Shown in pieces: positions 1 to 64,000 of a stretch of 64,000 nt of DNA (positions within the stretch are counted from its first letter, which is position 1; each line of letters starts with the position of its first letter). The notes beneath the pieces were generated by a model. It did no database searches. It worked only from the letters and a program-made list of their open reading frames with translations, and was not told the origin of the DNA. The position numbers and the translations under genes were made by a program. The stretch is taken from assembly GCA_030524175.1 (NCBI GenBank), contig JAUNHC010000020.1, forward strand, positions 30,925-94,924, in the 5' to 3' direction. The DNA is from Eubacteriales bacterium. Its GTDB lineage: Bacteria > Bacillota > Clostridia > Lachnospirales > Lachnospiraceae.

Positions 1-364
1 GAAAGATCAGACCCACTACAGAGATGATCATCCCCATGATAAGAGACATGGTAAACAAGTTATTGAGGGTGAGGTTAGCCTCCTGGTCATCCTTTTCCCC
101 CAGCTTGATAGCTGCGTAAGCACCTCCTCCTGAGCCTGCCAGAGTGGCAAATGCCATGACGATCGTCATCATCGGAAAAGAAACCGTCGTCGCGGCATTT
201 CCCACATAACCCACTCCCTGCCCAATAAATATCTGATCCACAATGTTATACACTGAATTGACCAGACAAGAAATAATTGACGGTACAGAGAAAGACAGCA
301 ATAATTTGCCGATGGGCTCCGTACCCAGCGGATTTTTTTTATGTACTATTGATGTTTCACTCAT
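1..364 (-). CDS. MATE-family multidrug efflux protein, N-terminal part (cut by window edge)
   Basis: Only the first about 121 codons are present, because the gene runs off the left edge. The translation starts MSETSIVHKK and continues into hydrophobic helices with a VYNIVDQIFIG stretch and a glycine/alanine-rich GSGGGAYAA segment. Both are typical of the first helices of MepA-like MATE exporters, which expel cationic drugs using a Na+ or H+ gradient. It follows the MarR gene by 6 bp, so the two are almost certainly one operon in which MarR represses the pump. The family call is firm; the substrate is unknown. Confidence 0.82.
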   Translation of the reverse strand, partial: MSETSIVHKKNPLGTEPIGKLLLSFSVPSIISCLVNSVYNIVDQIFIGQGVGYVGNAATTVSFPMMTIVMAFATLAGSGGGAYAAIKLGEKDDQEANLTLNNLFTMSLIMGMIISVVGLIF

Positions 365-370
365 TCTTAT

Positions 371-808
371 TTAACTCCTTTCATTCATATACCTCCACGC
401 ATTTTGTGCCATTATCTCCAGTAATCGCTCTGCCTCGGCAGCTTCCTCCGGTGTCAGGCCATCCACCAGGATTTCATTCCACTCTTGCCTGATATCATAG
501 AGCTGTTCTATGATCAATAAAGCTTTCTCTGTGGTATATAGACGGCGGAGTCTCTTATCTGCCTTATCTGTCTCCACCCGGATATATTCCTGTTCTTCCA
601 GCTTCCGTATACCCTTTGTAACAGTTGCTTTGTCGAAATGTCCCAAACGTGCCAGTTCATACATACTGATTCCTTCGTGTTCATGAATGCATACGAGGAA
701 AGATAGCTGCCCGCTGCCGATATTGTATTCTGCCAGCTTTTTGTCATAAAACCTATGTACCTGCCGATACATCATAGATACATGGCTCATTATGGTATTG
801 TTTTTCAT
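371..808 (-). CDS. MarR-family transcriptional repressor
   Basis: This 145-aa protein has the MarR winged-helix layout: an N-terminal dimerisation helix, HTH and wing around residues 35-100 (ELARLGHFDKATVTKGIRKL is the recognition region), and C-terminal dimer helices. The ATG at 808 has a GGTGG ribosome site about 6 nt upstream. The gene lies directly upstream of a MATE efflux gene. Its promoter carries two GTTG-N6-CAAC dyads, so autoregulation together with control of the pump is the natural inference. The inducer is unknown. Confidence 0.9.
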   Translation of the reverse strand: MKNNTIMSHVSMMYRQVHRFYDKKLAEYNIGSGQLSFLVCIHEHEGISMYELARLGHFDKATVTKGIRKLEEQEYIRVETDKADKRLRRLYTTEKALLIIEQLYDIRQEWNEILVDGLTPEEAAEAERLLEIMAQNAWRYMNERS

Positions 809-835
809 TATAATCCACCATTCACGGTATAATTA

Positions 836-886
836 GTTGGATAGTCAACGAGATAAAATATATCACAAACTCGTTGGTCAGTCAAC
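836..886 (-). promoter_or_regulatory. marR-MATE promoter with two MarR-type dyad operators
   Basis: On the minus strand there is TTGACT (880-885), a 17-bp spacer, and TATATT (857-862). Two GTTG-N6-CAAC palindromes flank the -10 box. One overlaps the -35 box (873-886) and the other covers the transcription start (836-849). The two halves also form a larger imperfect inverted repeat, CTCGTTG...CAACTA. This is the usual geometry of a self-repressing MarR operator. Confidence 0.75.
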
Positions 887-1012
887 TATTTTTTGTTCAG
901 TATGAATTCTCAAACAGACTCTAGCGTGGCAGTTTCTGGGCGCAAATTTCCGTGCAGATTTATAAACAGCAGGGATTTTTTTATATTGTAAAAGCATTAT
1001 TGACCTAAAGTG

Positions 1013-1021
1013 TGATATAAT
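1013..1021 (+). promoter_or_regulatory. Extended -10 promoter for the GGDEF gene
   Basis: A TG-A-TATAAT extended -10 lies 40 bp upstream of the ATG at 1061. No good -35 was found at 17 bp. An AGAAAGGA ribosome site follows about 12 nt before the ATG. Confidence 0.5.
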
Positions 1022-1060
1022 TAATCTATTGCAGATATAAAGAAAGGATTTGCTGCCTTT

Positions 1061-2161
1061 ATGAATACTGACCGTAAAATAGACGCTGGCAGTAATGCCA
1101 TGTTTATAAAAGATAAAAATACTTATGCGCTGTATAAAACTGACATCCAAAAGCGCAACTATAAAATGTTGTTTTATGTAAGCCTTAGCCTGGTATTTTT
1201 AGGGATATTATTCTCAATTGTGAATTCACTTTTCCATATATTTAACAGCGGCACAAAATATATCTATCTCTACTGGGCTGGTTCCTCCTGCTGTGCCCTT
1301 GCTCTGTGTCTTTGGAAGAAGCAGTGGGTACTCAACTATGCTATCGCAGTATTTTACATATATTTAGCCGGCATAATGATTTCCATGATCATTTCAGGTA
1401 CTTATTTTTATAAAGATGGTGCTTCCGCAATCATGATCGGATGCATAGCCAGCATGCCTATCCTTCTGTTTGATAAGCAATGGCGCTTCTGTGTCTTTGA
1501 CATAAGCATCTGTCTCCTTTTTATTATTTTTTCCTTTATGGCCAAGGATTCTTCCGTTGCTTTGATCGACTGCGTTAATGCTCTTAGCTTCTGCTTTATT
1601 TCCTGTCTGATCGGAATGTATACCATACGATTAAAGTTCCTGGATATCCGGACAAAATATATTATCCTGGAACAACTGGAAACAGATTCACTCACAGGGC
1701 TTATGAGCAGAAATGCCGCTATCAGGGAAATAGAAAAATACTACAGTTCTCCCAATTCCGGCACAGGTGCATTGTTTATCATTGATATTGACCATTTTAA
1801 GGAAATCAATGACACCTATGGTCATCTGGAAGGGGATCATATTCTCATTGAGGTGGCACATATTATCAGGGACAGCTTCCGTAATGCGGACTTAAAGGCC
1901 AGGCTTGGCGGGGATGAATTTCTGGTTTTTATGAAAAATGTGGATGATACTGCCCGTATACATGAATATGCAGAATATCTAAACCGGAATGTTCGGGAAG
2001 GCTCCTTCTCTTTAAATGAGGACCTTTATCTAACTGTCAGCATCGGGATTTCACTCTGCCGGGAATGTGCAAACTTTGAGGAATTATATGTCCAGGCTGA
2101 TACAATGCTTTATGAAGTAAAGAATGAAAATAGAAACGGATACAAAATATACGAAAACTGA
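1061..2161 (+). CDS. Membrane-bound diguanylate cyclase (GGDEF domain)
   Basis: This 366-aa protein has about six membrane helices in residues 35-190 and then a GGDEF domain in residues 205-366. The catalytic GGDEF motif is intact at residues 283-287. An RNAD inhibitory-site motif (RxxD) lies five residues before it, so the enzyme should make c-di-GMP from two GTP and be product-inhibited. There is no EAL domain. The membrane half resembles no sensor I can name. A second ATG at 1100 is possible but has no better ribosome site. The gene is monocistronic and divergent from marR. Confidence 0.85.
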   Translation: MNTDRKIDAGSNAMFIKDKNTYALYKTDIQKRNYKMLFYVSLSLVFLGILFSIVNSLFHIFNSGTKYIYLYWAGSSCCALALCLWKKQWVLNYAIAVFYIYLAGIMISMIISGTYFYKDGASAIMIGCIASMPILLFDKQWRFCVFDISICLLFIIFSFMAKDSSVALIDCVNALSFCFISCLIGMYTIRLKFLDIRTKYIILEQLETDSLTGLMSRNAAIREIEKYYSSPNSGTGALFIIDIDHFKEINDTYGHLEGDHILIEVAHIIRDSFRNADLKARLGGDEFLVFMKNVDDTARIHEYAEYLNRNVREGSFSLNEDLYLTVSIGISLCRECANFEELYVQADTMLYEVKNENRNGYKIYEN

Positions 2162-2218
2162 CAATAGAATGGATGTAAATTTTCCGAAAAAAATTTTGAA
2201 AAAAATTCAAAAAAGGGT

Positions 2219-2247
2219 TTGACAAACCTTTTATTTTATAGTAGAAT
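2219..2247 (+). promoter_or_regulatory. tRNA-Gly promoter
   Basis: A consensus-like sigma-A promoter: TTGACA (2219-2224), 17-bp spacer, TAGAAT (2242-2247), 42 bp before the tRNA. It follows the GGDEF stop codon, so the tRNA is transcribed on its own. Confidence 0.75.
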
Positions 2248-2289
2248 ACATCTTGTCGCTGAGGAAAACACCTCATAAAACGACAAGAT

Positions 2290-2362
2290 GCGATAGTGGC
2301 GTAGTTGGTAACGCGCGACCTTGCCAAGGTCGAGACCGCGGGTTCGAGCCCCGTCTATCGCT
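2290..2362 (+). tRNA. tRNA-Gly (anticodon GCC)
   Basis: A 73-nt cloverleaf. Acceptor arm GCGATAG (2290-2296) pairs with CTATCGC (2355-2361), and the discriminator base is T. The D arm is GGCG...CGC, the anticodon arm CGACC-TTGCCAA-GGTCG gives GCC, and the T arm is GCGGG-TTCGAGC-CCCGT. No CCA is encoded. Confidence 0.95.
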
Positions 2363-2371
2363 CTGATCCGA

Positions 2372-2398
2372 AGCTCTTGCTGATGCAGGAGCTTTTTT
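2372..2398 (+). terminator. Intrinsic terminator after tRNA-Gly
   Basis: The stem AGCTCTTGC/GCAGGAGCT has one G-U pair and a TGAT loop, followed by six T. Confidence 0.8.
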
Positions 2399-2479
2399 GT
2401 ATGCAAAACTTCCGGGGGATGCACACAATGTGCAGAGGAAGGCTGCTTCCCAGCCGTATATTGGCACGAAAAGATAGAC

Positions 2480-2526
2480 AGGCCCGGCTCCACACCAGGA
2501 AAATTCCAGGGTGCAGGGCCGGGCCT
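2480..2526. terminator. Hairpin, probable terminator of the sugar operon
   Basis: A perfect 9-bp stem AGGCCCGGC/GCCGGGCCT with an inner CACC/GGTG pairing lies 31 bp beyond the isomerase stop (2557). The T tail is weak on both strands, so its strength is uncertain. The rest of 2399-2556 shows no gene. Confidence 0.5.
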
Positions 2527-2556
2527 CTTATAATATCAGTACAGGATCTATGAGAT

Positions 2557-3549
2557 TCAGTCACTCTTTATCGCATCGTCAAATTTCACATCTGAAGGTG
2601 CAAAATCCACCTTCCGCACAAAGGCTGCTGCTTCTGAAGCGCCGTAAATACGTTCCATACCACTGTCCTCCCATTCCACTGAAAGAGGTCCTTGGTAATC
2701 AGCCGCATTAAGTACACGGATAATATTTTCAAAATCCACATCACCGTGTCCTAAAGAACGGAAGTTCCATCCCCTCCTCAGATCACCGAAATCAATATGA
2801 GAGCCTAATAAACCGCTTCTTCCGTCAAGAGTCACAGCCGCATCCTTCATGTGGACATGGTATACCCTGTCCATGAAATCCTGAAGGAAAATATGAGGTG
2901 TCACACCCTGCCAAAGAAGATGGCTTGGATCAAAATTCAGGCCAAATTCCGGTCTGTCGGCAAATTTTTCCAAGAGACGTTTTGTGGAATAATAATCAAA
3001 GGCAATCTCTCCCGGATGGACTTCCAGTGCAAAAAGGATTCCATTCTCTTTAAACACATCGAGGATCGGGCACCATAAGTCATAAATCTCCTGATATCCC
3101 GCTTCTATCATCTCCTCTGTTGTCTGAGGGAAGGAATATAAGTATTTCCAAATAGGCGAGCCGGTAAATCCGGTGACTACTTTACAGCCAAGCTTTCTGG
3201 CTGCCACAGCCGTTGCCTTCATTGTTTCAATAGCCCAGGCACGGATTTCATCTTTCTTTCCGGCAAGGGAGGAAGGTGCAAAATTGTCAAGTCTGGGATC
3301 ATCGTAATCTCCCACGCACTGTCCGATAATGTGTGCTGCCAGTGCCTCCATCTTCAGCCCGTATTTGTCCAGGGTATCCAGGATATATTTGCAGTAATCG
3401 TCATCCTCTGCAGCCTTCACCGGGTCCAGATGAGCACCCCAGCAGGCAAGCTCTACCCCGTCATATCCCATCTCTTTTACAGTTTTACAAAGTGTTTCAA
3501 ACTCCATATCTGCCCACTGGCAGGTAGTTAAAGTCAATAATCGTCCCAT
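2557..3549 (-). CDS. Sugar phosphate isomerase/epimerase-like TIM-barrel protein
   Basis: This 330-aa protein of the xylose-isomerase-like (AP endonuclease 2) superfamily is cytoplasmic and metal-dependent. Metal-ligand motifs in the expected order are LEVHPGE (Glu, about residue 200), NFDPSH (Asp/His, about 230), YHVHMKD (His, about 257) and SVEWED (Glu, near 295). It is the last gene of a run with a Gfo/Idh/MocA dehydrogenase and an RbsABC-like importer. That pairing usually means an imported sugar or polyol is oxidised and then isomerised. The actual substrate cannot be read from the sequence; inositol, allulose and oxidised glycosides are all possible. Confidence 0.82.
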   Translation of the reverse strand: MGRLLTLTTCQWADMEFETLCKTVKEMGYDGVELACWGAHLDPVKAAEDDDYCKYILDTLDKYGLKMEALAAHIIGQCVGDYDDPRLDNFAPSSLAGKKDEIRAWAIETMKATAVAARKLGCKVVTGFTGSPIWKYLYSFPQTTEEMIEAGYQEIYDLWCPILDVFKENGILFALEVHPGEIAFDYYSTKRLLEKFADRPEFGLNFDPSHLLWQGVTPHIFLQDFMDRVYHVHMKDAAVTLDGRSGLLGSHIDFGDLRRGWNFRSLGHGDVDFENIIRVLNAADYQGPLSVEWEDSGMERIYGASEAAAFVRKVDFAPSDVKFDDAIKSD

Positions 3550-3582
3550 GTTATACCTCCTCTTTGTTTTTAAGAAATAGAT

Positions 3583-4728
3583 TTATTCCTCCATGTCCTT
3601 CCACACATTTCCTTCTTCTGAACTTGCAAGGCAGGCTTCCAGGAATGCAAGGCCTTCCACACCATCCAAAACAGTAGGATAATCGATCATATCCTCTGTA
3701 AATGTTCCGTCTTCTTTTGCAGATATACAGGCCGTAAAGCTGCGGTACAGATTTCCCATAGCCTCAAACCACCCTTCCGGATGCCCGGAAGGAAGCCTTG
3801 TATATTTTGCTGCTTCCGGATAAATACAGTCATGTCCTCTGTGGATTTCCGTGACAGTTCCGTCCTCGTTGGCAACCTGGATCTTTTCCGGTTCTTCCTG
3901 GAACCAGGAAATAGAACCCTTAGTTCCATAAATACGCACTCTAAGGCTGTTGTCGCTTCCTATTGTTATCTGGGATGACCAGTAAAGGCCTGAAGCGCCA
4001 TTGTCATATTTCACCATGACCATATCATTGTCGTCCAGGACACGGGAAGGCACCTTTATTTCCATGTTTGCCAGTACCTTTTTGATCTTCAGACCTGTCA
4101 TCCGGGCCACTGTATTCTCAATATGGGTTCCAATATCCCCAAGGCAGTTGCTTTTCCCGGAAAGCTTAGGGTCTGTGCGCCATTCCCCCTGCTTGTTTCC
4201 TGTAATGTCATCTCCTGCCAGCCAGCCCTGGATATATTCCCCGGCAACCATCCTTACTTCTCCGATATCCCCTCTCTCGATCATCTGGCGGATATGCTTG
4301 CAGGCAATATGCCCGGAATATCCGTAAGTGACCATAAAAAGAAGGCCTTTTTTCTTGGCAAGCTCCTCCAGCTCTCTTGCTTCTTCTAAAGTTGTGGTCA
4401 GCGGCTTATCGCACGACACATGGATCCCCGCTTCCAAAAAAGCTTTACAAGCTCCATAATGGGCATAGTTGGGCGTAACAATGCATACAAAGTCAATACC
4501 GTCTTCCCTGGCAGATTCTTTCTCAGCCATTTCCTCATAGGTGTGGTACAGACGCTCCTTCTCCACATGCAGCTCTTCCCCTGTGGCACAGGTATTCTCA
4601 TAAGAGCGCGAAAAACATCCTGCCACCAGCTTTGCGGAACGGTCTAAGGATATGGCCCTTCTGTGGGCATCTCCGATAAAAGCGTTCTGTCCTCCGCCTA
4701 CCATACCATATCTCAATATTCTGCTCAT
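3583..4728 (-). CDS. Gfo/Idh/MocA-family NAD(P)-dependent oxidoreductase
   Basis: This 381-aa protein has an N-terminal Rossmann fold (VGGGQNAFIG glycine loop, residues 8-20) and the family CDKPLTT motif carrying the catalytic lysine near residue 106. A C-terminal alpha/beta dimer domain follows, with a GDIGTHIENTVARMTG stretch near residue 200. The family oxidises or reduces sugars and cyclitols with NAD(P). It lies 33 bp upstream of the isomerase and 30 bp downstream of the permease, in the same operon. Family assignment is sure; the substrate is not. Confidence 0.88.
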   Translation of the reverse strand: MSRILRYGMVGGGQNAFIGDAHRRAISLDRSAKLVAGCFSRSYENTCATGEELHVEKERLYHTYEEMAEKESAREDGIDFVCIVTPNYAHYGACKAFLEAGIHVSCDKPLTTTLEEARELEELAKKKGLLFMVTYGYSGHIACKHIRQMIERGDIGEVRMVAGEYIQGWLAGDDITGNKQGEWRTDPKLSGKSNCLGDIGTHIENTVARMTGLKIKKVLANMEIKVPSRVLDDNDMVMVKYDNGASGLYWSSQITIGSDNSLRVRIYGTKGSISWFQEEPEKIQVANEDGTVTEIHRGHDCIYPEAAKYTRLPSGHPEGWFEAMGNLYRSFTACISAKEDGTFTEDMIDYPTVLDGVEGLAFLEACLASSEEGNVWKDMEE

Positions 4729-4758
4729 TCTATCCCTTCCTTTCTTTCATCTTGTGAT

Positions 4759-5724
4759 TTAATTGGAACGTTTGCGGATCATCTGCATACCTACTGCTAT
4801 CAGTAGGATCAATCCCTTTACCGTATCATTAAGCAGTGCGTTCATTCCCAGCGCTGTGATGATCTTGTCAATGAGGGTAAAGGACATGGTACCGAAAACA
4901 ATCCCGATAATATTTCCCTTTCCACCGGACATACTGATGCCGCCTATGACAACTGCCGCGATAGAATACAACTCAAAATTCTTTCCTGAGGTAGCTGGGT
5001 CAAAGGAGGTGTCCTTGGCTATCTTAAGGAAAGATGCAAGACCGGTGAGGGCTCCGCAGATCACAAACACAAAGATCCTCGTCCACACAACATTGACTCC
5101 TGCAAGCTTCGCTGCTTTCTCATTACTGCCAAGGGCATATATCCTCTTTCCGAATTTGGTGGAGGTTGTCATATACACCATAAGGGCTGCCATAGCCAAA
5201 AAAACAAGTACAATATAGGCAATGGTAAGAAAGCTGCCGTTTCCGAAATTGAATAAAGCCTGATAGCTGGACTTTGTTGCGTCAATCCTGTATCTGGTCT
5301 CCCCCATCTCATTCATCATATACTGGGAAACAGAGCGGAAGATCAGCATTGTTGCCAGTGTTACGATAAATGGGGGCATCTTGATTTTTCCCACCAGGAC
5401 ACCGTTTATAAAACCACACAGACAGCCCAGGAGGATCCCGCACAAAGCAGTAAGCAAAATACTTCCTGTCTTGTTATAGAATATAATGGTAATACCGCCC
5501 ACCAGCACAAAGGATGATCCCACAGACAGATCAATATCCCCTGTAAGCACAACAAGCCCCATACCCAAAGCTATGGTTCCTAAAATGGCACTGTGCAAAA
5601 AGATGTTGGTTACACTTGTCCAGGTAGTCTGGGAGCCGTTTACTGCCAGGAAGGCAATAAAAATACCTAAAAATACAATAATAAAATTATAATTATGCCA
5701 GAAGTTCTTTAACCTTTTAGCCAT
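4759..5724 (-). CDS. ABC sugar transporter permease (RbsC family)
   Basis: This 321-aa polytopic membrane protein has about 8-10 helices. Family landmarks are GxxVLTGDIDLSVGS near residue 75 and a GxNxxAAxLAGVNV segment near residue 215. I start it at the ATG at 5724, which overlaps the ATPase stop by 8 bp (ATGGCTAA) and has GGAGG 6 nt upstream. The in-frame upstream start at 5772 lies inside the ATPase gene. It forms the membrane channel for the binding protein at 7330. Confidence 0.92.
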   Translation of the reverse strand: MAKRLKNFWHNYNFIIVFLGIFIAFLAVNGSQTTWTSVTNIFLHSAILGTIALGMGLVVLTGDIDLSVGSSFVLVGGITIIFYNKTGSILLTALCGILLGCLCGFINGVLVGKIKMPPFIVTLATMLIFRSVSQYMMNEMGETRYRIDATKSSYQALFNFGNGSFLTIAYIVLVFLAMAALMVYMTTSTKFGKRIYALGSNEKAAKLAGVNVVWTRIFVFVICGALTGLASFLKIAKDTSFDPATSGKNFELYSIAAVVIGGISMSGGKGNIIGIVFGTMSFTLIDKIITALGMNALLNDTVKGLILLIAVGMQMIRKRSN

Positions 5725-7234
5725 GTGCTTCCTCCGTCCTGCCTTGCGTTTGATAAACTGCATTAGTGGCATACAGCATTACTGTCTCTTCGTTGATTTC
5801 CTGCCTGGCCAGCCTGGCTGCTATCCTACCGTGGTAAAATACAATGCAGCGGTCAGCGATTTTCTGGATTTCTGGTATTTCCAGGGTGTTGACAATGATG
5901 GTTTTCCCTTCATTGGCCAGCTTCAGGATCAGTCTGTATATCTCTGCTTTTGCCCCTACATCAATACCTTGGGTGGGATTGTCAAAGAGCAGTATTTCAG
6001 CCTCCGTATTCAGCCATCTTGCCAGAATTACCTTCTGCTGGTTTCCTCCTGACAGACTGGTTATATAATCCTTGTGAGTGTTCGCTTTTATATTCAGTAA
6101 TTGTCTGTACTTTTCAAATTTTTCAATTTCTTTCTTTTTCTGTATATGAGGGTTTTTACTTTCAATGGCATGCTGGGAAACGTACATGTTCTCAAGAATG
6201 GTCATATCCGGAAGTACGGAGTTTTCCTTTCTGTTTGAGGCTACCATAGCAATTTTCCCCTTCATGGCCTGATGGATACTTCCTGTGTGCAGCTCTTCTC
6301 CAAAAACCCTGATACTGCCTGACTTTATGGGAATGACACCGAAAATCGCCTGCATGACCTGAGACGCCCCTGCACCTGCAAGTCCGGTAAAACCTATGAT
6401 CTCTCCTTTTCTCATCTCAAAATCCACATCTTCAAATGCTTCTCCGCTGATATTCTGAACCTGGAAAATCACATCCCCCAGCTGTCTGGGCTCATATAAA
6501 TCCGAACTTACATAACTGTCCCCCACCATATATCTGGTGACCTCTTCTGCTGTCACCTTAGAAATCTCACCGCAGTGTATAAAGCGGCTGTTCCTTAGAA
6601 CTGTATAGCGGTCTGCAATCTGAAAAATCTCAGGCATCTTGTGGGAAATAAATACAAAGGAAGTCCCTTTTTCCTTCAGCCGCCGGATAATATCAAACAG
6701 GTGGGCGATTTCTTCATTGTTAAGAGCAGTGGTTGGCTCATCCAGGATAATAAGCTTTGCGTTGGAGTGAAGAGCCTTGGCGATTTCCAAAAGCTGTTTT
6801 TTGCCTGTGTCAAGATTCCCTGCCTGTTCCACCGGATTCAGCTCTACTCCCATTTCCTCCAGAAGCTTCCCTGCCTCCTGGATCATTTCTTTCTTTTTAA
6901 GCTTTCCGATCCCATTTGTTTTTTCTTTACCCAGAAAAAGATTCTCAAACACTTTTAAATCATTAAAAATATTTAATTCCTGGTGCACAAAAGCAATACC
7001 TGCATGTTCCGCATCAGAGATGGATCCGTCCGCCAGTTCTCTTCCCTCAAAAGTCACGGTTCCCCCGTCTTTCGTGTATACTCCTGCCAGAATATTCATC
7101 AGGGTTGATTTTCCGGCGCCGTTTTCACCAAGCAATGCATGGACCTCGCCGGTTTTCACACAAAAGGAGACATCATCCAGCACCGTCACACCAAAAAAGG
7201 CTTTTTGTATATGTTCCATTTTCAATAATTCCAC
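5717..7234 (-). CDS. ABC sugar transporter ATP-binding protein (RbsA family, two nucleotide domains)
   Basis: This 505-aa protein contains two fused nucleotide-binding domains. Domain 1 has Walker A GENGAGKST (about residue 36) and Walker B LIILDEPT. Domain 2 has a degenerate Walker A (GLAGAGASQ) with a good signature LSGGNQQKV and Walker B LLFDNPT. This asymmetry is normal for RbsA/MglA proteins. The start is GTG at 7234 with AGGAG 7 nt upstream. A stem-loop separates it from the binding-protein gene. Confidence 0.93.
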   Translation of the reverse strand: MELLKMEHIQKAFFGVTVLDDVSFCVKTGEVHALLGENGAGKSTLMNILAGVYTKDGGTVTFEGRELADGSISDAEHAGIAFVHQELNIFNDLKVFENLFLGKEKTNGIGKLKKKEMIQEAGKLLEEMGVELNPVEQAGNLDTGKKQLLEIAKALHSNAKLIILDEPTTALNNEEIAHLFDIIRRLKEKGTSFVFISHKMPEIFQIADRYTVLRNSRFIHCGEISKVTAEEVTRYMVGDSYVSSDLYEPRQLGDVIFQVQNISGEAFEDVDFEMRKGEIIGFTGLAGAGASQVMQAIFGVIPIKSGSIRVFGEELHTGSIHQAMKGKIAMVASNRKENSVLPDMTILENMYVSQHAIESKNPHIQKKKEIEKFEKYRQLLNIKANTHKDYITSLSGGNQQKVILARWLNTEAEILLFDNPTQGIDVGAKAEIYRLILKLANEGKTIIVNTLEIPEIQKIADRCIVFYHGRIAARLARQEINEETVMLYATNAVYQTQGRTEEAHG

Positions 7235-7261
7235 TGTGATTCTCCTTTACTTATTCCTTTC

Positions 7262-7302
7262 AAAAGAGAGAGAAGGCGGCCTGGCCGCCCTTTCTCTCTT
7301 TT
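7262..7302 (-). terminator. Intercistronic stem-loop between binding protein and ATPase
   Basis: The stem AAAAGAGAGA...TCTCTCTTTT has an inner GGCGGCC/GGCCGCC pairing. It lies between the binding-protein stop (7330) and the ATPase start (7234). In such operons a hairpin here gives partial termination or protects the 3' end, so the binding protein is made in excess. It is symmetrical, and its U tract lies within the stem. Confidence 0.6.
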
Positions 7303-7329
7303 GTTTCCATATCCGGTGTCAGCCGGAAA

Positions 7330-8397
7330 TTATTCTTTTTCCTCATAGGTGCCAAATGCCTGATATTCAGCTACATTTTCAGAATCCACAACATGTACGG
7401 GAATTACGTAATTCTGCTCAATGTCTGTTTCGCCGTTGGTATGTTTCACCATAACGTCGATTGCCTCTTTGATCATGGCAGGATCATAGGTTACGGAGAA
7501 TAAATCATAGGAATCCGGAAGTGTGATGGTCTGGTGTTTGTCCTTCAGCACTGCATAAATCTCGGCAAGTCCTGAGGAAGCGCCTAAAGCCTTGAAGTTT
7601 TTCAGGAATTCTTCTTTTTTGCTCTCGTCAAGAGCTGCACCGTTTAAGGATTCCATAATACCCATGGCAATTTCATCATCATGAGTGAAGATCCAGTTGT
7701 TTTTAGCCGGGTCACACTGAGTAGAACCAAACCAGGACTCAAACAATTCTTTTCCTGTGTCACGGCTCCATCCGGTAGCTGCAGATTTCACAACAACTGC
7801 ATCAATTTCTTCGTCTGACCATCCCTGCTCCTGAAGATAAGTACGGAAGCCCTTAGAACGAAGCTCCGGCACTGAGGAGTTATCACCGATCATTTCGTAC
7901 ACATAATCATCTTTTGTAAGGCCATCTTCAATAAATCTCTTGGCTGTCTCATAGCCGATTCCTTCATTGTCACCTTTAACGTTAGCTATAACTTTTGCAT
8001 CGATCACATCGCTGTTGATCACACGGTCAAACTGTACAAAAGGTACATCTGCAGCGGCAATCTTTTCCAGTGTGGACTGAAGGCCGTTGTCATAAGGAAG
8101 AATAACTATGCCTGCCAGATTTCCTGTGTTAGACAATAAATCGTCTACCTGCTGAATCTGGTTTTCCACATCTGTTGCTGCATACACTTTTGCAGAGTAA
8201 GTTCCCTCATCGTTGATTTCATCCACTTTTTCCTGTGCATAAGTAAGAACAGCGCCTGTCCAGCCATGGTCAGCACTTGGCACCATTACCGCGATTTCCT
8301 TCGCGTCATCTGCATATACGGTCACTCCGGTTCCCAACAATGTGGATGCAAGCATGGATGCTGCCAATAATGTGGTAGTGATTTTCTTAAACTTCAT
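7330..8397 (-). CDS. Sugar-binding protein of the RbsB type (secreted, no lipobox)
   Basis: This 355-aa periplasmic-binding-protein-like type I protein has a signal peptide with an AxA-type cut near residue 29 (VTVYA-DD). The mature part starts KEIAVMVPSADHGW, and a VKGDNEGIGYETAK segment and THDDEIAMGI match sugar-binding positions. There is no cysteine at the signal end, which is unusual for a Gram-positive ABC binding protein because it would not be lipid-anchored. It is a clear paralogue of the lipoprotein encoded at 13729-14748, sharing VKGDN.GIG.ETAK, TGW.R.DT and FTHDDEIA. First gene of the transporter operon. Confidence 0.9.
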   Translation of the reverse strand: MKFKKITTTLLAASMLASTLLGTGVTVYADDAKEIAVMVPSADHGWTGAVLTYAQEKVDEINDEGTYSAKVYAATDVENQIQQVDDLLSNTGNLAGIVILPYDNGLQSTLEKIAAADVPFVQFDRVINSDVIDAKVIANVKGDNEGIGYETAKRFIEDGLTKDDYVYEMIGDNSSVPELRSKGFRTYLQEQGWSDEEIDAVVVKSAATGWSRDTGKELFESWFGSTQCDPAKNNWIFTHDDEIAMGIMESLNGAALDESKKEEFLKNFKALGASSGLAEIYAVLKDKHQTITLPDSYDLFSVTYDPAMIKEAIDVMVKHTNGETDIEQNYVIPVHVVDSENVAEYQAFGTYEEKE

Positions 8398-8563
8398 ATG
8401 TGCTCCTCCTTTTTCGTGCTGTTTTACGCACGTTTCTTTATAGTCTTACTATATCATTTCCCTCTCTGGAATTGAGGTGCATCTTTATGATTATGGTGCT
8501 GTATCATGACAGATGATTTTTGCCTGCATGGTATCTTATTTTTACATTCGTATCTTCTCATGC

Positions 8564-8627
8564 AAAAAGGCTGCCCCACAGGAACCGGGAGATACATCTG
8601 TGTCTCTCAGGCCTTTTGGGACAGCCT
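8564..8627 (-). terminator. Terminator after the 506-aa binding-like protein
   Basis: The stem AGGCTGTCCCA/TGGGGCAGCCT is followed on the minus strand by TTTTT. It starts 10 bp after the stop of the gene at 8637. It separates the two-component/sensor operon from the transporter operon. Confidence 0.75.
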
Positions 8628-8636
8628 CTTAATCTT

Positions 8637-10157
8637 TCATGCTCTTTTCATTTTCTGAAACTCGTCGATCTGCTTCTGCACTTCCTCAATGATTTTCTCA
8701 GATCCTGCGTTCCTCATTTCCCGGATAAATTCTTCATATAAGGCCTCCCAGTCCTGACTGGTTCCCTGGCACAGCTCTTCCTTATATTTCTCCACTACCA
8801 AATCCACTTTTGCCATTTCCAGGGCTATCATACGTGTGTCCAGATTAAAGCCCTGAAGGGGCGATCTCACTGCTTCCTCATTATATACCTCGATCTGGCG
8901 GAATTCCCCTTCCACAGTCTCAAAATTGCGGAACACGTTTCCTATTACATTTTGGGACACCTGATATAAATAGGATTTATCATTGTCAGACATCCTGGCG
9001 ATCACATTTCCTTCCACAATGATATAATGCTTCTTCTCCACCCCGTTTGCCAGTAGTCTGTACAGCTCTTTGCCTTTCTCTGAGTTCAGCAGGTTTACAA
9101 GCTCCATTGCCTGCTGAGGGTACAAAGCGCTTTTAGGTATGACAAGGGAATTTCTGCACCCGTCATAAGGAATATAACGATAACCGTCCAGTTCTCCCCG
9201 CACAGCATCATACTCTGTTTTTACCATATCTGTCACAGTGCCTTTCTCCCCGTATTCATCCAGAAAGAGGATACTCCCTTTAAGCTTCCCGTCTTCACTT
9301 CCAGGGTCCAGAAGATTTTTCACATCCTCTCTGATATATCCCTTTTGGTACCATCTTGCCATAGTTTCAAAACAGGCACGGTATGACTCCAATTCATACT
9401 TGTTATATACCTTTAAATTTTTTTCAAAAATAGGAATTACAAAAGGAGAGTCGGAACCGTAAATCCCTTCGTAGCCCTTATCCGCCAGAGTGCACATGCT
9501 TCTGTAAGAAACGCCTGTGCCAATGGCATTATTTTCCTTGGCCTTCTGAAGAAAGTCTTCAAATGACCGGAAACACGCCTCTGTTGTATAACGGTTCTCC
9601 TGATTCATACGAACCATCTCGTCTAAATCCCCGAACCGGTTCATCAGCACTTCGTTTGCCACCAGAACATAATTCCGGCGGTAAAGAGGCCCCAGGACAG
9701 GCATTCCGTAAATATTCCCCTCCCTGCGCTGAAGCTCCCAAAGCTCTGCCGGCACATCCTTCTGCAAATCCTTTCCTGAAGTTTCTAAAAGATAATCAAT
9801 GGCCATGAGGGAACCTTTTTTCACCTCTTCTGTATAGTTAAGGACTTCATTTCCAAACCAGGCAAGGTCCAGGCGCTCATTGGTAGCCATTTTCATATCC
9901 CATTTTTCTTTATAGTCATCCTTATTCACCAATTCAAATTCCACCTGAACCCCGGGAAGATATTCCCCCAGCAGTTCATTAAATCCGGAAAATACTTCGT
10001 CAGATTCCTTATATTTCTCACCGTAGATCATCCACTTTAAAGTCACATTTTCTTCCCGGGGTACATTTACAGGTACCGTACTGTGTGATACCTGTAACAT
10101 ATAGATCCCTGCACCTGCAAGCAGACAAAGAGTGACTGCAATTATCCATTTTTTCAT
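8637..10157 (-). CDS. Membrane-anchored extracellular solute-binding-like protein
   Basis: This 506-aa protein resembles family 1 extracellular solute-binding proteins of the LplA/DUF3502 kind. The N-terminal helix (residues 3-22, LCLLAGAGIYML) looks like a lipoprotein signal, but alanine stands where the lipobox cysteine would be, so it is probably tethered by an uncut helix. Binding-fold motifs include LDLAWFGNE near residue 95 and GNIYGMPV near 150. No permease genes are adjacent. It follows the sensor kinase by 55 bp, which suggests a sensory or accessory role for the kinase rather than transport. That role is inferred from position only. Confidence 0.72.
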   Translation of the reverse strand: MKKWIIAVTLCLLAGAGIYMLQVSHSTVPVNVPREENVTLKWMIYGEKYKESDEVFSGFNELLGEYLPGVQVEFELVNKDDYKEKWDMKMATNERLDLAWFGNEVLNYTEEVKKGSLMAIDYLLETSGKDLQKDVPAELWELQRREGNIYGMPVLGPLYRRNYVLVANEVLMNRFGDLDEMVRMNQENRYTTEACFRSFEDFLQKAKENNAIGTGVSYRSMCTLADKGYEGIYGSDSPFVIPIFEKNLKVYNKYELESYRACFETMARWYQKGYIREDVKNLLDPGSEDGKLKGSILFLDEYGEKGTVTDMVKTEYDAVRGELDGYRYIPYDGCRNSLVIPKSALYPQQAMELVNLLNSEKGKELYRLLANGVEKKHYIIVEGNVIARMSDNDKSYLYQVSQNVIGNVFRNFETVEGEFRQIEVYNEEAVRSPLQGFNLDTRMIALEMAKVDLVVEKYKEELCQGTSQDWEALYEEFIREMRNAGSEKIIEEVQKQIDEFQKMKRA

Positions 10158-10212
10158 TTTTCCCCCGAATGTTCCGGCTCTGTGCCGTATCTTCTGCTAT
10201 TCATCCCACTAT

Positions 10213-12021
10213 TTAAACCGTCGTCTCATAATTCTCCATAAAGCGCAGCGGCAGGTCTATGGTGACTGTGGTTCCTTCTCCCGGATTACTTTCTAAAAAC
10301 AGAACTGCGTCATCACCCAGAATAAGTTTAAGTCTCTGTCCCACATTTCGCACCCCGATATGGCCCTCCTTAAGCTGGTAAACACCCTGCAGATCCTCAT
10401 TCAGCTGCCTGCACTCCTCATTTGGCATACCCACTCCATTATCATGGACCTGAATCTTCACCCTGTCCTTGTCTTTAAAAGCAAGGATTCGGATGATCCC
10501 TTTTCCTCTCATGGGTTTAATCCCGTGATACACTGCATTCTCAATGAGAGGCTGAAGGCTCACCTTCACAATCTGGCAGTTCTCCAGGCCTTCTTCCACC
10601 TTCCACTCCACCTTGATTTTGTCAGCATAACGAAGCTGGAGGATTTCTATGTACAACCGTGCATTCTTTATTTCATCAGCAAGAGAAATGATCTGCTGGC
10701 TGTTGTCTAGGCTGACTCTTAACATTTCAGAAAGATTGAGAATGATCTGGGAAACCTCATTGTCTCCCTTACAGATGGCAATGGCCCTCCACCTGAGATT
10801 TTCCAGTGTGTTGAAAAGAAAATGAGGACTGATCTGAGCCTGAAGCGCTGTGATCTGGGCTTTGTTTACCAGGTTCAGATAATCTTCCAGCTCCTTCTGC
10901 ATCTGTTTGTTGGAATAAAAATTCCGAACAATATTCCCTGTGATCTCATGGATTTCATCCTGCCGGAACTCCTGCTCCATGTCTATCTTTGAATCGAACA
11001 GATCTGGATTTTTGAGAAGATTCAGTATGTTTTTTACAGGATTATAGCTGTATACGGAGATCACCACTGCCGCCACCACTGACAACACAAGGATCAGCAC
11101 TGCCATCAGCATATAAAAATTCCTGAAATCTCTTTGATATTCCTTATACTTATCCAAAGGAACCACTGACACATAACGCCATTTAAAATCCGTGGAATGA
11201 AGGGATGTAAGCACTAAGTCCCGCTCACCCACATGGACTGTCTGGGCCCCCGTATCCTCTTCTCTGTCCAGCAGAGGATAGATGGAAAGCTCTGTCCATT
11301 TCTTCATAAGATAATCCTGCCGGGTGCTGAAAATCACATTATCCCTGTCATCCACAATGAGGAGCGTATCAGAGTCATCTGTGGCAATCTGTTCATCCAT
11401 TTTATCCACATCAATATTGACAATAATGCCCCCTAAAAACTGCATCTGAGTGAGCCGTATGGGCTGGATATAAGACAAAAGATAAGGATATCCCTGCTTC
11501 TTCTGCCTGCTTATCATCCTGGCCGGCTCATAAATCCGCTCTGTCAGGTTTGCATACCAGGTAAGGTCATCAAACTCTCCCAGAGGGTCTCCCCCGTCAC
11601 TGGTGACAACATAACGGCTTTTGCTGGAATAGAGGTAGATGGAATCAATATAGTCAAAAATTCCCGAATACATCTTAATCCGTTCTTTTGCCTGAAAGGT
11701 GGCCTCCTGGTTTCTGGTCCCGTCACCCTCCGGCAATAGAAACATCATGATATCCTGGTCAAGAGACATCTGCCCGGAGATCTGCACCACCTCGTTCATC
11801 AGCGTGTCCATGCGTTCCTTTGTCTGATTCAGGGAATTCTGGCTCATGGTAGCCACCTCTGTTTCAATAACCTCATCCATTTTTCTGGATACCTGCCAGA
11901 TCAACACTGCAAAAATACAAAGAAGAACAAACAGAATGCTGAAAAAATTCTTTACCAGGATGCTGTTAAACCGATAGTCTCCTAAAAACTGGAAGAGTAT
12001 ATTTTTCTTCTTTTCCTTCAT
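10213..12021 (-). CDS. Sensor histidine kinase, YesM/LytS-like (His_kinase family)
   Basis: This 602-aa protein has a membrane helix at about residues 22-43, an extracellular dCache-like sensor to about 300, and a second helix (LMAVLILVLSVVAAVVI) near 305-325. A short HAMP-like linker follows. The phosphoacceptor His400 lies in QISPHFLFNTLE, and a C-terminal ATPase domain carries an N-box and G-box (DNGVGMPNE, GIGVRN-like). Such kinases pair with AraC-type YesN regulators, and the regulator gene is 48 bp upstream. The likely input is a carbohydrate signal via one of the neighbouring binding-like proteins. Confidence 0.92.
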   Translation of the reverse strand: MKEKKKNILFQFLGDYRFNSILVKNFFSILFVLLCIFAVLIWQVSRKMDEVIETEVATMSQNSLNQTKERMDTLMNEVVQISGQMSLDQDIMMFLLPEGDGTRNQEATFQAKERIKMYSGIFDYIDSIYLYSSKSRYVVTSDGGDPLGEFDDLTWYANLTERIYEPARMISRQKKQGYPYLLSYIQPIRLTQMQFLGGIIVNIDVDKMDEQIATDDSDTLLIVDDRDNVIFSTRQDYLMKKWTELSIYPLLDREEDTGAQTVHVGERDLVLTSLHSTDFKWRYVSVVPLDKYKEYQRDFRNFYMLMAVLILVLSVVAAVVISVYSYNPVKNILNLLKNPDLFDSKIDMEQEFRQDEIHEITGNIVRNFYSNKQMQKELEDYLNLVNKAQITALQAQISPHFLFNTLENLRWRAIAICKGDNEVSQIILNLSEMLRVSLDNSQQIISLADEIKNARLYIEILQLRYADKIKVEWKVEEGLENCQIVKVSLQPLIENAVYHGIKPMRGKGIIRILAFKDKDRVKIQVHDNGVGMPNEECRQLNEDLQGVYQLKEGHIGVRNVGQRLKLILGDDAVLFLESNPGEGTTVTIDLPLRFMENYETTV

Positions 12022-12069
12022 AGTATCCTCCGCCCTGTGCCCGGCTCTCTCCCACAGAAAAGCTTATCC

Positions 12070-13653
12070 CTAATCATCTTTTCTGCTTCTGCTGTATTCT
12101 GTAGGTGACTGCCCTGTAAACTGTTTAAACACACGGCAGAAATACTTGTCACTGGTATATCCCACTTTCCTGCTAACCTCGTATACCTTATATTTTCCCT
12201 GCTCCAACAGTTCTTTGGCTTTTTCCATACGGATCTCAATAAGATAATCTGTAAAGGTGACTCCCATATACTGCCGGAACATTCGGCTGAAATATGTAGG
12301 GTTCAGATAATAATGGTCTGCCAGGGACTCCAGGGACAAAGAAGAAGCATAGTTTTTCTTCATATAATCGGATGCTTTGTCAATAATATTCCTGGAAACC
12401 TCATTCTGCCTTTGTGCCATAATTTCTATCACTTGCTTAAGCATGGCAAGGCACACATCTTTCATGATCTTCTTATCCTTGGCTTCCATGATTTTCTGGT
12501 AATCCATGATCTCCTTCACATCCTGCCACAAGGCCCCGCTCATTTTCATAAGCTTATGGGAGAGCATGGAAAACATATCCACCATCAGCTGTTTTACCTG
12601 CTCCAGAGGAAATCCCCGGAATTCAAAAAGCAGATTCTCCACCAATGCCTCCAGTTCTTCAAAATCCCCGTCACTGATGGTTTCCATAAGAAACCTGTAT
12701 TTCTGCTGAAGCCTGTCATAATCCTCCTGCACCAGCCTGATTTTCTCTGCATTTTTCTCCTGGATATGCATCTGGAGGGAATATTTATATTCTGCCAGAT
12801 CAGTGATGGTGGGAAAACAAGCTTCTACCTCTGCTTCCATATCAAGAGTCAGAAGCATGGATACTGCCTGCTTTTTCTCCTCTAGCTGTGTCCTCAGCCT
12901 GTCTTCAAACTCTTTCATATCACACATTTCACTGGTAGTTACGATCACCTTCAAAATATCTGCTGTAAGATACACCGAATGATAAGAAAGCCCCTGGTTA
13001 TGGCTTCCGAAAATATTATTGAGCAGATTGTATCTGTTATCCCTCTGCTGATAATACATTTGATTTGCATCCGGATTGATCTCCAGAGAAACATTTACAA
13101 TAGCACAGGGCGTTCTTGTGCTGAAGTCTAGTGAAAGAAGCTCTCTCTTACGGATGATATTATCCTTATATCTCAGACCGCCCACTAAAAGCCCAACCCA
13201 AAACTGCTCCTGAAGTTCCGGCAGGATCTCCTTAAATTCTTTTTCCCGTCCCTTTCGCTGCTCCTGTGCCCTGGCAGATTCATCCAGATTCTCCTTTATA
13301 TTGGAAAAAACCTTCTGAAGTTCATCCATGCGGATAGGCTTAAGTATATAATGCTCCACATTGTATTCAATGGCCTTTCTGGCATATTCAAATTCCTTAT
13401 AGCCGCTTAAGATCACCACCTTACAGGCAAGCTGATTCTCGTGGATATATTTTGCCAGGTCAAGGCCGGAAATCTCCGCCATTTCTATATCTGTAAGAAC
13501 TACATCCACCTTATGCTCCTTCAGATATTCAATGGTCTCCTTCCCGTCTTCAAAATCCGCTGCCACATGAAATCCCATGGCTTCCCAGTCAATATAATTA
13601 CACATACCTGCGCGGATGGTATACTCATCATCCACCACCACCAACTGATACAT
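12070..13653 (-). CDS. AraC-type response regulator (YesN-like)
   Basis: This 527-aa protein has a receiver domain at residues 1-125, with phospho-acceptor Asp55 in LTDIEM and Lys in ILKPIRM near 105. A long central linker of about 280 residues follows, then a two-HTH AraC DNA-binding domain at about 425-525 (ESLADHYYLNPTYFSRMF; GYTSDKYFCRVFKQFTG). It sits between the lipoprotein gene and the kinase gene. The expected target is the transporter operon starting at 8397 and possibly its own promoter. Confidence 0.93.
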   Translation of the reverse strand: MYQLVVVDDEYTIRAGMCNYIDWEAMGFHVAADFEDGKETIEYLKEHKVDVVLTDIEMAEISGLDLAKYIHENQLACKVVILSGYKEFEYARKAIEYNVEHYILKPIRMDELQKVFSNIKENLDESARAQEQRKGREKEFKEILPELQEQFWVGLLVGGLRYKDNIIRKRELLSLDFSTRTPCAIVNVSLEINPDANQMYYQQRDNRYNLLNNIFGSHNQGLSYHSVYLTADILKVIVTTSEMCDMKEFEDRLRTQLEEKKQAVSMLLTLDMEAEVEACFPTITDLAEYKYSLQMHIQEKNAEKIRLVQEDYDRLQQKYRFLMETISDGDFEELEALVENLLFEFRGFPLEQVKQLMVDMFSMLSHKLMKMSGALWQDVKEIMDYQKIMEAKDKKIMKDVCLAMLKQVIEIMAQRQNEVSRNIIDKASDYMKKNYASSLSLESLADHYYLNPTYFSRMFRQYMGVTFTDYLIEIRMEKAKELLEQGKYKVYEVSRKVGYTSDKYFCRVFKQFTGQSPTEYSRSRKDD

Positions 13654-13728
13654 CCCTCTTCTTCCTTTCTCCCCTTACTCTTTCTGCCCTGAACTCTCTG
13701 TACTTACGGTGTCTGACCCGCTCCCATG

Positions 13729-14748
13729 TTAAAAAGGAAGTTTCTCATCAATATACTGCTCCACCTGGCTTTTCCCCACAAATATAGTGGGCACAATGGT
13801 CATTTCCTCGTAAGACTCACCTTTCAGAATACTTTCTCCTGTCCTGACGGCTCTTTTGATCATCTGAGGCCAGTAACTCATGGAAAACAACACATAATCT
13901 TCCTCTGACTGGATCCGTCTGTACATTTCCTGTGATCCGGAAGACCCGGCTATCACCTTTAAATTTGGAAACATTCTCTTTTCCGTTCCCTTTTTCCTGT
14001 ATTCATCCAGCACATCCAGAATCCCCAGGGCGATTTCATCATCGTGGGTAAAGACAGCTCCCACGCTTCTTCGAAGCTCAGCCGGCTGCTTCTTGATCCA
14101 ATCCCTGAACATTTCCTGTGTGTCCTCTCTCTGCCATCCTGTATATCCCACTTGGATCTTCTCGAAATTATCATTGATGGTTTCGTCAAAACCGTCTGTT
14201 CTCTGAAACGGTACTGTGGAGGTATCTCCCATCAGTTCCAATACCACAGTCCCATCAGGAAAATAATTGTTAAAAAATTTCGCTGTTTCAATCCCGATTC
14301 CCGGATTATCCCCCTTTACTGTTGCTGACGGAGCAAAATCCGGAATCTCCCTGTCAAAGATCACCAGAGGAATATCTTCTCTCTGAACAGCAATAGCCGC
14401 GGTCTTAAGCGACGCACCGTCCATAGGCAGCATGACAATACAGTCCACACCCTGCTCCACTAGCTCCACCACCTGCCTGGACTGCTCATTGGAATCATCC
14501 CCTGTGACACACACATAATCCCAGTCATTCTCCTCTGCCACCTGTTTCAGCTCTTCCTGGGCATAATAAAGCACACCCTCAGCCCATGCATGGGTAGGAC
14601 CAATGGTGCTCACTGCTATTGTCATTTTCTTCTCCTTGGGTTCCCCGCCGCAGCCAGCCAAAGCAGTCCCCAGAACCAGTGCCGCAGCCCCCGCCGCAGC
14701 TAATTTCACAGCCAGTTCACGTCCTGACTTTCTTCTAACTGCCTTCAT
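13729..14748 (-). CDS. Sugar-binding lipoprotein (RbsB-like), probable sensory partner of the two-component system
   Basis: About 339 aa from the start chosen at 14748. The ATG further upstream at 14805 would sit only a few bases after the promoter. The protein has a signal helix with lipobox LAGC and then a type I periplasmic-binding fold. It shares ligand-pocket motifs with the transporter's own binding protein (VKGDN.GIG.ETAK, FTHDDEIALGI). It is the first gene of a binding protein-regulator-kinase-binding-like operon with no permease, like XylFII-LytS systems in which a binding protein reports sugar to the kinase. That function is inferred. Confidence 0.85.
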   Translation of the reverse strand: MKAVRRKSGRELAVKLAAAGAAALVLGTALAGCGGEPKEKKMTIAVSTIGPTHAWAEGVLYYAQEELKQVAEENDWDYVCVTGDDSNEQSRQVVELVEQGVDCIVMLPMDGASLKTAAIAVQREDIPLVIFDREIPDFAPSATVKGDNPGIGIETAKFFNNYFPDGTVVLELMGDTSTVPFQRTDGFDETINDNFEKIQVGYTGWQREDTQEMFRDWIKKQPAELRRSVGAVFTHDDEIALGILDVLDEYRKKGTEKRMFPNLKVIAGSSGSQEMYRRIQSEEDYVLFSMSYWPQMIKRAVRTGESILKGESYEEMTIVPTIFVGKSQVEQYIDEKLPF

Positions 14749-14816
14749 ATTCTGTCTCTGCTCCCTGTAATCACATTCCGCTCCTTCTCCAATTTCACCG
14801 CTCACTATTTTGTTGA

Positions 14817-14845
14817 ATTATACCATGATGCCTTGTAACTGACAA
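14817..14845 (-). promoter_or_regulatory. Promoter of the sensor/two-component operon
   Basis: TTGTCA (minus strand, 14840-14845), 17-bp spacer, TATAAT (14817-14822). Transcription would begin near 14810, which supports the downstream ATG at 14748 as the real start. The rest of 14846-14950 shows nothing recognisable. Confidence 0.65.
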
Positions 14846-14950
14846 TAATTTTCATGCAATTTGCCAGACCTGCTGGTCAGGCAGGATATTACCAGTGAAC
14901 AATAATCTCGTGTTTATCCGGTCTGCTGCCTGCATGGCAATATCTTATGA

Positions 14951-15002
14951 CAACAAAAAACAGCTCTGCACTTCGCATCATCACACGCTGCAGAGCTGTT
15001 TT
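14951..15002 (-). terminator. Terminator of the purO-AICAR formyltransferase operon
   Basis: A perfect 14-bp stem AAAACAGCTCTGCA/TGCAGAGCTGTTTT followed on the minus strand by more T. It lies 38 bp beyond the formyltransferase stop. Confidence 0.88.
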
Positions 15003-15040
15003 CATTTCTGATTTATAATATTTTTTGCATTAACTGCTTT

Positions 15041-16225
15041 TTAGTGGTGGAACAGTCTTATTCCTGTAAATGCCATCACCATGTTATATTTATTACAAGT
15101 TGCAATGACTGCATCATCACGTACAGAACCGCCAGGCTCTGCGATATATTTGACACCGCTCTTGTTGGCGCGTTCAATATTGTCGCTGAATGGGAAGAAT
15201 GCATCAGAGCCTAAGGTTACACCGTCCATATTATCAATCCATGCCCGTTTCTCTTCCCGGGTAAATACTTCCGGCTTCTCTGTGAAGATATTCTCCCACG
15301 CGCCGTCTGCCAGTACGTCCATATATTCCTCACCGATGTAAACATCAATGGCATTGTCCCTCTCTGCACGGGTGATCGTATCTTTGAACGGAAGGTTTAA
15401 TACCTTCGGACACTGGCGGAGGAACCAGTTGTCAGCCTTCTGGCCTGCAAGGCGTGTACAGTGTACACGGGACTGCTGGCCTGCACCTACACCGATGGCC
15501 TGTCCGTCTTTTACGAAGCAAACAGAATTGGACTGTGTATATTTCAGTACGATCAAAGAAATCTTCATATCCCGCTTTGCTTCTTCGGAAAGCTCTTTAT
15601 TGTCTGTCACAATGTTGGAGATCAATGCATCATCAATGGCAAGCTCCTGACGTCCCTGCTCGAAGGTGATGCCGTAAACCTCTTTATGCTCAAGAGGAGC
15701 CGGTACGTAATCCGGGTCGATTTCAATCACATTGTAGTTGCCTTTCTTCTTCTGCTTCAGGATTTCCAGTGCCTCATCCGTGTACCCGGGAGCGATCACA
15801 CCGTCAGATACTTCTCTCTTGATCAGGAGGGCTGTATCCTTGTCACACACGTCAGAAAGGGAAATGAAATCACCAAAGGAGGACATACGGTCTGCTCCTC
15901 TTGCCCTTGCATATGCACAGGCGATGGGTGAGAAGTTTTTCCAGTCCATATCATCAACCCAGTAAATTTTTGCCAGTGTTTCCGTGAGGGGAAGACCTAC
16001 AGACGCCCCAGCCGGAGATACATGCTTAAAGGAGGTTGCAGCCGGAAGGCCTGTGGCATTTTTCAGATCACGTACAAGCTGCCAGCCGTTGAAGGCATCC
16101 AGGAAATTAATGTATCCCGGCTTGCCGCTTAATACCTTGATAGGAAGCTCTGCTCCGTCTGCAAGATAAATTTTAGATGGTTTCTGGTTTGGGTTACAGC
16201 CATATTTTAACTCTAATTCTTTCAT
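15041..16225 (-). CDS. AICAR formyltransferase, stand-alone (PurH formyltransferase domain)
   Basis: This 394-aa cytoplasmic enzyme transfers the formyl group of 10-formyl-THF to AICAR in the ninth step of IMP synthesis. Only the formyltransferase half of PurH is present, starting at MKELELKYG, without the MGS-like IMP cyclohydrolase domain. Visible family motifs are LKYGCNPNQ, SFKHVSPAGA (near residue 65), SNSVCFVKDGQ and GVGAGQQSRVH. The start at 16225 has GGAGG 8 nt upstream; the longer reading to 16276 lacks one. The cyclohydrolase step is supplied by the PurO gene 100 bp upstream. Confidence 0.92.
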   Translation of the reverse strand: MKELELKYGCNPNQKPSKIYLADGAELPIKVLSGKPGYINFLDAFNGWQLVRDLKNATGLPAATSFKHVSPAGASVGLPLTETLAKIYWVDDMDWKNFSPIACAYARARGADRMSSFGDFISLSDVCDKDTALLIKREVSDGVIAPGYTDEALEILKQKKKGNYNVIEIDPDYVPAPLEHKEVYGITFEQGRQELAIDDALISNIVTDNKELSEEAKRDMKISLIVLKYTQSNSVCFVKDGQAIGVGAGQQSRVHCTRLAGQKADNWFLRQCPKVLNLPFKDTITRAERDNAIDVYIGEEYMDVLADGAWENIFTEKPEVFTREEKRAWIDNMDGVTLGSDAFFPFSDNIERANKSGVKYIAEPGGSVRDDAVIATCNKYNMVMAFTGIRLFHH

Positions 16226-16327
16226 AATATAGTCCTCCGTTTTTATATGCGGTAAAATCCGCATCACTGTCATCATGTGCTTGATATAAAATATACGCCA
16301 TAGTCTGTATAAGCTGAACAGGGGTAT

Positions 16328-17041
16328 TTACTGGTTTTTGTTCACAATTTTAGTCTCGTAGGTTCCTGCTTCAATGTCAATATATCTCACAAAAAGAGAA
16401 ACCTTATTGTCTTCATTCAAACTGTTCCAGAGCATATCTGTGAATTCGTCCATATCATCCGGGATTGCTACAAGCTTAGGCTCTCCTTCAAAGCTTGGAA
16501 GGGGATTACCGTCACATTTGTAAGTATGGATAAAATGGCCTTCCCCGGCCGCAGCGTTTTCGTATGCAAAGGTATAACGGCTGCAAGCATCCGGGCTTCC
16601 GTTATTGCTCTTCAAGATAGACATTGCATAGTTAAACTTGTCGTTTTCCACATGGAGGACTCCGGAGATACGAGGTGTGTAATTTGGTCCGTCCGGTTCA
16701 AATTCTCTGCTTCTTAAGGACTGCTCGAAGGTAAGCTGCTTGTCCATTCCTTCATAAATAGTATCGGTCTGGTCGCCGTTGGTGACAATAGTCTTGTTGC
16801 CCAGTACGCGTACCGGTGCGTAAATAATAAGACTTGGGTCGGTGAGCTTGGAAGGGTCGAACGCCTGGGTGCGGATACCTTCCCCATCCTCCACAAATAC
16901 ACGGTTTCTGCTGTTCTCGCTTCTGCCCATGATGAAATAAGCTGTCACTGCTTTCGTTCCGTCCTTGGAACGTCCGATGATGATTCCTCTTCCGGGATAG
17001 GAATTCTCTTTTAATTCTTTCTCCAGTGATAACATTTCCAT
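16328..17041 (-). CDS. purO: IMP cyclohydrolase, PurO type
   Basis: This 237-aa protein matches the PurO-type IMP cyclohydrolase first known in archaea, which closes FAICAR to IMP. Motifs are YPGRGIIIG near the N terminus, YFIMGRSENSRNR near residue 40, and YTPRISG near 125. The ATG at 17041 has AGGAG 8 nt upstream. It is the first gene after a ZTP riboswitch and is followed by the stand-alone formyltransferase, so the pair replaces bifunctional PurH. Confidence 0.9.
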   Translation of the reverse strand: MEMLSLEKELKENSYPGRGIIIGRSKDGTKAVTAYFIMGRSENSRNRVFVEDGEGIRTQAFDPSKLTDPSLIIYAPVRVLGNKTIVTNGDQTDTIYEGMDKQLTFEQSLRSREFEPDGPNYTPRISGVLHVENDKFNYAMSILKSNNGSPDACSRYTFAYENAAAGEGHFIHTYKCDGNPLPSFEGEPKLVAIPDDMDEFTDMLWNSLNEDNKVSLFVRYIDIEAGTYETKIVNKNQ

Positions 17042-17113
17042 AATCTGCTCTCCTTTTCATTTGGTGGTCTGCCGGAGACTTAAGGCTATCTGCCCTGTCC
17101 GGCTGTTAAGGGG

Positions 17114-17155
17114 TAAAAAAACGCCTGGGAAGCCTTTCTCCAGGCTGCCCAGGCG
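17114..17155 (-). terminator. ZTP riboswitch expression platform (intrinsic terminator)
   Basis: The stem CGCCTGGG (17148-17155) pairs with CCCAGGCG (17122-17129), followed by seven T on the minus strand. The 5' arm is the conserved CCGCCTGGGC element of the aptamer. Ligand binding would therefore hide the arm and prevent termination, making this an ON switch. Confidence 0.87.
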
Positions 17156-17221
17156 GTCGGCACGATACTTCTGCTGCACTCCCTGTAGGTGACCCTACTT
17201 CCGCCAGTCATGCAGCCGTTA
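17143..17221 (-). promoter_or_regulatory. ZTP/ZMP (pfl) riboswitch aptamer
   Basis: The minus strand carries the conserved pfl elements in order: ACTGGCGG, then GGGTCACC..GGGAG about 10 nt later, then CCGCCTGGGC. ZMP (AICAR) and ZTP accumulate when folate-dependent formylation is limiting. The switch sits upstream of the genes that consume AICAR, so the logic is self-consistent. Confidence 0.9.
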
Positions 17222-17226
17222 GCTTT

Positions 17227-17255
17227 ATACTACAATACTTTCTTCGAATTTTCAA
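17227..17255 (-). promoter_or_regulatory. Promoter of the riboswitch-purO operon
   Basis: TTGAAA (minus, 17250-17255), 17-bp spacer, TAGTAT (17227-17232). The start would be near 17220, exactly at the 5' side of the aptamer. Confidence 0.65.
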
Positions 17256-17319
17256 GCTATAAAATCATTTGTTTTTACATCTTATTTTGTGCATTTCTCA
17301 CAAAAAATTCTATCCGCTT

Positions 17320-20300
17320 TTATTTCACAATCACTTTCTTCTGATTAGACCATGGACTAAACACCTTCTTTTGGTCCTCACTGCTCCTGTTCCAGGCATG
17401 AACTCCGGCAAAATAAGTTCCTTTTTCCACATTCTTAAATGTGACAGTCACCTTGTCCCGGCCCTTTTCTTTTATTACATACGGAGAATAATCAACAGGA
17501 CGCATTTCCCCATTTACCTTCTTCCTCTCCCTGCCAAGTATAACGTCATATCCTGAAGCATTTTTGCAGCGGGTAAAGGTAACCTGTACTGTATTCCCCT
17601 TCCGTGACACGCTGACAATCCTGGGAGTATCAGGGGTCTCGGCTGTTACATTGAAAAGATAAGGTTCTGACCAGATACTGAATTTCTTCTTTCCGTTTTC
17701 ATCTCTTATCCATGAATGGCAGTATGCATAGTAAGTACCTTTCTGTACATAGTAGAAATCTGTCTTTGTCAAAAGGATGTTTTTCTTTACCTGTAGATAA
17801 TCTTTATCTACAATGCAATTTATATTTTCACTGATAACGAAATCATAGCCCTGAGCCCCTGCACTTTCCCCTTCAAGGATAGCTGCCGCTTTGTTGCCCG
17901 TTACATTTACTGTCTTGATCACCGGAGCGGCCGGACGTATAACAGTTCCATCCTTTCCGATAATACTTCCGTCAGCACCGTGTATTGTACCATCGGGCTG
18001 TACCGTTGTGCCATCAGGATAAGTGACTGTCCCATCGGGCTGTACCACGGAACCTGCAGGCGGCTGTACTTTATTGCCGTCCGGCTGTACTACTGTATTT
18101 CCTTCTGCAGTAGTTACAGTTCCCGTTTCCGGATCATACTTGGGCCGTTCCCCGTTATCTCCTTTGTTTATCTCAGTGTGCCCCTGGTCAGGGTCTGTAT
18201 TAGGCAAAGTGACATTTCCTTCACTGTCTATCACTGTTCCATTTACATCCGTAACATTCTCCTGCTTGTCAATAGATGGTTTCTTTCCGTCCTCGCCAGG
18301 TGAAAGAACAGTTTCATCCGGGAGAATAATTGTTCCGTCCGGCTTTATGACCGTTCCGTTGGGGGTCTGTATACTTCCGTCCGGAAGTAAAATGGAACCT
18401 GGAGGCATATTGTCTAATGGGGACGGTACAGGGACATAAATAACAAGACCTTTATAATCCTCTTCCAAAAGCTTCACATAATCATCTACTAATGACTGCT
18501 GTTTTAGGGGCAGTTTTCGATAAGCATCCAATAATCTAAACCGCTCTTGCAGAGATTTTTTTGACTGGTTATCTATATATTTATCAAGCGATCCTATTTT
18601 AATCAGCACAGCATCTAATTCTGTAAAGTCGGCCGGATATACAGTGATGCTATGATCGATATCCATGTCCTCATTGACGGTAACTGTCAAAGTCCATGTA
18701 TCCTTTGAACCGGAGTCCAACGTTATCTCTTCTATAGGGTCAGTTGTCCCTTTTTTTAATGCTGTAAGGCTGCTTATCTCGCCGTAATTAATCCAGTTAT
18801 TTTTTAAAGCAGCAGTTACTATAATTTCGCTTCCGCTTTTATAGTAGTCAAGTTTTCCTTGAGTAGTCTTGTCCCCTCCGGTCACCTTGACTGTATACTC
18901 CGCGCCCTCCGGTGCTGTAGTTACCTGATGATAAGTCCCGTCTTTCAAGAATATTTTTAATGTAATATCATATGGGGGAGCATCTGTATCAATGGTCAGT
19001 ATTGTTTTCCCGTTTTCCTCTGAATACGTAAAATCACCTGCCCAAAACGGTAAATTAGCCTCCCAGCCACCAGCAGAATAGTAGTACCGCACTTCCTCAA
19101 TCAGCCTTCCCAATGGAAGTTCGATTTTAATTTTTAATTTGCCGCCTTCAACCATTGTTTGAGGAATTTCAAGGATTTTTACTCCGTCAGGAAGCTCGCT
19201 GTCATCAGGCGGTGTGATCGTATGTAATATCGGTTCAGGTACTACCACGGTTGCATCCGGACTTGGGTTCCAGGTATCCGTTTCTGCAAGTCTTACCTTA
19301 TAAGTGCCTGCAGTTAATCCTGCGATTTCTTTGTCCCCCTTACTCGTCTTCTGATAGTCCTGTTCCCCGTCTTTTTTATATTCATATATTTTGCTTGTAT
19401 CTAACCCTGTGATTTTACCGTCATTGCCGCCCATAGCTGTGGGAAATTCTCCTTTAAGTCCCTGAGGTGCTCCCGGATTAAATTTCGGCCTTGTTATTGT
19501 GACACTGTAATAACTGGTTTTACTTTCGTCTTTCGATGTGACAGTAAAAGGAAAAGTATTGGTTCCATATGGAATATCAAATGTACATTTACCGGTATAT
19601 GACTTTCCTTCATAACTGATTACTGCCTGGGTATTGACGGTACGGACAGTAAATACCTTTAAATTCGTACCCACATCTCCGCTTATAGTATAAACATCAT
19701 TATCAGCACCCGTGCCGTTCCATGATCCGGGCCATCCGTCAATAAGTGCATCCGTATTGTCGTCAGCGGCAGACGCCTTCTTTGTCAACTCTAATGTATC
19801 CGTAGGTACATAGCTGTTGTTGGATGTAACTATTGCATCCTGCATCTCATAAAATGGATTATCCAAAAGCACAACTTTATAGTCTTTTATTTCATTGCCC
19901 ACGTAATTGAAATCAATTTTGTATACATTATAACCTAGAGCAAAACTGCTGACAGCCGTTGTTTTTTGAACCCAGGCTCCTGGATCATTGCTGTCCTTTT
20001 CATACAACACAAAGCTCAGTCCGCTGAGATCTGCCTGATCGTCATACTGACCTGGCTGTCCCTCAAGGGGCAGTCTAAGTCTCAATACCACGTACTGTGC
20101 CGCAGACAGCAGCGCACCCTCTTCGGCTTCCTCTACTCCACCCCCGGCATTCCTACTTCTCCCATCTGTAAAGTCTCCTGCTTCCTGTACTTGTTCAGAC
20201 AGTGGCTCTTGTGCACTAAACTCTGCCTGTTGGTTCAAATTCTCCTCCGGCATTTGTACTTCTGTCTCAGAACTGCTGAAAACTGCAGTATCTTCCATAC

Positions 20301-20379
20301 CCACGGCTGACGCCATTGCCGGTACGGATGTCAGCATCATTGTAAATGCCAGCATACACGCCAGTAATCTTTTCTTCAT
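17320..20379 (-). CDS. Large secreted repeat protein with cadherin-like and FN3-like domains
   Basis: This 1019-aa protein has a signal peptide (MKKRLLACMLAF..., cut near residue 25). An acidic N-terminal stretch is followed by a cadherin-like beta-sandwich around 215-300 (TVNTQAVISYEGK...YYSVTITRP) and other beta domains to 600. Residues about 650-800 are a low-complexity linker built on PDGT/PDGS/PNGT units. Two FN3-like domains with a WxxPY/F signature end the protein. There is no LPXTG motif, SLH domain or C-terminal helix, so it is probably secreted or loosely held. It may be an adhesin or glycan-binding protein; no enzymatic domain is visible. Confidence 0.8.
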   Translation of the reverse strand: MKKRLLACMLAFTMMLTSVPAMASAVGMEDTAVFSSSETEVQMPEENLNQQAEFSAQEPLSEQVQEAGDFTDGRSRNAGGGVEEAEEGALLSAAQYVVLRLRLPLEGQPGQYDDQADLSGLSFVLYEKDSNDPGAWVQKTTAVSSFALGYNVYKIDFNYVGNEIKDYKVVLLDNPFYEMQDAIVTSNNSYVPTDTLELTKKASAADDNTDALIDGWPGSWNGTGADNDVYTISGDVGTNLKVFTVRTVNTQAVISYEGKSYTGKCTFDIPYGTNTFPFTVTSKDESKTSYYSVTITRPKFNPGAPQGLKGEFPTAMGGNDGKITGLDTSKIYEYKKDGEQDYQKTSKGDKEIAGLTAGTYKVRLAETDTWNPSPDATVVVPEPILHTITPPDDSELPDGVKILEIPQTMVEGGKLKIKIELPLGRLIEEVRYYYSAGGWEANLPFWAGDFTYSEENGKTILTIDTDAPPYDITLKIFLKDGTYHQVTTAPEGAEYTVKVTGGDKTTQGKLDYYKSGSEIIVTAALKNNWINYGEISSLTALKKGTTDPIEEITLDSGSKDTWTLTVTVNEDMDIDHSITVYPADFTELDAVLIKIGSLDKYIDNQSKKSLQERFRLLDAYRKLPLKQQSLVDDYVKLLEEDYKGLVIYVPVPSPLDNMPPGSILLPDGSIQTPNGTVIKPDGTIILPDETVLSPGEDGKKPSIDKQENVTDVNGTVIDSEGNVTLPNTDPDQGHTEINKGDNGERPKYDPETGTVTTAEGNTVVQPDGNKVQPPAGSVVQPDGTVTYPDGTTVQPDGTIHGADGSIIGKDGTVIRPAAPVIKTVNVTGNKAAAILEGESAGAQGYDFVISENINCIVDKDYLQVKKNILLTKTDFYYVQKGTYYAYCHSWIRDENGKKKFSIWSEPYLFNVTAETPDTPRIVSVSRKGNTVQVTFTRCKNASGYDVILGRERKKVNGEMRPVDYSPYVIKEKGRDKVTVTFKNVEKGTYFAGVHAWNRSSEDQKKVFSPWSNQKKVIVK

Positions 20380-20407
20380 TTTTACACCCTTCCTTTCTCT
20401 TTTTTAC

Positions 20408-20456
20408 AGGGATGTCTAAAACCATCCCTTGAACATTGGCTGTATATGTTCAGCCA
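20408..20456 (-). promoter_or_regulatory. Two small hairpins in the leader of the secreted repeat protein
   Basis: TGGCTG-N8-CAGCCA (20437-20456) and AGGGATG-N8-CATCCCT (20408-20429) lie between the upstream terminator and the ATG at 20379. They do not have T tails. They could shape translation or mRNA stability. I do not recognise them as a known riboswitch. Confidence 0.35.
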
Positions 20457-20464
20457 TATATGCA

Positions 20465-20495
20465 AAAACAGAAAGCCAAATTGACTTTCTGTTTT
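20465..20495. terminator. Terminator after the OmpR-type regulator (bidirectional form)
   Basis: A perfect 11-bp stem AAAACAGAAAG/CTTTCTGTTTT with T runs on both strands. It starts 75 bp after the regulator stop. Confidence 0.85.
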
Positions 20496-20570
20496 ACGGG
20501 GGCTTATCCCCTGCCTACAGTATACTGTAAAAAAGAGAGAAAATGGGAAAGATTGCAGATTTGTAACCTT

Positions 20571-21257
20571 TTATTCTTCCTTGCCGAAACAATATCCGCT
20601 TCCCCAGCCGGAAGTGATTGTATATTCACTGCCTTCCAGTTTTCTGCGCAAACGTGACACAGTGGTGCGTACTGCTCTGGCATCTCCGTGCATGGGCAGT
20701 TTCCATACTGCTTCATATAAAGATTTCGGGGATATCCCCTGTCCTTCGTGCTGTATCAGATACAGAAGGGCAGTGTACTCCCTGGGATTCAGCAGCATGT
20801 CCTGCCCCTTAAGATACGCTCTGTATGCCACCAGATCCAGTTCTATCGGCCCGCATACCAGCCTGGAAGGCACCTTCATATGTCTTCTGGCCAGAAGAGC
20901 TACAATACGTGCCTGGAGCTCTTCAATGCGGTAAGGCTTTGTCATATAATCATCGGCACCTCCAGTGAGACCTTTGACCATATCCTCATAGTCCCGTCTG
21001 CTGGTAAGCATGAGTACGGAGGCGGCACAGATCTGTCTTAATTCAGGGATAAATTCCAGTCCATTCCCATCAGGCAGCAAAATATCCAGTACCGCAATAT
21101 CCACTGCAGGATGCTCTTCCAATATCTTCCTTGTGTCTTCTAAAGTTCCGGCAGTGAGTACATGGAAATTCTTACGCTTTAAAACTGCTTCATTTAGTTT
21201 CAGGACATGTTCGTTATCCTCAACCAGCAGGATCACAGGGCTTTTATTTTCACTCAT
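20571..21257 (-). CDS. OmpR/PhoB-type response regulator
   Basis: This 228-aa protein has a receiver domain with Asp58 in AVLDILLPDG and Lys in MTKPYRI near residue 108, then a winged-helix DNA-binding domain from about 130 (LLNPREYTALLYL; VRTTVSRLRRKL; SGWGSGYCF). Its ATG overlaps the kinase stop by 8 bp (ATGAGTGA), so it is translationally coupled to the kinase gene. That kinase is frame-broken in this sequence. A likely target is the repeat-protein gene immediately downstream, but this is inference. Confidence 0.92.
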   Translation of the reverse strand: MSENKSPVILLVEDNEHVLKLNEAVLKRKNFHVLTAGTLEDTRKILEEHPAVDIAVLDILLPDGNGLEFIPELRQICAASVLMLTSRRDYEDMVKGLTGGADDYMTKPYRIEELQARIVALLARRHMKVPSRLVCGPIELDLVAYRAYLKGQDMLLNPREYTALLYLIQHEGQGISPKSLYEAVWKLPMHGDARAVRTTVSRLRRKLEGSEYTITSGWGSGYCFGKEE

Positions 21258-23236
21258 AACTACCTTCCTCTCCTATGGGTATTGTAAACCGGACTACAGT
21301 GCCTTTTCCCACAACGCTGTCAGCATTTATATTTCCGCCGTGGGCCTCTATGATCCGGGCAGTGATATACAAGCCAAGACCATTACCTCCGGCATCCCGG
21401 TTCTTAGGATAACGTTTAAACAGATGGGACAGAAGTTCCGGCTGGATTCCGTCACCTGTGTCTTCTACAGTGACTGTTATCTCCTTACCTTCCGCCTGAA
21501 CTCTTAAGGTGATCGTGCCGTCATGGGTATGCTTTGATGAATTTGACAACAGATTGATCATTACCTGCAAAAGTCTCTCTTTGTCCCCGTATATGACAGG
21601 CAGGTCAGCACCCTGCAACACCCTAATGGTGTTATTTCCTCTGTCCATAATGGGAAAATGGACTCTGGAAACAGTATCCAGCAGTTCTGTCATATCAAGC
21701 CATTCCTTTTTCAGGCTAAAGCTGCCGCTCTCTATGGCAGCTTCATCCAGAAGCTGTGTCACCAGCCGTTCCATCCGTCCTGCCTCACTGTCTACCCGTC
21801 TCATATTATCCTTCACAGCCTCCCGGTCCACTGCAGCATCGTCCATCATATCCCCTGTAAGCTGGGCAAAACCTGTTACTACAGTTATAGGTATCTGCAG
21901 TTCATGAGAAAGATTATGTAAAAATTCCTCCTTTAGTTTGTTTGCCCTGCGAAGAGCCTCTGCCTCAAACCGCCTGTCCTGTTCTGACTGCCGTGCTAAA
22001 GCCACCTCCCGCATAGTGCCGTAAAAGGAAGCAGTCATCTGGAACAGAATGAATACCAGTGCAGCAAAATCCATCATACTGTCATAGATTACCGGAAAAA
22101 TCCTGATATCCCCATGATAGAACATTTCCCTGAGAGCAAGATACACAAAAAGTACAAGACCGCATAGTACAATGACATGCTGGACATCCATACCTGCCGT
22201 TGTCTGTGTGAAAAAGCACTTAAACACATATAGTGCGCACAACAGCACCATTACGTACACAGCAGGCAGTATCTGAGTCATTAAAACAGTGGGTATAAAA
22301 GAAAATAGAAGTACCGCCGCGGCATTCACTGATACGATAAAATATTTTGCCCCCCCCCCTGAAAATCCCTTCAAACATGGCATCCAGTGCCAGGATGATC
22401 AGAAGGCTTGCCAGGGGAATTGCAATATATTCCAGGCGGAAGGTGAGATACCAGGAGATTTCCGGGAACAGTGCAGTGATGACCTTCGGCCCTGTCACGC
22501 CTGTCCGCACCAGCCATACAAGACAAAATAATGCAAAGTACAGATTTGTCCGATAGCTTCTTAACTGCAGAAACAGTACAAGATGAATGATAAACAGAAT
22601 CAGGCAGCCCCCCATGATCGCCGCAACAGTCAAGGTCTGCCGGGAGCATAAACGGCTGATACTCTCCACGGACCCGATATCCAGTCCTACAGGATTACCG
22701 CCTTTTTTATGCACAAAGTTAGAAACCTGATGTACCACCTCAATCACTCCATTATCAGGAACAACTGTATAATATACGGTTGTAGTCAAGGGGACTGTCT
22801 CTTTGGAATTTGTACCGGGCCGGCCCACATCCTGCATATGCTGACCATTGATATAAATAGTGTCGGCATAATCCACACTGGAAAAAGTGATCCCATATAC
22901 ACGCCCATCGGGCACAAGTATGCGGAAACGCGCCGTATAATACTGTGTTTCTTCTGCCTTTTCCGTCTTTACCACCTGAGCCTTGGGATTATTGTCAAAT
23001 TCCTCCGGGGTTAAAAGAGCTTGTGGTACATATTCAACTTTATCCCCCTTCAGCCGGACATAATGCTTCTGCATTTCCACGCTTCTCAAATCCCATACCG
23101 GATCATCTGAATGTAATGTGATCATAGCAGAAGTGTCAGCCTTAAGCTGCCACACAAAAAAGCATAGCACAAAGATACAAGGAAGAAGCAGCGATAAACT
23201 CCACCATTCTTTATTTGTTATTTTCATCTTCTTCAT
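21250..23236 (-). pseudogene. 7TMR-DISM sensor histidine kinase, frame broken at a G10 tract (phase-variable or disrupted)
   Basis: Two overlapping frames, 23236-22220 (338 codons) and 22383-21250 (377 codons), are halves of one kinase. The first carries an N-terminal helix, an extracellular 7TMR-DISMED2-like beta domain (residues about 40-185) and the first helices of a 7TM block. The second carries the remaining helices, the H-box SHELQIPITV, and the ATPase domain (GDGIQPELL, NGLGLYI). The switch point is a run of ten C on the plus strand at 22350-22359. Nine would join the frames into one protein of about 661 aa. With ten, the product ends in an unrelated tail. A sequencing error is the main alternative. 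Confidence 0.85.
22350..22359. repeat. Homopolymer tract C10 (G10 on the coding strand)
   Basis: Ten consecutive C lie inside the kinase gene at the boundary of the two frames. Tracts this long slip during replication. Changing the count by one (9 or 12 versus 10 or 11) turns the full-length kinase on or off. Confidence 0.9.
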
Positions 23237-23310
23237 ATCACGTCTCCTTCCTGACAGCTTATTGTATGATCAGCGATGTCTGCGTCAGCTCACACGTCCG
23301 TTTTATAGTC

Positions 23311-23342
23311 AAAACCGCGCTTCCTTTTACAGGAAAACGCGG
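23311..23342 (-). terminator. Terminator after the amidase gene
   Basis: The stem CCGCG-TTCCT/AGGAA-CGCGG with small bulges is followed on the minus strand by TTTT. It lies between the amidase stop (23374) and the kinase start (23236). Confidence 0.75.
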
Positions 23343-23373
23343 CTGAATCATCTATAAAGCTTATAATACTACA

Positions 23374-24171
23374 TCATAAATTCTCCTGGAGCACATAATC
23401 CTCCTGGATCCGGCCGGCAATATCGGCTTTCATCTGAGTCCAGGCATCCGGGTTTTCCACATAGTATTTCGGACAGTTCTTACCGGTGACATCATAGTGC
23501 CGGATCACATTTTCTTCCGTCAGTCCGAACCTGGTACAGAGCCATGCTGTAAGCTTCACAACAGAATCATAGGTAGAATCATTAAAAAGCCCTGTTTCAT
23601 CAGGATGACAGCATTCTATAGACAAAGTATCCACATTCCGCTCATTGGTGGCATAGGACATCTCAGATGTGGGAATACACTGTACCACTTCTCCATCCAG
23701 ACCTACCACAAAGTGGCTGCTGGCTTTTGTCTGCTGAGTTACTGCCAGGTTCTCGAAATAATTTCTGTTGGCTATGGCTGTTGCGCCCGGATTGGCTGTG
23801 TAGTGGATGGCTATGTACTTAACACTGTCTATGGCTATCTGCGGCCTGGAATACTCATTGGGGGTGAGCAGTTCAACATCAATGTAAGGAGCACCCTCCT
23901 GCTGCCAGAGCTCGGGGCCGCCTCCTGAATTCTTGATAACCGCTTCCCTCTGCTGCTGTTCTCTCTCCTGGGCCACCTTAAGGGCCGCTGCAGCGATGAT
24001 GAGAATGACAAGAAGAACACCTAGACAGGCTATGATAACGTGCAAGTTTCTCTGCCTGGTCCGGCTGCGGTGCCTGACTGCCTTTGGTCTGTTACCAGCA
24101 GAAGCCTTCCCGGGATAGGAAGGCTTTGCGGAATTCTTTTTAAATTTATTTGTACCCTTCTTTTGTGCCAT
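23374..24171 (-). CDS. Membrane-anchored N-acetylmuramoyl-L-alanine amidase (Amidase_2)
   Basis: This 265-aa protein has a basic cytoplasmic N terminus (residues 1-42) and one membrane helix (43-65). An extracellular Amidase_2/PGRP-type domain follows at about 110-250. Zinc-ligand motifs are visible: IHYTANPG (His near residue 122) and RHYDVTGKNCP (His near 225 and the usual Cys). It cleaves the bond between muramic acid and L-alanine in peptidoglycan. The type II topology keeps it at the outer face of the membrane. No spore-related neighbour was seen. Confidence 0.88.
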   Translation of the reverse strand: MAQKKGTNKFKKNSAKPSYPGKASAGNRPKAVRHRSRTRQRNLHVIIACLGVLLVILIIAAAALKVAQEREQQQREAVIKNSGGGPELWQQEGAPYIDVELLTPNEYSRPQIAIDSVKYIAIHYTANPGATAIANRNYFENLAVTQQTKASSHFVVGLDGEVVQCIPTSEMSYATNERNVDTLSIECCHPDETGLFNDSTYDSVVKLTAWLCTRFGLTEENVIRHYDVTGKNCPKYYVENPDAWTQMKADIAGRIQEDYVLQENL

Positions 24172-24275
24172 AAGTTTTATCAGCCGCCCTTACGATACCG
24201 TCTGCAAAGCAGTGTCTGTGAATGGAAGCATTTCCTATTGCATCCGGTTATGAAATATGAGCTGCAGCCTTTTAT

Positions 24276-25757
<1,482 letters not shown>

Positions 25758-25839
25758 TTATCTTTTATTGTTACCGTTCAGGCGTTAGCAGTGCGTGCTG
25801 CTGTGACAGAGTGAACAGTTAACTTTGATTTTGTTCCCT

Positions 25840-25868
25840 AGTGTAACAAAAATAAGAATTTGTGTCAA
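25840..25868 (-). promoter_or_regulatory. guaB promoter
   Basis: TTGACA (minus, 25863-25868), 17-bp spacer, TACACT (25840-25845). It leaves a leader of about 100 nt with no recognised purine riboswitch. Confidence 0.65.
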
Positions 25869-25871
25869 TAC

Positions 25872-25897
25872 AAAAAATGTGCCCGAAGGCACATTTT
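25872..25897 (-). terminator. Terminator after the 167-aa membrane protein
   Basis: The stem AAAATGTGCC/GGCACATTTT with a four-base CGAA loop lies 11 bp past the stop, with T on the 3' side. It sits directly before the guaB promoter. Confidence 0.87.
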
Positions 25898-25908
25898 CTT
25901 TTCTTCCC

Positions 25909-26412
25909 TCAGTCTAAAAAAACTTTGCTGGGGGCTGAATTTCTCATAGTTTTAGCCAGGGCTTCGTCCGGCTCAATGATGATCTTACAGGCTTCATTGC
26001 CGTCCCTGGTGATGATGGCATAGCGGTTATGCTCCGGATTTCCGGAGGAATAATCCAGCACCTTCATCTTCTGGTTTCCGTTATAATAATCTAATCTGTG
26101 GGATTTCATAGGGGCCATCAGATCCGCTTCAGAAAGATTGATGCTTTTCACTCTTTTCCTTTTGGTTTTGGCCATTACCATGTCAATATCCATCTCCCCG
26201 TTCACAAACAGATATTCAAACTCCAAGTCTGTCTTAGGAATGACAAAATATGTAACCACGCCTAAAACAATAGCCACGATCAGCAGAAGCGGGGTGACAA
26301 ATAAACCTGCCAGCACAAAAAGCACTGTCAAGGTGATCAAACCGTATTTGATAATACTGTCTTTTGCCGTTTTTTCTTTTTTTACCAGTAATTCAGAATA
26401 TAAATCGCTCAT
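25909..26412 (-). CDS. Small membrane protein, DUF6106-like
   Basis: This 167-aa protein has two membrane helices at about residues 23-58, then a soluble domain with a KTDLEFEYLFVNGEMDIDMV segment and a basic KTKRKRVK run. It resembles a Clostridia-restricted family of unknown function (DUF6106, from memory). It stands alone between groEL and guaB with its own terminator. No catalytic motif is visible. Confidence 0.6.
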   Translation of the reverse strand: MSDLYSELLVKKEKTAKDSIIKYGLITLTVLFVLAGLFVTPLLLIVAIVLGVVTYFVIPKTDLEFEYLFVNGEMDIDMVMAKTKRKRVKSINLSEADLMAPMKSHRLDYYNGNQKMKVLDYSSGNPEHNRYAIITRDGNEACKIIIEPDEALAKTMRNSAPSKVFLD

Positions 26413-26498
26413 AATGTCCTCTCCTTGTATTTCTTCTTGGCATGACCTTTTTTAATGCCAGTATGCCCATTCAGGGCGTTAACCATAGTATAGCACAA

Positions 26499-26531
26499 AA
26501 CGGAACCAGCGTCTATGACGCCGGTTCCGTT
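26499..26531 (-). terminator. groESL operon terminator
   Basis: A 15-bp stem AACGGAACC.GCGTC/GACGC.GGTTCCGTT with one mismatch and a TAT loop is followed on the minus strand by TTTTG. It lies 27 bp past the groEL stop. Confidence 0.85.
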
Positions 26532-26558
26532 AAATTGTGAAACTTTATGGCAATTTTT

Positions 26559-28199
<1,641 letters not shown>

Positions 28200-28217
28200 T
28201 TAGTTTTTCATAAAAAA

Positions 28218-28505
<288 letters not shown>

Positions 28506-28542
28506 CTATAGTCCTCCTTTATTTTTTGAACTTTTTCGATTA

Positions 28543-28569
28543 CTAGCACTCATTTAAGTCGAGTGCTAA
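28543..28569 (-). promoter_or_regulatory. CIRCE operator (HrcA binding site)
   Basis: The minus strand reads TTAGCACTC-N9-GAGTGCTAG, one base short of the perfect consensus. It lies just downstream of the groES transcription start, so HrcA would block initiation or elongation. No hrcA gene is in the window. Confidence 0.95.
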
Positions 28570-28580
28570 TCACTGTCCTT

Positions 28581-28609
28581 ATATTATTGAATTACTTCTT
28601 TTTCTGCAA
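28581..28609 (-). promoter_or_regulatory. groESL sigma-A promoter
   Basis: TTGCAG (minus, 28604-28609), 17-bp spacer, TAATAT (28581-28586), directly upstream of CIRCE. The remainder of the 390-bp gap (28610-28790) is AT-rich with no gene. Confidence 0.7.
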
Positions 28610-28793
28610 CTCCTTACAGCCTGGTATTTTTCTATTTATTCTCTTATTTACTTATTTATTCTATTATTATCTCTTGTTTTCTCACTTTCTAATTTTTCAC
28701 AATTTCTTCTTACTTTAAAAAGAATATGCCAAACAGACTCAACAAAGCGGTGTACTTCCCTAGAGTGTGTTTGAAATTGCTCTGGTATACAAG

Positions 28794-28835
28794 AAAAAGC
28801 TGCCTCCTGCAGCATCCTGCAAGAAACAGCTTTTT
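28794..28835 (-). terminator. codY terminator
   Basis: An outer stem AAAAAGCTG/CAGCTTTTT with an inner CTTGCAG/CTGCAGG stem ends in T on the minus strand, 59 bp past the codY stop. Confidence 0.8.
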
Positions 28836-28894
28836 ACTCTTATCGTGCTTCCGGCGGCATAGCAACATATTCCTGCTGCTATTATATGCCCTGC

Positions 28895-29680
28895 CTACGC
28901 TTTTTTATTCCGCTGTGCCTTAATTTCTTCCAGTTCTTCAAAAATAACTTCATTCAGAACCTTGATATAGGTTCCTTTCATTCCTGAAGAGCGGGATTCG
29001 ATCACACCTGCACTCTCAAATTTGCGAAGTGCATTTACGATAACAGACCTGGTGATCCCCACACGGTCTGCAATTTTGCTGGCTACCAAAATACCCTCAT
29101 CTCCGTCTAATTCATCAAAGATGTGGATAATTGCTTCCAGTTCAGAGAAGGATAGAGTGTTGAATGCTGATTTTACTACCTGCTGTTTTCTGTCCTCTTC
29201 TGCGTTTTCCTCATGTACGGCCCGCATCATTTCCAGCCCTACCACTGTGGTACCATATTCACTTACTATAATATCCTCGATGTCATATGCTTTATCGTCA
29301 CGGTACATAAACAGGGTGCCCAGCCTCTCGCCTGCAATATCAATGGGATTGATGATCCCCTGAAAACTGCTGGATACATGCTCAAATCCTAATGTCTGAA
29401 GGTTAACATTTTCTTTCGTAGACAAAACGCCCAAAAATCTTTCATTCAACAATGCATCCACATAGCCGCCGACCTTATCCTCAATCAACTCTGTAATTTC
29501 TTCTACGCCGGGGCACAGGCTTACGCCCAGGACTTTTCCTTTCTTGCTGAGCACCAGAATGTTGGAACTCAGAGTTTCCATCAACACCTGGCAGATGTCA
29601 TTAAATACAACCTTGCTGGAGCTGCTATTGTGTAAAAGCTTGTTAATTTTTCTTGTTTTATCTAGCAACTGAACGCTCAT
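28895..29680 (-). CDS. codY: GTP- and branched-chain-amino-acid-sensing repressor CodY
   Basis: This 261-aa protein has an N-terminal GAF domain (residues 1-155) that binds branched-chain amino acids, and a C-terminal winged helix (about 180-255) with the recognition segment ASKIADRVGITRSVIVNALRKF. CodY represses catabolic and biosynthetic genes during plenty. GuaB, PurF and IlvE in the same window feed its effectors. A candidate CodY box lies upstream of its own promoter. Confidence 0.97.
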   Translation of the reverse strand: MSVQLLDKTRKINKLLHNSSSSKVVFNDICQVLMETLSSNILVLSKKGKVLGVSLCPGVEEITELIEDKVGGYVDALLNERFLGVLSTKENVNLQTLGFEHVSSSFQGIINPIDIAGERLGTLFMYRDDKAYDIEDIIVSEYGTTVVGLEMMRAVHEENAEEDRKQQVVKSAFNTLSFSELEAIIHIFDELDGDEGILVASKIADRVGITRSVIVNALRKFESAGVIESRSSGMKGTYIKVLNEVIFEELEEIKAQRNKKA

Positions 29681-29730
29681 ATTGTCCTCCTTTCGCCTTT
29701 GTTTTGTAAATTATAGATATTGCTAATCTA

Positions 29731-29759
29731 ATACTACACTTTTTAAGTGAAAATTACAA
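29731..29759 (-). promoter_or_regulatory. codY promoter
   Basis: TTGTAA (minus, 29754-29759), 17-bp spacer, TAGTAT (29731-29736). GGAGG precedes the ATG at 29680. Confidence 0.6.
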
Positions 29760-29790
29760 GACATTTTTTACTATTTTTCTATTTTACTTG

Positions 29791-29805
29791 GCTTTTCAGA
29801 AAATA
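29791..29805. promoter_or_regulatory. Candidate CodY box upstream of codY
   Basis: The 15-mer GCTTTTCAGAAAATA differs from the consensus AATTTTCWGAAAATT at three outer positions and keeps the full palindromic core. It is about 30 bp upstream of the codY -35, suggesting autoregulation. Confidence 0.4.
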
Positions 29806-29844
29806 CATTTCTTTACTATTTATTATGGAACAAATTATGGCACC

Positions 29845-29889
29845 AAAAATGCAGGGAAAATGAGTGTTTCAGCGCCCTTTCTCCCTGCA
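29845..29889 (-). terminator. topA terminator
   Basis: The stem TGCAGGGA/TCCCTGCA with a long loop is followed by TTTTT on the minus strand, 40 bp after the topA stop. Confidence 0.75.
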
Positions 29890-29929
29890 CTTTAAAATGT
29901 CTGAATACGAATATTTTTATGTCCTCAAA

Positions 29930-31999
29930 TTAGTCTTCTTTAGGTTTCGTCTCTACATATCCACAGGTTTCCGCGCTGCAGGCCAATTTGTTTCCTTTTT
30001 CTACCATATAGCTGCCGCAGACCGGGCATTTCTTATTGGAAGGCTTCTGCCAGGACATAAAATCGCATTCCGGATTATCCTCGCAGCCATAATATCTGCG
30101 GCCCTTTTTCGTCTTCTTGAGCACAACTTCCTTTCCGCATTTCGGACATGGTACACCGATTTTCTCAAAATATGGCTTGGTATTCCTGCATTCCGGAAAT
30201 CCGGGGCAGGCTAAGAACCTTCCGTGAGGACCATATTTGATCACCATATTACGTCCGCAGTTATCGCAGATGACATCTGTGACTTCGTCCTGGATATCAA
30301 CCTTCTCCAGTTCCTTTTCTGCCTCATCCACGTCTTTCTTCAAATCAGGATAGAAATTGCGCACCACAGTCTTCCACTGCACTGTACCGCCTTCCACACA
30401 GTCGAGAAGGCCTTCCATCATTGCGGTGAAATTTACATCCACAATACTTGGGAATGCCTGCTTCATAATATTGTTCACCACTTCCCCAAGCTCTGTGACA
30501 TACAGATTCTTCTGCTCCTTAGCCACGTACCGGCGGCTTATGATGGTTGTAATGGTCGGGGCATAGGTACTGGGACGTCCGATTCCCAGTTCCTCCATTG
30601 TTTTTACAAGGGATGCCTCCGTATAATGGGCCGGCGGCTGGGTAAAATGCTGTTCCGGCTTTAATTCCTTTAAAGTAAGCTTCATGCCCTTCTCCAGACT
30701 CTGGCTCAGCACATTTCCCTTCTTGCTGTCCTCCTCCTGGATATATACAGACATAAAACCGTCAAATATCACTTTTGACGCAGCCACTGTAAATACATAA
30801 TCTCCGGCATTGATCTTCACAGAAGTCGTCTCATAGCGTGCCGGCGCCATACGGCTGGCTGCAAACCGTTTCCAGATAAGCTGGTAAAGGCGGAACTGAT
30901 CCCTGGAAAGGGATTCCTTAAGCATCACCGGAGTCCTGCTGATATCTGTGGGACGGATAGCCTCATGGGCATCCTGGATCTTCTGTCCCTTCTTAGCCGC
31001 CTTCTCCGTACCGGAAACATATTGTTCTCCGTACTGGGCTGAAATATATTCTCTTGCCGCAGTATCTGCTTCCTCTGAAATTCTTGTGGAATCGGTACGA
31101 AGGTAGGTGATGACACCCACTGTGCCGTTTCCTTTAATATCTATACCCTCATAAAGCTGCTGGGCAAGACGCATTGTCTTCTGGGTTGAAAAATTCAGAG
31201 TCTTGGATGCTTCCTGCTGCAGGGTACTGGTAGTAAAGGGCAGAGGCGCATTCTTGATACGTTCCCCTTTCTTGACCTCATCTACCACAAAATCGCGTCC
31301 CTCCAGGTTTTTCAGGATTTCATCCATCTCCTGTTTATTGTGAATGGCCATTTTCTTATCTGTACCGTAGAATTTCGCCTCCAGGGGCTTCTTCTCCCCC
31401 TTAACCTGGAATTCCCCGTCCAGGCTCCAGTATTCCTCGGGAATAAATGAATTGATCTCATCCTCCCTGTCACAGATAATACGCAGTGCCACAGACTGGA
31501 CACGGCCCGCACTCAATCCCCGCTTTACCTTTGCCCAAAGAAGAGGACTGATGGTATATCCAACCATCCTGTCAAGCATACGCCGCGCCTGCTGGGCGTC
31601 AACCAGATCCATATCCAGTTCTCTTGCCTGTTTGATGGAATCCTTCACAGCCGTCTTGGTGATCTCGTTGAAGGTGATTCTGTGCATTTTCTTCGGTTCT
31701 TCCTTAAGCGCCTGAAGCAAATGCCAGGAAATCGCCTCTCCCTCACGGTCGGGGTCAGTTGCGAGATAGATCTTATCTGCCTTCTTTGCAGCCTTGCGAA
31801 GCTTGGCCAGCAATTCTCCTTTCCCCCGTATTGTAATATATTTGGGCTCGAAATCATTCTCTACATCAATTCCGAACTGACTCTTGGGGAAATCACGCAC
31901 GTGTCCGTTAGAAGCCTCAACCTCGTAATTTGCACCCAGGAATTTCTTGATCGTCTTCACTTTTGCAGGTGATTCCACTATCACCAGATATTTCGCCAT
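29930..31999 (-). CDS. topA: DNA topoisomerase I
   Basis: This 689-aa type IA topoisomerase relaxes negative supercoils. It has an N-terminal TOPRIM domain (YLVIVESPAK; ATDPDREGEAIS near residue 115), the catalytic Tyr299 in GVITYLRTDSTR, and three C-terminal four-cysteine zinc fingers (about 585-680). The start MAKYLV at 31999 has AGGAGAGG 6 nt upstream, better than the longer reading to 32023. It follows dprA, as in many Firmicutes. Confidence 0.97.
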   Translation of the reverse strand: MAKYLVIVESPAKVKTIKKFLGANYEVEASNGHVRDFPKSQFGIDVENDFEPKYITIRGKGELLAKLRKAAKKADKIYLATDPDREGEAISWHLLQALKEEPKKMHRITFNEITKTAVKDSIKQARELDMDLVDAQQARRMLDRMVGYTISPLLWAKVKRGLSAGRVQSVALRIICDREDEINSFIPEEYWSLDGEFQVKGEKKPLEAKFYGTDKKMAIHNKQEMDEILKNLEGRDFVVDEVKKGERIKNAPLPFTTSTLQQEASKTLNFSTQKTMRLAQQLYEGIDIKGNGTVGVITYLRTDSTRISEEADTAAREYISAQYGEQYVSGTEKAAKKGQKIQDAHEAIRPTDISRTPVMLKESLSRDQFRLYQLIWKRFAASRMAPARYETTSVKINAGDYVFTVAASKVIFDGFMSVYIQEEDSKKGNVLSQSLEKGMKLTLKELKPEQHFTQPPAHYTEASLVKTMEELGIGRPSTYAPTITTIISRRYVAKEQKNLYVTELGEVVNNIMKQAFPSIVDVNFTAMMEGLLDCVEGGTVQWKTVVRNFYPDLKKDVDEAEKELEKVDIQDEVTDVICDNCGRNMVIKYGPHGRFLACPGFPECRNTKPYFEKIGVPCPKCGKEVVLKKTKKGRRYYGCEDNPECDFMSWQKPSNKKCPVCGSYMVEKGNKLACSAETCGYVETKPKED

Positions 32000-32050
32000 G
32001 TTACCTCTCCTAGTCGTAATCATTCATTGTTTGTAACAGTGATCCTGACC

Positions 32051-32938
32051 TCACTCCTGTCTCACATAATAATGCCTGCCGATTTCCCTGGCAAGTCCCA
32101 GAACTTCCAGTTCCAGAAGAAGACTGCTGGTCTTCCCCGGCGGAAAACCTGTTTTATTGATAAAAAAGTCCAGGTTTTTTGGTCGTAAATCGAGACAACT
32201 ATACACCAAATTTAAATCACTTGCAAGTCCTATCTCGTTTTTTTCCTCTGTTTCCTTCTCATTTTTTATGGAAATCCCCCACTCAGACAGAAGAATTTCA
32301 GGGCAGTAAGCTATTCCTGCACCGTCATAGATCAGCTTATGGCAGCCGTAGCTTAGCTCATCATTCACTGCTCCGGGCACTGCATACACAGCCTTTCCCT
32401 GTTCCATGGCATAGTTGGCAGTGATAAGGGAACCGCTGTTCTTCTTCGCCTCCACTACCAGCACCACATCAGCCAGAGCACTTATGATCCTGTTTCTGGC
32501 AGGAAAATAATACGGCATAGCCTGAGTCCCTTCCGGATATTCGCTGATGATCCCTCCGCCGTTTCTTAAAATGCGCTGATACAGTTGCCTGTTGGATGAA
32601 GGATAACAGATATCCACTCCGCTGCCCAGCACGGCGAAAGTAGGTGTATTACCCTCCATAGCGCCTTTATGCCCCTCAGAATCTATTCCAAGGGCCATGC
32701 CGCTGATCACCTGGACTCCTGCAGCGCTTAACACTCTTCCGAAGCGAAAGGCCTGGATACGCCCGTATACACTGCACATACGAGCCCCTACAATTGCCAC
32801 GGACGGCAGATTGCTGTCCGGCAGTGTACCTTTATAGTACAGCTGCTGGGGCATCCCCTGGTAATTCTTCAGTTTCTGCGGATATTCCGGGTTTTCTTTT
32901 CTGACACAAAAAATAGTTTCCTTCTGTGTTCCTTCCAT
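32051..32938 (-). CDS. dprA: DNA processing protein DprA (Smf)
   Basis: This 295-aa protein loads RecA on incoming single-stranded DNA during transformation. The Rossmann-like core is intact (VAIVGARMCSVYG; SGMALGIDSEGHKGA near residue 80; FPARNRIISALAD near 140), with a C-terminal winged helix (residues about 235-290). The start at 32938 has AGGAGG 8 nt upstream; the frame extends to 33022 without one. It lacks the N-terminal SAM/HTH domain of longer homologues. It pairs with comM upstream. Confidence 0.92.
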   Translation of the reverse strand: MEGTQKETIFCVRKENPEYPQKLKNYQGMPQQLYYKGTLPDSNLPSVAIVGARMCSVYGRIQAFRFGRVLSAAGVQVISGMALGIDSEGHKGAMEGNTPTFAVLGSGVDICYPSSNRQLYQRILRNGGGIISEYPEGTQAMPYYFPARNRIISALADVVLVVEAKKNSGSLITANYAMEQGKAVYAVPGAVNDELSYGCHKLIYDGAGIAYCPEILLSEWGISIKNEKETEEKNEIGLASDLNLVYSCLDLRPKNLDFFINKTGFPPGKTSSLLLELEVLGLAREIGRHYYVRQE

Positions 32939-33030
32939 ATAGAATACCTCCTGTGATACTTTTTTATGACAAACTACGAAAAAATGCTGATAACTATTCC
33001 GCAGACAATACTGTTTAAACACAGGCGGTC

Positions 33031-34551
33031 CTATCTCCAGTATTTTTTGTCAAAGGCCCTGAAGGAGAGGGCTTCGGCCATATGCCTGTCCTCGATCAGG
33101 CAGGAACCCTCCATGTCTGCAATAGTGCGGGAAACCTTGAGAATACGGTGGTATCCTCTGGCGCTCAGACGCATCTGGTCAAAAGCTTTTCCCATAAGCT
33201 TTTCCGCTTTTGGGCTGAGATTACAGAACTCTTTTATCAAATTGCCTTTCAGCTCACCGTTAAACCTGATATTATTCCCTTTATACCGCTCACTCTGTAT
33301 CCTCCTGGCTGCCTCCACCCTTACACGGATATCCTCTGAGGATTCACCTCTCTTGTCCTCACTCATCTGTGTGTAGGTGACAGCCGGCACCTCAGCGCAT
33401 ATGTCAATGCGGTCCAGAATGGGCTGGCTGACTTTGCCAAGATAGTGGGATACTTCGCCAGGTGTACAGCAGCACCTGTCCAAATCAGGGTAAAACCCGC
33501 AGGGACAGGGATTCATGGCAGCCGCCAGGATAAAATTGGCAGGAAACACATAAGTACCGCTGACCCGGGACAGTTGTATCACCTTGTCCTCCAGGGGCTG
33601 TCGCAATGTCTCCAGGCTTCTCCTTGAAAATTCAGGCATTTCATCCAGAAACAACACACCTCTGTGGGCCAGGGTGATCTCCCCTGGACGGGGATTTTTC
33701 CCTCCCCCTGTAAGGGCCTGGGGGGAACAGGTATGGTGAGGGCTTCGGAAAGGCCTGCGGCGGATGAGCGGGTCATTGTGAGACAAAGCACCTGCGATAC
33801 TGTAAATCTTCGTCAGTTCCAGACTCTCACCAAAGGTAAGTCTGGGCATGATCGTGGGGATCCTCCGTGCGATCATTGTCTTACCTGCTCCCGGAGGACC
33901 GATGAGAAGAATATTATGAAAGCCGCTCACAGCAATCTCCACAGCCCTGCGTGCCCCCTCCTGGCCGCAGATATTGGCAAAATCAAGACTCTCCTCCTCT
34001 GTCTCCGCCTTCACCTCCTCTCCCTCATCCTGAAACTCCCCGGGTCTTCGGAGGTATTCAACCATTTCCTTAAGATTGCGCACTCCTATGGTCTTCATAT
34101 CATGGACAAGTCTTCCCTCTCTCAGATTTCCCCAGGGTATCATACAGAACCGGCACCCCAGCTCCCGTGCTCTGATCACCATAGGCAGAATCCCTGATAT
34201 AGGATGGATCTCCCCATTAAGCCCAAGTTCACCTGCCATCATCACTCCATCCAGAAATTCTCTGTTCATCATACCTGCTGCAGCCAGCACGGATGCAGCC
34301 ACCGGGAGGTCAAAGCCTGCGCCCTCCTTCTTGATATCTGCAGGTGCAAAATTAACTGTCACACGTTTAGGCGGAAGGTTGATCCCGCTGTTTCGGAGCG
34401 CTGTGCGCACCCTGTCCTGGGCCTCCTTTACCTGGGCTGAAGGAAACCCTACCATAGTAAATGAAGGAAGGCCGTCGCTCACGTCTGCCTCCACCTCAAT
34501 GGGGCGTACTTCAATCCCCAGTATCGTTGCTGATAATACTCTTGCGAACAA
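33031..34551 (-). CDS. comM: ComM/YifB-family Mg-chelatase-like AAA+ ATPase
   Basis: This 506-aa protein has an N-terminal ChlI-like domain (GLPSFTMVGFPSAQVKE; VNFAPADIKKEG), a central AAA+ module with Walker A GPPGAGKTM (near residue 220) and Walker B GVLFLDEMPEF (near 298), and a C-terminal helical domain. Despite the name it is not a pigment chelatase. ComM helicases help branch migration during transformation. It is upstream of dprA, which supports that role. Confidence 0.92.
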   Translation of the reverse strand: MFARVLSATILGIEVRPIEVEADVSDGLPSFTMVGFPSAQVKEAQDRVRTALRNSGINLPPKRVTVNFAPADIKKEGAGFDLPVAASVLAAAGMMNREFLDGVMMAGELGLNGEIHPISGILPMVIRARELGCRFCMIPWGNLREGRLVHDMKTIGVRNLKEMVEYLRRPGEFQDEGEEVKAETEEESLDFANICGQEGARRAVEIAVSGFHNILLIGPPGAGKTMIARRIPTIMPRLTFGESLELTKIYSIAGALSHNDPLIRRRPFRSPHHTCSPQALTGGGKNPRPGEITLAHRGVLFLDEMPEFSRRSLETLRQPLEDKVIQLSRVSGTYVFPANFILAAAMNPCPCGFYPDLDRCCCTPGEVSHYLGKVSQPILDRIDICAEVPAVTYTQMSEDKRGESSEDIRVRVEAARRIQSERYKGNNIRFNGELKGNLIKEFCNLSPKAEKLMGKAFDQMRLSARGYHRILKVSRTIADMEGSCLIEDRHMAEALSFRAFDKKYWR

Positions 34552-34804
34552 ACTTCCTCCTTTCCGCAGGATCCCTGTCCTGCCGTTGAGAATTTGTACT
34601 GTTGTTCATGTGTTGAACTGTTTTTCAGTATCCCTACTTCTGCAGTTCAGCCGGTTCATTTCCTGGAAATTGTTCAGACAGATAGTCATGATTTGTATAA
34701 AGAATTTTTGATTTTACATCATTATAGCCCATTTTGCTCTGATTTGCAATAGCGCATTTCGTTCTGTTCTATACTTCAAAAAAAGGATAATGAGGTGAGC
34801 ATCC

Positions 34805-35023
34805 ATGACAAAATTTCAACGTATTCAAGATTTAAGAACTGATTCGGATTTGTCACAGCGTCAGATCAGTGAAATCCTTCACATCAGTCAACGCTCTTAT
34901 TCTCACTATGAGACTGGTTCCCGGAATATTCCGATCGAAATGTTAATCAGGCTGGCTGATTATTACGACATCAGTATTGATTATCTGGTAGGGCGCACAA
35001 ACAACAAGAAGATGGCTAAATAA
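34805..35023 (+). CDS. Small XRE-family helix-turn-helix regulator
   Basis: This 72-aa protein consists almost entirely of one Cro/CI-type HTH (DLSQRQISEILHISQRSYSHYETG) followed by DYYDISIDYLVGRTN. GAGGTGAG lies 5 nt before the ATG. It is transcribed divergently from comM and ends at a hairpin shared with the convergent gene. The target is unknown. Confidence 0.85.
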   Translation: MTKFQRIQDLRTDSDLSQRQISEILHISQRSYSHYETGSRNIPIEMLIRLADYYDISIDYLVGRTNNKKMAK

Positions 35024-35024
35024 C

Positions 35025-35064
35025 AAAAAAGGTCCTGGCCGTTCATCCGGTCAGGATCTTTTTT
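35025..35064. terminator. Bidirectional terminator between the XRE gene and the convergent YARHG gene
   Basis: The stem AAAAGGTCCTG.CCG/CGG.CAGGATCTTTT with T runs on both strands lies directly after both stops. Confidence 0.87.
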
Positions 35065-35074
35065 GTTAATATTG

Positions 35075-36049
35075 TCAATTGCCCTCGCTTCGTTTCTTCT
35101 GTTCCCACTCTGCAATCTTCCCTATATTGGCTATTTCGTATTCATTGAATATGGAATCCTGCTGTGCGTCAAAGGTCTCCGGGTCAATAGTCCCCTGGTA
35201 CCAGGGCTTACTCTTGAAATAATCCGCAATCCTCTCTGTCACAAACTGACGTCCATGACGGGCGTATATTTCATTCTTAGCCAACTCCAGGTCTGAAGAA
35301 GAGTAGGAAGAAATTTCGTCATCTGTGAGATAGCGGCTGTCACTTTCAGGGAAATAATAGTCTCCTGTCTGAGAAGGTGTCTGCTGGCCATTGTTATCAG
35401 GCTGGGGCGTCGGTGTGGGCTGGGGTTCCGGTGCAGCCGTAGGCTCCGGTATCTCCACATCCCATTCCGTGTCAGGCTGTTCTCTTGTCATCACGCAGTT
35501 TACAGAAGGGGACACTGACGCACCTTCTGCCTGGGCGGTGGTTGTGATCTTCACAAAGAGCTGCCCCTTGTCAAAAATCATATTTCCGGAAGCGGTGCTT
35601 CCAAAAGAATCTGTAAAAGAAAGCTTTGCCGCATTTCCTGCAACCTCAGCCGTCACATCCGCCTCTGCAACGCGGGTGCCTTTTTTATTTGCCTGGCTGA
35701 AATAAAAGGAAACAGACTTTTCACTAATAGCATAAATATCAATGGCAGCCAGTCCGTCTGTGCTGTACCATTCATTCCAGTAATCATCCGGGTTGAAGGC
35801 CGGCTTCCTGGTGGGGACAGGCGTAGGCGTTGGTGTGGCTGTGGGTACGGGCGTAGGTGTTACTGTCACTGAAGGCGTTGGTGCGGCTGTAGGCACATTT
35901 TGCAATGCTTCAAGGGCGGCCTGTTTCTTCTGCTCCTTCTGCAGACTTTTCTTATGTCCTGCAAGAAGTATGGCAGCAATGCCCACCATTAAAAAAATAG
36001 CAATCAGCGTTATCAGAATTATTTTCAGAAGATCTTTGTTTTTTCTCAT
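35075..36049 (-). CDS. Membrane-anchored YARHG-domain protein
   Basis: This 324-aa protein has an N-terminal helix (residues 9-30), a proline/threonine-rich stalk (about 50-80, TPTPVPT repeats), a beta-rich domain (about 85-200), and a second proline-rich linker. A C-terminal YARHG domain carries KNEIYARHGRQF near residue 265. Such proteins are extracellular and common in Lachnospiraceae, with no proven function. It stands alone between purF and the XRE gene. Confidence 0.8.
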   Translation of the reverse strand: MRKNKDLLKIILITLIAIFLMVGIAAILLAGHKKSLQKEQKKQAALEALQNVPTAAPTPSVTVTPTPVPTATPTPTPVPTRKPAFNPDDYWNEWYSTDGLAAIDIYAISEKSVSFYFSQANKKGTRVAEADVTAEVAGNAAKLSFTDSFGSTASGNMIFDKGQLFVKITTTAQAEGASVSPSVNCVMTREQPDTEWDVEIPEPTAAPEPQPTPTPQPDNNGQQTPSQTGDYYFPESDSRYLTDDEISSYSSSDLELAKNEIYARHGRQFVTERIADYFKSKPWYQGTIDPETFDAQQDSIFNEYEIANIGKIAEWEQKKRSEGN

Positions 36050-36117
36050 TGCGTATCACCCCTGTTTCGGTTCACCACTGGTGTCATTATACCCCCGCCC
36101 TGCCGGTTTCCTGTAGC

Positions 36118-37533
36118 CTACTCTTTTCCGCTCCAGCAGTAGGTACACAGCTTACACGGAGAAATGTCAATGGATGTCACCAGATCATCCAGACGGTGGT
36201 ATTTTAAGGAAGTGAAGTTCAACTCCTTGCGTATATCCTCCAGCATTCCCTTATAATTGTCAGAATCAGGATTTGCATAATCAGCCAGCACCTTGTCATC
36301 CACGTTGTCACCTTCCCGTTTTGCGATGGTCCTTCTTGTGATGAGATCCATCTCTGATTTGGAACGTGAAAAATTCAGGTATTTACATCCAAAGAGAAGG
36401 GGCGGACATGCAGGACGGATGTGCACCTCCTTCGCACCGTTCCCGTACAGGAATTCTGTTGTCTCCCGAAGCTGTGTTCCACGGACAATGGAATCATCGA
36501 TCATAAGAAGGCTCTTGCCTTTGATCAGGTTGTGTACCGGTATCAGTTTCATTCTGGCGATGAGATTTCTCTGGCTCTGCTGGGTAGGCATAAAGGAACG
36601 GGGCCAGGTAGGCGTATATTTAATAAAAGGACGGGCAAAAGGAACACCGGAACGGTTTGCATATCCGATCGCATGGGCAATACCGGAATCAGGCACACCT
36701 GCCACAATATCAGGATGCACCTCACCAAAATCACGCTCCGCCAGCATATCCCCGCACTTGTAGCGCATTTCCTCAACGTTCACACCCTCATAGGCGGAGG
36801 TAGGATATCCATAGTATACCCAAAGAAATGAGCAGATACGCATCTTTTCGCCCGGCTTTTGTAATGTTTCTGCCCCTTCGGGAGTGACAAAAACAATTTC
36901 CCCGGGCCCCAGTTCCTTCAGATCCTCATATCCCAGGTTTACATAGGCAAAGCTCTCAAAGGAAACACAGCAGGCATCCTCCTTCTTTCCTACGATCAAA
37001 GGTGTTCTTCCCAGACGGTCACGTGCTGCGAAAAGACCTTTTGGAGTGAGTATGAGCATTGTCATGGAACCTTCTATCATTTCCTGTGCATATCGGATAC
37101 CTTCCAGGATAGTAGGCTTCTGGTTGATCAGGGATGCTACCATTTCCGTAGGATTTACACTTCCGCCGCTCATTTCAAGAAAATGTGTAAAACCATTCTT
37201 AAAAGAATGGGCGATCAGCTCGTCCATATTGTTGATTTTTCCCACCGTAGTAATGGCAAAATTCCCTAAATGTGAACGCACCAGCAACGGCTGCGGTTCA
37301 TTGTCTGAAATACATCCGATCCCCAGGTTTCCTTCCAGTTCTGCCACATCCCTGTCAAATTTAGTACGGAAGGGAGAGTTCTCAATATTGTGAATTGCAC
37401 GGTCGAAGCCTTTTTTTGCATCATATACAGCCATACCGCCTCTGCGGGTTCCCAGATGGGAATGATAGTCAATCCCGAAAAAAAGATCCAAAACGCAACT
37501 GGATTTTGAAGCTACTCCAAAAATTCCACCCAT
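36118..37533 (-). CDS. PurF-like amidophosphoribosyltransferase lacking the catalytic N-terminal cysteine
   Basis: This 471-aa protein has an N-terminal glutamine-amidotransferase (Ntn) domain and a C-terminal phosphoribosyltransferase domain with the PRPP motif LLMIDDSIVRGTQLRE near residue 345. Cysteines for a [4Fe-4S] cluster are at the expected places (MRICSFLW, LLFGCKY, CKLC). The start reads MGGIFGV, where active PurF reads MCGIFGV, so the nucleophile Cys is replaced by Gly. The enzyme could use free ammonia or have another role. A second normal purF may exist elsewhere. The ATG is well placed. Confidence 0.88.
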   Translation of the reverse strand: MGGIFGVASKSSCVLDLFFGIDYHSHLGTRRGGMAVYDAKKGFDRAIHNIENSPFRTKFDRDVAELEGNLGIGCISDNEPQPLLVRSHLGNFAITTVGKINNMDELIAHSFKNGFTHFLEMSGGSVNPTEMVASLINQKPTILEGIRYAQEMIEGSMTMLILTPKGLFAARDRLGRTPLIVGKKEDACCVSFESFAYVNLGYEDLKELGPGEIVFVTPEGAETLQKPGEKMRICSFLWVYYGYPTSAYEGVNVEEMRYKCGDMLAERDFGEVHPDIVAGVPDSGIAHAIGYANRSGVPFARPFIKYTPTWPRSFMPTQQSQRNLIARMKLIPVHNLIKGKSLLMIDDSIVRGTQLRETTEFLYGNGAKEVHIRPACPPLLFGCKYLNFSRSKSEMDLITRRTIAKREGDNVDDKVLADYANPDSDNYKGMLEDIRKELNFTSLKYHRLDDLVTSIDISPCKLCTYCWSGKE

Positions 37534-37607
37534 TTTTCTTATTTCTCCTTTTATAAATCAAGTCTAAAAGATACATGAATCACATGTTGCATTAATATGA
37601 CGTGGGG

Positions 37608-37662
37608 GTAAAAAGGGAGCCGAGACAGGCACTGTCCTCCTTTTTACTCCGACATCATTATA
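37608..37662 (-). promoter_or_regulatory. purF-like leader: -10 box and large hairpin
   Basis: TATAAT (minus, 37657-37662) lies about 124 bp before the ATG. A GTAAAAAGG.../...CCTTTTTAC hairpin (37608-37647) with an inner GACAG/CTGTC arm follows at once. The hairpin lacks a T tail outside the stem. It may act as the fbp terminator or a leader structure. The -35 is poor. Confidence 0.45.
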
Positions 37663-37692
37663 TAAAACCGTCAAAAATAAGTAAAGACCTTT

Positions 37693-39648
37693 TTATTTTT
37701 TCTCCTTGATAATACCTTTCCTGTACGCTTCCAGAAGCTGGGTAAGCTCCCCGATCCGCTCCTTTAGGGCAGTACCTGTATCGGTATCCCCCACCAGTCT
37801 TCTCTTTGAAGTATACCTTACAGCAACACGGTTGGAAACAATGTCATTTTCCTGGGAAACAGCGGCTTCTGTGGAGGTAAACGGCTCGTGGGCCGACAGC
37901 ATCAGACCATAAGAATTATAGATCAATGTATACCCTGCAATGCCTGTCACCTTGCGGTATGCTTTGGAAAAACCGCCGTCTATGACGATCACCTTACCAT
38001 CGCATTTTACAGGGCTTTCCCCCTCACTTTGGTGAACAGGAACGTGCCCGTTGATAATGTGGCCTTCCTCCGGATTCAGACCGAATTCCCTAAGCATATT
38101 GTTTACCACTTCCTCATTTTCCAACAGACGGTAATATGCATTTTTTTTCTCTTTGTGAGCCTCCTCGTCAGCAATAAAATACCGTTCAAAGGTGCTCATC
38201 TTGTCTTTGCCGAACAGGGGGGAATTGGGTGCAGCCCATATATACCACATGATGTCCCTGCCCTTTCTCTGCTCTTCTCTTTCCACTGCATAGAAGGCTC
38301 TGCGCACATAGGTTTCCAGTACGTCATACAGCTCTTTTCCCTTGTAAGTCCTGCCGTAAATCTGCACTTCCTTGAAGGTGCCGTCCTCGTTGAGAGGAAT
38401 GCTTCCGTGAAACAGAAGATTGCCGTTATAAACCTTATATAGTCCGCCCTTATCCAAAAGAAGCCTCATATGACTCTGGAGTTTTCCGCAGTTGCGGAAA
38501 GCAGAATCCAGGCGTTCCATCACCTCTTTCTCCCCTTCTGTCAGCTCGTAAGGATGCTTCCAGTCAACAGTAGGAAAGCTTAAATCTATCATGGGATATT
38601 CTCTTCCGTCCGCCAATGTGACAGTACCTTTTTGAGGATCGATCCGGTGCAGAAGACAGCGGTCCTCCATCTGGAATTCCTTATGACGGCGTATAAGCTG
38701 CCCCTCCAGTTTAAACTGGATAACAGTGATAGCCTTATGCATCTTTCTGCTTAATTCCTTCTCAGTGGCATTGGCCGTGTCCCCGCCCTTCATCTCAAAT
38801 CCTTTACATGGATCATCCCCATAAGCCTCCATGGCAAAGGTGGCAAGAGGCATCATATTAATGCCGTAACCATCTTCCAGAATATCCAGATTTCCATAGC
38901 GCAGACTGTTCCTGATCACAGTGGCGATACAAGCCTTCTGTCCGGCGGCAGCCCCCATCCAGACCACATCATGATTTCCCCACTGGATATCAAGGGAATG
39001 GTATTCCATCAGCCGATCCATAATAAAATGAGAACCCGGGCCTCTGTCATAAATGTCCCCCAGAACATGAAGATGATCCACTACAAGTCTCTGTATCAGT
39101 TCTGCCAAAGCGATAATAAAGTTCTCCGCTCTGCCGATTTCTATGATGGTATTGACAATGGAATCATAGTAGGCTTCCTTGTCAAGTACTTCTGCTTTCT
39201 CAGTGATCAACTCCTCAATAACATAAGCATAATCTGCCGGAAGGGCCTTTCTTACCTTAGATCGGGTATACTTGGAGGCTGTGGTTTTGCACACTTCGAT
39301 CAGCCGGTACAGGGTGATTTTGTACCAGTTTTCCATATCCTCTTCCTGTTTTTTCACATATTCCATTTTCTCTTTTGGATAGTAGATCAAAGTGGCAAGG
39401 GAACGCTTGTCACTGTTGCTTAAGGTATGGCCGAACACATCGTCGATCTTCTTGCGCACAGCCCCTGAGCCATTGCGCAGGACATGGGAAAATGCCTCGT
39501 ATTCCCCATGCACATCCGACATGAAATGCTCTGTACCTTTTGGCAGATTCAATATGGACTGGAGGTTTATGATCTCCGTAGATGCCTTCCCGATAGTGGG
39601 ATATAATTCTGCCAGCCTCTGTAAATACCGTAACTCTTCTTTTCTCAT
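37693..39648 (-). CDS. fbp: Fructose-1,6-bisphosphatase class III
   Basis: This 651-aa Firmicutes-type gluconeogenic phosphatase belongs to the calcineurin-like metallophosphoesterase superfamily. Metal-site motifs are SDVHGEYEAF (near residue 44), GDIYDRGPGSH (near 196) and GNHDVVWMG (near 220). Further His motifs (NGHVPVH) lie towards the end. It removes the C1 phosphate of fructose-1,6-bisphosphate. It lies 24 bp after polC and may be read through from it. Confidence 0.95.
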   Translation of the reverse strand: MRKEELRYLQRLAELYPTIGKASTEIINLQSILNLPKGTEHFMSDVHGEYEAFSHVLRNGSGAVRKKIDDVFGHTLSNSDKRSLATLIYYPKEKMEYVKKQEEDMENWYKITLYRLIEVCKTTASKYTRSKVRKALPADYAYVIEELITEKAEVLDKEAYYDSIVNTIIEIGRAENFIIALAELIQRLVVDHLHVLGDIYDRGPGSHFIMDRLMEYHSLDIQWGNHDVVWMGAAAGQKACIATVIRNSLRYGNLDILEDGYGINMMPLATFAMEAYGDDPCKGFEMKGGDTANATEKELSRKMHKAITVIQFKLEGQLIRRHKEFQMEDRCLLHRIDPQKGTVTLADGREYPMIDLSFPTVDWKHPYELTEGEKEVMERLDSAFRNCGKLQSHMRLLLDKGGLYKVYNGNLLFHGSIPLNEDGTFKEVQIYGRTYKGKELYDVLETYVRRAFYAVEREEQRKGRDIMWYIWAAPNSPLFGKDKMSTFERYFIADEEAHKEKKNAYYRLLENEEVVNNMLREFGLNPEEGHIINGHVPVHQSEGESPVKCDGKVIVIDGGFSKAYRKVTGIAGYTLIYNSYGLMLSAHEPFTSTEAAVSQENDIVSNRVAVRYTSKRRLVGDTDTGTALKERIGELTQLLEAYRKGIIKEKK

Positions 39649-39672
39649 AATCGCCCTCCTATACTGCCAAAA

Positions 39673-42600
39673 TCAGCCTGTAAAATCAAATAAAGACATC
39701 TGGTTGGAATTGGGGATATCCCCGAAAAGTTCCAGGTCATCCATCAGATCGACTACTGTTTTACTTACTTTCGTCCTGTCCCTGAAGTCATCCTTTGATA
39801 AGAATTTCCCGTGTGTGGCAGCCTCTACCACAGCGTCAGCCGCCTTTTCTCCCATACCTTCAATACTGTCAAGGGACGGCATGAGTTTGCCGTTTACTAT
39901 CTGGAATCTATGGGCCTTTGCCGTATATAGATCAATGGGGGTAAACTCAAAACCTCTGGCATACATTTCCTGCACCACGCGCATATCTCTGATGGAATCC
40001 TGCTCTTTTTTTGTGGCGTCATCGCCTTTTTTACGTATTTCTTCCATATAATATTCCAGCCGTTCCCGCCCCATACACATAAGCTCATAGGAAAAGGCAG
40101 TTGCTCGGATACTGAAGAAAGCAGCATAGTATGCCAAGGGCTGGAACACCTTAAACCATGCAATCCTGTATGCCATCATGACATAGGCAGCCGCATGTGC
40201 TTTAGGGAACATATACTTGATTTTTTTACAGGACCAGATATACCAGTCAGGCACATTGTGATCCTTCATTGTCTCTTCCCACTCCGGCCTGAGTCCCTTA
40301 CCCTTACGTACACTCTCCATGATCGTAAATGCCTGGCTGCTCTCCACTCCCATACTGATCAGATAGACCATGATATCATCTCGTGTACAGATTGCCGTGG
40401 AGATGGTAGCCTTTCCCTCCTGAATGAGAACCTGGGCATTGCCAAGCCACACGTCTGTCCCGTGTGCCAGACCGGCAATACGCACCAGGTCAGAAAAATA
40501 CTTCGGCTTGGTATCTATAAGCATCTGCATGGCAAAATCTGTTCCGAATTCCGGCACACCAAGACAGCCAAGCTTACATCCGCCGATATCCTCCGGTGTG
40601 ATCCCCAGGGCACTTGTCCCTGCAAAAAGGGACATGACGTCCGGCTGGTCCAAGGGCACTGTCTTGGCATCGATTCCGGTCAAATCCTCCAGCATTCGGA
40701 TCATGGTAGGATCGTCGTGTCCCAGTATATCCAGCTTCAGAAGGTTTCCGTCAATGGAATGATAATCAAAATGTGTGGTGATGATATCACTGTTCTCATC
40801 ATTTGCCGGATGCTGTACAGGAGTGAATTTTTCAATTTCTTCCCCTTTGGGCAGTACGATGATTCCTCCCGGATGCTGGCCTGTTGTCCTTCTGATCCCT
40901 GTGCATCCCTGAACGATCCTGTTGATCTCACAGTATCTTTTATGCTGTCCTCTTTCTTCAAAATAATTCTTCACATATCCAAAGGCCGTTTTCTCAGCCA
41001 GTGTACCGATGGTACCAGCCTTGAAGGTCTGGCCTTTTCCGAAGATCACCTCTGTGTACCTGTGTGCATTAGCCTGATATTCTCCGGAAAAATTCAAGTC
41101 AATATCCGGCTCTTTATCACCCTTAAAGCCAAGGAATGTCTCAAAGGGAATATCAAAACCGTCTTTTTTCATCTTCTCTCCGCACTTGGGACACACCTTA
41201 TCAGGCATATCACACCCTGCCATACCGGAGAATTTCTTCACATCCTCTGAGTCAAAATCACTGTATTTACACTTCTCACAGATGTAATGAGGAGGCAGAG
41301 GATTTACCTCTGTAATACCTGACATCGTGGCTGCCAAAGAAGAGCCTACAGATCCACGGGAGCCAACAAGATACCCATCTTCATTTGACTTCCACACAAG
41401 CTTCTGGGCGATAATATACATTACCGCGTAGCCATTGGAAATAATGGAATGGAGTTCCTTTTCCAACCGTTCCTGCACAATATTGGGAAGAGTTTCTCCA
41501 TATATTTCATGGGCTTTTGCAAAGCAGATATCTCTCAGATCCTGGTCTGAATTCTCAATGACAGGAGGAAATTTATCCGGATGTATAGGAGATATTTTCT
41601 CTATCATATCTGCAATCTTATTGGTGTTGGTGATCACAACTTCCTCCGCCTTATCGCTGCCCAGATAAGAAAATTCCTCCAGCATTTCCTGTGTAGTCCG
41701 CAGGTACAAAGGAGCCTGGTCATCTGCATCGGAAAAGCCCTTTCCTGTCATGATGATCCGGCGGTAAACCTCATCCTGAGGATCCATGAAATGTACATCA
41801 CAGGTGGCAACCACAGGCTTCTTAAACTGGTCTCCCAGCTTGACGATCTTCTTGTTCAGCTCTATCAGATCCTCATTGGAGTGGACCATATCATTCTTCT
41901 CATCCGCTATCATAAACTTATTGTTTCCTAAAGGCTGAATCTCCAGATAGTCATAGAAATTCACAAGCCTGGATATCTCCTGCTCCGGAGCATTGCGCAG
42001 CAATGCCTGGTACAGTTCTCCTGCCTCACAGGCACTTCCGATGATAAGTCCGTCCCTGTATTTTTCGAATACACTTTTGGGAACACGGGGTCTGCGGTGG
42101 TAATACTTAAGATGTGACTGGCTTACCAGTTTATACAGGTTCACTCTTCCCGTCTCATTCTGTGCCAGTATTATGGCGTGATAGGTGGGAAGCTTCTTGA
42201 TGGTATCTGTGGAAACCACACCCTGGCGGTTCAGTTCATCCACATCCCGAATGTCGCGCTCCCTAAGCATTTCCACAAATTTCACAAAAATATCTGCCGT
42301 ACAGGCCGCATCATCCACAGCCCTGTGATGGTTGTTAAGAGGAACTCCCACAGCTTTTGCCACAGTGTCAAGCTTAAACCTGTTTAGGGCAGGCAGGAGG
42401 AACCGTGCCATACCAACCGTATCCACATATGTAAAATCATTGGGAAGGCCCAGTTGGCTGCAATTTTCAATAATAAATCCCATATCAAAGTCAGCATTAT
42501 GTGCCACCAAAACAGTACCTTCGCAGAATTTCAGAAATTCCGGCAGTACCTGTTCTATCTCCGGCGCGTCCATCACCATGCTGTCATTGATATTTGTAAG

Positions 42601-44172
42601 CTGTTCAATACGGAAAGGAATGGGGACTTTAGGATTGACAAAGGTTGAAAAACGGTCTGTGATCTTTCCATTTTCCACACGCACAGCACCGATTTCTATA
42701 ATTTTGCAGGTCAAGGGAGAGAAGCCTGTAGTCTCAATATCAAATACCACAAAGCTGCCCTCCATCTTCTGTCCCTTTCCGTTTGTAACCATACCCTTCA
42801 AATCATCCACCAGATAGGCTTCAATACCGTAAAGCACCTTAAAATCGGATTCCTTGGGCACACATCCTCCCCATGCGTCAAAGCAGTGATTAGCCTCCGG
42901 AAATGCCTGAACCACACCGTGGTCCGTGATGGCAATTGCTTTATGCCCCCACTGGTAGGCACGTTTCACAAGAGCCTTCGCATCTGTCACACCGTCCATA
43001 TCACTCATCTTTGTATGACAGTGAAGCTCCACCCTTTTCTGAGGGCTTGTATCCATCCTTGTGCTTGTAAAATCGGCAATTTTCTTGATTCCTGCCACCG
43101 ATCCTATTGTCAGTTCACTGTCAAATCTGTCAATGGTCGTAACGCCCCTCAGCTTCAAAAAAGCACCTTTTTTCACATGTTCCTTAACCTCAGGCACCTG
43201 TTCATTCCTGAGGAACATTTTCACCACAATGGAGTCGGTAAAGTCGGTGACCGGAAAGATAAGTATGGTTTTCTCGTTCCTGATCTCCCTTGCATCCACA
43301 TCCATGATCTGGCCGCGGATGATAACTTCTCCCATCTCCCCGGTAATACTTTCCAATGGGATAGCATCCCCGTCGAAATCCCTTCCATAGATGACATCGG
43401 GATTTGGATCTTTCCGGTAACCGCCCCGGAAGTCTCCCCGTTGTCCCTTCTTTTCGAAAGGCCTTTTCTCCTGGGCTTTGTCCTGCTTTTTCTCCTGTTT
43501 TCCCCCGGAATCCCCGCTCTTTTTCTTGGGGGTGCCCCCATCTTCCTTTTGCAGTTCTTCTGCCTGGGCACTGTCTCCTTCCTCACCGGAAAGCTTGGCA
43601 TTTTTCAGGACATTTGCCACCTCCTGCTGTATCTGGATGACAGCATTTCTCCTGTATTTACTCTCCTTCTGTGCCTCAAACTCCATCTCTACCTTCAAAT
43701 CCATACCGCAGCGCTCGCAGAAAACCTTATGGAGATATTCCACAAGGATTTCGCTCTTCTCCCTGGCTATGACAGAATCCGGCAGTATCATATGCAGAAT
43801 ATCTTCACCCGGAAAGAAAATCCTGGCTCTCTTGAATAGATTATATTCCAGCATATTATAATTCTTAAGCTCCAGTTCCATACTGGCACGATAAGTTTCA
43901 AGGAAGTTTTCCGGCGTATACTGCCTGGAAAGATAAAACCTTTCTATCACTGTAACCTTCATGGTAAGTCCCGGAAAACACTGGCGCTCAATCTGCTCCT
44001 CCAGAGCAAAAATGTGCTTCTTATGAATCCACCTGTCACTTTTAATATACACCCAGATCCTGGTCTTTCCGGGATTGCAGGCCACCTTTGTGACAGATAC
44101 CATATCCAGCCATTCTTCCAGTTCTTCCTTCACTTTTACATTCGGAAATACATCAAAAAAATCTTTTTCCAT
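39673..44172 (-). CDS. polC: DNA polymerase III alpha subunit, PolC type
   Basis: This 1499-aa Gram-positive replicative polymerase has, in order, an N-terminal domain, an OB fold (near 240-320) and a PHP domain split by a DnaQ-like 3'-5' exonuclease (VVFDIETTGFSP near residue 425). Then come a zinc finger (CEKCKYSD...CPKCGEKM), palm motifs (PDIDLNFSGEY) and the fingers/thumb regions. I start at the ATG at 44172. It overlaps the ispG TAA by one base and has GGGAG 6 nt upstream. The TTG at 44184 is a weaker choice. Confidence 0.96.
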   Translation of the reverse strand: MEKDFFDVFPNVKVKEELEEWLDMVSVTKVACNPGKTRIWVYIKSDRWIHKKHIFALEEQIERQCFPGLTMKVTVIERFYLSRQYTPENFLETYRASMELELKNYNMLEYNLFKRARIFFPGEDILHMILPDSVIAREKSEILVEYLHKVFCERCGMDLKVEMEFEAQKESKYRRNAVIQIQQEVANVLKNAKLSGEEGDSAQAEELQKEDGGTPKKKSGDSGGKQEKKQDKAQEKRPFEKKGQRGDFRGGYRKDPNPDVIYGRDFDGDAIPLESITGEMGEVIIRGQIMDVDAREIRNEKTILIFPVTDFTDSIVVKMFLRNEQVPEVKEHVKKGAFLKLRGVTTIDRFDSELTIGSVAGIKKIADFTSTRMDTSPQKRVELHCHTKMSDMDGVTDAKALVKRAYQWGHKAIAITDHGVVQAFPEANHCFDAWGGCVPKESDFKVLYGIEAYLVDDLKGMVTNGKGQKMEGSFVVFDIETTGFSPLTCKIIEIGAVRVENGKITDRFSTFVNPKVPIPFRIEQLTNINDSMVMDAPEIEQVLPEFLKFCEGTVLVAHNADFDMGFIIENCSQLGLPNDFTYVDTVGMARFLLPALNRFKLDTVAKAVGVPLNNHHRAVDDAACTADIFVKFVEMLRERDIRDVDELNRQGVVSTDTIKKLPTYHAIILAQNETGRVNLYKLVSQSHLKYYHRRPRVPKSVFEKYRDGLIIGSACEAGELYQALLRNAPEQEISRLVNFYDYLEIQPLGNNKFMIADEKNDMVHSNEDLIELNKKIVKLGDQFKKPVVATCDVHFMDPQDEVYRRIIMTGKGFSDADDQAPLYLRTTQEMLEEFSYLGSDKAEEVVITNTNKIADMIEKISPIHPDKFPPVIENSDQDLRDICFAKAHEIYGETLPNIVQERLEKELHSIISNGYAVMYIIAQKLVWKSNEDGYLVGSRGSVGSSLAATMSGITEVNPLPPHYICEKCKYSDFDSEDVKKFSGMAGCDMPDKVCPKCGEKMKKDGFDIPFETFLGFKGDKEPDIDLNFSGEYQANAHRYTEVIFGKGQTFKAGTIGTLAEKTAFGYVKNYFEERGQHKRYCEINRIVQGCTGIRRTTGQHPGGIIVLPKGEEIEKFTPVQHPANDENSDIITTHFDYHSIDGNLLKLDILGHDDPTMIRMLEDLTGIDAKTVPLDQPDVMSLFAGTSALGITPEDIGGCKLGCLGVPEFGTDFAMQMLIDTKPKYFSDLVRIAGLAHGTDVWLGNAQVLIQEGKATISTAICTRDDIMVYLISMGVESSQAFTIMESVRKGKGLRPEWEETMKDHNVPDWYIWSCKKIKYMFPKAHAAAYVMMAYRIAWFKVFQPLAYYAAFFSIRATAFSYELMCMGRERLEYYMEEIRKKGDDATKKEQDSIRDMRVVQEMYARGFEFTPIDLYTAKAHRFQIVNGKLMPSLDSIEGMGEKAADAVVEAATHGKFLSKDDFRDRTKVSKTVVDLMDDLELFGDIPNSNQMSLFDFTG

Positions 44173-45227
44173 TATTTCTCCCAATTAAGCAGTTCCTCTC
44201 TCAATGTGTCAAGAAGACGGGCCTCAGGCACCTTTTTGATGACTTCGCCCTTCTTAATTAAAAGTCCCACTCCCACGCCGCCGGCAATTCCGATATCGGC
44301 TTCTTTTGCTTCCCCCGGGCCATTGACCACACAGCCCATAACAGCCACCTTAATGTCAAGGGGGATATCCTGTACCATAGTCTCTACCTGGTTGGCAAGT
44401 CCTATCAGATCAATCTGTGTACGCCCGCAGGTGGGACAGGAAACAACCTCCACACCGCCCTTTCTAATGCCCAGGGTTTTCAGTATTCTTTTGGCTGATT
44501 TAATCTCCTCAAGGGGTGCGCCTGTAAGGGACACACGGATCGTATCCCCTATTCCCTGATAAAGGATAATACCCAGACCTACTGCTGATTTTAAATTTCC
44601 TGAGTAGAGGGTTCCCGCCTCTGTGATTCCCACATGAAGAGGATATTGTGTCTTTTGTGCAATAAGCTCATGGGCCTTGGCACACATTAATACATCGGAA
44701 GATTTGATGCTGATCACCAGATTGTCATAGCCTAAATCCTCAATGATCTTCACCTTATCAAGAGCACTTTCCACAAGACCTTCCGCTGTGACACCGTGGT
44801 ATTTCTCCACCAGTTCCTTCTCCAAAGATCCGCTGTTTACCCCCACACGGATGGGAACTGACCGCTCTTTAGCCACATCCACCACAGCTTTTATCCGCTG
44901 GATACTTCCTATATTGCCAGGGTTGATCCTGATTTTATCGGCTCCGTTTTCCATTGCGGCAATGGCCAGACGGTAGTCAAAATGGATGTCAGCCACCAGC
45001 GGAATATGGATTTCCTTTTTAATATCACTAAGGGCCTGTGCGGCCTCCATAGTAGGCACTGCACAGCGGATGATCTCACACCCGGCCTCTTCAAGAGCAA
45101 GAATCTGCTCCACTGTGGATTTTACATCTTCCGTCTTAGTATTTGTCATGGACTGGATAAGAATAGGGTTTCCTCCCCCGATTTTTCTGTCTCCGATCTG
45201 TATTACTTTAGTATGATCCCGGTACAT
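44172..45227 (-). CDS. ispG: 4-hydroxy-3-methylbut-2-enyl diphosphate synthase (flavodoxin/ferredoxin)
   Basis: This 351-aa enzyme makes HMBPP in the MEP isoprenoid pathway. It has a TIM barrel followed by a [4Fe-4S] reductase-like domain. Cysteines are visible in SCPTCGRTQ (near residue 265) and MGCVVNGPGE (near 305). The start MYRDHTKV at 45227 has AGGAGGAG 6 nt upstream. The longer frame to 45281 runs through the upstream terminator. It is coupled to polC by a TAATG overlap. Confidence 0.95.
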   Translation of the reverse strand: MYRDHTKVIQIGDRKIGGGNPILIQSMTNTKTEDVKSTVEQILALEEAGCEIIRCAVPTMEAAQALSDIKKEIHIPLVADIHFDYRLAIAAMENGADKIRINPGNIGSIQRIKAVVDVAKERSVPIRVGVNSGSLEKELVEKYHGVTAEGLVESALDKVKIIEDLGYDNLVISIKSSDVLMCAKAHELIAQKTQYPLHVGITEAGTLYSGNLKSAVGLGIILYQGIGDTIRVSLTGAPLEEIKSAKRILKTLGIRKGGVEVVSCPTCGRTQIDLIGLANQVETMVQDIPLDIKVAVMGCVVNGPGEAKEADIGIAGGVGVGLLIKKGEVIKKVPEARLLDTLREELLNWEK

Positions 45228-45245
45228 GAAAACTCCTCCTGTAAT

Positions 45246-45274
45246 CAAAAAGAGGTGCCGCATCGGCAGCACCC
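45246..45274 (-). terminator. Terminator after the TelA gene
   Basis: The stem GGT-GCCG/CGGC-ACC with a 3-nt bulge is followed by TCTTTTTG on the minus strand. It starts about 20 bp past the TelA stop and ends just before the ispG ribosome site. Confidence 0.65.
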
Positions 45275-45292
45275 CGCTCATTTTATGATGAA

Positions 45293-46453
45293 TCAGTGCT
45301 GAATCTCCAGCAGTTTACTCTTCAAATCGCTTTCCATACGGCGCATTTCCACCTCTGCTGCCTGGCGCTTGATTCTTCCTTCTCTCTGAATCTTCATCAC
45401 ATCGTCTAATGTCTGAATCAAATCTGCATTTGTCTTTTTCAGTGTTTCAATATCCACAATTCCTCTTTCAGATTCCTTGGCTGTCTCAACAGATGCCATA
45501 TGAAGAGCCTCCGCATTTTTCTTAAGCAGTTCATTGGTCAGATCTGTCACCTGACGCTGGGCGTAAGCAGCCTCTGTGGAATGGGCGATACCAAGGGCCA
45601 GCACCATCTGGCTCTTCCACAGGGGAATGGTGTTTACAATTGTGGTCTGGATCTTCTCAACCATACTGGTGTCATTGTTCTGTACCAGTCTTATCTGAGG
45701 CGCTGTCTGAAGGGAAATCATTCTGGTCAGCTCCAGGTCATGAAGCTTTTTCTCAAAACGGTTGCATTTGCTGTCAAGGTCCTTGGCTTCCTGTGCATCC
45801 TCAGGCAGTCCGCTTGCCGCAGCCCTCTGTTCCAGCTCCTTCAGCTTTCCTTCTCTCACCTGTGTCAGTTTTTTCTTGCCTGCCAGTATATACATGGACA
45901 GCTCTTTGAAATACGTAAGATTCTGCTGGTACATCTTGTCCAGAAGGGCAGAATCCTTCATAAGTCGCATCTGATGCTGCTGAAGTGCATCTGTGATCTT
46001 GGCAACATTTGTCTCTGCCTTGCTGTAGCGGTTCTTCATGGTCTCTATCTTATTGCTCTGTTTCTTAAAAAAGCCGAAAAGTCCCTTCTCTTCCTCTGCA
46101 TCAAACTCCTTAAGTTCTCCCACAACACTGGAGATAAGTTCTCCCACTTCTCCAAGCTCCTGGGTCTTCACATTTTCAAGGGCCGCATCTGAAAAATCAG
46201 CCATTTTCTTCTGAGTCCCGGCACCGTACTGCAAAATCTGGTTAATGTTCTCAATGTCGATCTTCTCTGCGAAATCATCCACCATCTTCTGTTCTTGGGG
46301 TGATAAAACCGTCTGGGCGATCTCCTTCTGGGCCTCTTCAAATTCCCTTTTTGCTTCTGCTGCCTCCACAACCTCCTGCTTCGGCTCCCCGAATTCCGGC
46401 TCCAGTGTCAATGTAGGCGCTTCATCTGTAAATCCTTTAAATTCTTCTGCCAT
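45293..46453 (-). CDS. TelA-family toxic anion resistance protein
   Basis: This 386-aa, largely coiled-coil cytoplasmic protein belongs to the TelA/KlaA family. Landmarks are a FAEKIDIENINQILQYGAGTQKKMADFSD segment near residue 60, QQHQMRLMKD near 155, and IPLWKSQMVLALG near 275. The family was named for tellurite resistance but is often tied to envelope stress. It follows the XpaC gene by 71 bp, a conserved pairing. Confidence 0.88.
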   Translation of the reverse strand: MAEEFKGFTDEAPTLTLEPEFGEPKQEVVEAAEAKREFEEAQKEIAQTVLSPQEQKMVDDFAEKIDIENINQILQYGAGTQKKMADFSDAALENVKTQELGEVGELISSVVGELKEFDAEEEKGLFGFFKKQSNKIETMKNRYSKAETNVAKITDALQQHQMRLMKDSALLDKMYQQNLTYFKELSMYILAGKKKLTQVREGKLKELEQRAAASGLPEDAQEAKDLDSKCNRFEKKLHDLELTRMISLQTAPQIRLVQNNDTSMVEKIQTTIVNTIPLWKSQMVLALGIAHSTEAAYAQRQVTDLTNELLKKNAEALHMASVETAKESERGIVDIETLKKTNADLIQTLDDVMKIQREGRIKRQAAEVEMRRMESDLKSKLLEIQH

Positions 46454-46524
46454 GCTTTCCTCCTCCGCCGCCTTTCCTGCGGCTTTATCCTGGTACGGGC
46501 ATATGCCCTTTCTTAATCAGTAAT

Positions 46525-47751
46525 CTATGATTCCTGTTTCATTTTGGTAAAGTCATCCTCCGTCAGCCCTTCTTGTGCAAGAATGGTATGGAGAACAGAA
46601 ATATCACTGGATACATCCCATGCCGTATCTTTAAAAATGGAATCAAGAAGCTTCTCAAATGCCTTGTTCAAGGTATCCAGGGTTGCTTCGATCTCACTCT
46701 TGGACGCCTTGATATTCTCCCCCTGGATGGGCTGACTGTCCATATCTGCATATGCGTCCAGAAGCTTCACCGTCATAGGAAGATAGTAATCCATCATGCG
46801 CTTAAGATCAGGTATGATCTCCGGATGCTCCTTGGCCCGCTGGAATATGCGCTGCACAAGCATCTCGATCCTGGAAATCTTTGCCGAAATCTCCACTCCC
46901 GGAATGGCATCGTTACATTTATGGATTTTCGTAAGATAGTCATTGCCTTTATCAAGAACCTCCTGGACCTGTGGGTCTGTATTTGTATCAGTCTCCACCT
47001 TAGGCTCGTCCGCTCTTTTCTTCATTTCCAGCTGCTTCTGTGTCTCCACATACTGACGGTAGGTCTCGTTGCTGGTGATAAGACATGTCTCCTGCTGGTC
47101 AACATGGCCCTCCAGAAACCACCCTCTGTGGATCATAGCCTTGATATCCTTCTTGACAAATTTGACAGGCTTTCCCACAACACGGGACAACTGCTCGAAA
47201 TTACAGTATGTATGCTGTCCGAGAGCCTGGATGTATCGCCGGAACCTTCCAAGTCTTCCAAGATTTTTACACCCTTTTATAAGAAGTCCGGTACCCACAA
47301 CTGCGCCTGACGCCATAAGTATGGTGATCCCAAGCCAGGAGGAACTGACAAAACCAAAGGTGCGGGCCAAAATTGCAACTAACAGCCCAAGTCCCATCCC
47401 GCTTGACAAGATGCCTCCTGTTATGGCAAGCATCATGCCCTTTAAGTTCTCTCCTGTTGTTTTGCCGTAAACGCTTGGCTTCGTTTCTGCTGCCTGCTCC
47501 ACTCTCTGCTGCTTTCCGAAAGGAGGCTGCTGATAACCATGGTTCTTCCGTGTCTCGTAAGCACGTGCATTATGCTCAGGGTTGAAGCTGCTGTTAAACG
47601 CCCCCTTAAGAGCCTCGCTGCCGCTGTCAATGGCCTTGTTCACAGCCTGGTTGATACTCTGGTTTAATTTCTGGTAATTCTTAGAATCAACTGCTTTCTC
47701 TATAATATCCTGGATTTTATCACCAAGATCCTCAAATTCCTTATTTCCCAT
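46525..47751 (-). CDS. XpaC-family protein (5-bromo-4-chloroindolyl phosphate hydrolysis)
   Basis: This 408-aa protein has a hydrophilic N terminus, two membrane helices in residues about 108-160 (LKGMMLAITGGILSSGMGLGLL; WLGITILMASGAVVGTG), and a helical C-terminal XpaC domain. The XpaC name comes from a colony stain and does not prove phosphatase activity. It forms an operon with the TelA gene downstream. Confidence 0.82.
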   Translation of the reverse strand: MGNKEFEDLGDKIQDIIEKAVDSKNYQKLNQSINQAVNKAIDSGSEALKGAFNSSFNPEHNARAYETRKNHGYQQPPFGKQQRVEQAAETKPSVYGKTTGENLKGMMLAITGGILSSGMGLGLLVAILARTFGFVSSSWLGITILMASGAVVGTGLLIKGCKNLGRLGRFRRYIQALGQHTYCNFEQLSRVVGKPVKFVKKDIKAMIHRGWFLEGHVDQQETCLITSNETYRQYVETQKQLEMKKRADEPKVETDTNTDPQVQEVLDKGNDYLTKIHKCNDAIPGVEISAKISRIEMLVQRIFQRAKEHPEIIPDLKRMMDYYLPMTVKLLDAYADMDSQPIQGENIKASKSEIEATLDTLNKAFEKLLDSIFKDTAWDVSSDISVLHTILAQEGLTEDDFTKMKQES

Positions 47752-47778
47752 TTCTTCCTCCGATTTTTCAATATCCTT

Positions 47779-47784
47779 ATTATA
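47779..47784 (-). promoter_or_regulatory. -10 box of the xpaC-telA operon
   Basis: TATAAT on the minus strand lies 28 bp before the ATG, with a weak TTGTTT -35 at 17 bp that overlaps the eut terminator tail. GGAGG precedes the ATG. Confidence 0.45.
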
Positions 47785-47798
47785 ACGGAGTCTATACC

Positions 47799-47836
47799 AA
47801 AAAACAAGAGAAGGCCGTTGATTCTTGCCCTCTCTT
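47799..47836 (-). terminator. Terminator of the eut operon
   Basis: The 10-bp stem AAGAGAGGGC/GCCTTCTCTT has one G-U pair and is followed by G and six T on the minus strand. It lies 71 bp after the eutQ stop. Confidence 0.87.
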
Positions 47837-47907
47837 TGTTTAAAATCCGAAACAGGCCAGACAAGTGTGCCTGAACTGTTGCTGAAATCCTGTACGTTTC
47901 TTTCTGT

Positions 47908-48372
47908 TCAGGGCTGATTTTCCCAATCAGCAGGATAGGTGACATAAATAAATCTTGCTTTTTCCGGAACAGAGAACTGGATCCGGGAGCCTTTTGGAAT
48001 GAGAATAAGTTCACCAGGTCCTGCGCTGACTTGCCCTTCCCCGGTAATAATGGTCAGGTTTCCCTCGATGACATAGTCGATCTCATCATAATTCAGAGTC
48101 CAGTCAAAGGTGGTACGGTCCATTTCCATAATCCCGCACCCAAGCCTTGGGCTTTCCCCAAGTGTAAAAAGATCATGCGTATAAACCCTGTCCCCTGCTT
48201 TCCCTGTATCCAGCCTGTCATTCTCATCTGTCTTTATGGCAGGTACATTGACTTTGATCACATTCCCGGATTTCCGCCTGTTATCCTCAAAGTCCCGGAA
48301 GCCTGTACGGCCTGTTTTTTCAGCCAGAATGGCTGTGATCATCTGTTCTATCATCTCTCTGTTGATCTCCAT
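47908..48372 (-). CDS. eutQ: Ethanolamine utilisation cupin EutQ
   Basis: This 154-aa protein has a C-terminal cupin barrel with a DEIDYVIEGNLTIITGEG segment and PGELILIPKGSRIQF. EutQ homologues have been given acetate-kinase-like activity and a role in compartment assembly. The start at 48372 has GGAGG 6 nt upstream; the longer frame runs into eutH. Last gene of the operon, 13 bp after eutH. Confidence 0.9.
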   Translation of the reverse strand: MEINREMIEQMITAILAEKTGRTGFRDFEDNRRKSGNVIKVNVPAIKTDENDRLDTGKAGDRVYTHDLFTLGESPRLGCGIMEMDRTTFDWTLNYDEIDYVIEGNLTIITGEGQVSAGPGELILIPKGSRIQFSVPEKARFIYVTYPADWENQP

Positions 48373-48385
48373 AGTATCCTCCAGT

Positions 48386-49468
48386 CTATTTCTCTTTACT
48401 GTTCCCGGCAAGCAGAAGTGCGGCAAAGACTGCAGTGATACCGCCTACCAGTTTCCCGACTATCATTGGGAATATCATATCCTGGTTAAACCCGGCCGTA
48501 AACCCTAAATGGTCTCCAAACACAAAGGCTGCAGAAACGGCAAAGGCCACGTTGATGATCTTTCCCCGTTTATCCATATCCTTCATCATGCCGAACATAG
48601 GAATACTGTTGGCCAGACTGGCCACCATACCTGCTGCCGCCACTTCGTTCATCCCCAGAACCCTTCCAAGACCCATCAAAGGTTTTTTAAATATTTTCGT
48701 GATCACATAGACAAGGGGAAATGCCCCTGCAAGTACAATGGAAATATCCGCAACTACTTCAAAGCCCTCGCTGATAGGATTCATTCCGGGAATGAGCACG
48801 ATACCTGTAAGTGCCTCAACAATGCCCGCACCTAAGCCCAGTGTGATGACAGCCACCACAAATTTACCAAAATACGTAAAACCTTTCACCATAGCAGTCT
48901 CAAACTTCCATAGACCCAAGGCGATCACAACAGCAAATATAATAATGGGAATGAGGTTTCTCAGTATCATACCAAGGGGATACCCGGCCGCCAGACCTCC
49001 GGCAAAAGATCCCAGAGGGATGGTTATAACACCTGCCAGCACACCTGTGGCCAGATATTTCCTGTCTGATTCCTCAATGATCCCAAGTGCAACAGGAATG
49101 GTGAACACGATAGTGGGGCCAAGCATTGCACCCACAATAAGCCCGCCGAAATTTCCTGCATCTTCACTTAAGGCAAGTGCCTGAGCCAGAGGCGCGCCTC
49201 CCATATCATTAGCCAGAATGGAGCCGGCGAACATAGCCGGGTCTGCCCCTAATATACCGAAAAGAGGAACAATGACCGGCTTCAGAAGATTGGCGATGAC
49301 AGGAGCAAGGGCAATAATTCCTACCATGGATACAGCCAACGCACCGATTGCCATAATTCCCTCTTCAAACTTTTCTCCCAGGCCGAAACGATTGCCGATG
49401 ATTCTGTCAACAGCCCCAAGAGCTGCAAAAATCACCATAATATAAATAATAATCTCATTGATGCCCAT
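48386..49468 (-). CDS. eutH: Ethanolamine permease EutH
   Basis: This 360-aa membrane protein has about ten helices and belongs to the EutH family. Landmarks are IGNRFGLGEKFEEGI near residue 25, ANDMGGAPLAQALA near 90, and GDHLGFTAGFNQDMI near 320. It lets ethanolamine cross the membrane. I start at the ATG at 49468, 8 nt after GGAGG, rather than at an in-frame GTG nine bases upstream. Confidence 0.93.
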   Translation of the reverse strand: MGINEIIIYIMVIFAALGAVDRIIGNRFGLGEKFEEGIMAIGALAVSMVGIIALAPVIANLLKPVIVPLFGILGADPAMFAGSILANDMGGAPLAQALALSEDAGNFGGLIVGAMLGPTIVFTIPVALGIIEESDRKYLATGVLAGVITIPLGSFAGGLAAGYPLGMILRNLIPIIIFAVVIALGLWKFETAMVKGFTYFGKFVVAVITLGLGAGIVEALTGIVLIPGMNPISEGFEVVADISIVLAGAFPLVYVITKIFKKPLMGLGRVLGMNEVAAAGMVASLANSIPMFGMMKDMDKRGKIINVAFAVSAAFVFGDHLGFTAGFNQDMIFPMIVGKLVGGITAVFAALLLAGNSKEK

Positions 49469-49543
49469 AAGAAGCACCTCCGTCCTTTTTCATTCCTACG
49501 ATGTTTAAGGTCCAAAGTCATTGTACACCTGTTGACTCCGGCC

Positions 49544-49828
49544 TCATTCGTATACAGCAGGTTTCGGGATATCCAGGGAATCTATGATCGCCACCACAGC
49601 CAGATCCACGGGAGTTCCTCCGTCCCCTACTACCAGCCTGGCCGGAGTTCCCCGGACAACCAGAACCATATCCCCGATTCCTGCTCCTATGACATCTGCC
49701 GCCACCATAAGGGATTCCTTCTCCTGGCCCAGACCTTTCATTACATTGATCACCAGCAGCTTCTGCCCGCTGATTCCCTCGTCCTTTTTCGTTGCCCAGA
49801 CGTTTCCGATCACCCTGCCAATTTCCAA
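49544..49828 (-). CDS. eutN: Microcompartment vertex protein EutN (EutN/CcmL family)
   Basis: This 94-aa protein starts MEIGRVIGNVWATKKDEG and has GAGIGDMVLVVRG and TPVDLAVVAIID. These are standard for the pentamers that cap the vertices of the polyhedral shell. Confidence 0.95.
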   Translation of the reverse strand: MEIGRVIGNVWATKKDEGISGQKLLVINVMKGLGQEKESLMVAADVIGAGIGDMVLVVRGTPARLVVGDGGTPVDLAVVAIIDSLDIPKPAVYE

Positions 49829-49855
49829 GTTATCACCCCTTTGTGTGCTGCCTGT

Positions 49856-50545
49856 TTATTTTCTTCTGACCTCCAGGTTATGGTTGGTGATATAATCCAT
49901 AGCCAATGGTGTCACAATTGTATCCCTGTCTATGAGTATTGCGCCAAAACCAGTGCCTCTCACTTTTTGGACATCAGATTCCCTGAGAAGCTTGTGTCCT
50001 CCTAAATCAAGAGCTTCACAGGAAGCTGAAAGACTGATGTTTTCTGCCTGCCGGACAGGACACACATCCTCCTGCCCCCTGATATCCAGAATATCGGAAA
50101 TGATCCTGATGCCGAACCCCTTGATCCTGGCCTCATACTCCTGAAGAAGACGGTATAAGGTTTTATGTGCCGTGTCCTTGTATCTCAGATACTCCATTCC
50201 TCTCTCCAGAATATAAACCTTCTTTCCTCTCAAGAGACTATGGAAAATACAGGCGGAGGACTCACTCTTTGGAAGTCCCAGTGCAAGGGATGACAAATCT
50301 TCCACCGAAAGCCGTGCAGCCACAACAATATCAATATCCGGTGCGTGGGCAGGCATAATATCCACCGGCTGATACAGAGCGGACAAGGCTGTCTCTTCTT
50401 CCTTTGAGAGCTTTCCTAAAACAAGAGCCTGCCGGACTGCACAGGCGGACTGCCCGTTGTCCTGACCAAGCTTTTTCTTTAATTCCCTGATCACTTCGTC
50501 AACCAGGCCGCTGTCTTTCACAGCATCCAGTTCTTTCGTGTACAT
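49856..50545 (-). CDS. Eut-operon protein of unknown function (eut_hyp, TIGR02536-like)
   Basis: This 229-aa protein is conserved in Firmicutes eut operons. It has a PAHAPDIDIVVAARLS segment, a central GKKVYILERGMEYLRYKDTA stretch and a C-terminal ILIDRDTIVTPLAMDYI. The fold may be flavoprotein-like, but no catalytic residues can be named. The start at 50545 has GGAGGG 7 nt upstream. It sits between pduL and eutN. Confidence 0.8.
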   Translation of the reverse strand: MYTKELDAVKDSGLVDEVIRELKKKLGQDNGQSACAVRQALVLGKLSKEEETALSALYQPVDIMPAHAPDIDIVVAARLSVEDLSSLALGLPKSESSACIFHSLLRGKKVYILERGMEYLRYKDTAHKTLYRLLQEYEARIKGFGIRIISDILDIRGQEDVCPVRQAENISLSASCEALDLGGHKLLRESDVQKVRGTGFGAILIDRDTIVTPLAMDYITNHNLEVRRK

Positions 50546-50559
50546 GGCATGTCCCTCCT

Positions 50560-51195
50560 TCACCGGATGATCCTGCACAAGGTTCCTTTTTTAAACCCGC
50601 AGGCATTGGCCTCATCGTAATCAATATGAACATAGGTCCTGAAATCCTTGCTCACCCTCACAATGGTATCCTGAAATACCACAGGTCGGCTGCCGAATAC
50701 TTTGATGCTGATAGCTTCCCTGTCTTTCACATGAAGTCTCTCTGCATCCTCAGGTGTAATATGCATATGACGTTTGGCAATGATCACACCCTTATCTTTG
50801 TGTACTGTTTTATCCCCCACACTCATATCAAATCCCGGCGTCCCGTCAATATCTCCGCTTAGCCGTACAGGAGGTTTGATTCCTAAGGCAAGTGAGTCTG
50901 TCATGGAAATCTCCGCCTGGGATTCCGGTCTCTCAGGCCCAAGGATCACCACATTTCTGATACTTCCTTTTGGCCCTGACAAAGTCACCCTCTCCTCACA
51001 AACAAACTGTCCCGGCTGTGAAAGCTCCCGGACCTTCCGAAGCCGGTACCCCGGTCCGAAGAGCTTTTCCACATCTTCCCGGCAAAGATGGACATGTCTT
51101 CCGGAGGCCTCCACCTCCACCATCAGCCTGGATTTCAATTCCCTGACAACGGCTTCCACGATTCGGCCGGCATCATAATCTCTGCATATCTCCAT
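50560..51195 (-). CDS. pduL: Phosphate propanoyl/acetyltransferase PduL type
   Basis: This 211-aa enzyme converts acetyl-CoA and phosphate to acetyl-phosphate inside the shell and regenerates CoA for EutE. PduL metal and active-site motifs are present twice: GRHVHLCREDV (near residue 36) and KRHMHITPEDA (near 145). The N-terminal helix AGRIVEAVVRELKSRL is a plausible encapsulation peptide. It replaces the EutD enzyme of enteric bacteria. Confidence 0.92.
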   Translation of the reverse strand: MEICRDYDAGRIVEAVVRELKSRLMVEVEASGRHVHLCREDVEKLFGPGYRLRKVRELSQPGQFVCEERVTLSGPKGSIRNVVILGPERPESQAEISMTDSLALGIKPPVRLSGDIDGTPGFDMSVGDKTVHKDKGVIIAKRHMHITPEDAERLHVKDREAISIKVFGSRPVVFQDTIVRVSKDFRTYVHIDYDEANACGFKKGTLCRIIR

Positions 51196-51204
51196 CGCTT
51201 TCTC

Positions 51205-51783
51205 CTATCTGTCCCCGTATTTTCCTGTTAGATATTTAAACATCATGATCCAGAAAAGAGAGGACAGGCGGTTGAGAACAGTAATGATGTCTTCCCTCTC
51301 CACCGCCCCGTCTTCCTTCTTAAAAGCCCTGTAAGCCGCAAGCTCCGTCTCCCTTGTTTTAGTCCGAAGCCGGTTCAGCCATGCTGTTATTTCCCCATGC
51401 TTGTAAGTGGGCAGAAAATGCCTCATCCCATAATACTGGCTGGGATGATGGGAATGGGCACGAAGCTCATCTGAATCCAGACCCTGAAGCTTTATCTCTC
51501 CTACAGGCTCTCCTGACACCTCGCAGCGCAGCAGCCAACGTATGGTTTTTATAATTTCCTCAAGATCCTCTGTCAGTATTGTCATGCCTTTCTTTTCCGT
51601 CATAGTCTGCAGCAGGATGATCTCTGCCTCCAGGGAGTCGATCGCTCCGCGGAAAGCAATTCTGGGATGGTCCTTAAACACCAGCGTATCCCCCCGCAGA
51701 TGTGTCATATGCTCAGGCTTTGGATTCAAAGCCCGGCTGACAGCTTCGGTGACAATGCTGCGTATTTTCTCCCTGTCCTCCAT
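51205..51783 (-). CDS. eutT: Cobalamin adenosyltransferase (EutT-like)
   Basis: This 192-aa protein makes adenosylcobalamin for EutBC. It matches the Firmicutes EutT family (HLRGDTLVFKDHPRIAFRG near residue 28; LDSLEAEII; AHSHHPSQYYG near 110). Salmonella EutT has a metal-binding HX11CCX2C motif. Here only one cysteine (LLRCEV) is seen, so the metal site is different or absent. It overlaps nothing and follows eutM by 5 bp. Confidence 0.88.
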   Translation of the reverse strand: MEDREKIRSIVTEAVSRALNPKPEHMTHLRGDTLVFKDHPRIAFRGAIDSLEAEIILLQTMTEKKGMTILTEDLEEIIKTIRWLLRCEVSGEPVGEIKLQGLDSDELRAHSHHPSQYYGMRHFLPTYKHGEITAWLNRLRTKTRETELAAYRAFKKEDGAVEREDIITVLNRLSSLFWIMMFKYLTGKYGDR

Positions 51784-51788
51784 CTCGC

Positions 51789-52103
51789 TTATACCTCAGT
51801 AAGATCTGAGTTCCCGGAACGTTCTGCCTGATGAGGGAGAATCACGTCAACCTCTGTGTGAGGACGGGGAATGACATGGACGGAAACAAGTTCTCCCACT
51901 CTTTCTGCCGCTGCTGCTCCTGCGTCTGTGGCAGCCTTCACAGCGCCCACATCGCCACGTACCATAACCGTCACCAGGCCGGCCCCGATAGACTCCTTTC
52001 CTACCAGAGAAACGTTTGCCGCTTTCACCATTGCATCAGCAGCCTCAATTGCTCCCACAAGACCTTTTGTTTCAATCATTCCCAGTGAATTTGTATTTGC
52101 CAT
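51789..52103 (-). CDS. eutM: Microcompartment hexamer shell protein (EutM/PduA type)
   Basis: This 104-aa single BMC-domain protein begins [20 protein letters not shown] and has [13 protein letters not shown] and VHVIPRPH. It forms the main hexameric tiles of the shell. It is the only single-domain BMC gene in the operon. Confidence 0.95.
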
Positions 52104-52196
52104 TTTCCTTACCTCCGAAATTTATTTTTTATTAGTATCCTGCATTTACAGGTTTTCATTCTTATAATTTCTATAAATATCATGATGCCAGGATTT

Positions 52197-53696
52197 CTAT
52201 ACGATTTCCTTCAATATCCTGTCCACAATGGCGTCTATCATCTCTTTGGTGAACCCATTATTCTGCCCTCTGCTGCAAGCCGTTCCTGTTAAATTCCCGC
52301 TTCCTGGCTGCAGCCCTGCTTCCGCCTTAATATCATCCAGTTCCCTGGTGCCGGCGGCAACTCTTTTGATATTTAACAAGTCAATCGGTCCAATATTATT
52401 TGATGATGAACTGCCGCCCACAGCTCCGCATCCAAGAGTCAATGCAGGGAACAATTGGGTAGTTGCACCGATTCCTCCCAGTGCGCCCGGTGTGTTCACC
52501 AAGAAACGAGAGGCCGGAATGGCAAGTGCAAATCTTCGCACCAGTTCTTCATTCTCTGCATGCATGGAAAAGGTATGCCCGGCGCCCTCAAGATGAAGGA
52601 TTTCCACACAACGTTCCAGAACCTTATCCGTATTTTCTTCCACGAAAAATCCCAGTATAGGTGCCAATTTTTCTCTGGAATAAGGCTCCCCGGCCCCTAC
52701 CTTACTGCCTCTTCCCACAAGAACTCTCGCCGTTTCAGGTATCCCTGAAATACCTGCATATTCAGCTATCTCAGCACATGTTTTTCCCACGATCATAGGA
52801 TTCATAGTCCCGTTTGCCCTGAGAATAAACCGGGCAAGCTGGTTGGAACGGGCCTCGTCCAGAAGATAAGCTCCTTGCCTTGTAAGTTCTTTCGCCACCC
52901 GTTCCTCCATACATTTTTCTACAACAATGGACTGCTCGGAAGCGCAGATCGTCCCGTTGTCAAAGGTTTTGGAATCTAAAATCCGCTTCACAGCCATAGG
53001 AACATCTGCTGTTTTATCAATAAAAGCAGGGCCGTTTCCTGCACCTACGCCGATGGCCGGCGTCCCGGAGGAATAAGCTGATTTCACCATAGCTCCGCCG
53101 CCGGTAGCCAGGATCAGGGATGTGATGTCATTGCTCATCAGCTCCTTGGTAGCCTGCATGGTAGGAATACTGACGGCTGAAATAGCACCTTCAGGACAGC
53201 CTGCACTTTCCGCTGCCTGAGCAATGATTTTTGTAGTTTCAAGGATACAGTTTTTCGCACCGGGATGAGGAGAAAACACAATGGCATTGCCGCTTTTCAA
53301 CGCGATCATAGCCTTGTAGATCACTGTGGAGGTGGGGTTTGTGGAAGGCACGATTCCTGCGATCACTCCTACAGGAACGCCGATATCCCATATCTTGTTT
53401 TCCTTATCTTCCTTCAGTATTCCGATTGTTTTTTCATCTTTTATCGCCTCGTATACGGTCTTTGAAGCGAACAGATTTTTAACCACCTTATCCTGCCATC
53501 TGCCAAAGCCAGTCTCCTCCTTGGCGGCTTTTGCCAGCGGCTCTGCGTTTGCAATTCCTGCATCACTGATCGCTTTTACGATCCTGTCTATCTGCTGCTG
53601 ATCCATTTTTGCCAGCTTCTGCTGGGCTGATCTCGCTTTGTCCAGAAGGTTCCTCACTTCCTGGACAGACATCAGATCTTTATCTCTTAACTCCAT
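52197..53696 (-). CDS. eutE: CoA-acylating acetaldehyde dehydrogenase EutE
   Basis: This 499-aa enzyme turns acetaldehyde, CoA and NAD+ into acetyl-CoA in the lumen. It has the aldehyde dehydrogenase fold with catalytic Cys in NGTICASEQS near residue 265, and a GAGNGPAFIDK motif. The start at 53696 (MELRDKD) is 9 nt from AGGAGG. The ATG at 53705 directly abuts that site. The N-terminal helix MSVQEVRNLLDKARSAQ is a likely encapsulation signal. Confidence 0.93.
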   Translation of the reverse strand: MELRDKDLMSVQEVRNLLDKARSAQQKLAKMDQQQIDRIVKAISDAGIANAEPLAKAAKEETGFGRWQDKVVKNLFASKTVYEAIKDEKTIGILKEDKENKIWDIGVPVGVIAGIVPSTNPTSTVIYKAMIALKSGNAIVFSPHPGAKNCILETTKIIAQAAESAGCPEGAISAVSIPTMQATKELMSNDITSLILATGGGAMVKSAYSSGTPAIGVGAGNGPAFIDKTADVPMAVKRILDSKTFDNGTICASEQSIVVEKCMEERVAKELTRQGAYLLDEARSNQLARFILRANGTMNPMIVGKTCAEIAEYAGISGIPETARVLVGRGSKVGAGEPYSREKLAPILGFFVEENTDKVLERCVEILHLEGAGHTFSMHAENEELVRRFALAIPASRFLVNTPGALGGIGATTQLFPALTLGCGAVGGSSSSNNIGPIDLLNIKRVAAGTRELDDIKAEAGLQPGSGNLTGTACSRGQNNGFTKEMIDAIVDRILKEIV

Positions 53697-53710
53697 TCCT
53701 TCCATCCTCC

Positions 53711-54367
53711 TTATTCATAATCTTTCGGCCCGTCGGCCACAGCACGCACTGCCTGGGCAAAGGCTGTGCAGGCCGCTTTACAGGCAGACTGGCTGCCTGT
53801 GAGAAGGGCTCCTCCAAAGTTTGTCTCCGAGGGCGGTCCGTAAAAAGCCACCATTGTCACATCCGCCGCCTTCAAAGCGGCATCAAGGCCATATATGGCT
53901 TCCAGGGGAGGAGCGATCAAATATGCCAGCGGCTCTCCTTCCCTAATGCCTGCAGTTTTGGACAAGTATGTGCCTGTCCTTGACACTGTGTGGGCATAGT
54001 ACACAATGGAATCATCCTCATTGGCACTTACAAAACAAGCTCCGTTTTCAATAAAATTACGGATGGCAGTAAGACCGCTCCTGATCTCGGCAGGACTTGG
54101 CCCGCCGATGATCCCGATCACCTCACCTGCCAGCCTGGTGCTGGCATTTCCAGCCCCCGCATACATGGATCTGGCATAGACAACATCCACGTCAGCATCC
54201 TTTGTAGCTTCGTCCAGGGCGGTATAAGTCACATCATCCATATCCGCCGTGATGATCCCCAGACTCTTATGCCTTGGCCCAAGCTCCAGCGCCTTGGCCA
54301 AATCATCACTCACATTGGATATCATACGGATCCCAAGTATATTCGCACGCAATTCATCATTCTTCAT
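53711..54367 (-). CDS. eutL: Tandem-BMC trimer shell protein EutL
   Basis: This 218-aa protein contains two circularly permuted BMC domains, with ILGIRMISNVSDDLAK near the start and a second GEPLAYLIAPPLEAIYGLDAALKAADV unit near 150. EutL trimers have a gated central pore for larger substrates such as B12 cofactor. It follows eutC by a 96-bp gap with a repeated hairpin. Confidence 0.93.
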   Translation of the reverse strand: MKNDELRANILGIRMISNVSDDLAKALELGPRHKSLGIITADMDDVTYTALDEATKDADVDVVYARSMYAGAGNASTRLAGEVIGIIGGPSPAEIRSGLTAIRNFIENGACFVSANEDDSIVYYAHTVSRTGTYLSKTAGIREGEPLAYLIAPPLEAIYGLDAALKAADVTMVAFYGPPSETNFGGALLTGSQSACKAACTAFAQAVRAVADGPKDYE

Positions 54368-54370
54368 TGA

Positions 54371-54453
54371 CTTTCCTCCAGTGCCGCATTCACTGCGGCT
54401 TTATTCAGGGATGCCGGATTTCGGCGTTCCTCTAGTGCCGCACTTGCTGCGGC
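54371..54453 (-). repeat. Tandem pair of 29-bp hairpin-plus-ribosome-site repeats between eutC and eutL
   Basis: Copies at 54425-54453 and 54371-54399 match at 24 of 29 bases. Each reads GCCGCA-N5-TGCGGC then CACTRGAGGAA on the minus strand, a small hairpin followed by a ribosome site. Only the second copy precedes a gene (eutL); the first is not followed by an ORF. Confidence 0.65.
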
Positions 54454-54463
54454 GGTGCCGTAT

Positions 54464-55366
54464 TTATTTTAAGTCGATTCCTGAGGCTTTTTTGTCCAGC
54501 ATTTTTATGATAAGCTCTGCGGCATGGGCCCCTGCCTCCACTGCTGTGGTACCGCCTTTGTGAATGTTGCTGATAACGGTCCTCTTTGCTTCTGCAAGGC
54601 CGTGGCGGGGTTTGTAGGCAATATAGGCTGACATTGATTCTGCTGTCACAAGACCGGGGCGTTCTCCCACCAGCATACAGATCACATCTGCATCTGTGAC
54701 CTCACCTACTGCGTCCATGGCGCCCACCCTGGCATATTTGATAAAAAGAACCGGGGGCAGGGTGATATGGTGCATCTCAAGGCCCTGGCGGATGGCAGGT
54801 ATCATATCCTCCACATTAGCCTCAATGGCAGAGGACGACAGACCGTCCCCCACAATTACCAGGACTTTCGGATGACTCCCGCATGTTTTTCTGATCACCT
54901 CCAGCTCTTCGCTGGAGAATCTCCGCCCTAGATCCGGACGTGTCAGATATTCATCTTTATCCTTACACAGAGTCTTCACAGAGACAAAGCCGCATTTTTT
55001 CACAAACTCCTCAGACACATCACTGAACACCGCATCCTGAGCTGCCGCATGGTCTGCACGTACCCGGAGCATCGTAGCAGTCCTGTATCTTGCACCTGCC
55101 TTGCCGATACCGATCCTGGCAGGTGTCTTGGCTTTCATGGCAAGGTATGCCTCCGGGTCCCTGGGATCCTTAACCAGAAGCTGCCCTCTTAAATTCACCT
55201 CTGTGATGTCATCCAGACATCTTCCGTCGCCTTGATTCTCCCCGGTTTTCAGACCCTGGGCTGTTGTCTGTATCACCTCAGATCGTTTGGGCTCCGGTTT
55301 ATCCGGCAGATCAAGCATTTGATCCAGGATTTTTTCCACCATAGATCTTATTTCGTCATCTCTCAA
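54464..55366 (-). CDS. eutC: Ethanolamine ammonia-lyase small subunit
   Basis: This 300-aa subunit, with EutB, forms the adenosylcobalamin-dependent lyase that splits ethanolamine to acetaldehyde and ammonia. Motifs are [32 protein letters not shown] near residue 75 and [20 protein letters not shown] near 230. The start is a TTG at 55366, 9 nt after AGGAGG. The nearby ATG at that site is out of frame. The N-terminal [18 protein letters not shown] helix fits an encapsulation signal. Confidence 0.92.
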
Positions 55367-55421
55367 TTTCCATTTCCTCCTTAATCCGGGACTTGCCCGG
55401 TTAATACTATATTTTCCGGCA

Positions 55422-56786
55422 TTACAGTAATGTTGACGCATCTCCTGCCTTTTGGGTAAGTTTTCCTTTCTCATCCACATATCCCATTTTTATCAGCCAC
55501 TCATGGAATGGCCTGATGGCCGTGAGACCGAAGATTTCACGAAGGGCTGCTGTCTCATGGAAGCCTGTTGTCTGATAATTAAGCATGACATCATCACCGT
55601 GGGGAATACCCATGAAATAATTGCACCCTGCAGCAGTGAGCAGCACAGACAAGTCTTCAATTGAATTCTGGTCTGCTTTCATATGATTGGTATAGCAGGC
55701 GTCACACCCCATGGGGATTCCCGAAAGTTTTCCCATGAAATGATCTTCAAGGCCTGCCCGGCTCACCTGTCTGCCGTCATAGAGATATTCCGGACCGATG
55801 AAGCCTACCACCGTATTCACCAGGAAGGGAGAAAAGTGTCTTGCAAACCCATAACATCTTGCCTCCATTGTCACCTGATCCGCACCGTGGTGTGCCTCAG
55901 AGGAAAGTTCAGAACCCTGTCCTGTCTCAAAATACATGACATTAGGCCCCTGTGCTGTTCCCTCCTTCAAAGCCAGCTGTCTGGCCTCCTCAATTGTGGC
56001 GGCATTAAATCCAAAGGCTGTATTTCCCAGCTCCGATCCTGCGATGGACTGGAAGATCAGATCCGCAGGAGCTCCTTTTCTTATGGCTTCCATCTGGGTT
56101 GTCACATGAGCCAGGACACAGGTCTGTGTAGGAATCTTAAATTTCTGCTTGATATCCTCAAATCTTTTCAGAACTCTGGCTACACTCTCTGCAGAGTCAT
56201 CCACAGGATTCAGCCCCAGAAGGGCATCCCCGGCACCATAGGTAAGTCCTTCCAGCAGAGAAGCCATAATACCGTCGGGATCGTCTGTAGGATGGTTTGG
56301 CTGCAGTCTGGATGAAAGTGTTCCCGGTTCACCGATGGTAGTATTGCAATGAGCTGTGATCCTTATTTTTCGTGCCCCGTAAACTAAATCCATATTAGAC
56401 ATAAGCTTCGCCACAGCCGCAACCATCTCTGAGGTAAGTCCTCTTGAGATCCTCTTAATGTCTTCCCCTGTCGTCACTTCGTCCAGTATCCATTCACGAA
56501 GCTGGGACACAGTCCAATTTTTGATTTCCTTATAGATAGGCTCATTGATATCATCCTGGATGATTCTTGTCACCTCATCTGTCTCGTAAGGCACTGCCGG
56601 GTTGTTGCGGAGATCCTCCATTGTGATTTCTGAGAGCACTACCTTGGCTGCCACGCGCTCTTCCGCACTTTCCGCCGCAATGCCGGCAAGCTTGTCTCCT
56701 GATTTCTCTTCGTTTGCCTTTGCCATTACTTCCTTCAGAGACTTAAACTCATACACATGACCGAATAATTTTGTTTTTAAAATCAT
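55422..56786 (-). CDS. eutB: Ethanolamine ammonia-lyase large subunit
   Basis: This 454-aa TIM-barrel subunit binds ethanolamine and the cobalamin adenosyl group. Standard motifs include [24 protein letters not shown] near residue 145, [18 protein letters not shown] near 190, and [23 protein letters not shown] near 385. It is 9 bp after eutA and 55 bp before eutC. Confidence 0.97.
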
Positions 56787-56795
56787 AACTTCCTC

Positions 56796-58229
56796 CTATT
56801 CTGAATGAAAAACCAGTGTTTTCACTACAACCGGAAGTACGCTTCCTTCTGCCACCGGCCTTCCGATATCTATATACTCACCTTCTGACAGACGTACACC
56901 GTCCAGGCAGATTATTTCCTTTTCCCATCCCAAAAGATGGTACATTGTCTGACCTAATACCTTTGCCATATCATTTTCCACTATGACGATCAGGGGAAAA
57001 CCAGCCTCCAACAGCGGCTTCATACCCTCCAGCAAACCTGCCGCATACTCCTGCACTCTGCTGAAGGAAGGATTTTCATCTCCCCGGAATGCCACTGCCA
57101 GAAGTTCTTGATTTCCTTCCACAGAAAACCATTCCAGTTTTCTCCTGATGGCTTGGGCAAGATTCTCCTTCTTTTCTTCCTCTTGTGTGAGCTTCAGTAC
57201 CGGAAGGTTCTTTACAGGAAATGTATTTCCTGTATAGGTGATGGTGCTGCCGCTGATTTTCGTGGTATGACTGCCTGCACCTACCACTGTAGCTCTTATG
57301 GTCTCAGCACTCTCGATCACCTGAAGCTCCCTGAACATACGGGATTCTCTTACTGCCCTTCCCAGAAGAACACCTATATCCCCAAAGCAAAAGGGGTCTT
57401 TGAACTTTTCAGGATGATATACCGCCTCGGCCACCCCGCCTGAAAAGCTGATACCTTTTATTTCCTCAGTATTTTTGATTCCCTGGCTTGTGATCATGTG
57501 CTGATAGTACCTGCAGTCCGAACGCAGCCCCACGCTCTGTTCCAGTACCTCCACCATGATTTTTATAAGGGGCTGCAGCCTGTGTTCGTCCGCAATATCC
57601 CCCACAGTCAGCCCAAGGCCCTCGTCACGGATGATTTCCTGAAGCTTCGGTGCAATGTAAGTGATCCTCCTGCTTCCTTCCTCCAGCCTGACAAGTCTTC
57701 CTCCAATATCCAGACAGCCTACTTCCCTTGTCTCTCCTCTTTTAAACAAAGCAAGATTACTGGTCCCTCCGCCGATATCAATATTTACTGCCCCAAGGTT
57801 ATGCTCCTTGGAATAAATATCCGTGCCGGCTCCTTTTCCCGAGATCACACTTTCCAGATCCGGCCCGGCAGTTGCCACCACAAAATCCCCTGCAAAACCG
57901 CTGAGCGCATTTACCACCTCTCTGGCATTATCCTTCCTGGCTGTCTCTCCTGTGATGATCACAGCGCCTGTGTCAATCTGTTCTTTTTTCACATTGGCTC
58001 TTTCGTACTCCTTCTCCACGATCTGGCGGATTTTCGTAAAATCAATGTGCTGGTGGTCAATAAGGGGAGTAAAATAGATTTCGCTTTTATAGAGAACCTG
58101 CTTCTGGGTAATGACCATCCTTGGCACGGTATAACCTGCAGCCACATTTTCAACCGTAAGCTTTGAGAAGATCAGCTGTGTGGTGCTGGTACCCAGATCT
58201 ATGCCTACACTTAGCAACTCTTCTTTCAT
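56796..58229 (-). CDS. eutA: Ethanolamine ammonia-lyase reactivating factor EutA
   Basis: This 477-aa actin/Hsp70-fold ATPase exchanges damaged cobalamin on EutBC. Nucleotide-site motifs are [13 protein letters not shown] at residue 8 and [14 protein letters not shown] near 150. It overlaps eutP by 4 bp (ATGA). Confidence 0.94.
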
Positions 58230-58672
58230 TCGTCATCTCCCCCATTCTGTTCAAGATAGTGGGAAAGCTCTTTGATCCCTATACCCTCCGGGGTATCCAC
58301 CAGGAAAACAGGGGCAGCCTTGGCACGGAGCAGTTCCCCTTTGGCATTCTCCACTGCCTCAGCCCGGACCTGGCGGATTTTTGTTACAATCCCTATCACC
58401 TTTTTGTTAAACATTGTGGCAAAGCCAGGAGGAATAGGCTGACAGCCTCTTGTGGGGTCTGCCACAAGAGCTACTACATCCGCATCCACTGCCGTCACTG
58501 TAAGAGCACTGTAAAACCTGGGATTCTCCAGATATTCTCCCGGAGTGTCAATAGACTTGGCAAAACGTTCCACAGCCTGAGTCTTCCGGTACCGTATAGT
58601 CTGCTCATTCAGTTTCTGGCACAGTGTTGTCTTGCCGCTGCCTGTCTGCCCTATAAATATCACTTTTTTCAT
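58226..58672 (-). CDS. eutP: EutP/PduV-family GTPase-like protein
   Basis: This 148-aa Ras-like P-loop protein starts [16 protein letters not shown], with an IDTPGEYL G3 motif near residue 43 and a TKIRQV G4-like region. PduV homologues place the compartment in the cell, and some EutP members act as acetate kinases, so the exact role is unsettled. It follows eutS by 15 bp. Confidence 0.91.
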
Positions 58673-58687
58673 ATGCTGCTCCTTACC

Positions 58688-59053
58688 TTATGTCCTGGTG
58701 ACGGGGGCTTTGGCAAATCCCAGATTTTCTTCCATGGTCTCCAGAATATCTTTGATGGCTGCCTCCACAGAACTAATGTCCCCTGTAAACAACAATGCAC
58801 CGGTGAACCTGTCTATAAAGCCCAGCATCACATCTGAGGCCTTGGTGGCAATATCAGCCGCAATAATAGCACCCTCGCTGGGAGTGATCGTTAGAATGCC
58901 GATAGCATCCATCTGTTTTTGTTCCAGTCCAAGTTTTGTGTAGATATCATTGTCCGGGCCTGCGATCACATGGGCCAGGGTGATCTGCTTTCCCGGCACA
59001 AATTCCTGTATGATTCTCTGCTTTTCTTCCAACTTATCCACCTTCCTCTGCAC
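58688..59053 (-). CDS. eutS: Bent-hexamer shell protein EutS
   Basis: This 121-aa circularly permuted BMC protein has [21 protein letters not shown], typical of EutS/PduU, and [17 protein letters not shown]. EutS hexamers are bent and thought to sit at shell edges. The start is GTG at 59053; a later start near 59030 would match other EutS proteins more closely. Confidence 0.91.
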
Positions 59054-59063
59054 AGCTCTTCAC

Positions 59064-60200
59064 TTAGGCCCTGTACGCCTTTTTCAAAATCTCCAATACA
59101 TCCTCGGCAGCCACTGTTCTGGGGTTGGTGGCAATACATTTGTCAAGCAGTGCTCCCTCTGCAATATTTGTTTCCGCCAGACGGTATTCCTCCGGCTTGA
59201 TCCCGCACTCCCTGAAGCTGGCCGGCATTTTCATCTGTGACTGCATTTTCTGTATCTGCCGTACAAGATTCTTTACGCCTGCTCTCACATTACCTCCCCC
59301 TATCCCTGCAAGTTCTGCAACAGCTGCATATTTATGTGCAGGTAATTTATATTCCTTCTGGCTGTAATCTCCCAGCTGCGCATTGAACTCTATCACATAA
59401 GGGAGTAAAACAGCGTTGGCTCTTCCGTGGGGAACTTTAAGCTTCCCTCCTATATTGTGGGCAATGGCATGGTTCACTCCAAGGGAGGTCCTGTCAAAGG
59501 CCAGACCGGCCATACAAGAGGCATAATGCATCTGCTCTCTTGCCTCCAGATCATTCCCGTCTTTCCAGGAGCGGACCAGATACTTAAAAACTGTAACTGC
59601 CGCTTTTTCTGCAAGAGCGTCCGTAAATGCATTTGCTCTCACAGACACATACGCCTCCAGGGCATGGGTCAATACATCCATCCCTGTATCTGCTGTCACT
59701 GCTGCCGGGACACTTTTTACAAGTTCCGGGTCCAGAACCGCTGTGCCGGGTAAAAGAGAATCATCCACAAGAGGATATTTCACACCCTTCTGCCTGTCTG
59801 TTATCACTGCAAAGGACGTAACCTCCGAACCGGTTCCGCTTGTGGTGGGAACTGCAGTCAGTTCTATATCCGGAGTCCCTCCCATCCTGCGCGCAAAATG
59901 CAGAATGGCCTTGGCCTCATCAATGGCCGATCCACCGCCAAGAGCGATCATCCCGTCCGGTTCAAATTCCATTAGTGCTTTTACCCCTTTTGTCACCAGT
60001 TCCAGAGAAGGGTCCGGTTCTACCTGGTCAAAAATAAGATACTCCTTATTTTTCAAATGCTCTGTCACCCGGTCTGTCATTTTTGATTTCACCATGAAAG
60101 GGTCAGTGACTATAAAAATCTTCCTTCCCTGTATTTCTTCCAGGCATTTCAGAGCGCCTGCGCCAAAATGTATGGATGTTTTCACCTCAAATTTATCCAT
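59064..60200 (-). CDS. eutG: Iron-containing alcohol dehydrogenase EutG
   Basis: This 378-aa group III alcohol dehydrogenase reduces acetaldehyde to ethanol and regenerates NAD+ inside the shell. It has the GGGSAIDEAKA NAD motif near residue 93. Metal-ligand motifs are DTGMDVLTHALEAYVS and GVNHAIAHNIGGKLKVPHG. The start chosen is 60200, 9 nt from AAAGG. First gene of the eut operon. Confidence 0.93.
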   Translation of the reverse strand: MDKFEVKTSIHFGAGALKCLEEIQGRKIFIVTDPFMVKSKMTDRVTEHLKNKEYLIFDQVEPDPSLELVTKGVKALMEFEPDGMIALGGGSAIDEAKAILHFARRMGGTPDIELTAVPTTSGTGSEVTSFAVITDRQKGVKYPLVDDSLLPGTAVLDPELVKSVPAAVTADTGMDVLTHALEAYVSVRANAFTDALAEKAAVTVFKYLVRSWKDGNDLEAREQMHYASCMAGLAFDRTSLGVNHAIAHNIGGKLKVPHGRANAVLLPYVIEFNAQLGDYSQKEYKLPAHKYAAVAELAGIGGGNVRAGVKNLVRQIQKMQSQMKMPASFRECGIKPEEYRLAETNIAEGALLDKCIATNPRTVAAEDVLEILKKAYRA

Positions 60201-60255
60201 GTCCACCATCCTTTTTTCTTTCCTTATTTACCTAGATTTTGTAATAAGGGCAAAG

Positions 60256-60296
60256 ATTATACAAAAATAAAAAAAGAATCTCAAAATCGAGATTCT
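60256..60296 (-). promoter_or_regulatory. eut operon promoter with a dyad over the -35 box
   Basis: On the minus strand TTGAGA (60279-60284), a 17-bp spacer and TATAAT (60256-60261) form a good sigma-A promoter, 56 bp before the eutG start. A perfect inverted repeat AGAATCTC-N6-GAGATTCT (60275-60296) covers the -35. It can also act as an intrinsic terminator, because eight T follow it. The short leader leaves no room for EutV/ANTAR hairpins or a B12 riboswitch. Confidence 0.7.
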
Positions 60297-60321
60297 CATT
60301 TTTCCGGCACATACAAAAGAG

Positions 60322-60366
60322 TCCCTGTACCTCCGATATGGGAAGATACATGGACTCTGTAAAATT
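60322..60366 (-). terminator. Terminator after the PAS-GGDEF gene
   Basis: An AGAGTCC.TGTA.../...TACA.GGACTCT stem followed by TTTTG on the minus strand, about 90 bp after the stop at 60455. Confidence 0.65.
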
Positions 60367-60454
60367 TTATAATACGGCAGAAACCGCCCGGTCAGGGCAG
60401 ATTTCAAATATTTTGAGGATTTCGTGAGCACAAAGTACGGAAAATACACAGCCC

Positions 60455-62722
60455 TCAGGGGGCAACCGGTGTTTTCTTTAACTCTGTAATGTCGTGGCAG
60501 GTGATCAGAACTGCTCTCTCTCCCTCCCATTGGATCATACAGATATCTGTCAGCACCCAGACCTTTAAATAGGGATTATAAATCTGCCGCACACAACGTG
60601 AGTTCTCTTCCCCAAGCTTACTGACAGGACAGCCTTCACAAGGTGTATCACGGTAATAAAAAGCCGAGTGGCAGGTTTTTCCCTTTTTAGCCCCGGGCAC
60701 TAATTCATAGGTTCTTCTGTTAATATATTTCATCTCAAAAGTATGCTGGTCAATCACATAAACCCAGGAACTCTGGTTATCCAGTATTGTTTCCAGCGAA
60801 ACTGCATTCTGGACTGCTTTTTTCTGGGTTCTCATCTTCAGAAGAAAGGTGCTGAGGATTTCTGAAATAAAAACGATCATATTCACTTGCTCTTGTGTCC
60901 AGAACCGATTGACACGGCATTCGTCAAAGCCTATGAAACCTTTATACTTCCCTTCACCATAAATGGCACACTGAAGTACAGATTTGATGCCCTGTGATTC
61001 GAGGACTTCCTTTGCCTGGGGAGAAAGTGCAGAAACATCCCGGCAATAGAATACACCGTTCTCGTCAAAATTACTCCTGTATCCGCCGGGTAAATCCTCC
61101 GCATACCGAATATGCTGAAGATTCTCTTTCTCCGGTTCAATCCCTTCATTGCACCATTCAAAGGTATTGCTGCAATACCTGTCATCTTCATCATCCTCAA
61201 AAATATACACACGGCTGACATCAAGGTGGTGTCCCACCACCTCCAGAATTGCATTCACAGCAGTATCTAAATCTGAGGCCTTATAGAGTATCCTGAATAT
61301 AAATTCCACCAGACGCAGTTCCACATTGCCCGGATCCTCATCAGAATCAATCCGTGCATTAGCCGCACTGTGATCAGTGTCCAAAAATCCGTCCTGGACA
61401 AGGCCGGGAGTAAACAGACAATATCTGTCCTTCCCCAGTTTTTTTGCACGGTAAAGAGCCTTGTCAGCGTTATGGAAAAGCTCATGGTAAGTCTTTCCGT
61501 CATTGGGATAGACTGCAATCCCTATACTGCAGGCAAAGTCTGAATTTGAAATTTCCTGCACGATCATTCTTTTCAAAGCTTCCATAATCCCTGCTGCTTT
61601 ACGCTCTGCCATGGAAATGTACGGTATCTCCTTGATAAATACCACAAATTCATCGCCGCCCACACGCCCCACTATATCCTGTCCTGAGAACTGCTTCTGT
61701 AGTATGTGCGCAACCTCTGCCAGCAAAGCATCACCGAATAAATGGCCCATAGAATCATTGATATGCTTAAAATTGTCCAGATCAATGATAAGCAGTGCCG
61801 ACATCATTCCGGCCGCAGCATGGGAAATCACGCCCTCAATACACTCCTGCACAGTCCCTTTATTGAACAGCCGGGTAAGATCATCTCTCTGAGCCCGCTC
61901 CATAAGCAAATCCGCTTTCTGCTTTTCCAAAGTAATGTCGATTATGACCCCCACTGCGCGCACCATATGCCCTGACTCATCCTTCTGTCCTGAAATACGC
62001 ACACGGCACCAGATGATATGCTTGTCATTATCAATAAAACGAATCTCCCTCTCCCCGTAAAGGTTCCCATTACGGACAGATTGAAACAATTCATAAAATA
62101 GAGCATGGTCCTCCTCATAAACCTGAGGAGCCTTCATCAAAAGACAGCTTACATGTTCAGTCACAGGATCACAGCCGAATTTCTTATTCCAGTTTCTGGA
62201 GAAAAGGATGGTGTCTCTTTCTATATCCCAGTCAAAAAGTATGTCTGTACTCTGGTCCATAATGATCTGATGCCGCTCCAGCGACAGACGAAGCTCTGAT
62301 TCAAGCTCCTTGCTCCTTGTTATATCCACAAGTACGCAGCAAAAAAAATCTGTGCCCTTTTCATCCCGGATGAGATGTCCTTTGTCCAGAACCCAGATAG
62401 TGCTTCCGTCCTTACGCTTCATACGGTATTCCAGTTCTTTATCATTCCCTGCCTTAAGCTGCTCGGCCACCTCTGCACGTGTGGCTTCCCTGTCACGCAC
62501 ATCTATCATTTCCCAGAAGCTGTCCTGAAAAGTTTCAGCTATCTCCCGGCGTGTATACCCAAGCATTGACAAAAATCCATGATTCATCTCCTGAAGTGTC
62601 AATGCCTCATCGTAGAGACATGAAAACATTCCCCCCGGGATATTATCGCTTAATATCTGAAGCCTGCTTCCCTCTATTTTCTCCAGTGGTACTTCATCAG
62701 GTTCCTTTTTAACATCAAACAT
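60455..62722 (-). CDS. Cytoplasmic diguanylate cyclase with PAS-PAS-GGDEF-GAF-PAS layout
   Basis: This 755-aa protein has no membrane helix. It carries two PAS domains (about 22-140 and 150-270), a GGDEF domain (about 280-440, motif intact near 355-359), a GAF domain (about 465-625), and a third PAS (about 650-745) with a CEGCP cysteine pair. The residues five before GGDEF read SGQD, not RxxD, so product inhibition is likely lost. A GGDEF domain placed in the middle between sensory modules is unusual. It is upstream of the eut operon in the same direction but separated by a terminator. Confidence 0.87.
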   Translation of the reverse strand: MFDVKKEPDEVPLEKIEGSRLQILSDNIPGGMFSCLYDEALTLQEMNHGFLSMLGYTRREIAETFQDSFWEMIDVRDREATRAEVAEQLKAGNDKELEYRMKRKDGSTIWVLDKGHLIRDEKGTDFFCCVLVDITRSKELESELRLSLERHQIIMDQSTDILFDWDIERDTILFSRNWNKKFGCDPVTEHVSCLLMKAPQVYEEDHALFYELFQSVRNGNLYGEREIRFIDNDKHIIWCRVRISGQKDESGHMVRAVGVIIDITLEKQKADLLMERAQRDDLTRLFNKGTVQECIEGVISHAAAGMMSALLIIDLDNFKHINDSMGHLFGDALLAEVAHILQKQFSGQDIVGRVGGDEFVVFIKEIPYISMAERKAAGIMEALKRMIVQEISNSDFACSIGIAVYPNDGKTYHELFHNADKALYRAKKLGKDRYCLFTPGLVQDGFLDTDHSAANARIDSDEDPGNVELRLVEFIFRILYKASDLDTAVNAILEVVGHHLDVSRVYIFEDDEDDRYCSNTFEWCNEGIEPEKENLQHIRYAEDLPGGYRSNFDENGVFYCRDVSALSPQAKEVLESQGIKSVLQCAIYGEGKYKGFIGFDECRVNRFWTQEQVNMIVFISEILSTFLLKMRTQKKAVQNAVSLETILDNQSSWVYVIDQHTFEMKYINRRTYELVPGAKKGKTCHSAFYYRDTPCEGCPVSKLGEENSRCVRQIYNPYLKVWVLTDICMIQWEGERAVLITCHDITELKKTPVAP

Positions 62723-62917
62723 AATTGACTCCTGTCTTCCTGTATATTTATCATCTGAATATAAGAATTATTTTACAAAAAATCCGTATCTTTCAATAAT
62801 TTTATCAAATAAATATCCCTATGGCAAGAAATTTATCAAAAAAACGAGATGGTTATTGCATACGGATATCCCACGAGCTGACACGAATAAAAATCTTAAA
62901 ATAAATTAAATTTCCCA

Positions 62918-62946
62918 TTGAAGTTACCACGTAAAAGTTTTACAAT
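62918..62946 (+). promoter_or_regulatory. ilvE promoter
   Basis: TTGAAG (62918-62923), 17-bp spacer, TACAAT (62941-62946). A GGAGG ribosome site lies 7 nt before the ATG at 62992. The region between this and the PAS-GGDEF start (62723-62917) is AT-rich with nothing further seen. Confidence 0.65.
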
Positions 62947-62991
62947 GTGAAAGAGATAAAAAAGCGAAACCCTGCGAATGGAGGAATTATT

Positions 62992-63948
62992 ATGGAAAAC
63001 AATAACATTGACTGGGCAAATCTGGACTTTGGATATATCAAAACAGATTACCGATATGTGTGCAATTTTAAAGATGGCGCCTGGGATGAAGGCGGACTGA
63101 CAACAGATGACAAAGTAGTGATCAGTGAGTGTGCCGGAGTCCTGCAGTACGCACAGACTGTATTTGAAGGAATGAAAGCATATACAACGGAAGACGGCCG
63201 TATTGTCACCTTCCGCCCAGACCTTAATGCAGAGCGTATGGAGAATTCTGCACGAAGACTGGAAATGCCTGTCTTTCCTCAGGATCGTTTTATTGACGCC
63301 GTAGTACAAACAGTCAAAGCCAATGCCGCATATGTTCCGCCATTCGGCTCCGGTGCTACCTTATACATCCGTCCCTTCATGTTCGGCTCCAATCCTGTGA
63401 TCGGTGTAAAACCTGCAGATGACTATCAGTTCCGTGTATTTACCACACCGGTAGGTCCCTATTTCAAGGGCGGCGTTAAGCCTATCACTATCCGTGTCAG
63501 TGATTTTGACCGTGCTGCACCTAACGGAACGGGCCATATCAAAGCAGGACTTAACTATGCCATGAGCCTGTACGCTATCATGGACGCACACAGACAGGGC
63601 TTTGACGAAAATATGTACCTTGATCCGGGAACCCACACCAAGGTGGAGGAAACCGGCGGGGCAAACTTCCTGTTCGTAACAAAAGACGGCAAAGTTGTAA
63701 CCCCGAAATCCAACAGTATCCTTCCTTCCATCACCCGCCGTTCCCTTGTCTATGTGGCAAAGGAGTATCTGGGGCTTGAGGTTGAAGAAAGAGAAGTTTA
63801 TCTGGAGGAGGTAAAAGATTTCGCAGAATGCGGTCTTTGCGGCACTGCTGCTGTTATCTCTCCTGTAGGCAAGGTGGTAGACCATGGCAAAGAAATGTGC
63901 TTCCCAAGCGGAATGACGGAGATGGGTCCTGTGATCCAGAAGCTGTAG
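62992..63948 (+). CDS. ilvE: Branched-chain amino acid aminotransferase, interrupted near its 3' end
   Basis: This PLP enzyme interconverts branched-chain amino acids and keto acids. It starts at MENNNIDW with GGAGG 7 nt upstream; an in-frame ATG at 62947 overlaps the promoter. Class IV transaminase motifs are visible (LNYAMSLYAI with the PLP lysine HIKAGLNYA; EETGGANFLF). The family usually continues after MTEMGPVxxKL with a tyrosine and about 20 more residues. Here the reading stops at TAG right after KL, 318 aa in all, where the sequence changes character. See the group II intron entry. Confidence 0.9.
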   Translation: MENNNIDWANLDFGYIKTDYRYVCNFKDGAWDEGGLTTDDKVVISECAGVLQYAQTVFEGMKAYTTEDGRIVTFRPDLNAERMENSARRLEMPVFPQDRFIDAVVQTVKANAAYVPPFGSGATLYIRPFMFGSNPVIGVKPADDYQFRVFTTPVGPYFKGGVKPITIRVSDFDRAAPNGTGHIKAGLNYAMSLYAIMDAHRQGFDENMYLDPGTHTKVEETGGANFLFVTKDGKVVTPKSNSILPSITRRSLVYVAKEYLGLEVEEREVYLEEVKDFAECGLCGTAAVISPVGKVVDHGKEMCFPSGMTEMGPVIQKL

Positions 63949-64000
63949 TGCGACGTGAAGTCGCGTAATGAATTGCTAACTGTTAGCTACCCTATCCATT
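63948..64000 (+). mobile_element. Possible 5' end of a group II intron (runs off the window)
   Basis: From 63948 the sequence reads GTGCGAC, matching the GUGYG 5' end of bacterial group II introns. It then forms a GCGAC/GTCGC hairpin (63950-63964). The exon before it ends in CTG-TA, and the next residue in IlvE proteins is tyrosine (TAC/TAT), so the junction would split that codon. Only 53 bases are visible; no domain V or maturase can be seen. Confidence 0.5.

Follow-up and report, generated by a model that had tools for sequence, protein, structure and literature searches.

A sensor histidine kinase gene in the stretch of DNA analyzed here (64,000 nucleotides, hereafter the window) is interrupted only by a run of ten G residues, and we consider it probable (roughly 0.77) that this tract marks the OFF state of a locus belonging to a genus-wide system of poly-G phase variation, in other words a simple-sequence contingency locus. 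This reading was drawn from sequence comparison; from it we infer the rate of slippage, mixed populations, the effect on signaling, and any effect there may be on the neighboring surface protein.

The tract is G10 on the coding strand, and therefore C10 on the plus strand, and it is the sole G/C run of at least 8 in the window. Its position and those of the surrounding features are given in Table 1. At the tract, a sensor open reading frame (ORF; 23236..22220, minus strand) joins a kinase ORF (22383..21250, minus strand). We computed how the gene reads at different tract lengths. With nine G residues, it is in frame and comprises 661 codons plus a stop, whereas with ten, as assembled, a stop occurs at codon 339, which leaves a 338-aa protein. 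More generally, tracts of 6, 9, and 12 G keep the gene open to its own stop (660, 661, and 662 aa, respectively), tracts of 7, 10, and 13 G lead to a stop at codons 338 to 340, and tracts of 8, 11, and 14 G lead to a stop at codons 303 to 305. The sensor half alone matched the Pfam profile PF07695 (7TMR-DISM_7TM) with an E value of 9.9e-8 over the first 82 positions of the 205-position profile, and the kinase half matched PF00512 (HisKA) and PF02518 (HATPase_c), both above the Pfam cutoff. The gene belongs to the 7TMR-DISM sensor histidine kinases. The two halves have similar GC3 values (0.49 and 0.46; the GC content of the window is 46%). The initial annotation had proposed that the gene is split solely at the ten-G run and that one G fewer yields a 661-aa protein, and the ORFs, the domains, and the computed reading of the frame agree in bearing this out. 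The run is of slippage-prone length, and a change in its length moves an otherwise intact gene in or out of frame. A promoter scan of positions 20200 to 23500 gave five predictions, compared to 5.5 in shuffled sequence.

Table 1. Features of the kinase locus and its downstream neighbors (positions in the window)
Feature	Position	Strand	Remarks
G10 tract, proposed slippage switch	22350..22359	-	assembled state out of frame
7TMR-DISM sensor histidine kinase gene	21250..23236	-	broken only at the G10 tract
Sensor half	22360..23236	-	N-terminal membrane segment, extracytoplasmic part, first part of 7TMR-DISM_7TM
Kinase half	21250..22383	-	remaining membrane domain, HisKA, HATPase_c
OmpR-type response regulator	20571..21257	-	Response_reg and Trans_reg_C; 8-nt overlap with kinase gene
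Strong hairpin region, terminator-like	20455..20520	-	between regulator and surface gene; z -4.5
1019-aa surface/secreted protein	17320..20379	-	C-terminal tandem fibronectin-III-like module

A search with the sensor half matched 4 of 64 genomes of the genus, including the host genome and three others with weak matches, and 7 of 397 genomes of the family at an E value of 1e-20, again including the host genome. The same search of contigs from the species collection returned 12 loci. Six of these (L061 to L064, L066, and L067) were aligned together with six loci from the family genomes (L174 to L179), giving 12 aligned homologs; L065 and L068 to L072 were left out because they were partial or lacked a match to the kinase half. 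All 12 aligned homologs are single uninterrupted frames, and none has a G/C run of at least 6 at the tract site. Among the loci left out, L065 and L068 have no G/C run longer than 5 anywhere, and L069 has one of 7 somewhere. When the tract codes for two residues, which corresponds to nine G, the window kinase matches all 12 homologs across the loop without gaps, and in 7 of them K/R-W occupies the two tract-coded positions. L066 encodes an intact kinase of 661 aa that shares 61% identity with the window kinase in the sensor half and 42% in the kinase half; the last 8 nt of its gene overlap the beginning of a response-regulator gene. Each of five homologs scanned against Pfam has a full-length 7TMR-DISM_7TM domain. 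The gap-free fit of the 12 homologs and the 661-aa length of L066 indicate that nine G matches the ancestral length. With homologs that are free of it, the tract is a lineage-specific, slippage-prone insertion in a conserved gene, and it arose in the host lineage within a short loop that separates hydrophobic segments. No selection for keeping the tract at this site is evident, since none of the 12 homologs has it. In L061, L062, and L064, the sensor 7TM domain is fused to Trans_reg_C, an OmpR-type DNA-binding domain that replaces the kinase, and these proteins appear to be membrane-bound one-component regulators.

These comparisons bear on three other readings of the broken gene. The assembled sequence could encode a split system in which a membrane sensor of 338 aa works with a separate kinase of 377 aa, given that the kinase half opens in the G10 frame at an ATG at position 22383. 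However, no Shine-Dalgarno sequence is visible before this ATG, the 7TM domain would be cut midway, and all 12 aligned homologs are fused, which makes such a system very improbable. A fixed null allele, in which a one-base insertion killed the kinase and decay is beginning, would account for a frame that is broken in the one genome of the species and for a tract that no homolog shares; moreover, a second frame break in a surface protein gene on contig C46 indicates that some decay occurs in this genome. Against a null allele, we found no second lesion across the 661 codons, the Pfam domains and the regulator are intact, and many frame-broken tracts occur in parallel at other loci. Slippage also reverses changes in long G tracts, which makes a stable null unlikely, and we regard this alternative as improbable. 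Finally, slippage of the ribosome or of RNA polymerase on G10, a plausible slippery stretch on which a single-base shift suffices, could supply a low amount of full-length kinase. The tract would then act as a dimmer, which could coexist with a switch; yet it is not conserved, so there is no hint of a programmed site, and we give leaky recoding a slim chance.

The run-length spectrum of the host genome (G000; 5.95 Mb, a draft in 119 contigs) separates the tract from a chance occurrence. Genome size, GC content, and the number of genera in the family sample point to a probably Blautia-like genus of Lachnospiraceae. We counted 23, 5, 6, 6, and 3 exact G-runs of length 7, 8, 9, 10, and 11, respectively, and none longer. 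The 15 runs of at least 9 compare to about 1.4 expected from the geometric decay between lengths 7 and 8, an excess with a Poisson tail of about 4e-11 at the observed ratio and of 2e-6 even at a ratio of 0.4. Among runs of at least 10 in G000, three are A/T and nine are G/C. The genome is enriched in long G tracts beyond run-length decay. A chance run is thereby ruled out at the level of the genome; the count in the window alone (3 G8 words versus about 4 in shuffles) is unremarkable and uninformative on this point. Across the 64 genus genomes, there were 246 runs of at least 9 and 127 of exactly 8, and these counts are upper bounds that include some artifact, because runs sit at contig ends in some surveyed genomes (G006:C332:1-9 and G007:C30:2-10). 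Runs of at least 9 were more numerous than runs of exactly 8 in 32 of these genomes, equally numerous in 18, and fewer in 14; G067 had 32 of the former and 1 of the latter. In the family, where the counts likewise include some artifact, 253 of 397 genomes had at least one run of at least 9, with a patchy distribution. One genome, G233, contained 126 such runs. These runs and the contig-end runs in G006 and G007 are probably sequencing artifacts in some of the draft genomes. We rejected a poly-G sequencing artifact of this kind at the kinase, where the tract is internal to the contig and has homologous coding sequence on both sides.

A simpler error of assembly or sequencing, with a true tract fixed at nine and a kinase that is always made, has to be weighed because the assembly is a draft, homopolymers are error-prone, and the in-frame length is one base away. 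However, of the 26 A/T runs of 7 to 8 in the window, 18 fall within one long ORF each, and therefore no general problem of homopolymer frameshifts is visible. A one-base error also cannot yield the excess of G-runs of 9 to 11, and frame-breaking G-runs recur in the genus, including in genomes assembled as one contig (L133 to L135 in G001 and L194 in G068). Even a tract of G9 would keep its slippage potential. We therefore consider an error unlikely, and we return to poly-G phase variation as the preferred reading.

Six of the 15 tracts in G000 break the frame between two open halves. Besides the window kinase, the broken genes encode an Acyl_transf_3 protein (C79) and four surface proteins. 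Three of these (C46, C47, and C55) belong to one family; the fourth (C71) contains F5/8C, malectin, and FIVAR domains in a frame that stays open for 2,684 codons or more. The tract follows the start by 28 codons in C71, 35 in C47, and 57 in C55, in each case just behind what by eye appears to be a signal peptide; in C46, the distance is 98 codons. Other tracts precede a prepilin gene (C22), a MerR regulator (C11), and a LytTR regulator (C82); two sit at the 3' ends of a CTP_transf_3 gene and a GGDEF gene, and those on C9, on C70, and at C71:90633 lie in no clear gene. No tract in G000 is clearly in frame, compared to the six of 15 that are broken; the one tract scored in frame (L084) is probably intergenic.

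Several of these loci have features of their own. On C46 (L081, 2847-10003), a response regulator recognized by eye, a 656-aa 7TMR-DISM kinase, and the tract-bearing surface protein stand in a row. This module mirrors that of the window, but the tract is in the surface gene, not in the kinase, and the second frame break of the surface gene lies near 7727-7743. On C99 (L091, 4036-4045), a G10 run that may serve as a ribosome-binding site lies between a GHKL kinase and a LytTR regulator, and the locus is convergent with another surface protein of the same family. On C11 (L076, 3991-4001), a G11 run ends six bases before the ATG of the MerR-family regulator and may act as a Shine-Dalgarno sequence of variable length.

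We extended the analysis to five further genomes of the genus, which are not a random sample: G067 has many tracts; G065, G001, and G068 have few contigs; and G005 was added to these. All runs of at least 9 in the six genomes, including G000, gave 74 tracts (15 in G000, 32 in G067, 10 in G065, 5 in G001, 7 in G005, and 5 in G068). Of lengths 9, 10, 11, 12, and 13, there were 31, 24, 13, 4, and 2 tracts, respectively. A simple rule classified 21 of the 74 as frame-broken, 6 as in frame, 13 as located at a 3' end, and 9 as having a frame that opens at the tract, and it left 25 unclassified. Two-component genes account for 4 of the 21 frame-broken tracts; outside G000, the tract interrupts the genes for a GHKL kinase (L099), for a LytTR regulator (L124), and, in a one-contig genome (G068), for a PAS hybrid kinase (L194). 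The frame-broken genes also include acyltransferases (L113, L133, and L188), hexapeptide transferases (L123, L134, and L135), and a TupA-type ATP-grasp protein (L189). Glycosyltransferase L121 and acyltransferase L190 are in-frame examples of the same gene classes.

The Pfam scan took in every one of the 15 frame-broken tracts that lie outside G000, with L111 represented by its body only. In L133, L188, L189, and L110, the two sides of the tract match consecutive parts of one Pfam profile, and in L113 and L194 they match consecutive parts of related profiles, although several of the matches in upstream halves fall below Pfam's cutoff. A match was found in the downstream half only for L099, L123, L124, L134, and L135, and the scan of L114 gave no match. 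We rejected a glycosyltransferase (L104) and an FdtA gene (L122) as simple splits, given that near-complete copies of the domain lie on both sides of the tract. In L110 (G067, C8), G9 splits a D12-class N6-adenine DNA methyltransferase, with profile positions 1-32 before the tract and 120-189 after it, and a phase-variable methylome is possible.

A comparison of flanks shows that three G000 tracts have a counterpart at the corresponding position in G067; all three concern loci other than the window kinase. The leader of the prepilin gene (L077 on C22 in G000, L181 in G067) has G10 in G000 and G11 in G067, the region upstream of the LytTR gene (L089 on C82, L184) has G9 and G10, and the C71 surface protein (L086, L111) has G11 and G10, with an equal frame relation. 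In ungapped alignment, the length differences in the LytTR and surface protein pairs are due to a substitution at the tract edge with no net indel, and because this applies to two of the three pairs, the shared tracts are no proof of slippage. A fourth pair (C9 and L115) rests on 55 bases. By eye, the tract in the prepilin leader can pair with a conserved CTCCCTCCCCTCCTGAAA just before it, and the leader may contain a hairpin built from the tract. The LytTR tract is followed, 23 nt downstream, by a conserved extended -10 element (TATGGTATAAT) that precedes the response-regulator gene.

According to the reading we prefer for the window kinase, replication slippage at the G run would add or remove one base. 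With nine G (or nine plus or minus three), cells would be ON and make the complete 7TMR-DISM sensor kinase (661 aa with nine G), which could phosphorylate the overlapping OmpR-type regulator. With ten G, cells would be OFF, making the 338-aa protein that ends inside the membrane domain and lacks the kinase, and they would be blind to the kinase's signal. The presence or absence of the kinase would be heritable and reversible. The locus would belong to a set of G9 to G13 tracts, spread over the host and related species, with surface proteins, glycan-modifying enzymes, and regulators under their control. Beyond the single locus, we see about an even chance that a poly-G phasome in the genus reaches the sensing layer, where it would cover three types of sensor kinase and a response regulator in addition to surface proteins, glycan-modifying enzymes, and a DNA methyltransferase. 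A genus-wide phasome with two-component genes is more interesting than one kinase locus. If it exists, heritable differences among the cells of a clone would affect perception as well as display. If tracts do switch sensor kinases in abundant gut Firmicutes, differences between isolates in colonization and glycan response may stem from reversible one-base changes, which ordinary assemblies hide or label as pseudogenes.

Poly-G phase variation has mostly been described in host-adapted pathogens. In the clostridium Clostridioides difficile, CmrRST resembles the window system as a case of signal transduction, but it is switched by an invertible DNA element and not by a homopolymer tract. The review PMC11868660 names CmrRST as a phase-variable signal transducer, and this system, together with three further tract-broken two-component genes in five genus genomes, qualifies the earlier statement that phase-variable sensor kinases are uncommon in gut Clostridia. 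For gut commensals, the literature we found describes poly-G phase variation in bifidobacterial pili (PMC9187656). For Clostridia, Blautia, or Lachnospiraceae, no report of poly-G phase variation was found in a search whose scope left out most subscription journals and bioRxiv.

The kind of switch proposed here is known from BvgS and from Bifidobacterium pili. BvgS is built from periplasmic binding domains, PAS, and a phosphorelay, whereas Pfam shows only 7TMR-DISM, HisKA, and HATPase models in the window kinase, which we thus rejected as a BvgS homolog. In Bordetella pertussis, according to PMC1891110, which cites Stibitz 1989, a C6/C7 homopolymer change in bvgS leads to a truncated or a full-length kinase, and the regulon is switched. 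The window locus is similar in having a putative single-base switch at a G/C homopolymer inside a sensor-kinase gene. It differs from bvgS, which has a tract of 6 to 7 and belongs to a proteobacterial pathogen, in its G10 tract, its 7TMR-DISM kinase, its many sister tracts, and a switching that we infer. The sortase-pilus system of Bifidobacterium breve has an intragenic G tract between an ORF with a Sec signal and the ORF for the body of a large surface protein, and slippage of the pilus tract was measured by maximum-depth sequencing (PMC9187656). The same order of signal ORF, G tract, and body ORF found in this gut commensal is present in C47, C55, and C71, and C46 shares the layout with its tract 98 codons past the start. 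Unlike these pilus genes of an actinobacterium, the window tract lies in a sensor kinase. Campylobacter belongs to another phylum than the host, and its genomes are smaller. Among its putatively variable repeats, poly-G/C tracts are the most common kind (examples of tract ranges are G9-10 and C9-11), and signaling genes (of the MCP type) are among the targets of its phasome, as reported in PMC6321876, the main text of which does not contain the terms "two-component" and "histidine kinase."

The regulator directly downstream of the kinase is coupled to it, as had been proposed, in that the two genes overlap by 8 nt and L066 shows the same gene order and overlap. The 1019-aa protein downstream is also as the initial annotation described it, with a signal peptide judged by eye. 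Of the on/off switch proposed there, the part concerning the kinase is well supported by the architecture, the homologs, and the genome context; for the secreted protein, adjacency is the only link to the kinase and regulator. No such surface protein appears beside the kinase/regulator pair in the ORF list of L066. Because a strong hairpin stands between the regulator and the surface gene, an operon link is questionable, and cotranscription of the two genes is doubtful.

The last 204 residues of the 1019-aa protein are common to 18 genes in G000 (21 matches, three of which are second stretches; 17 were aligned, and C80, one of the 18 genes, is cut at its 5' end by a contig edge). Three of the 18 (C46, C47, and C55) bear a tract of G9 or G10 near the 5' end, and the two-component system of the window thus adjoins a surface protein whose family members bear tracts of their own elsewhere in G000. 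An AlphaFold model of the 204-residue module has a pLDDT of 95 and matches tandem fibronectin-III pairs in Foldseek (best E value 2e-8, with TM-scores up to 0.48 among the matches listed). Beyond the surface gene, positions 17140-17221 of the minus strand contain a ZMP/ZTP riboswitch (Rfam RF01750), which lies before an IMP cyclohydrolase-like gene and is ordinary.
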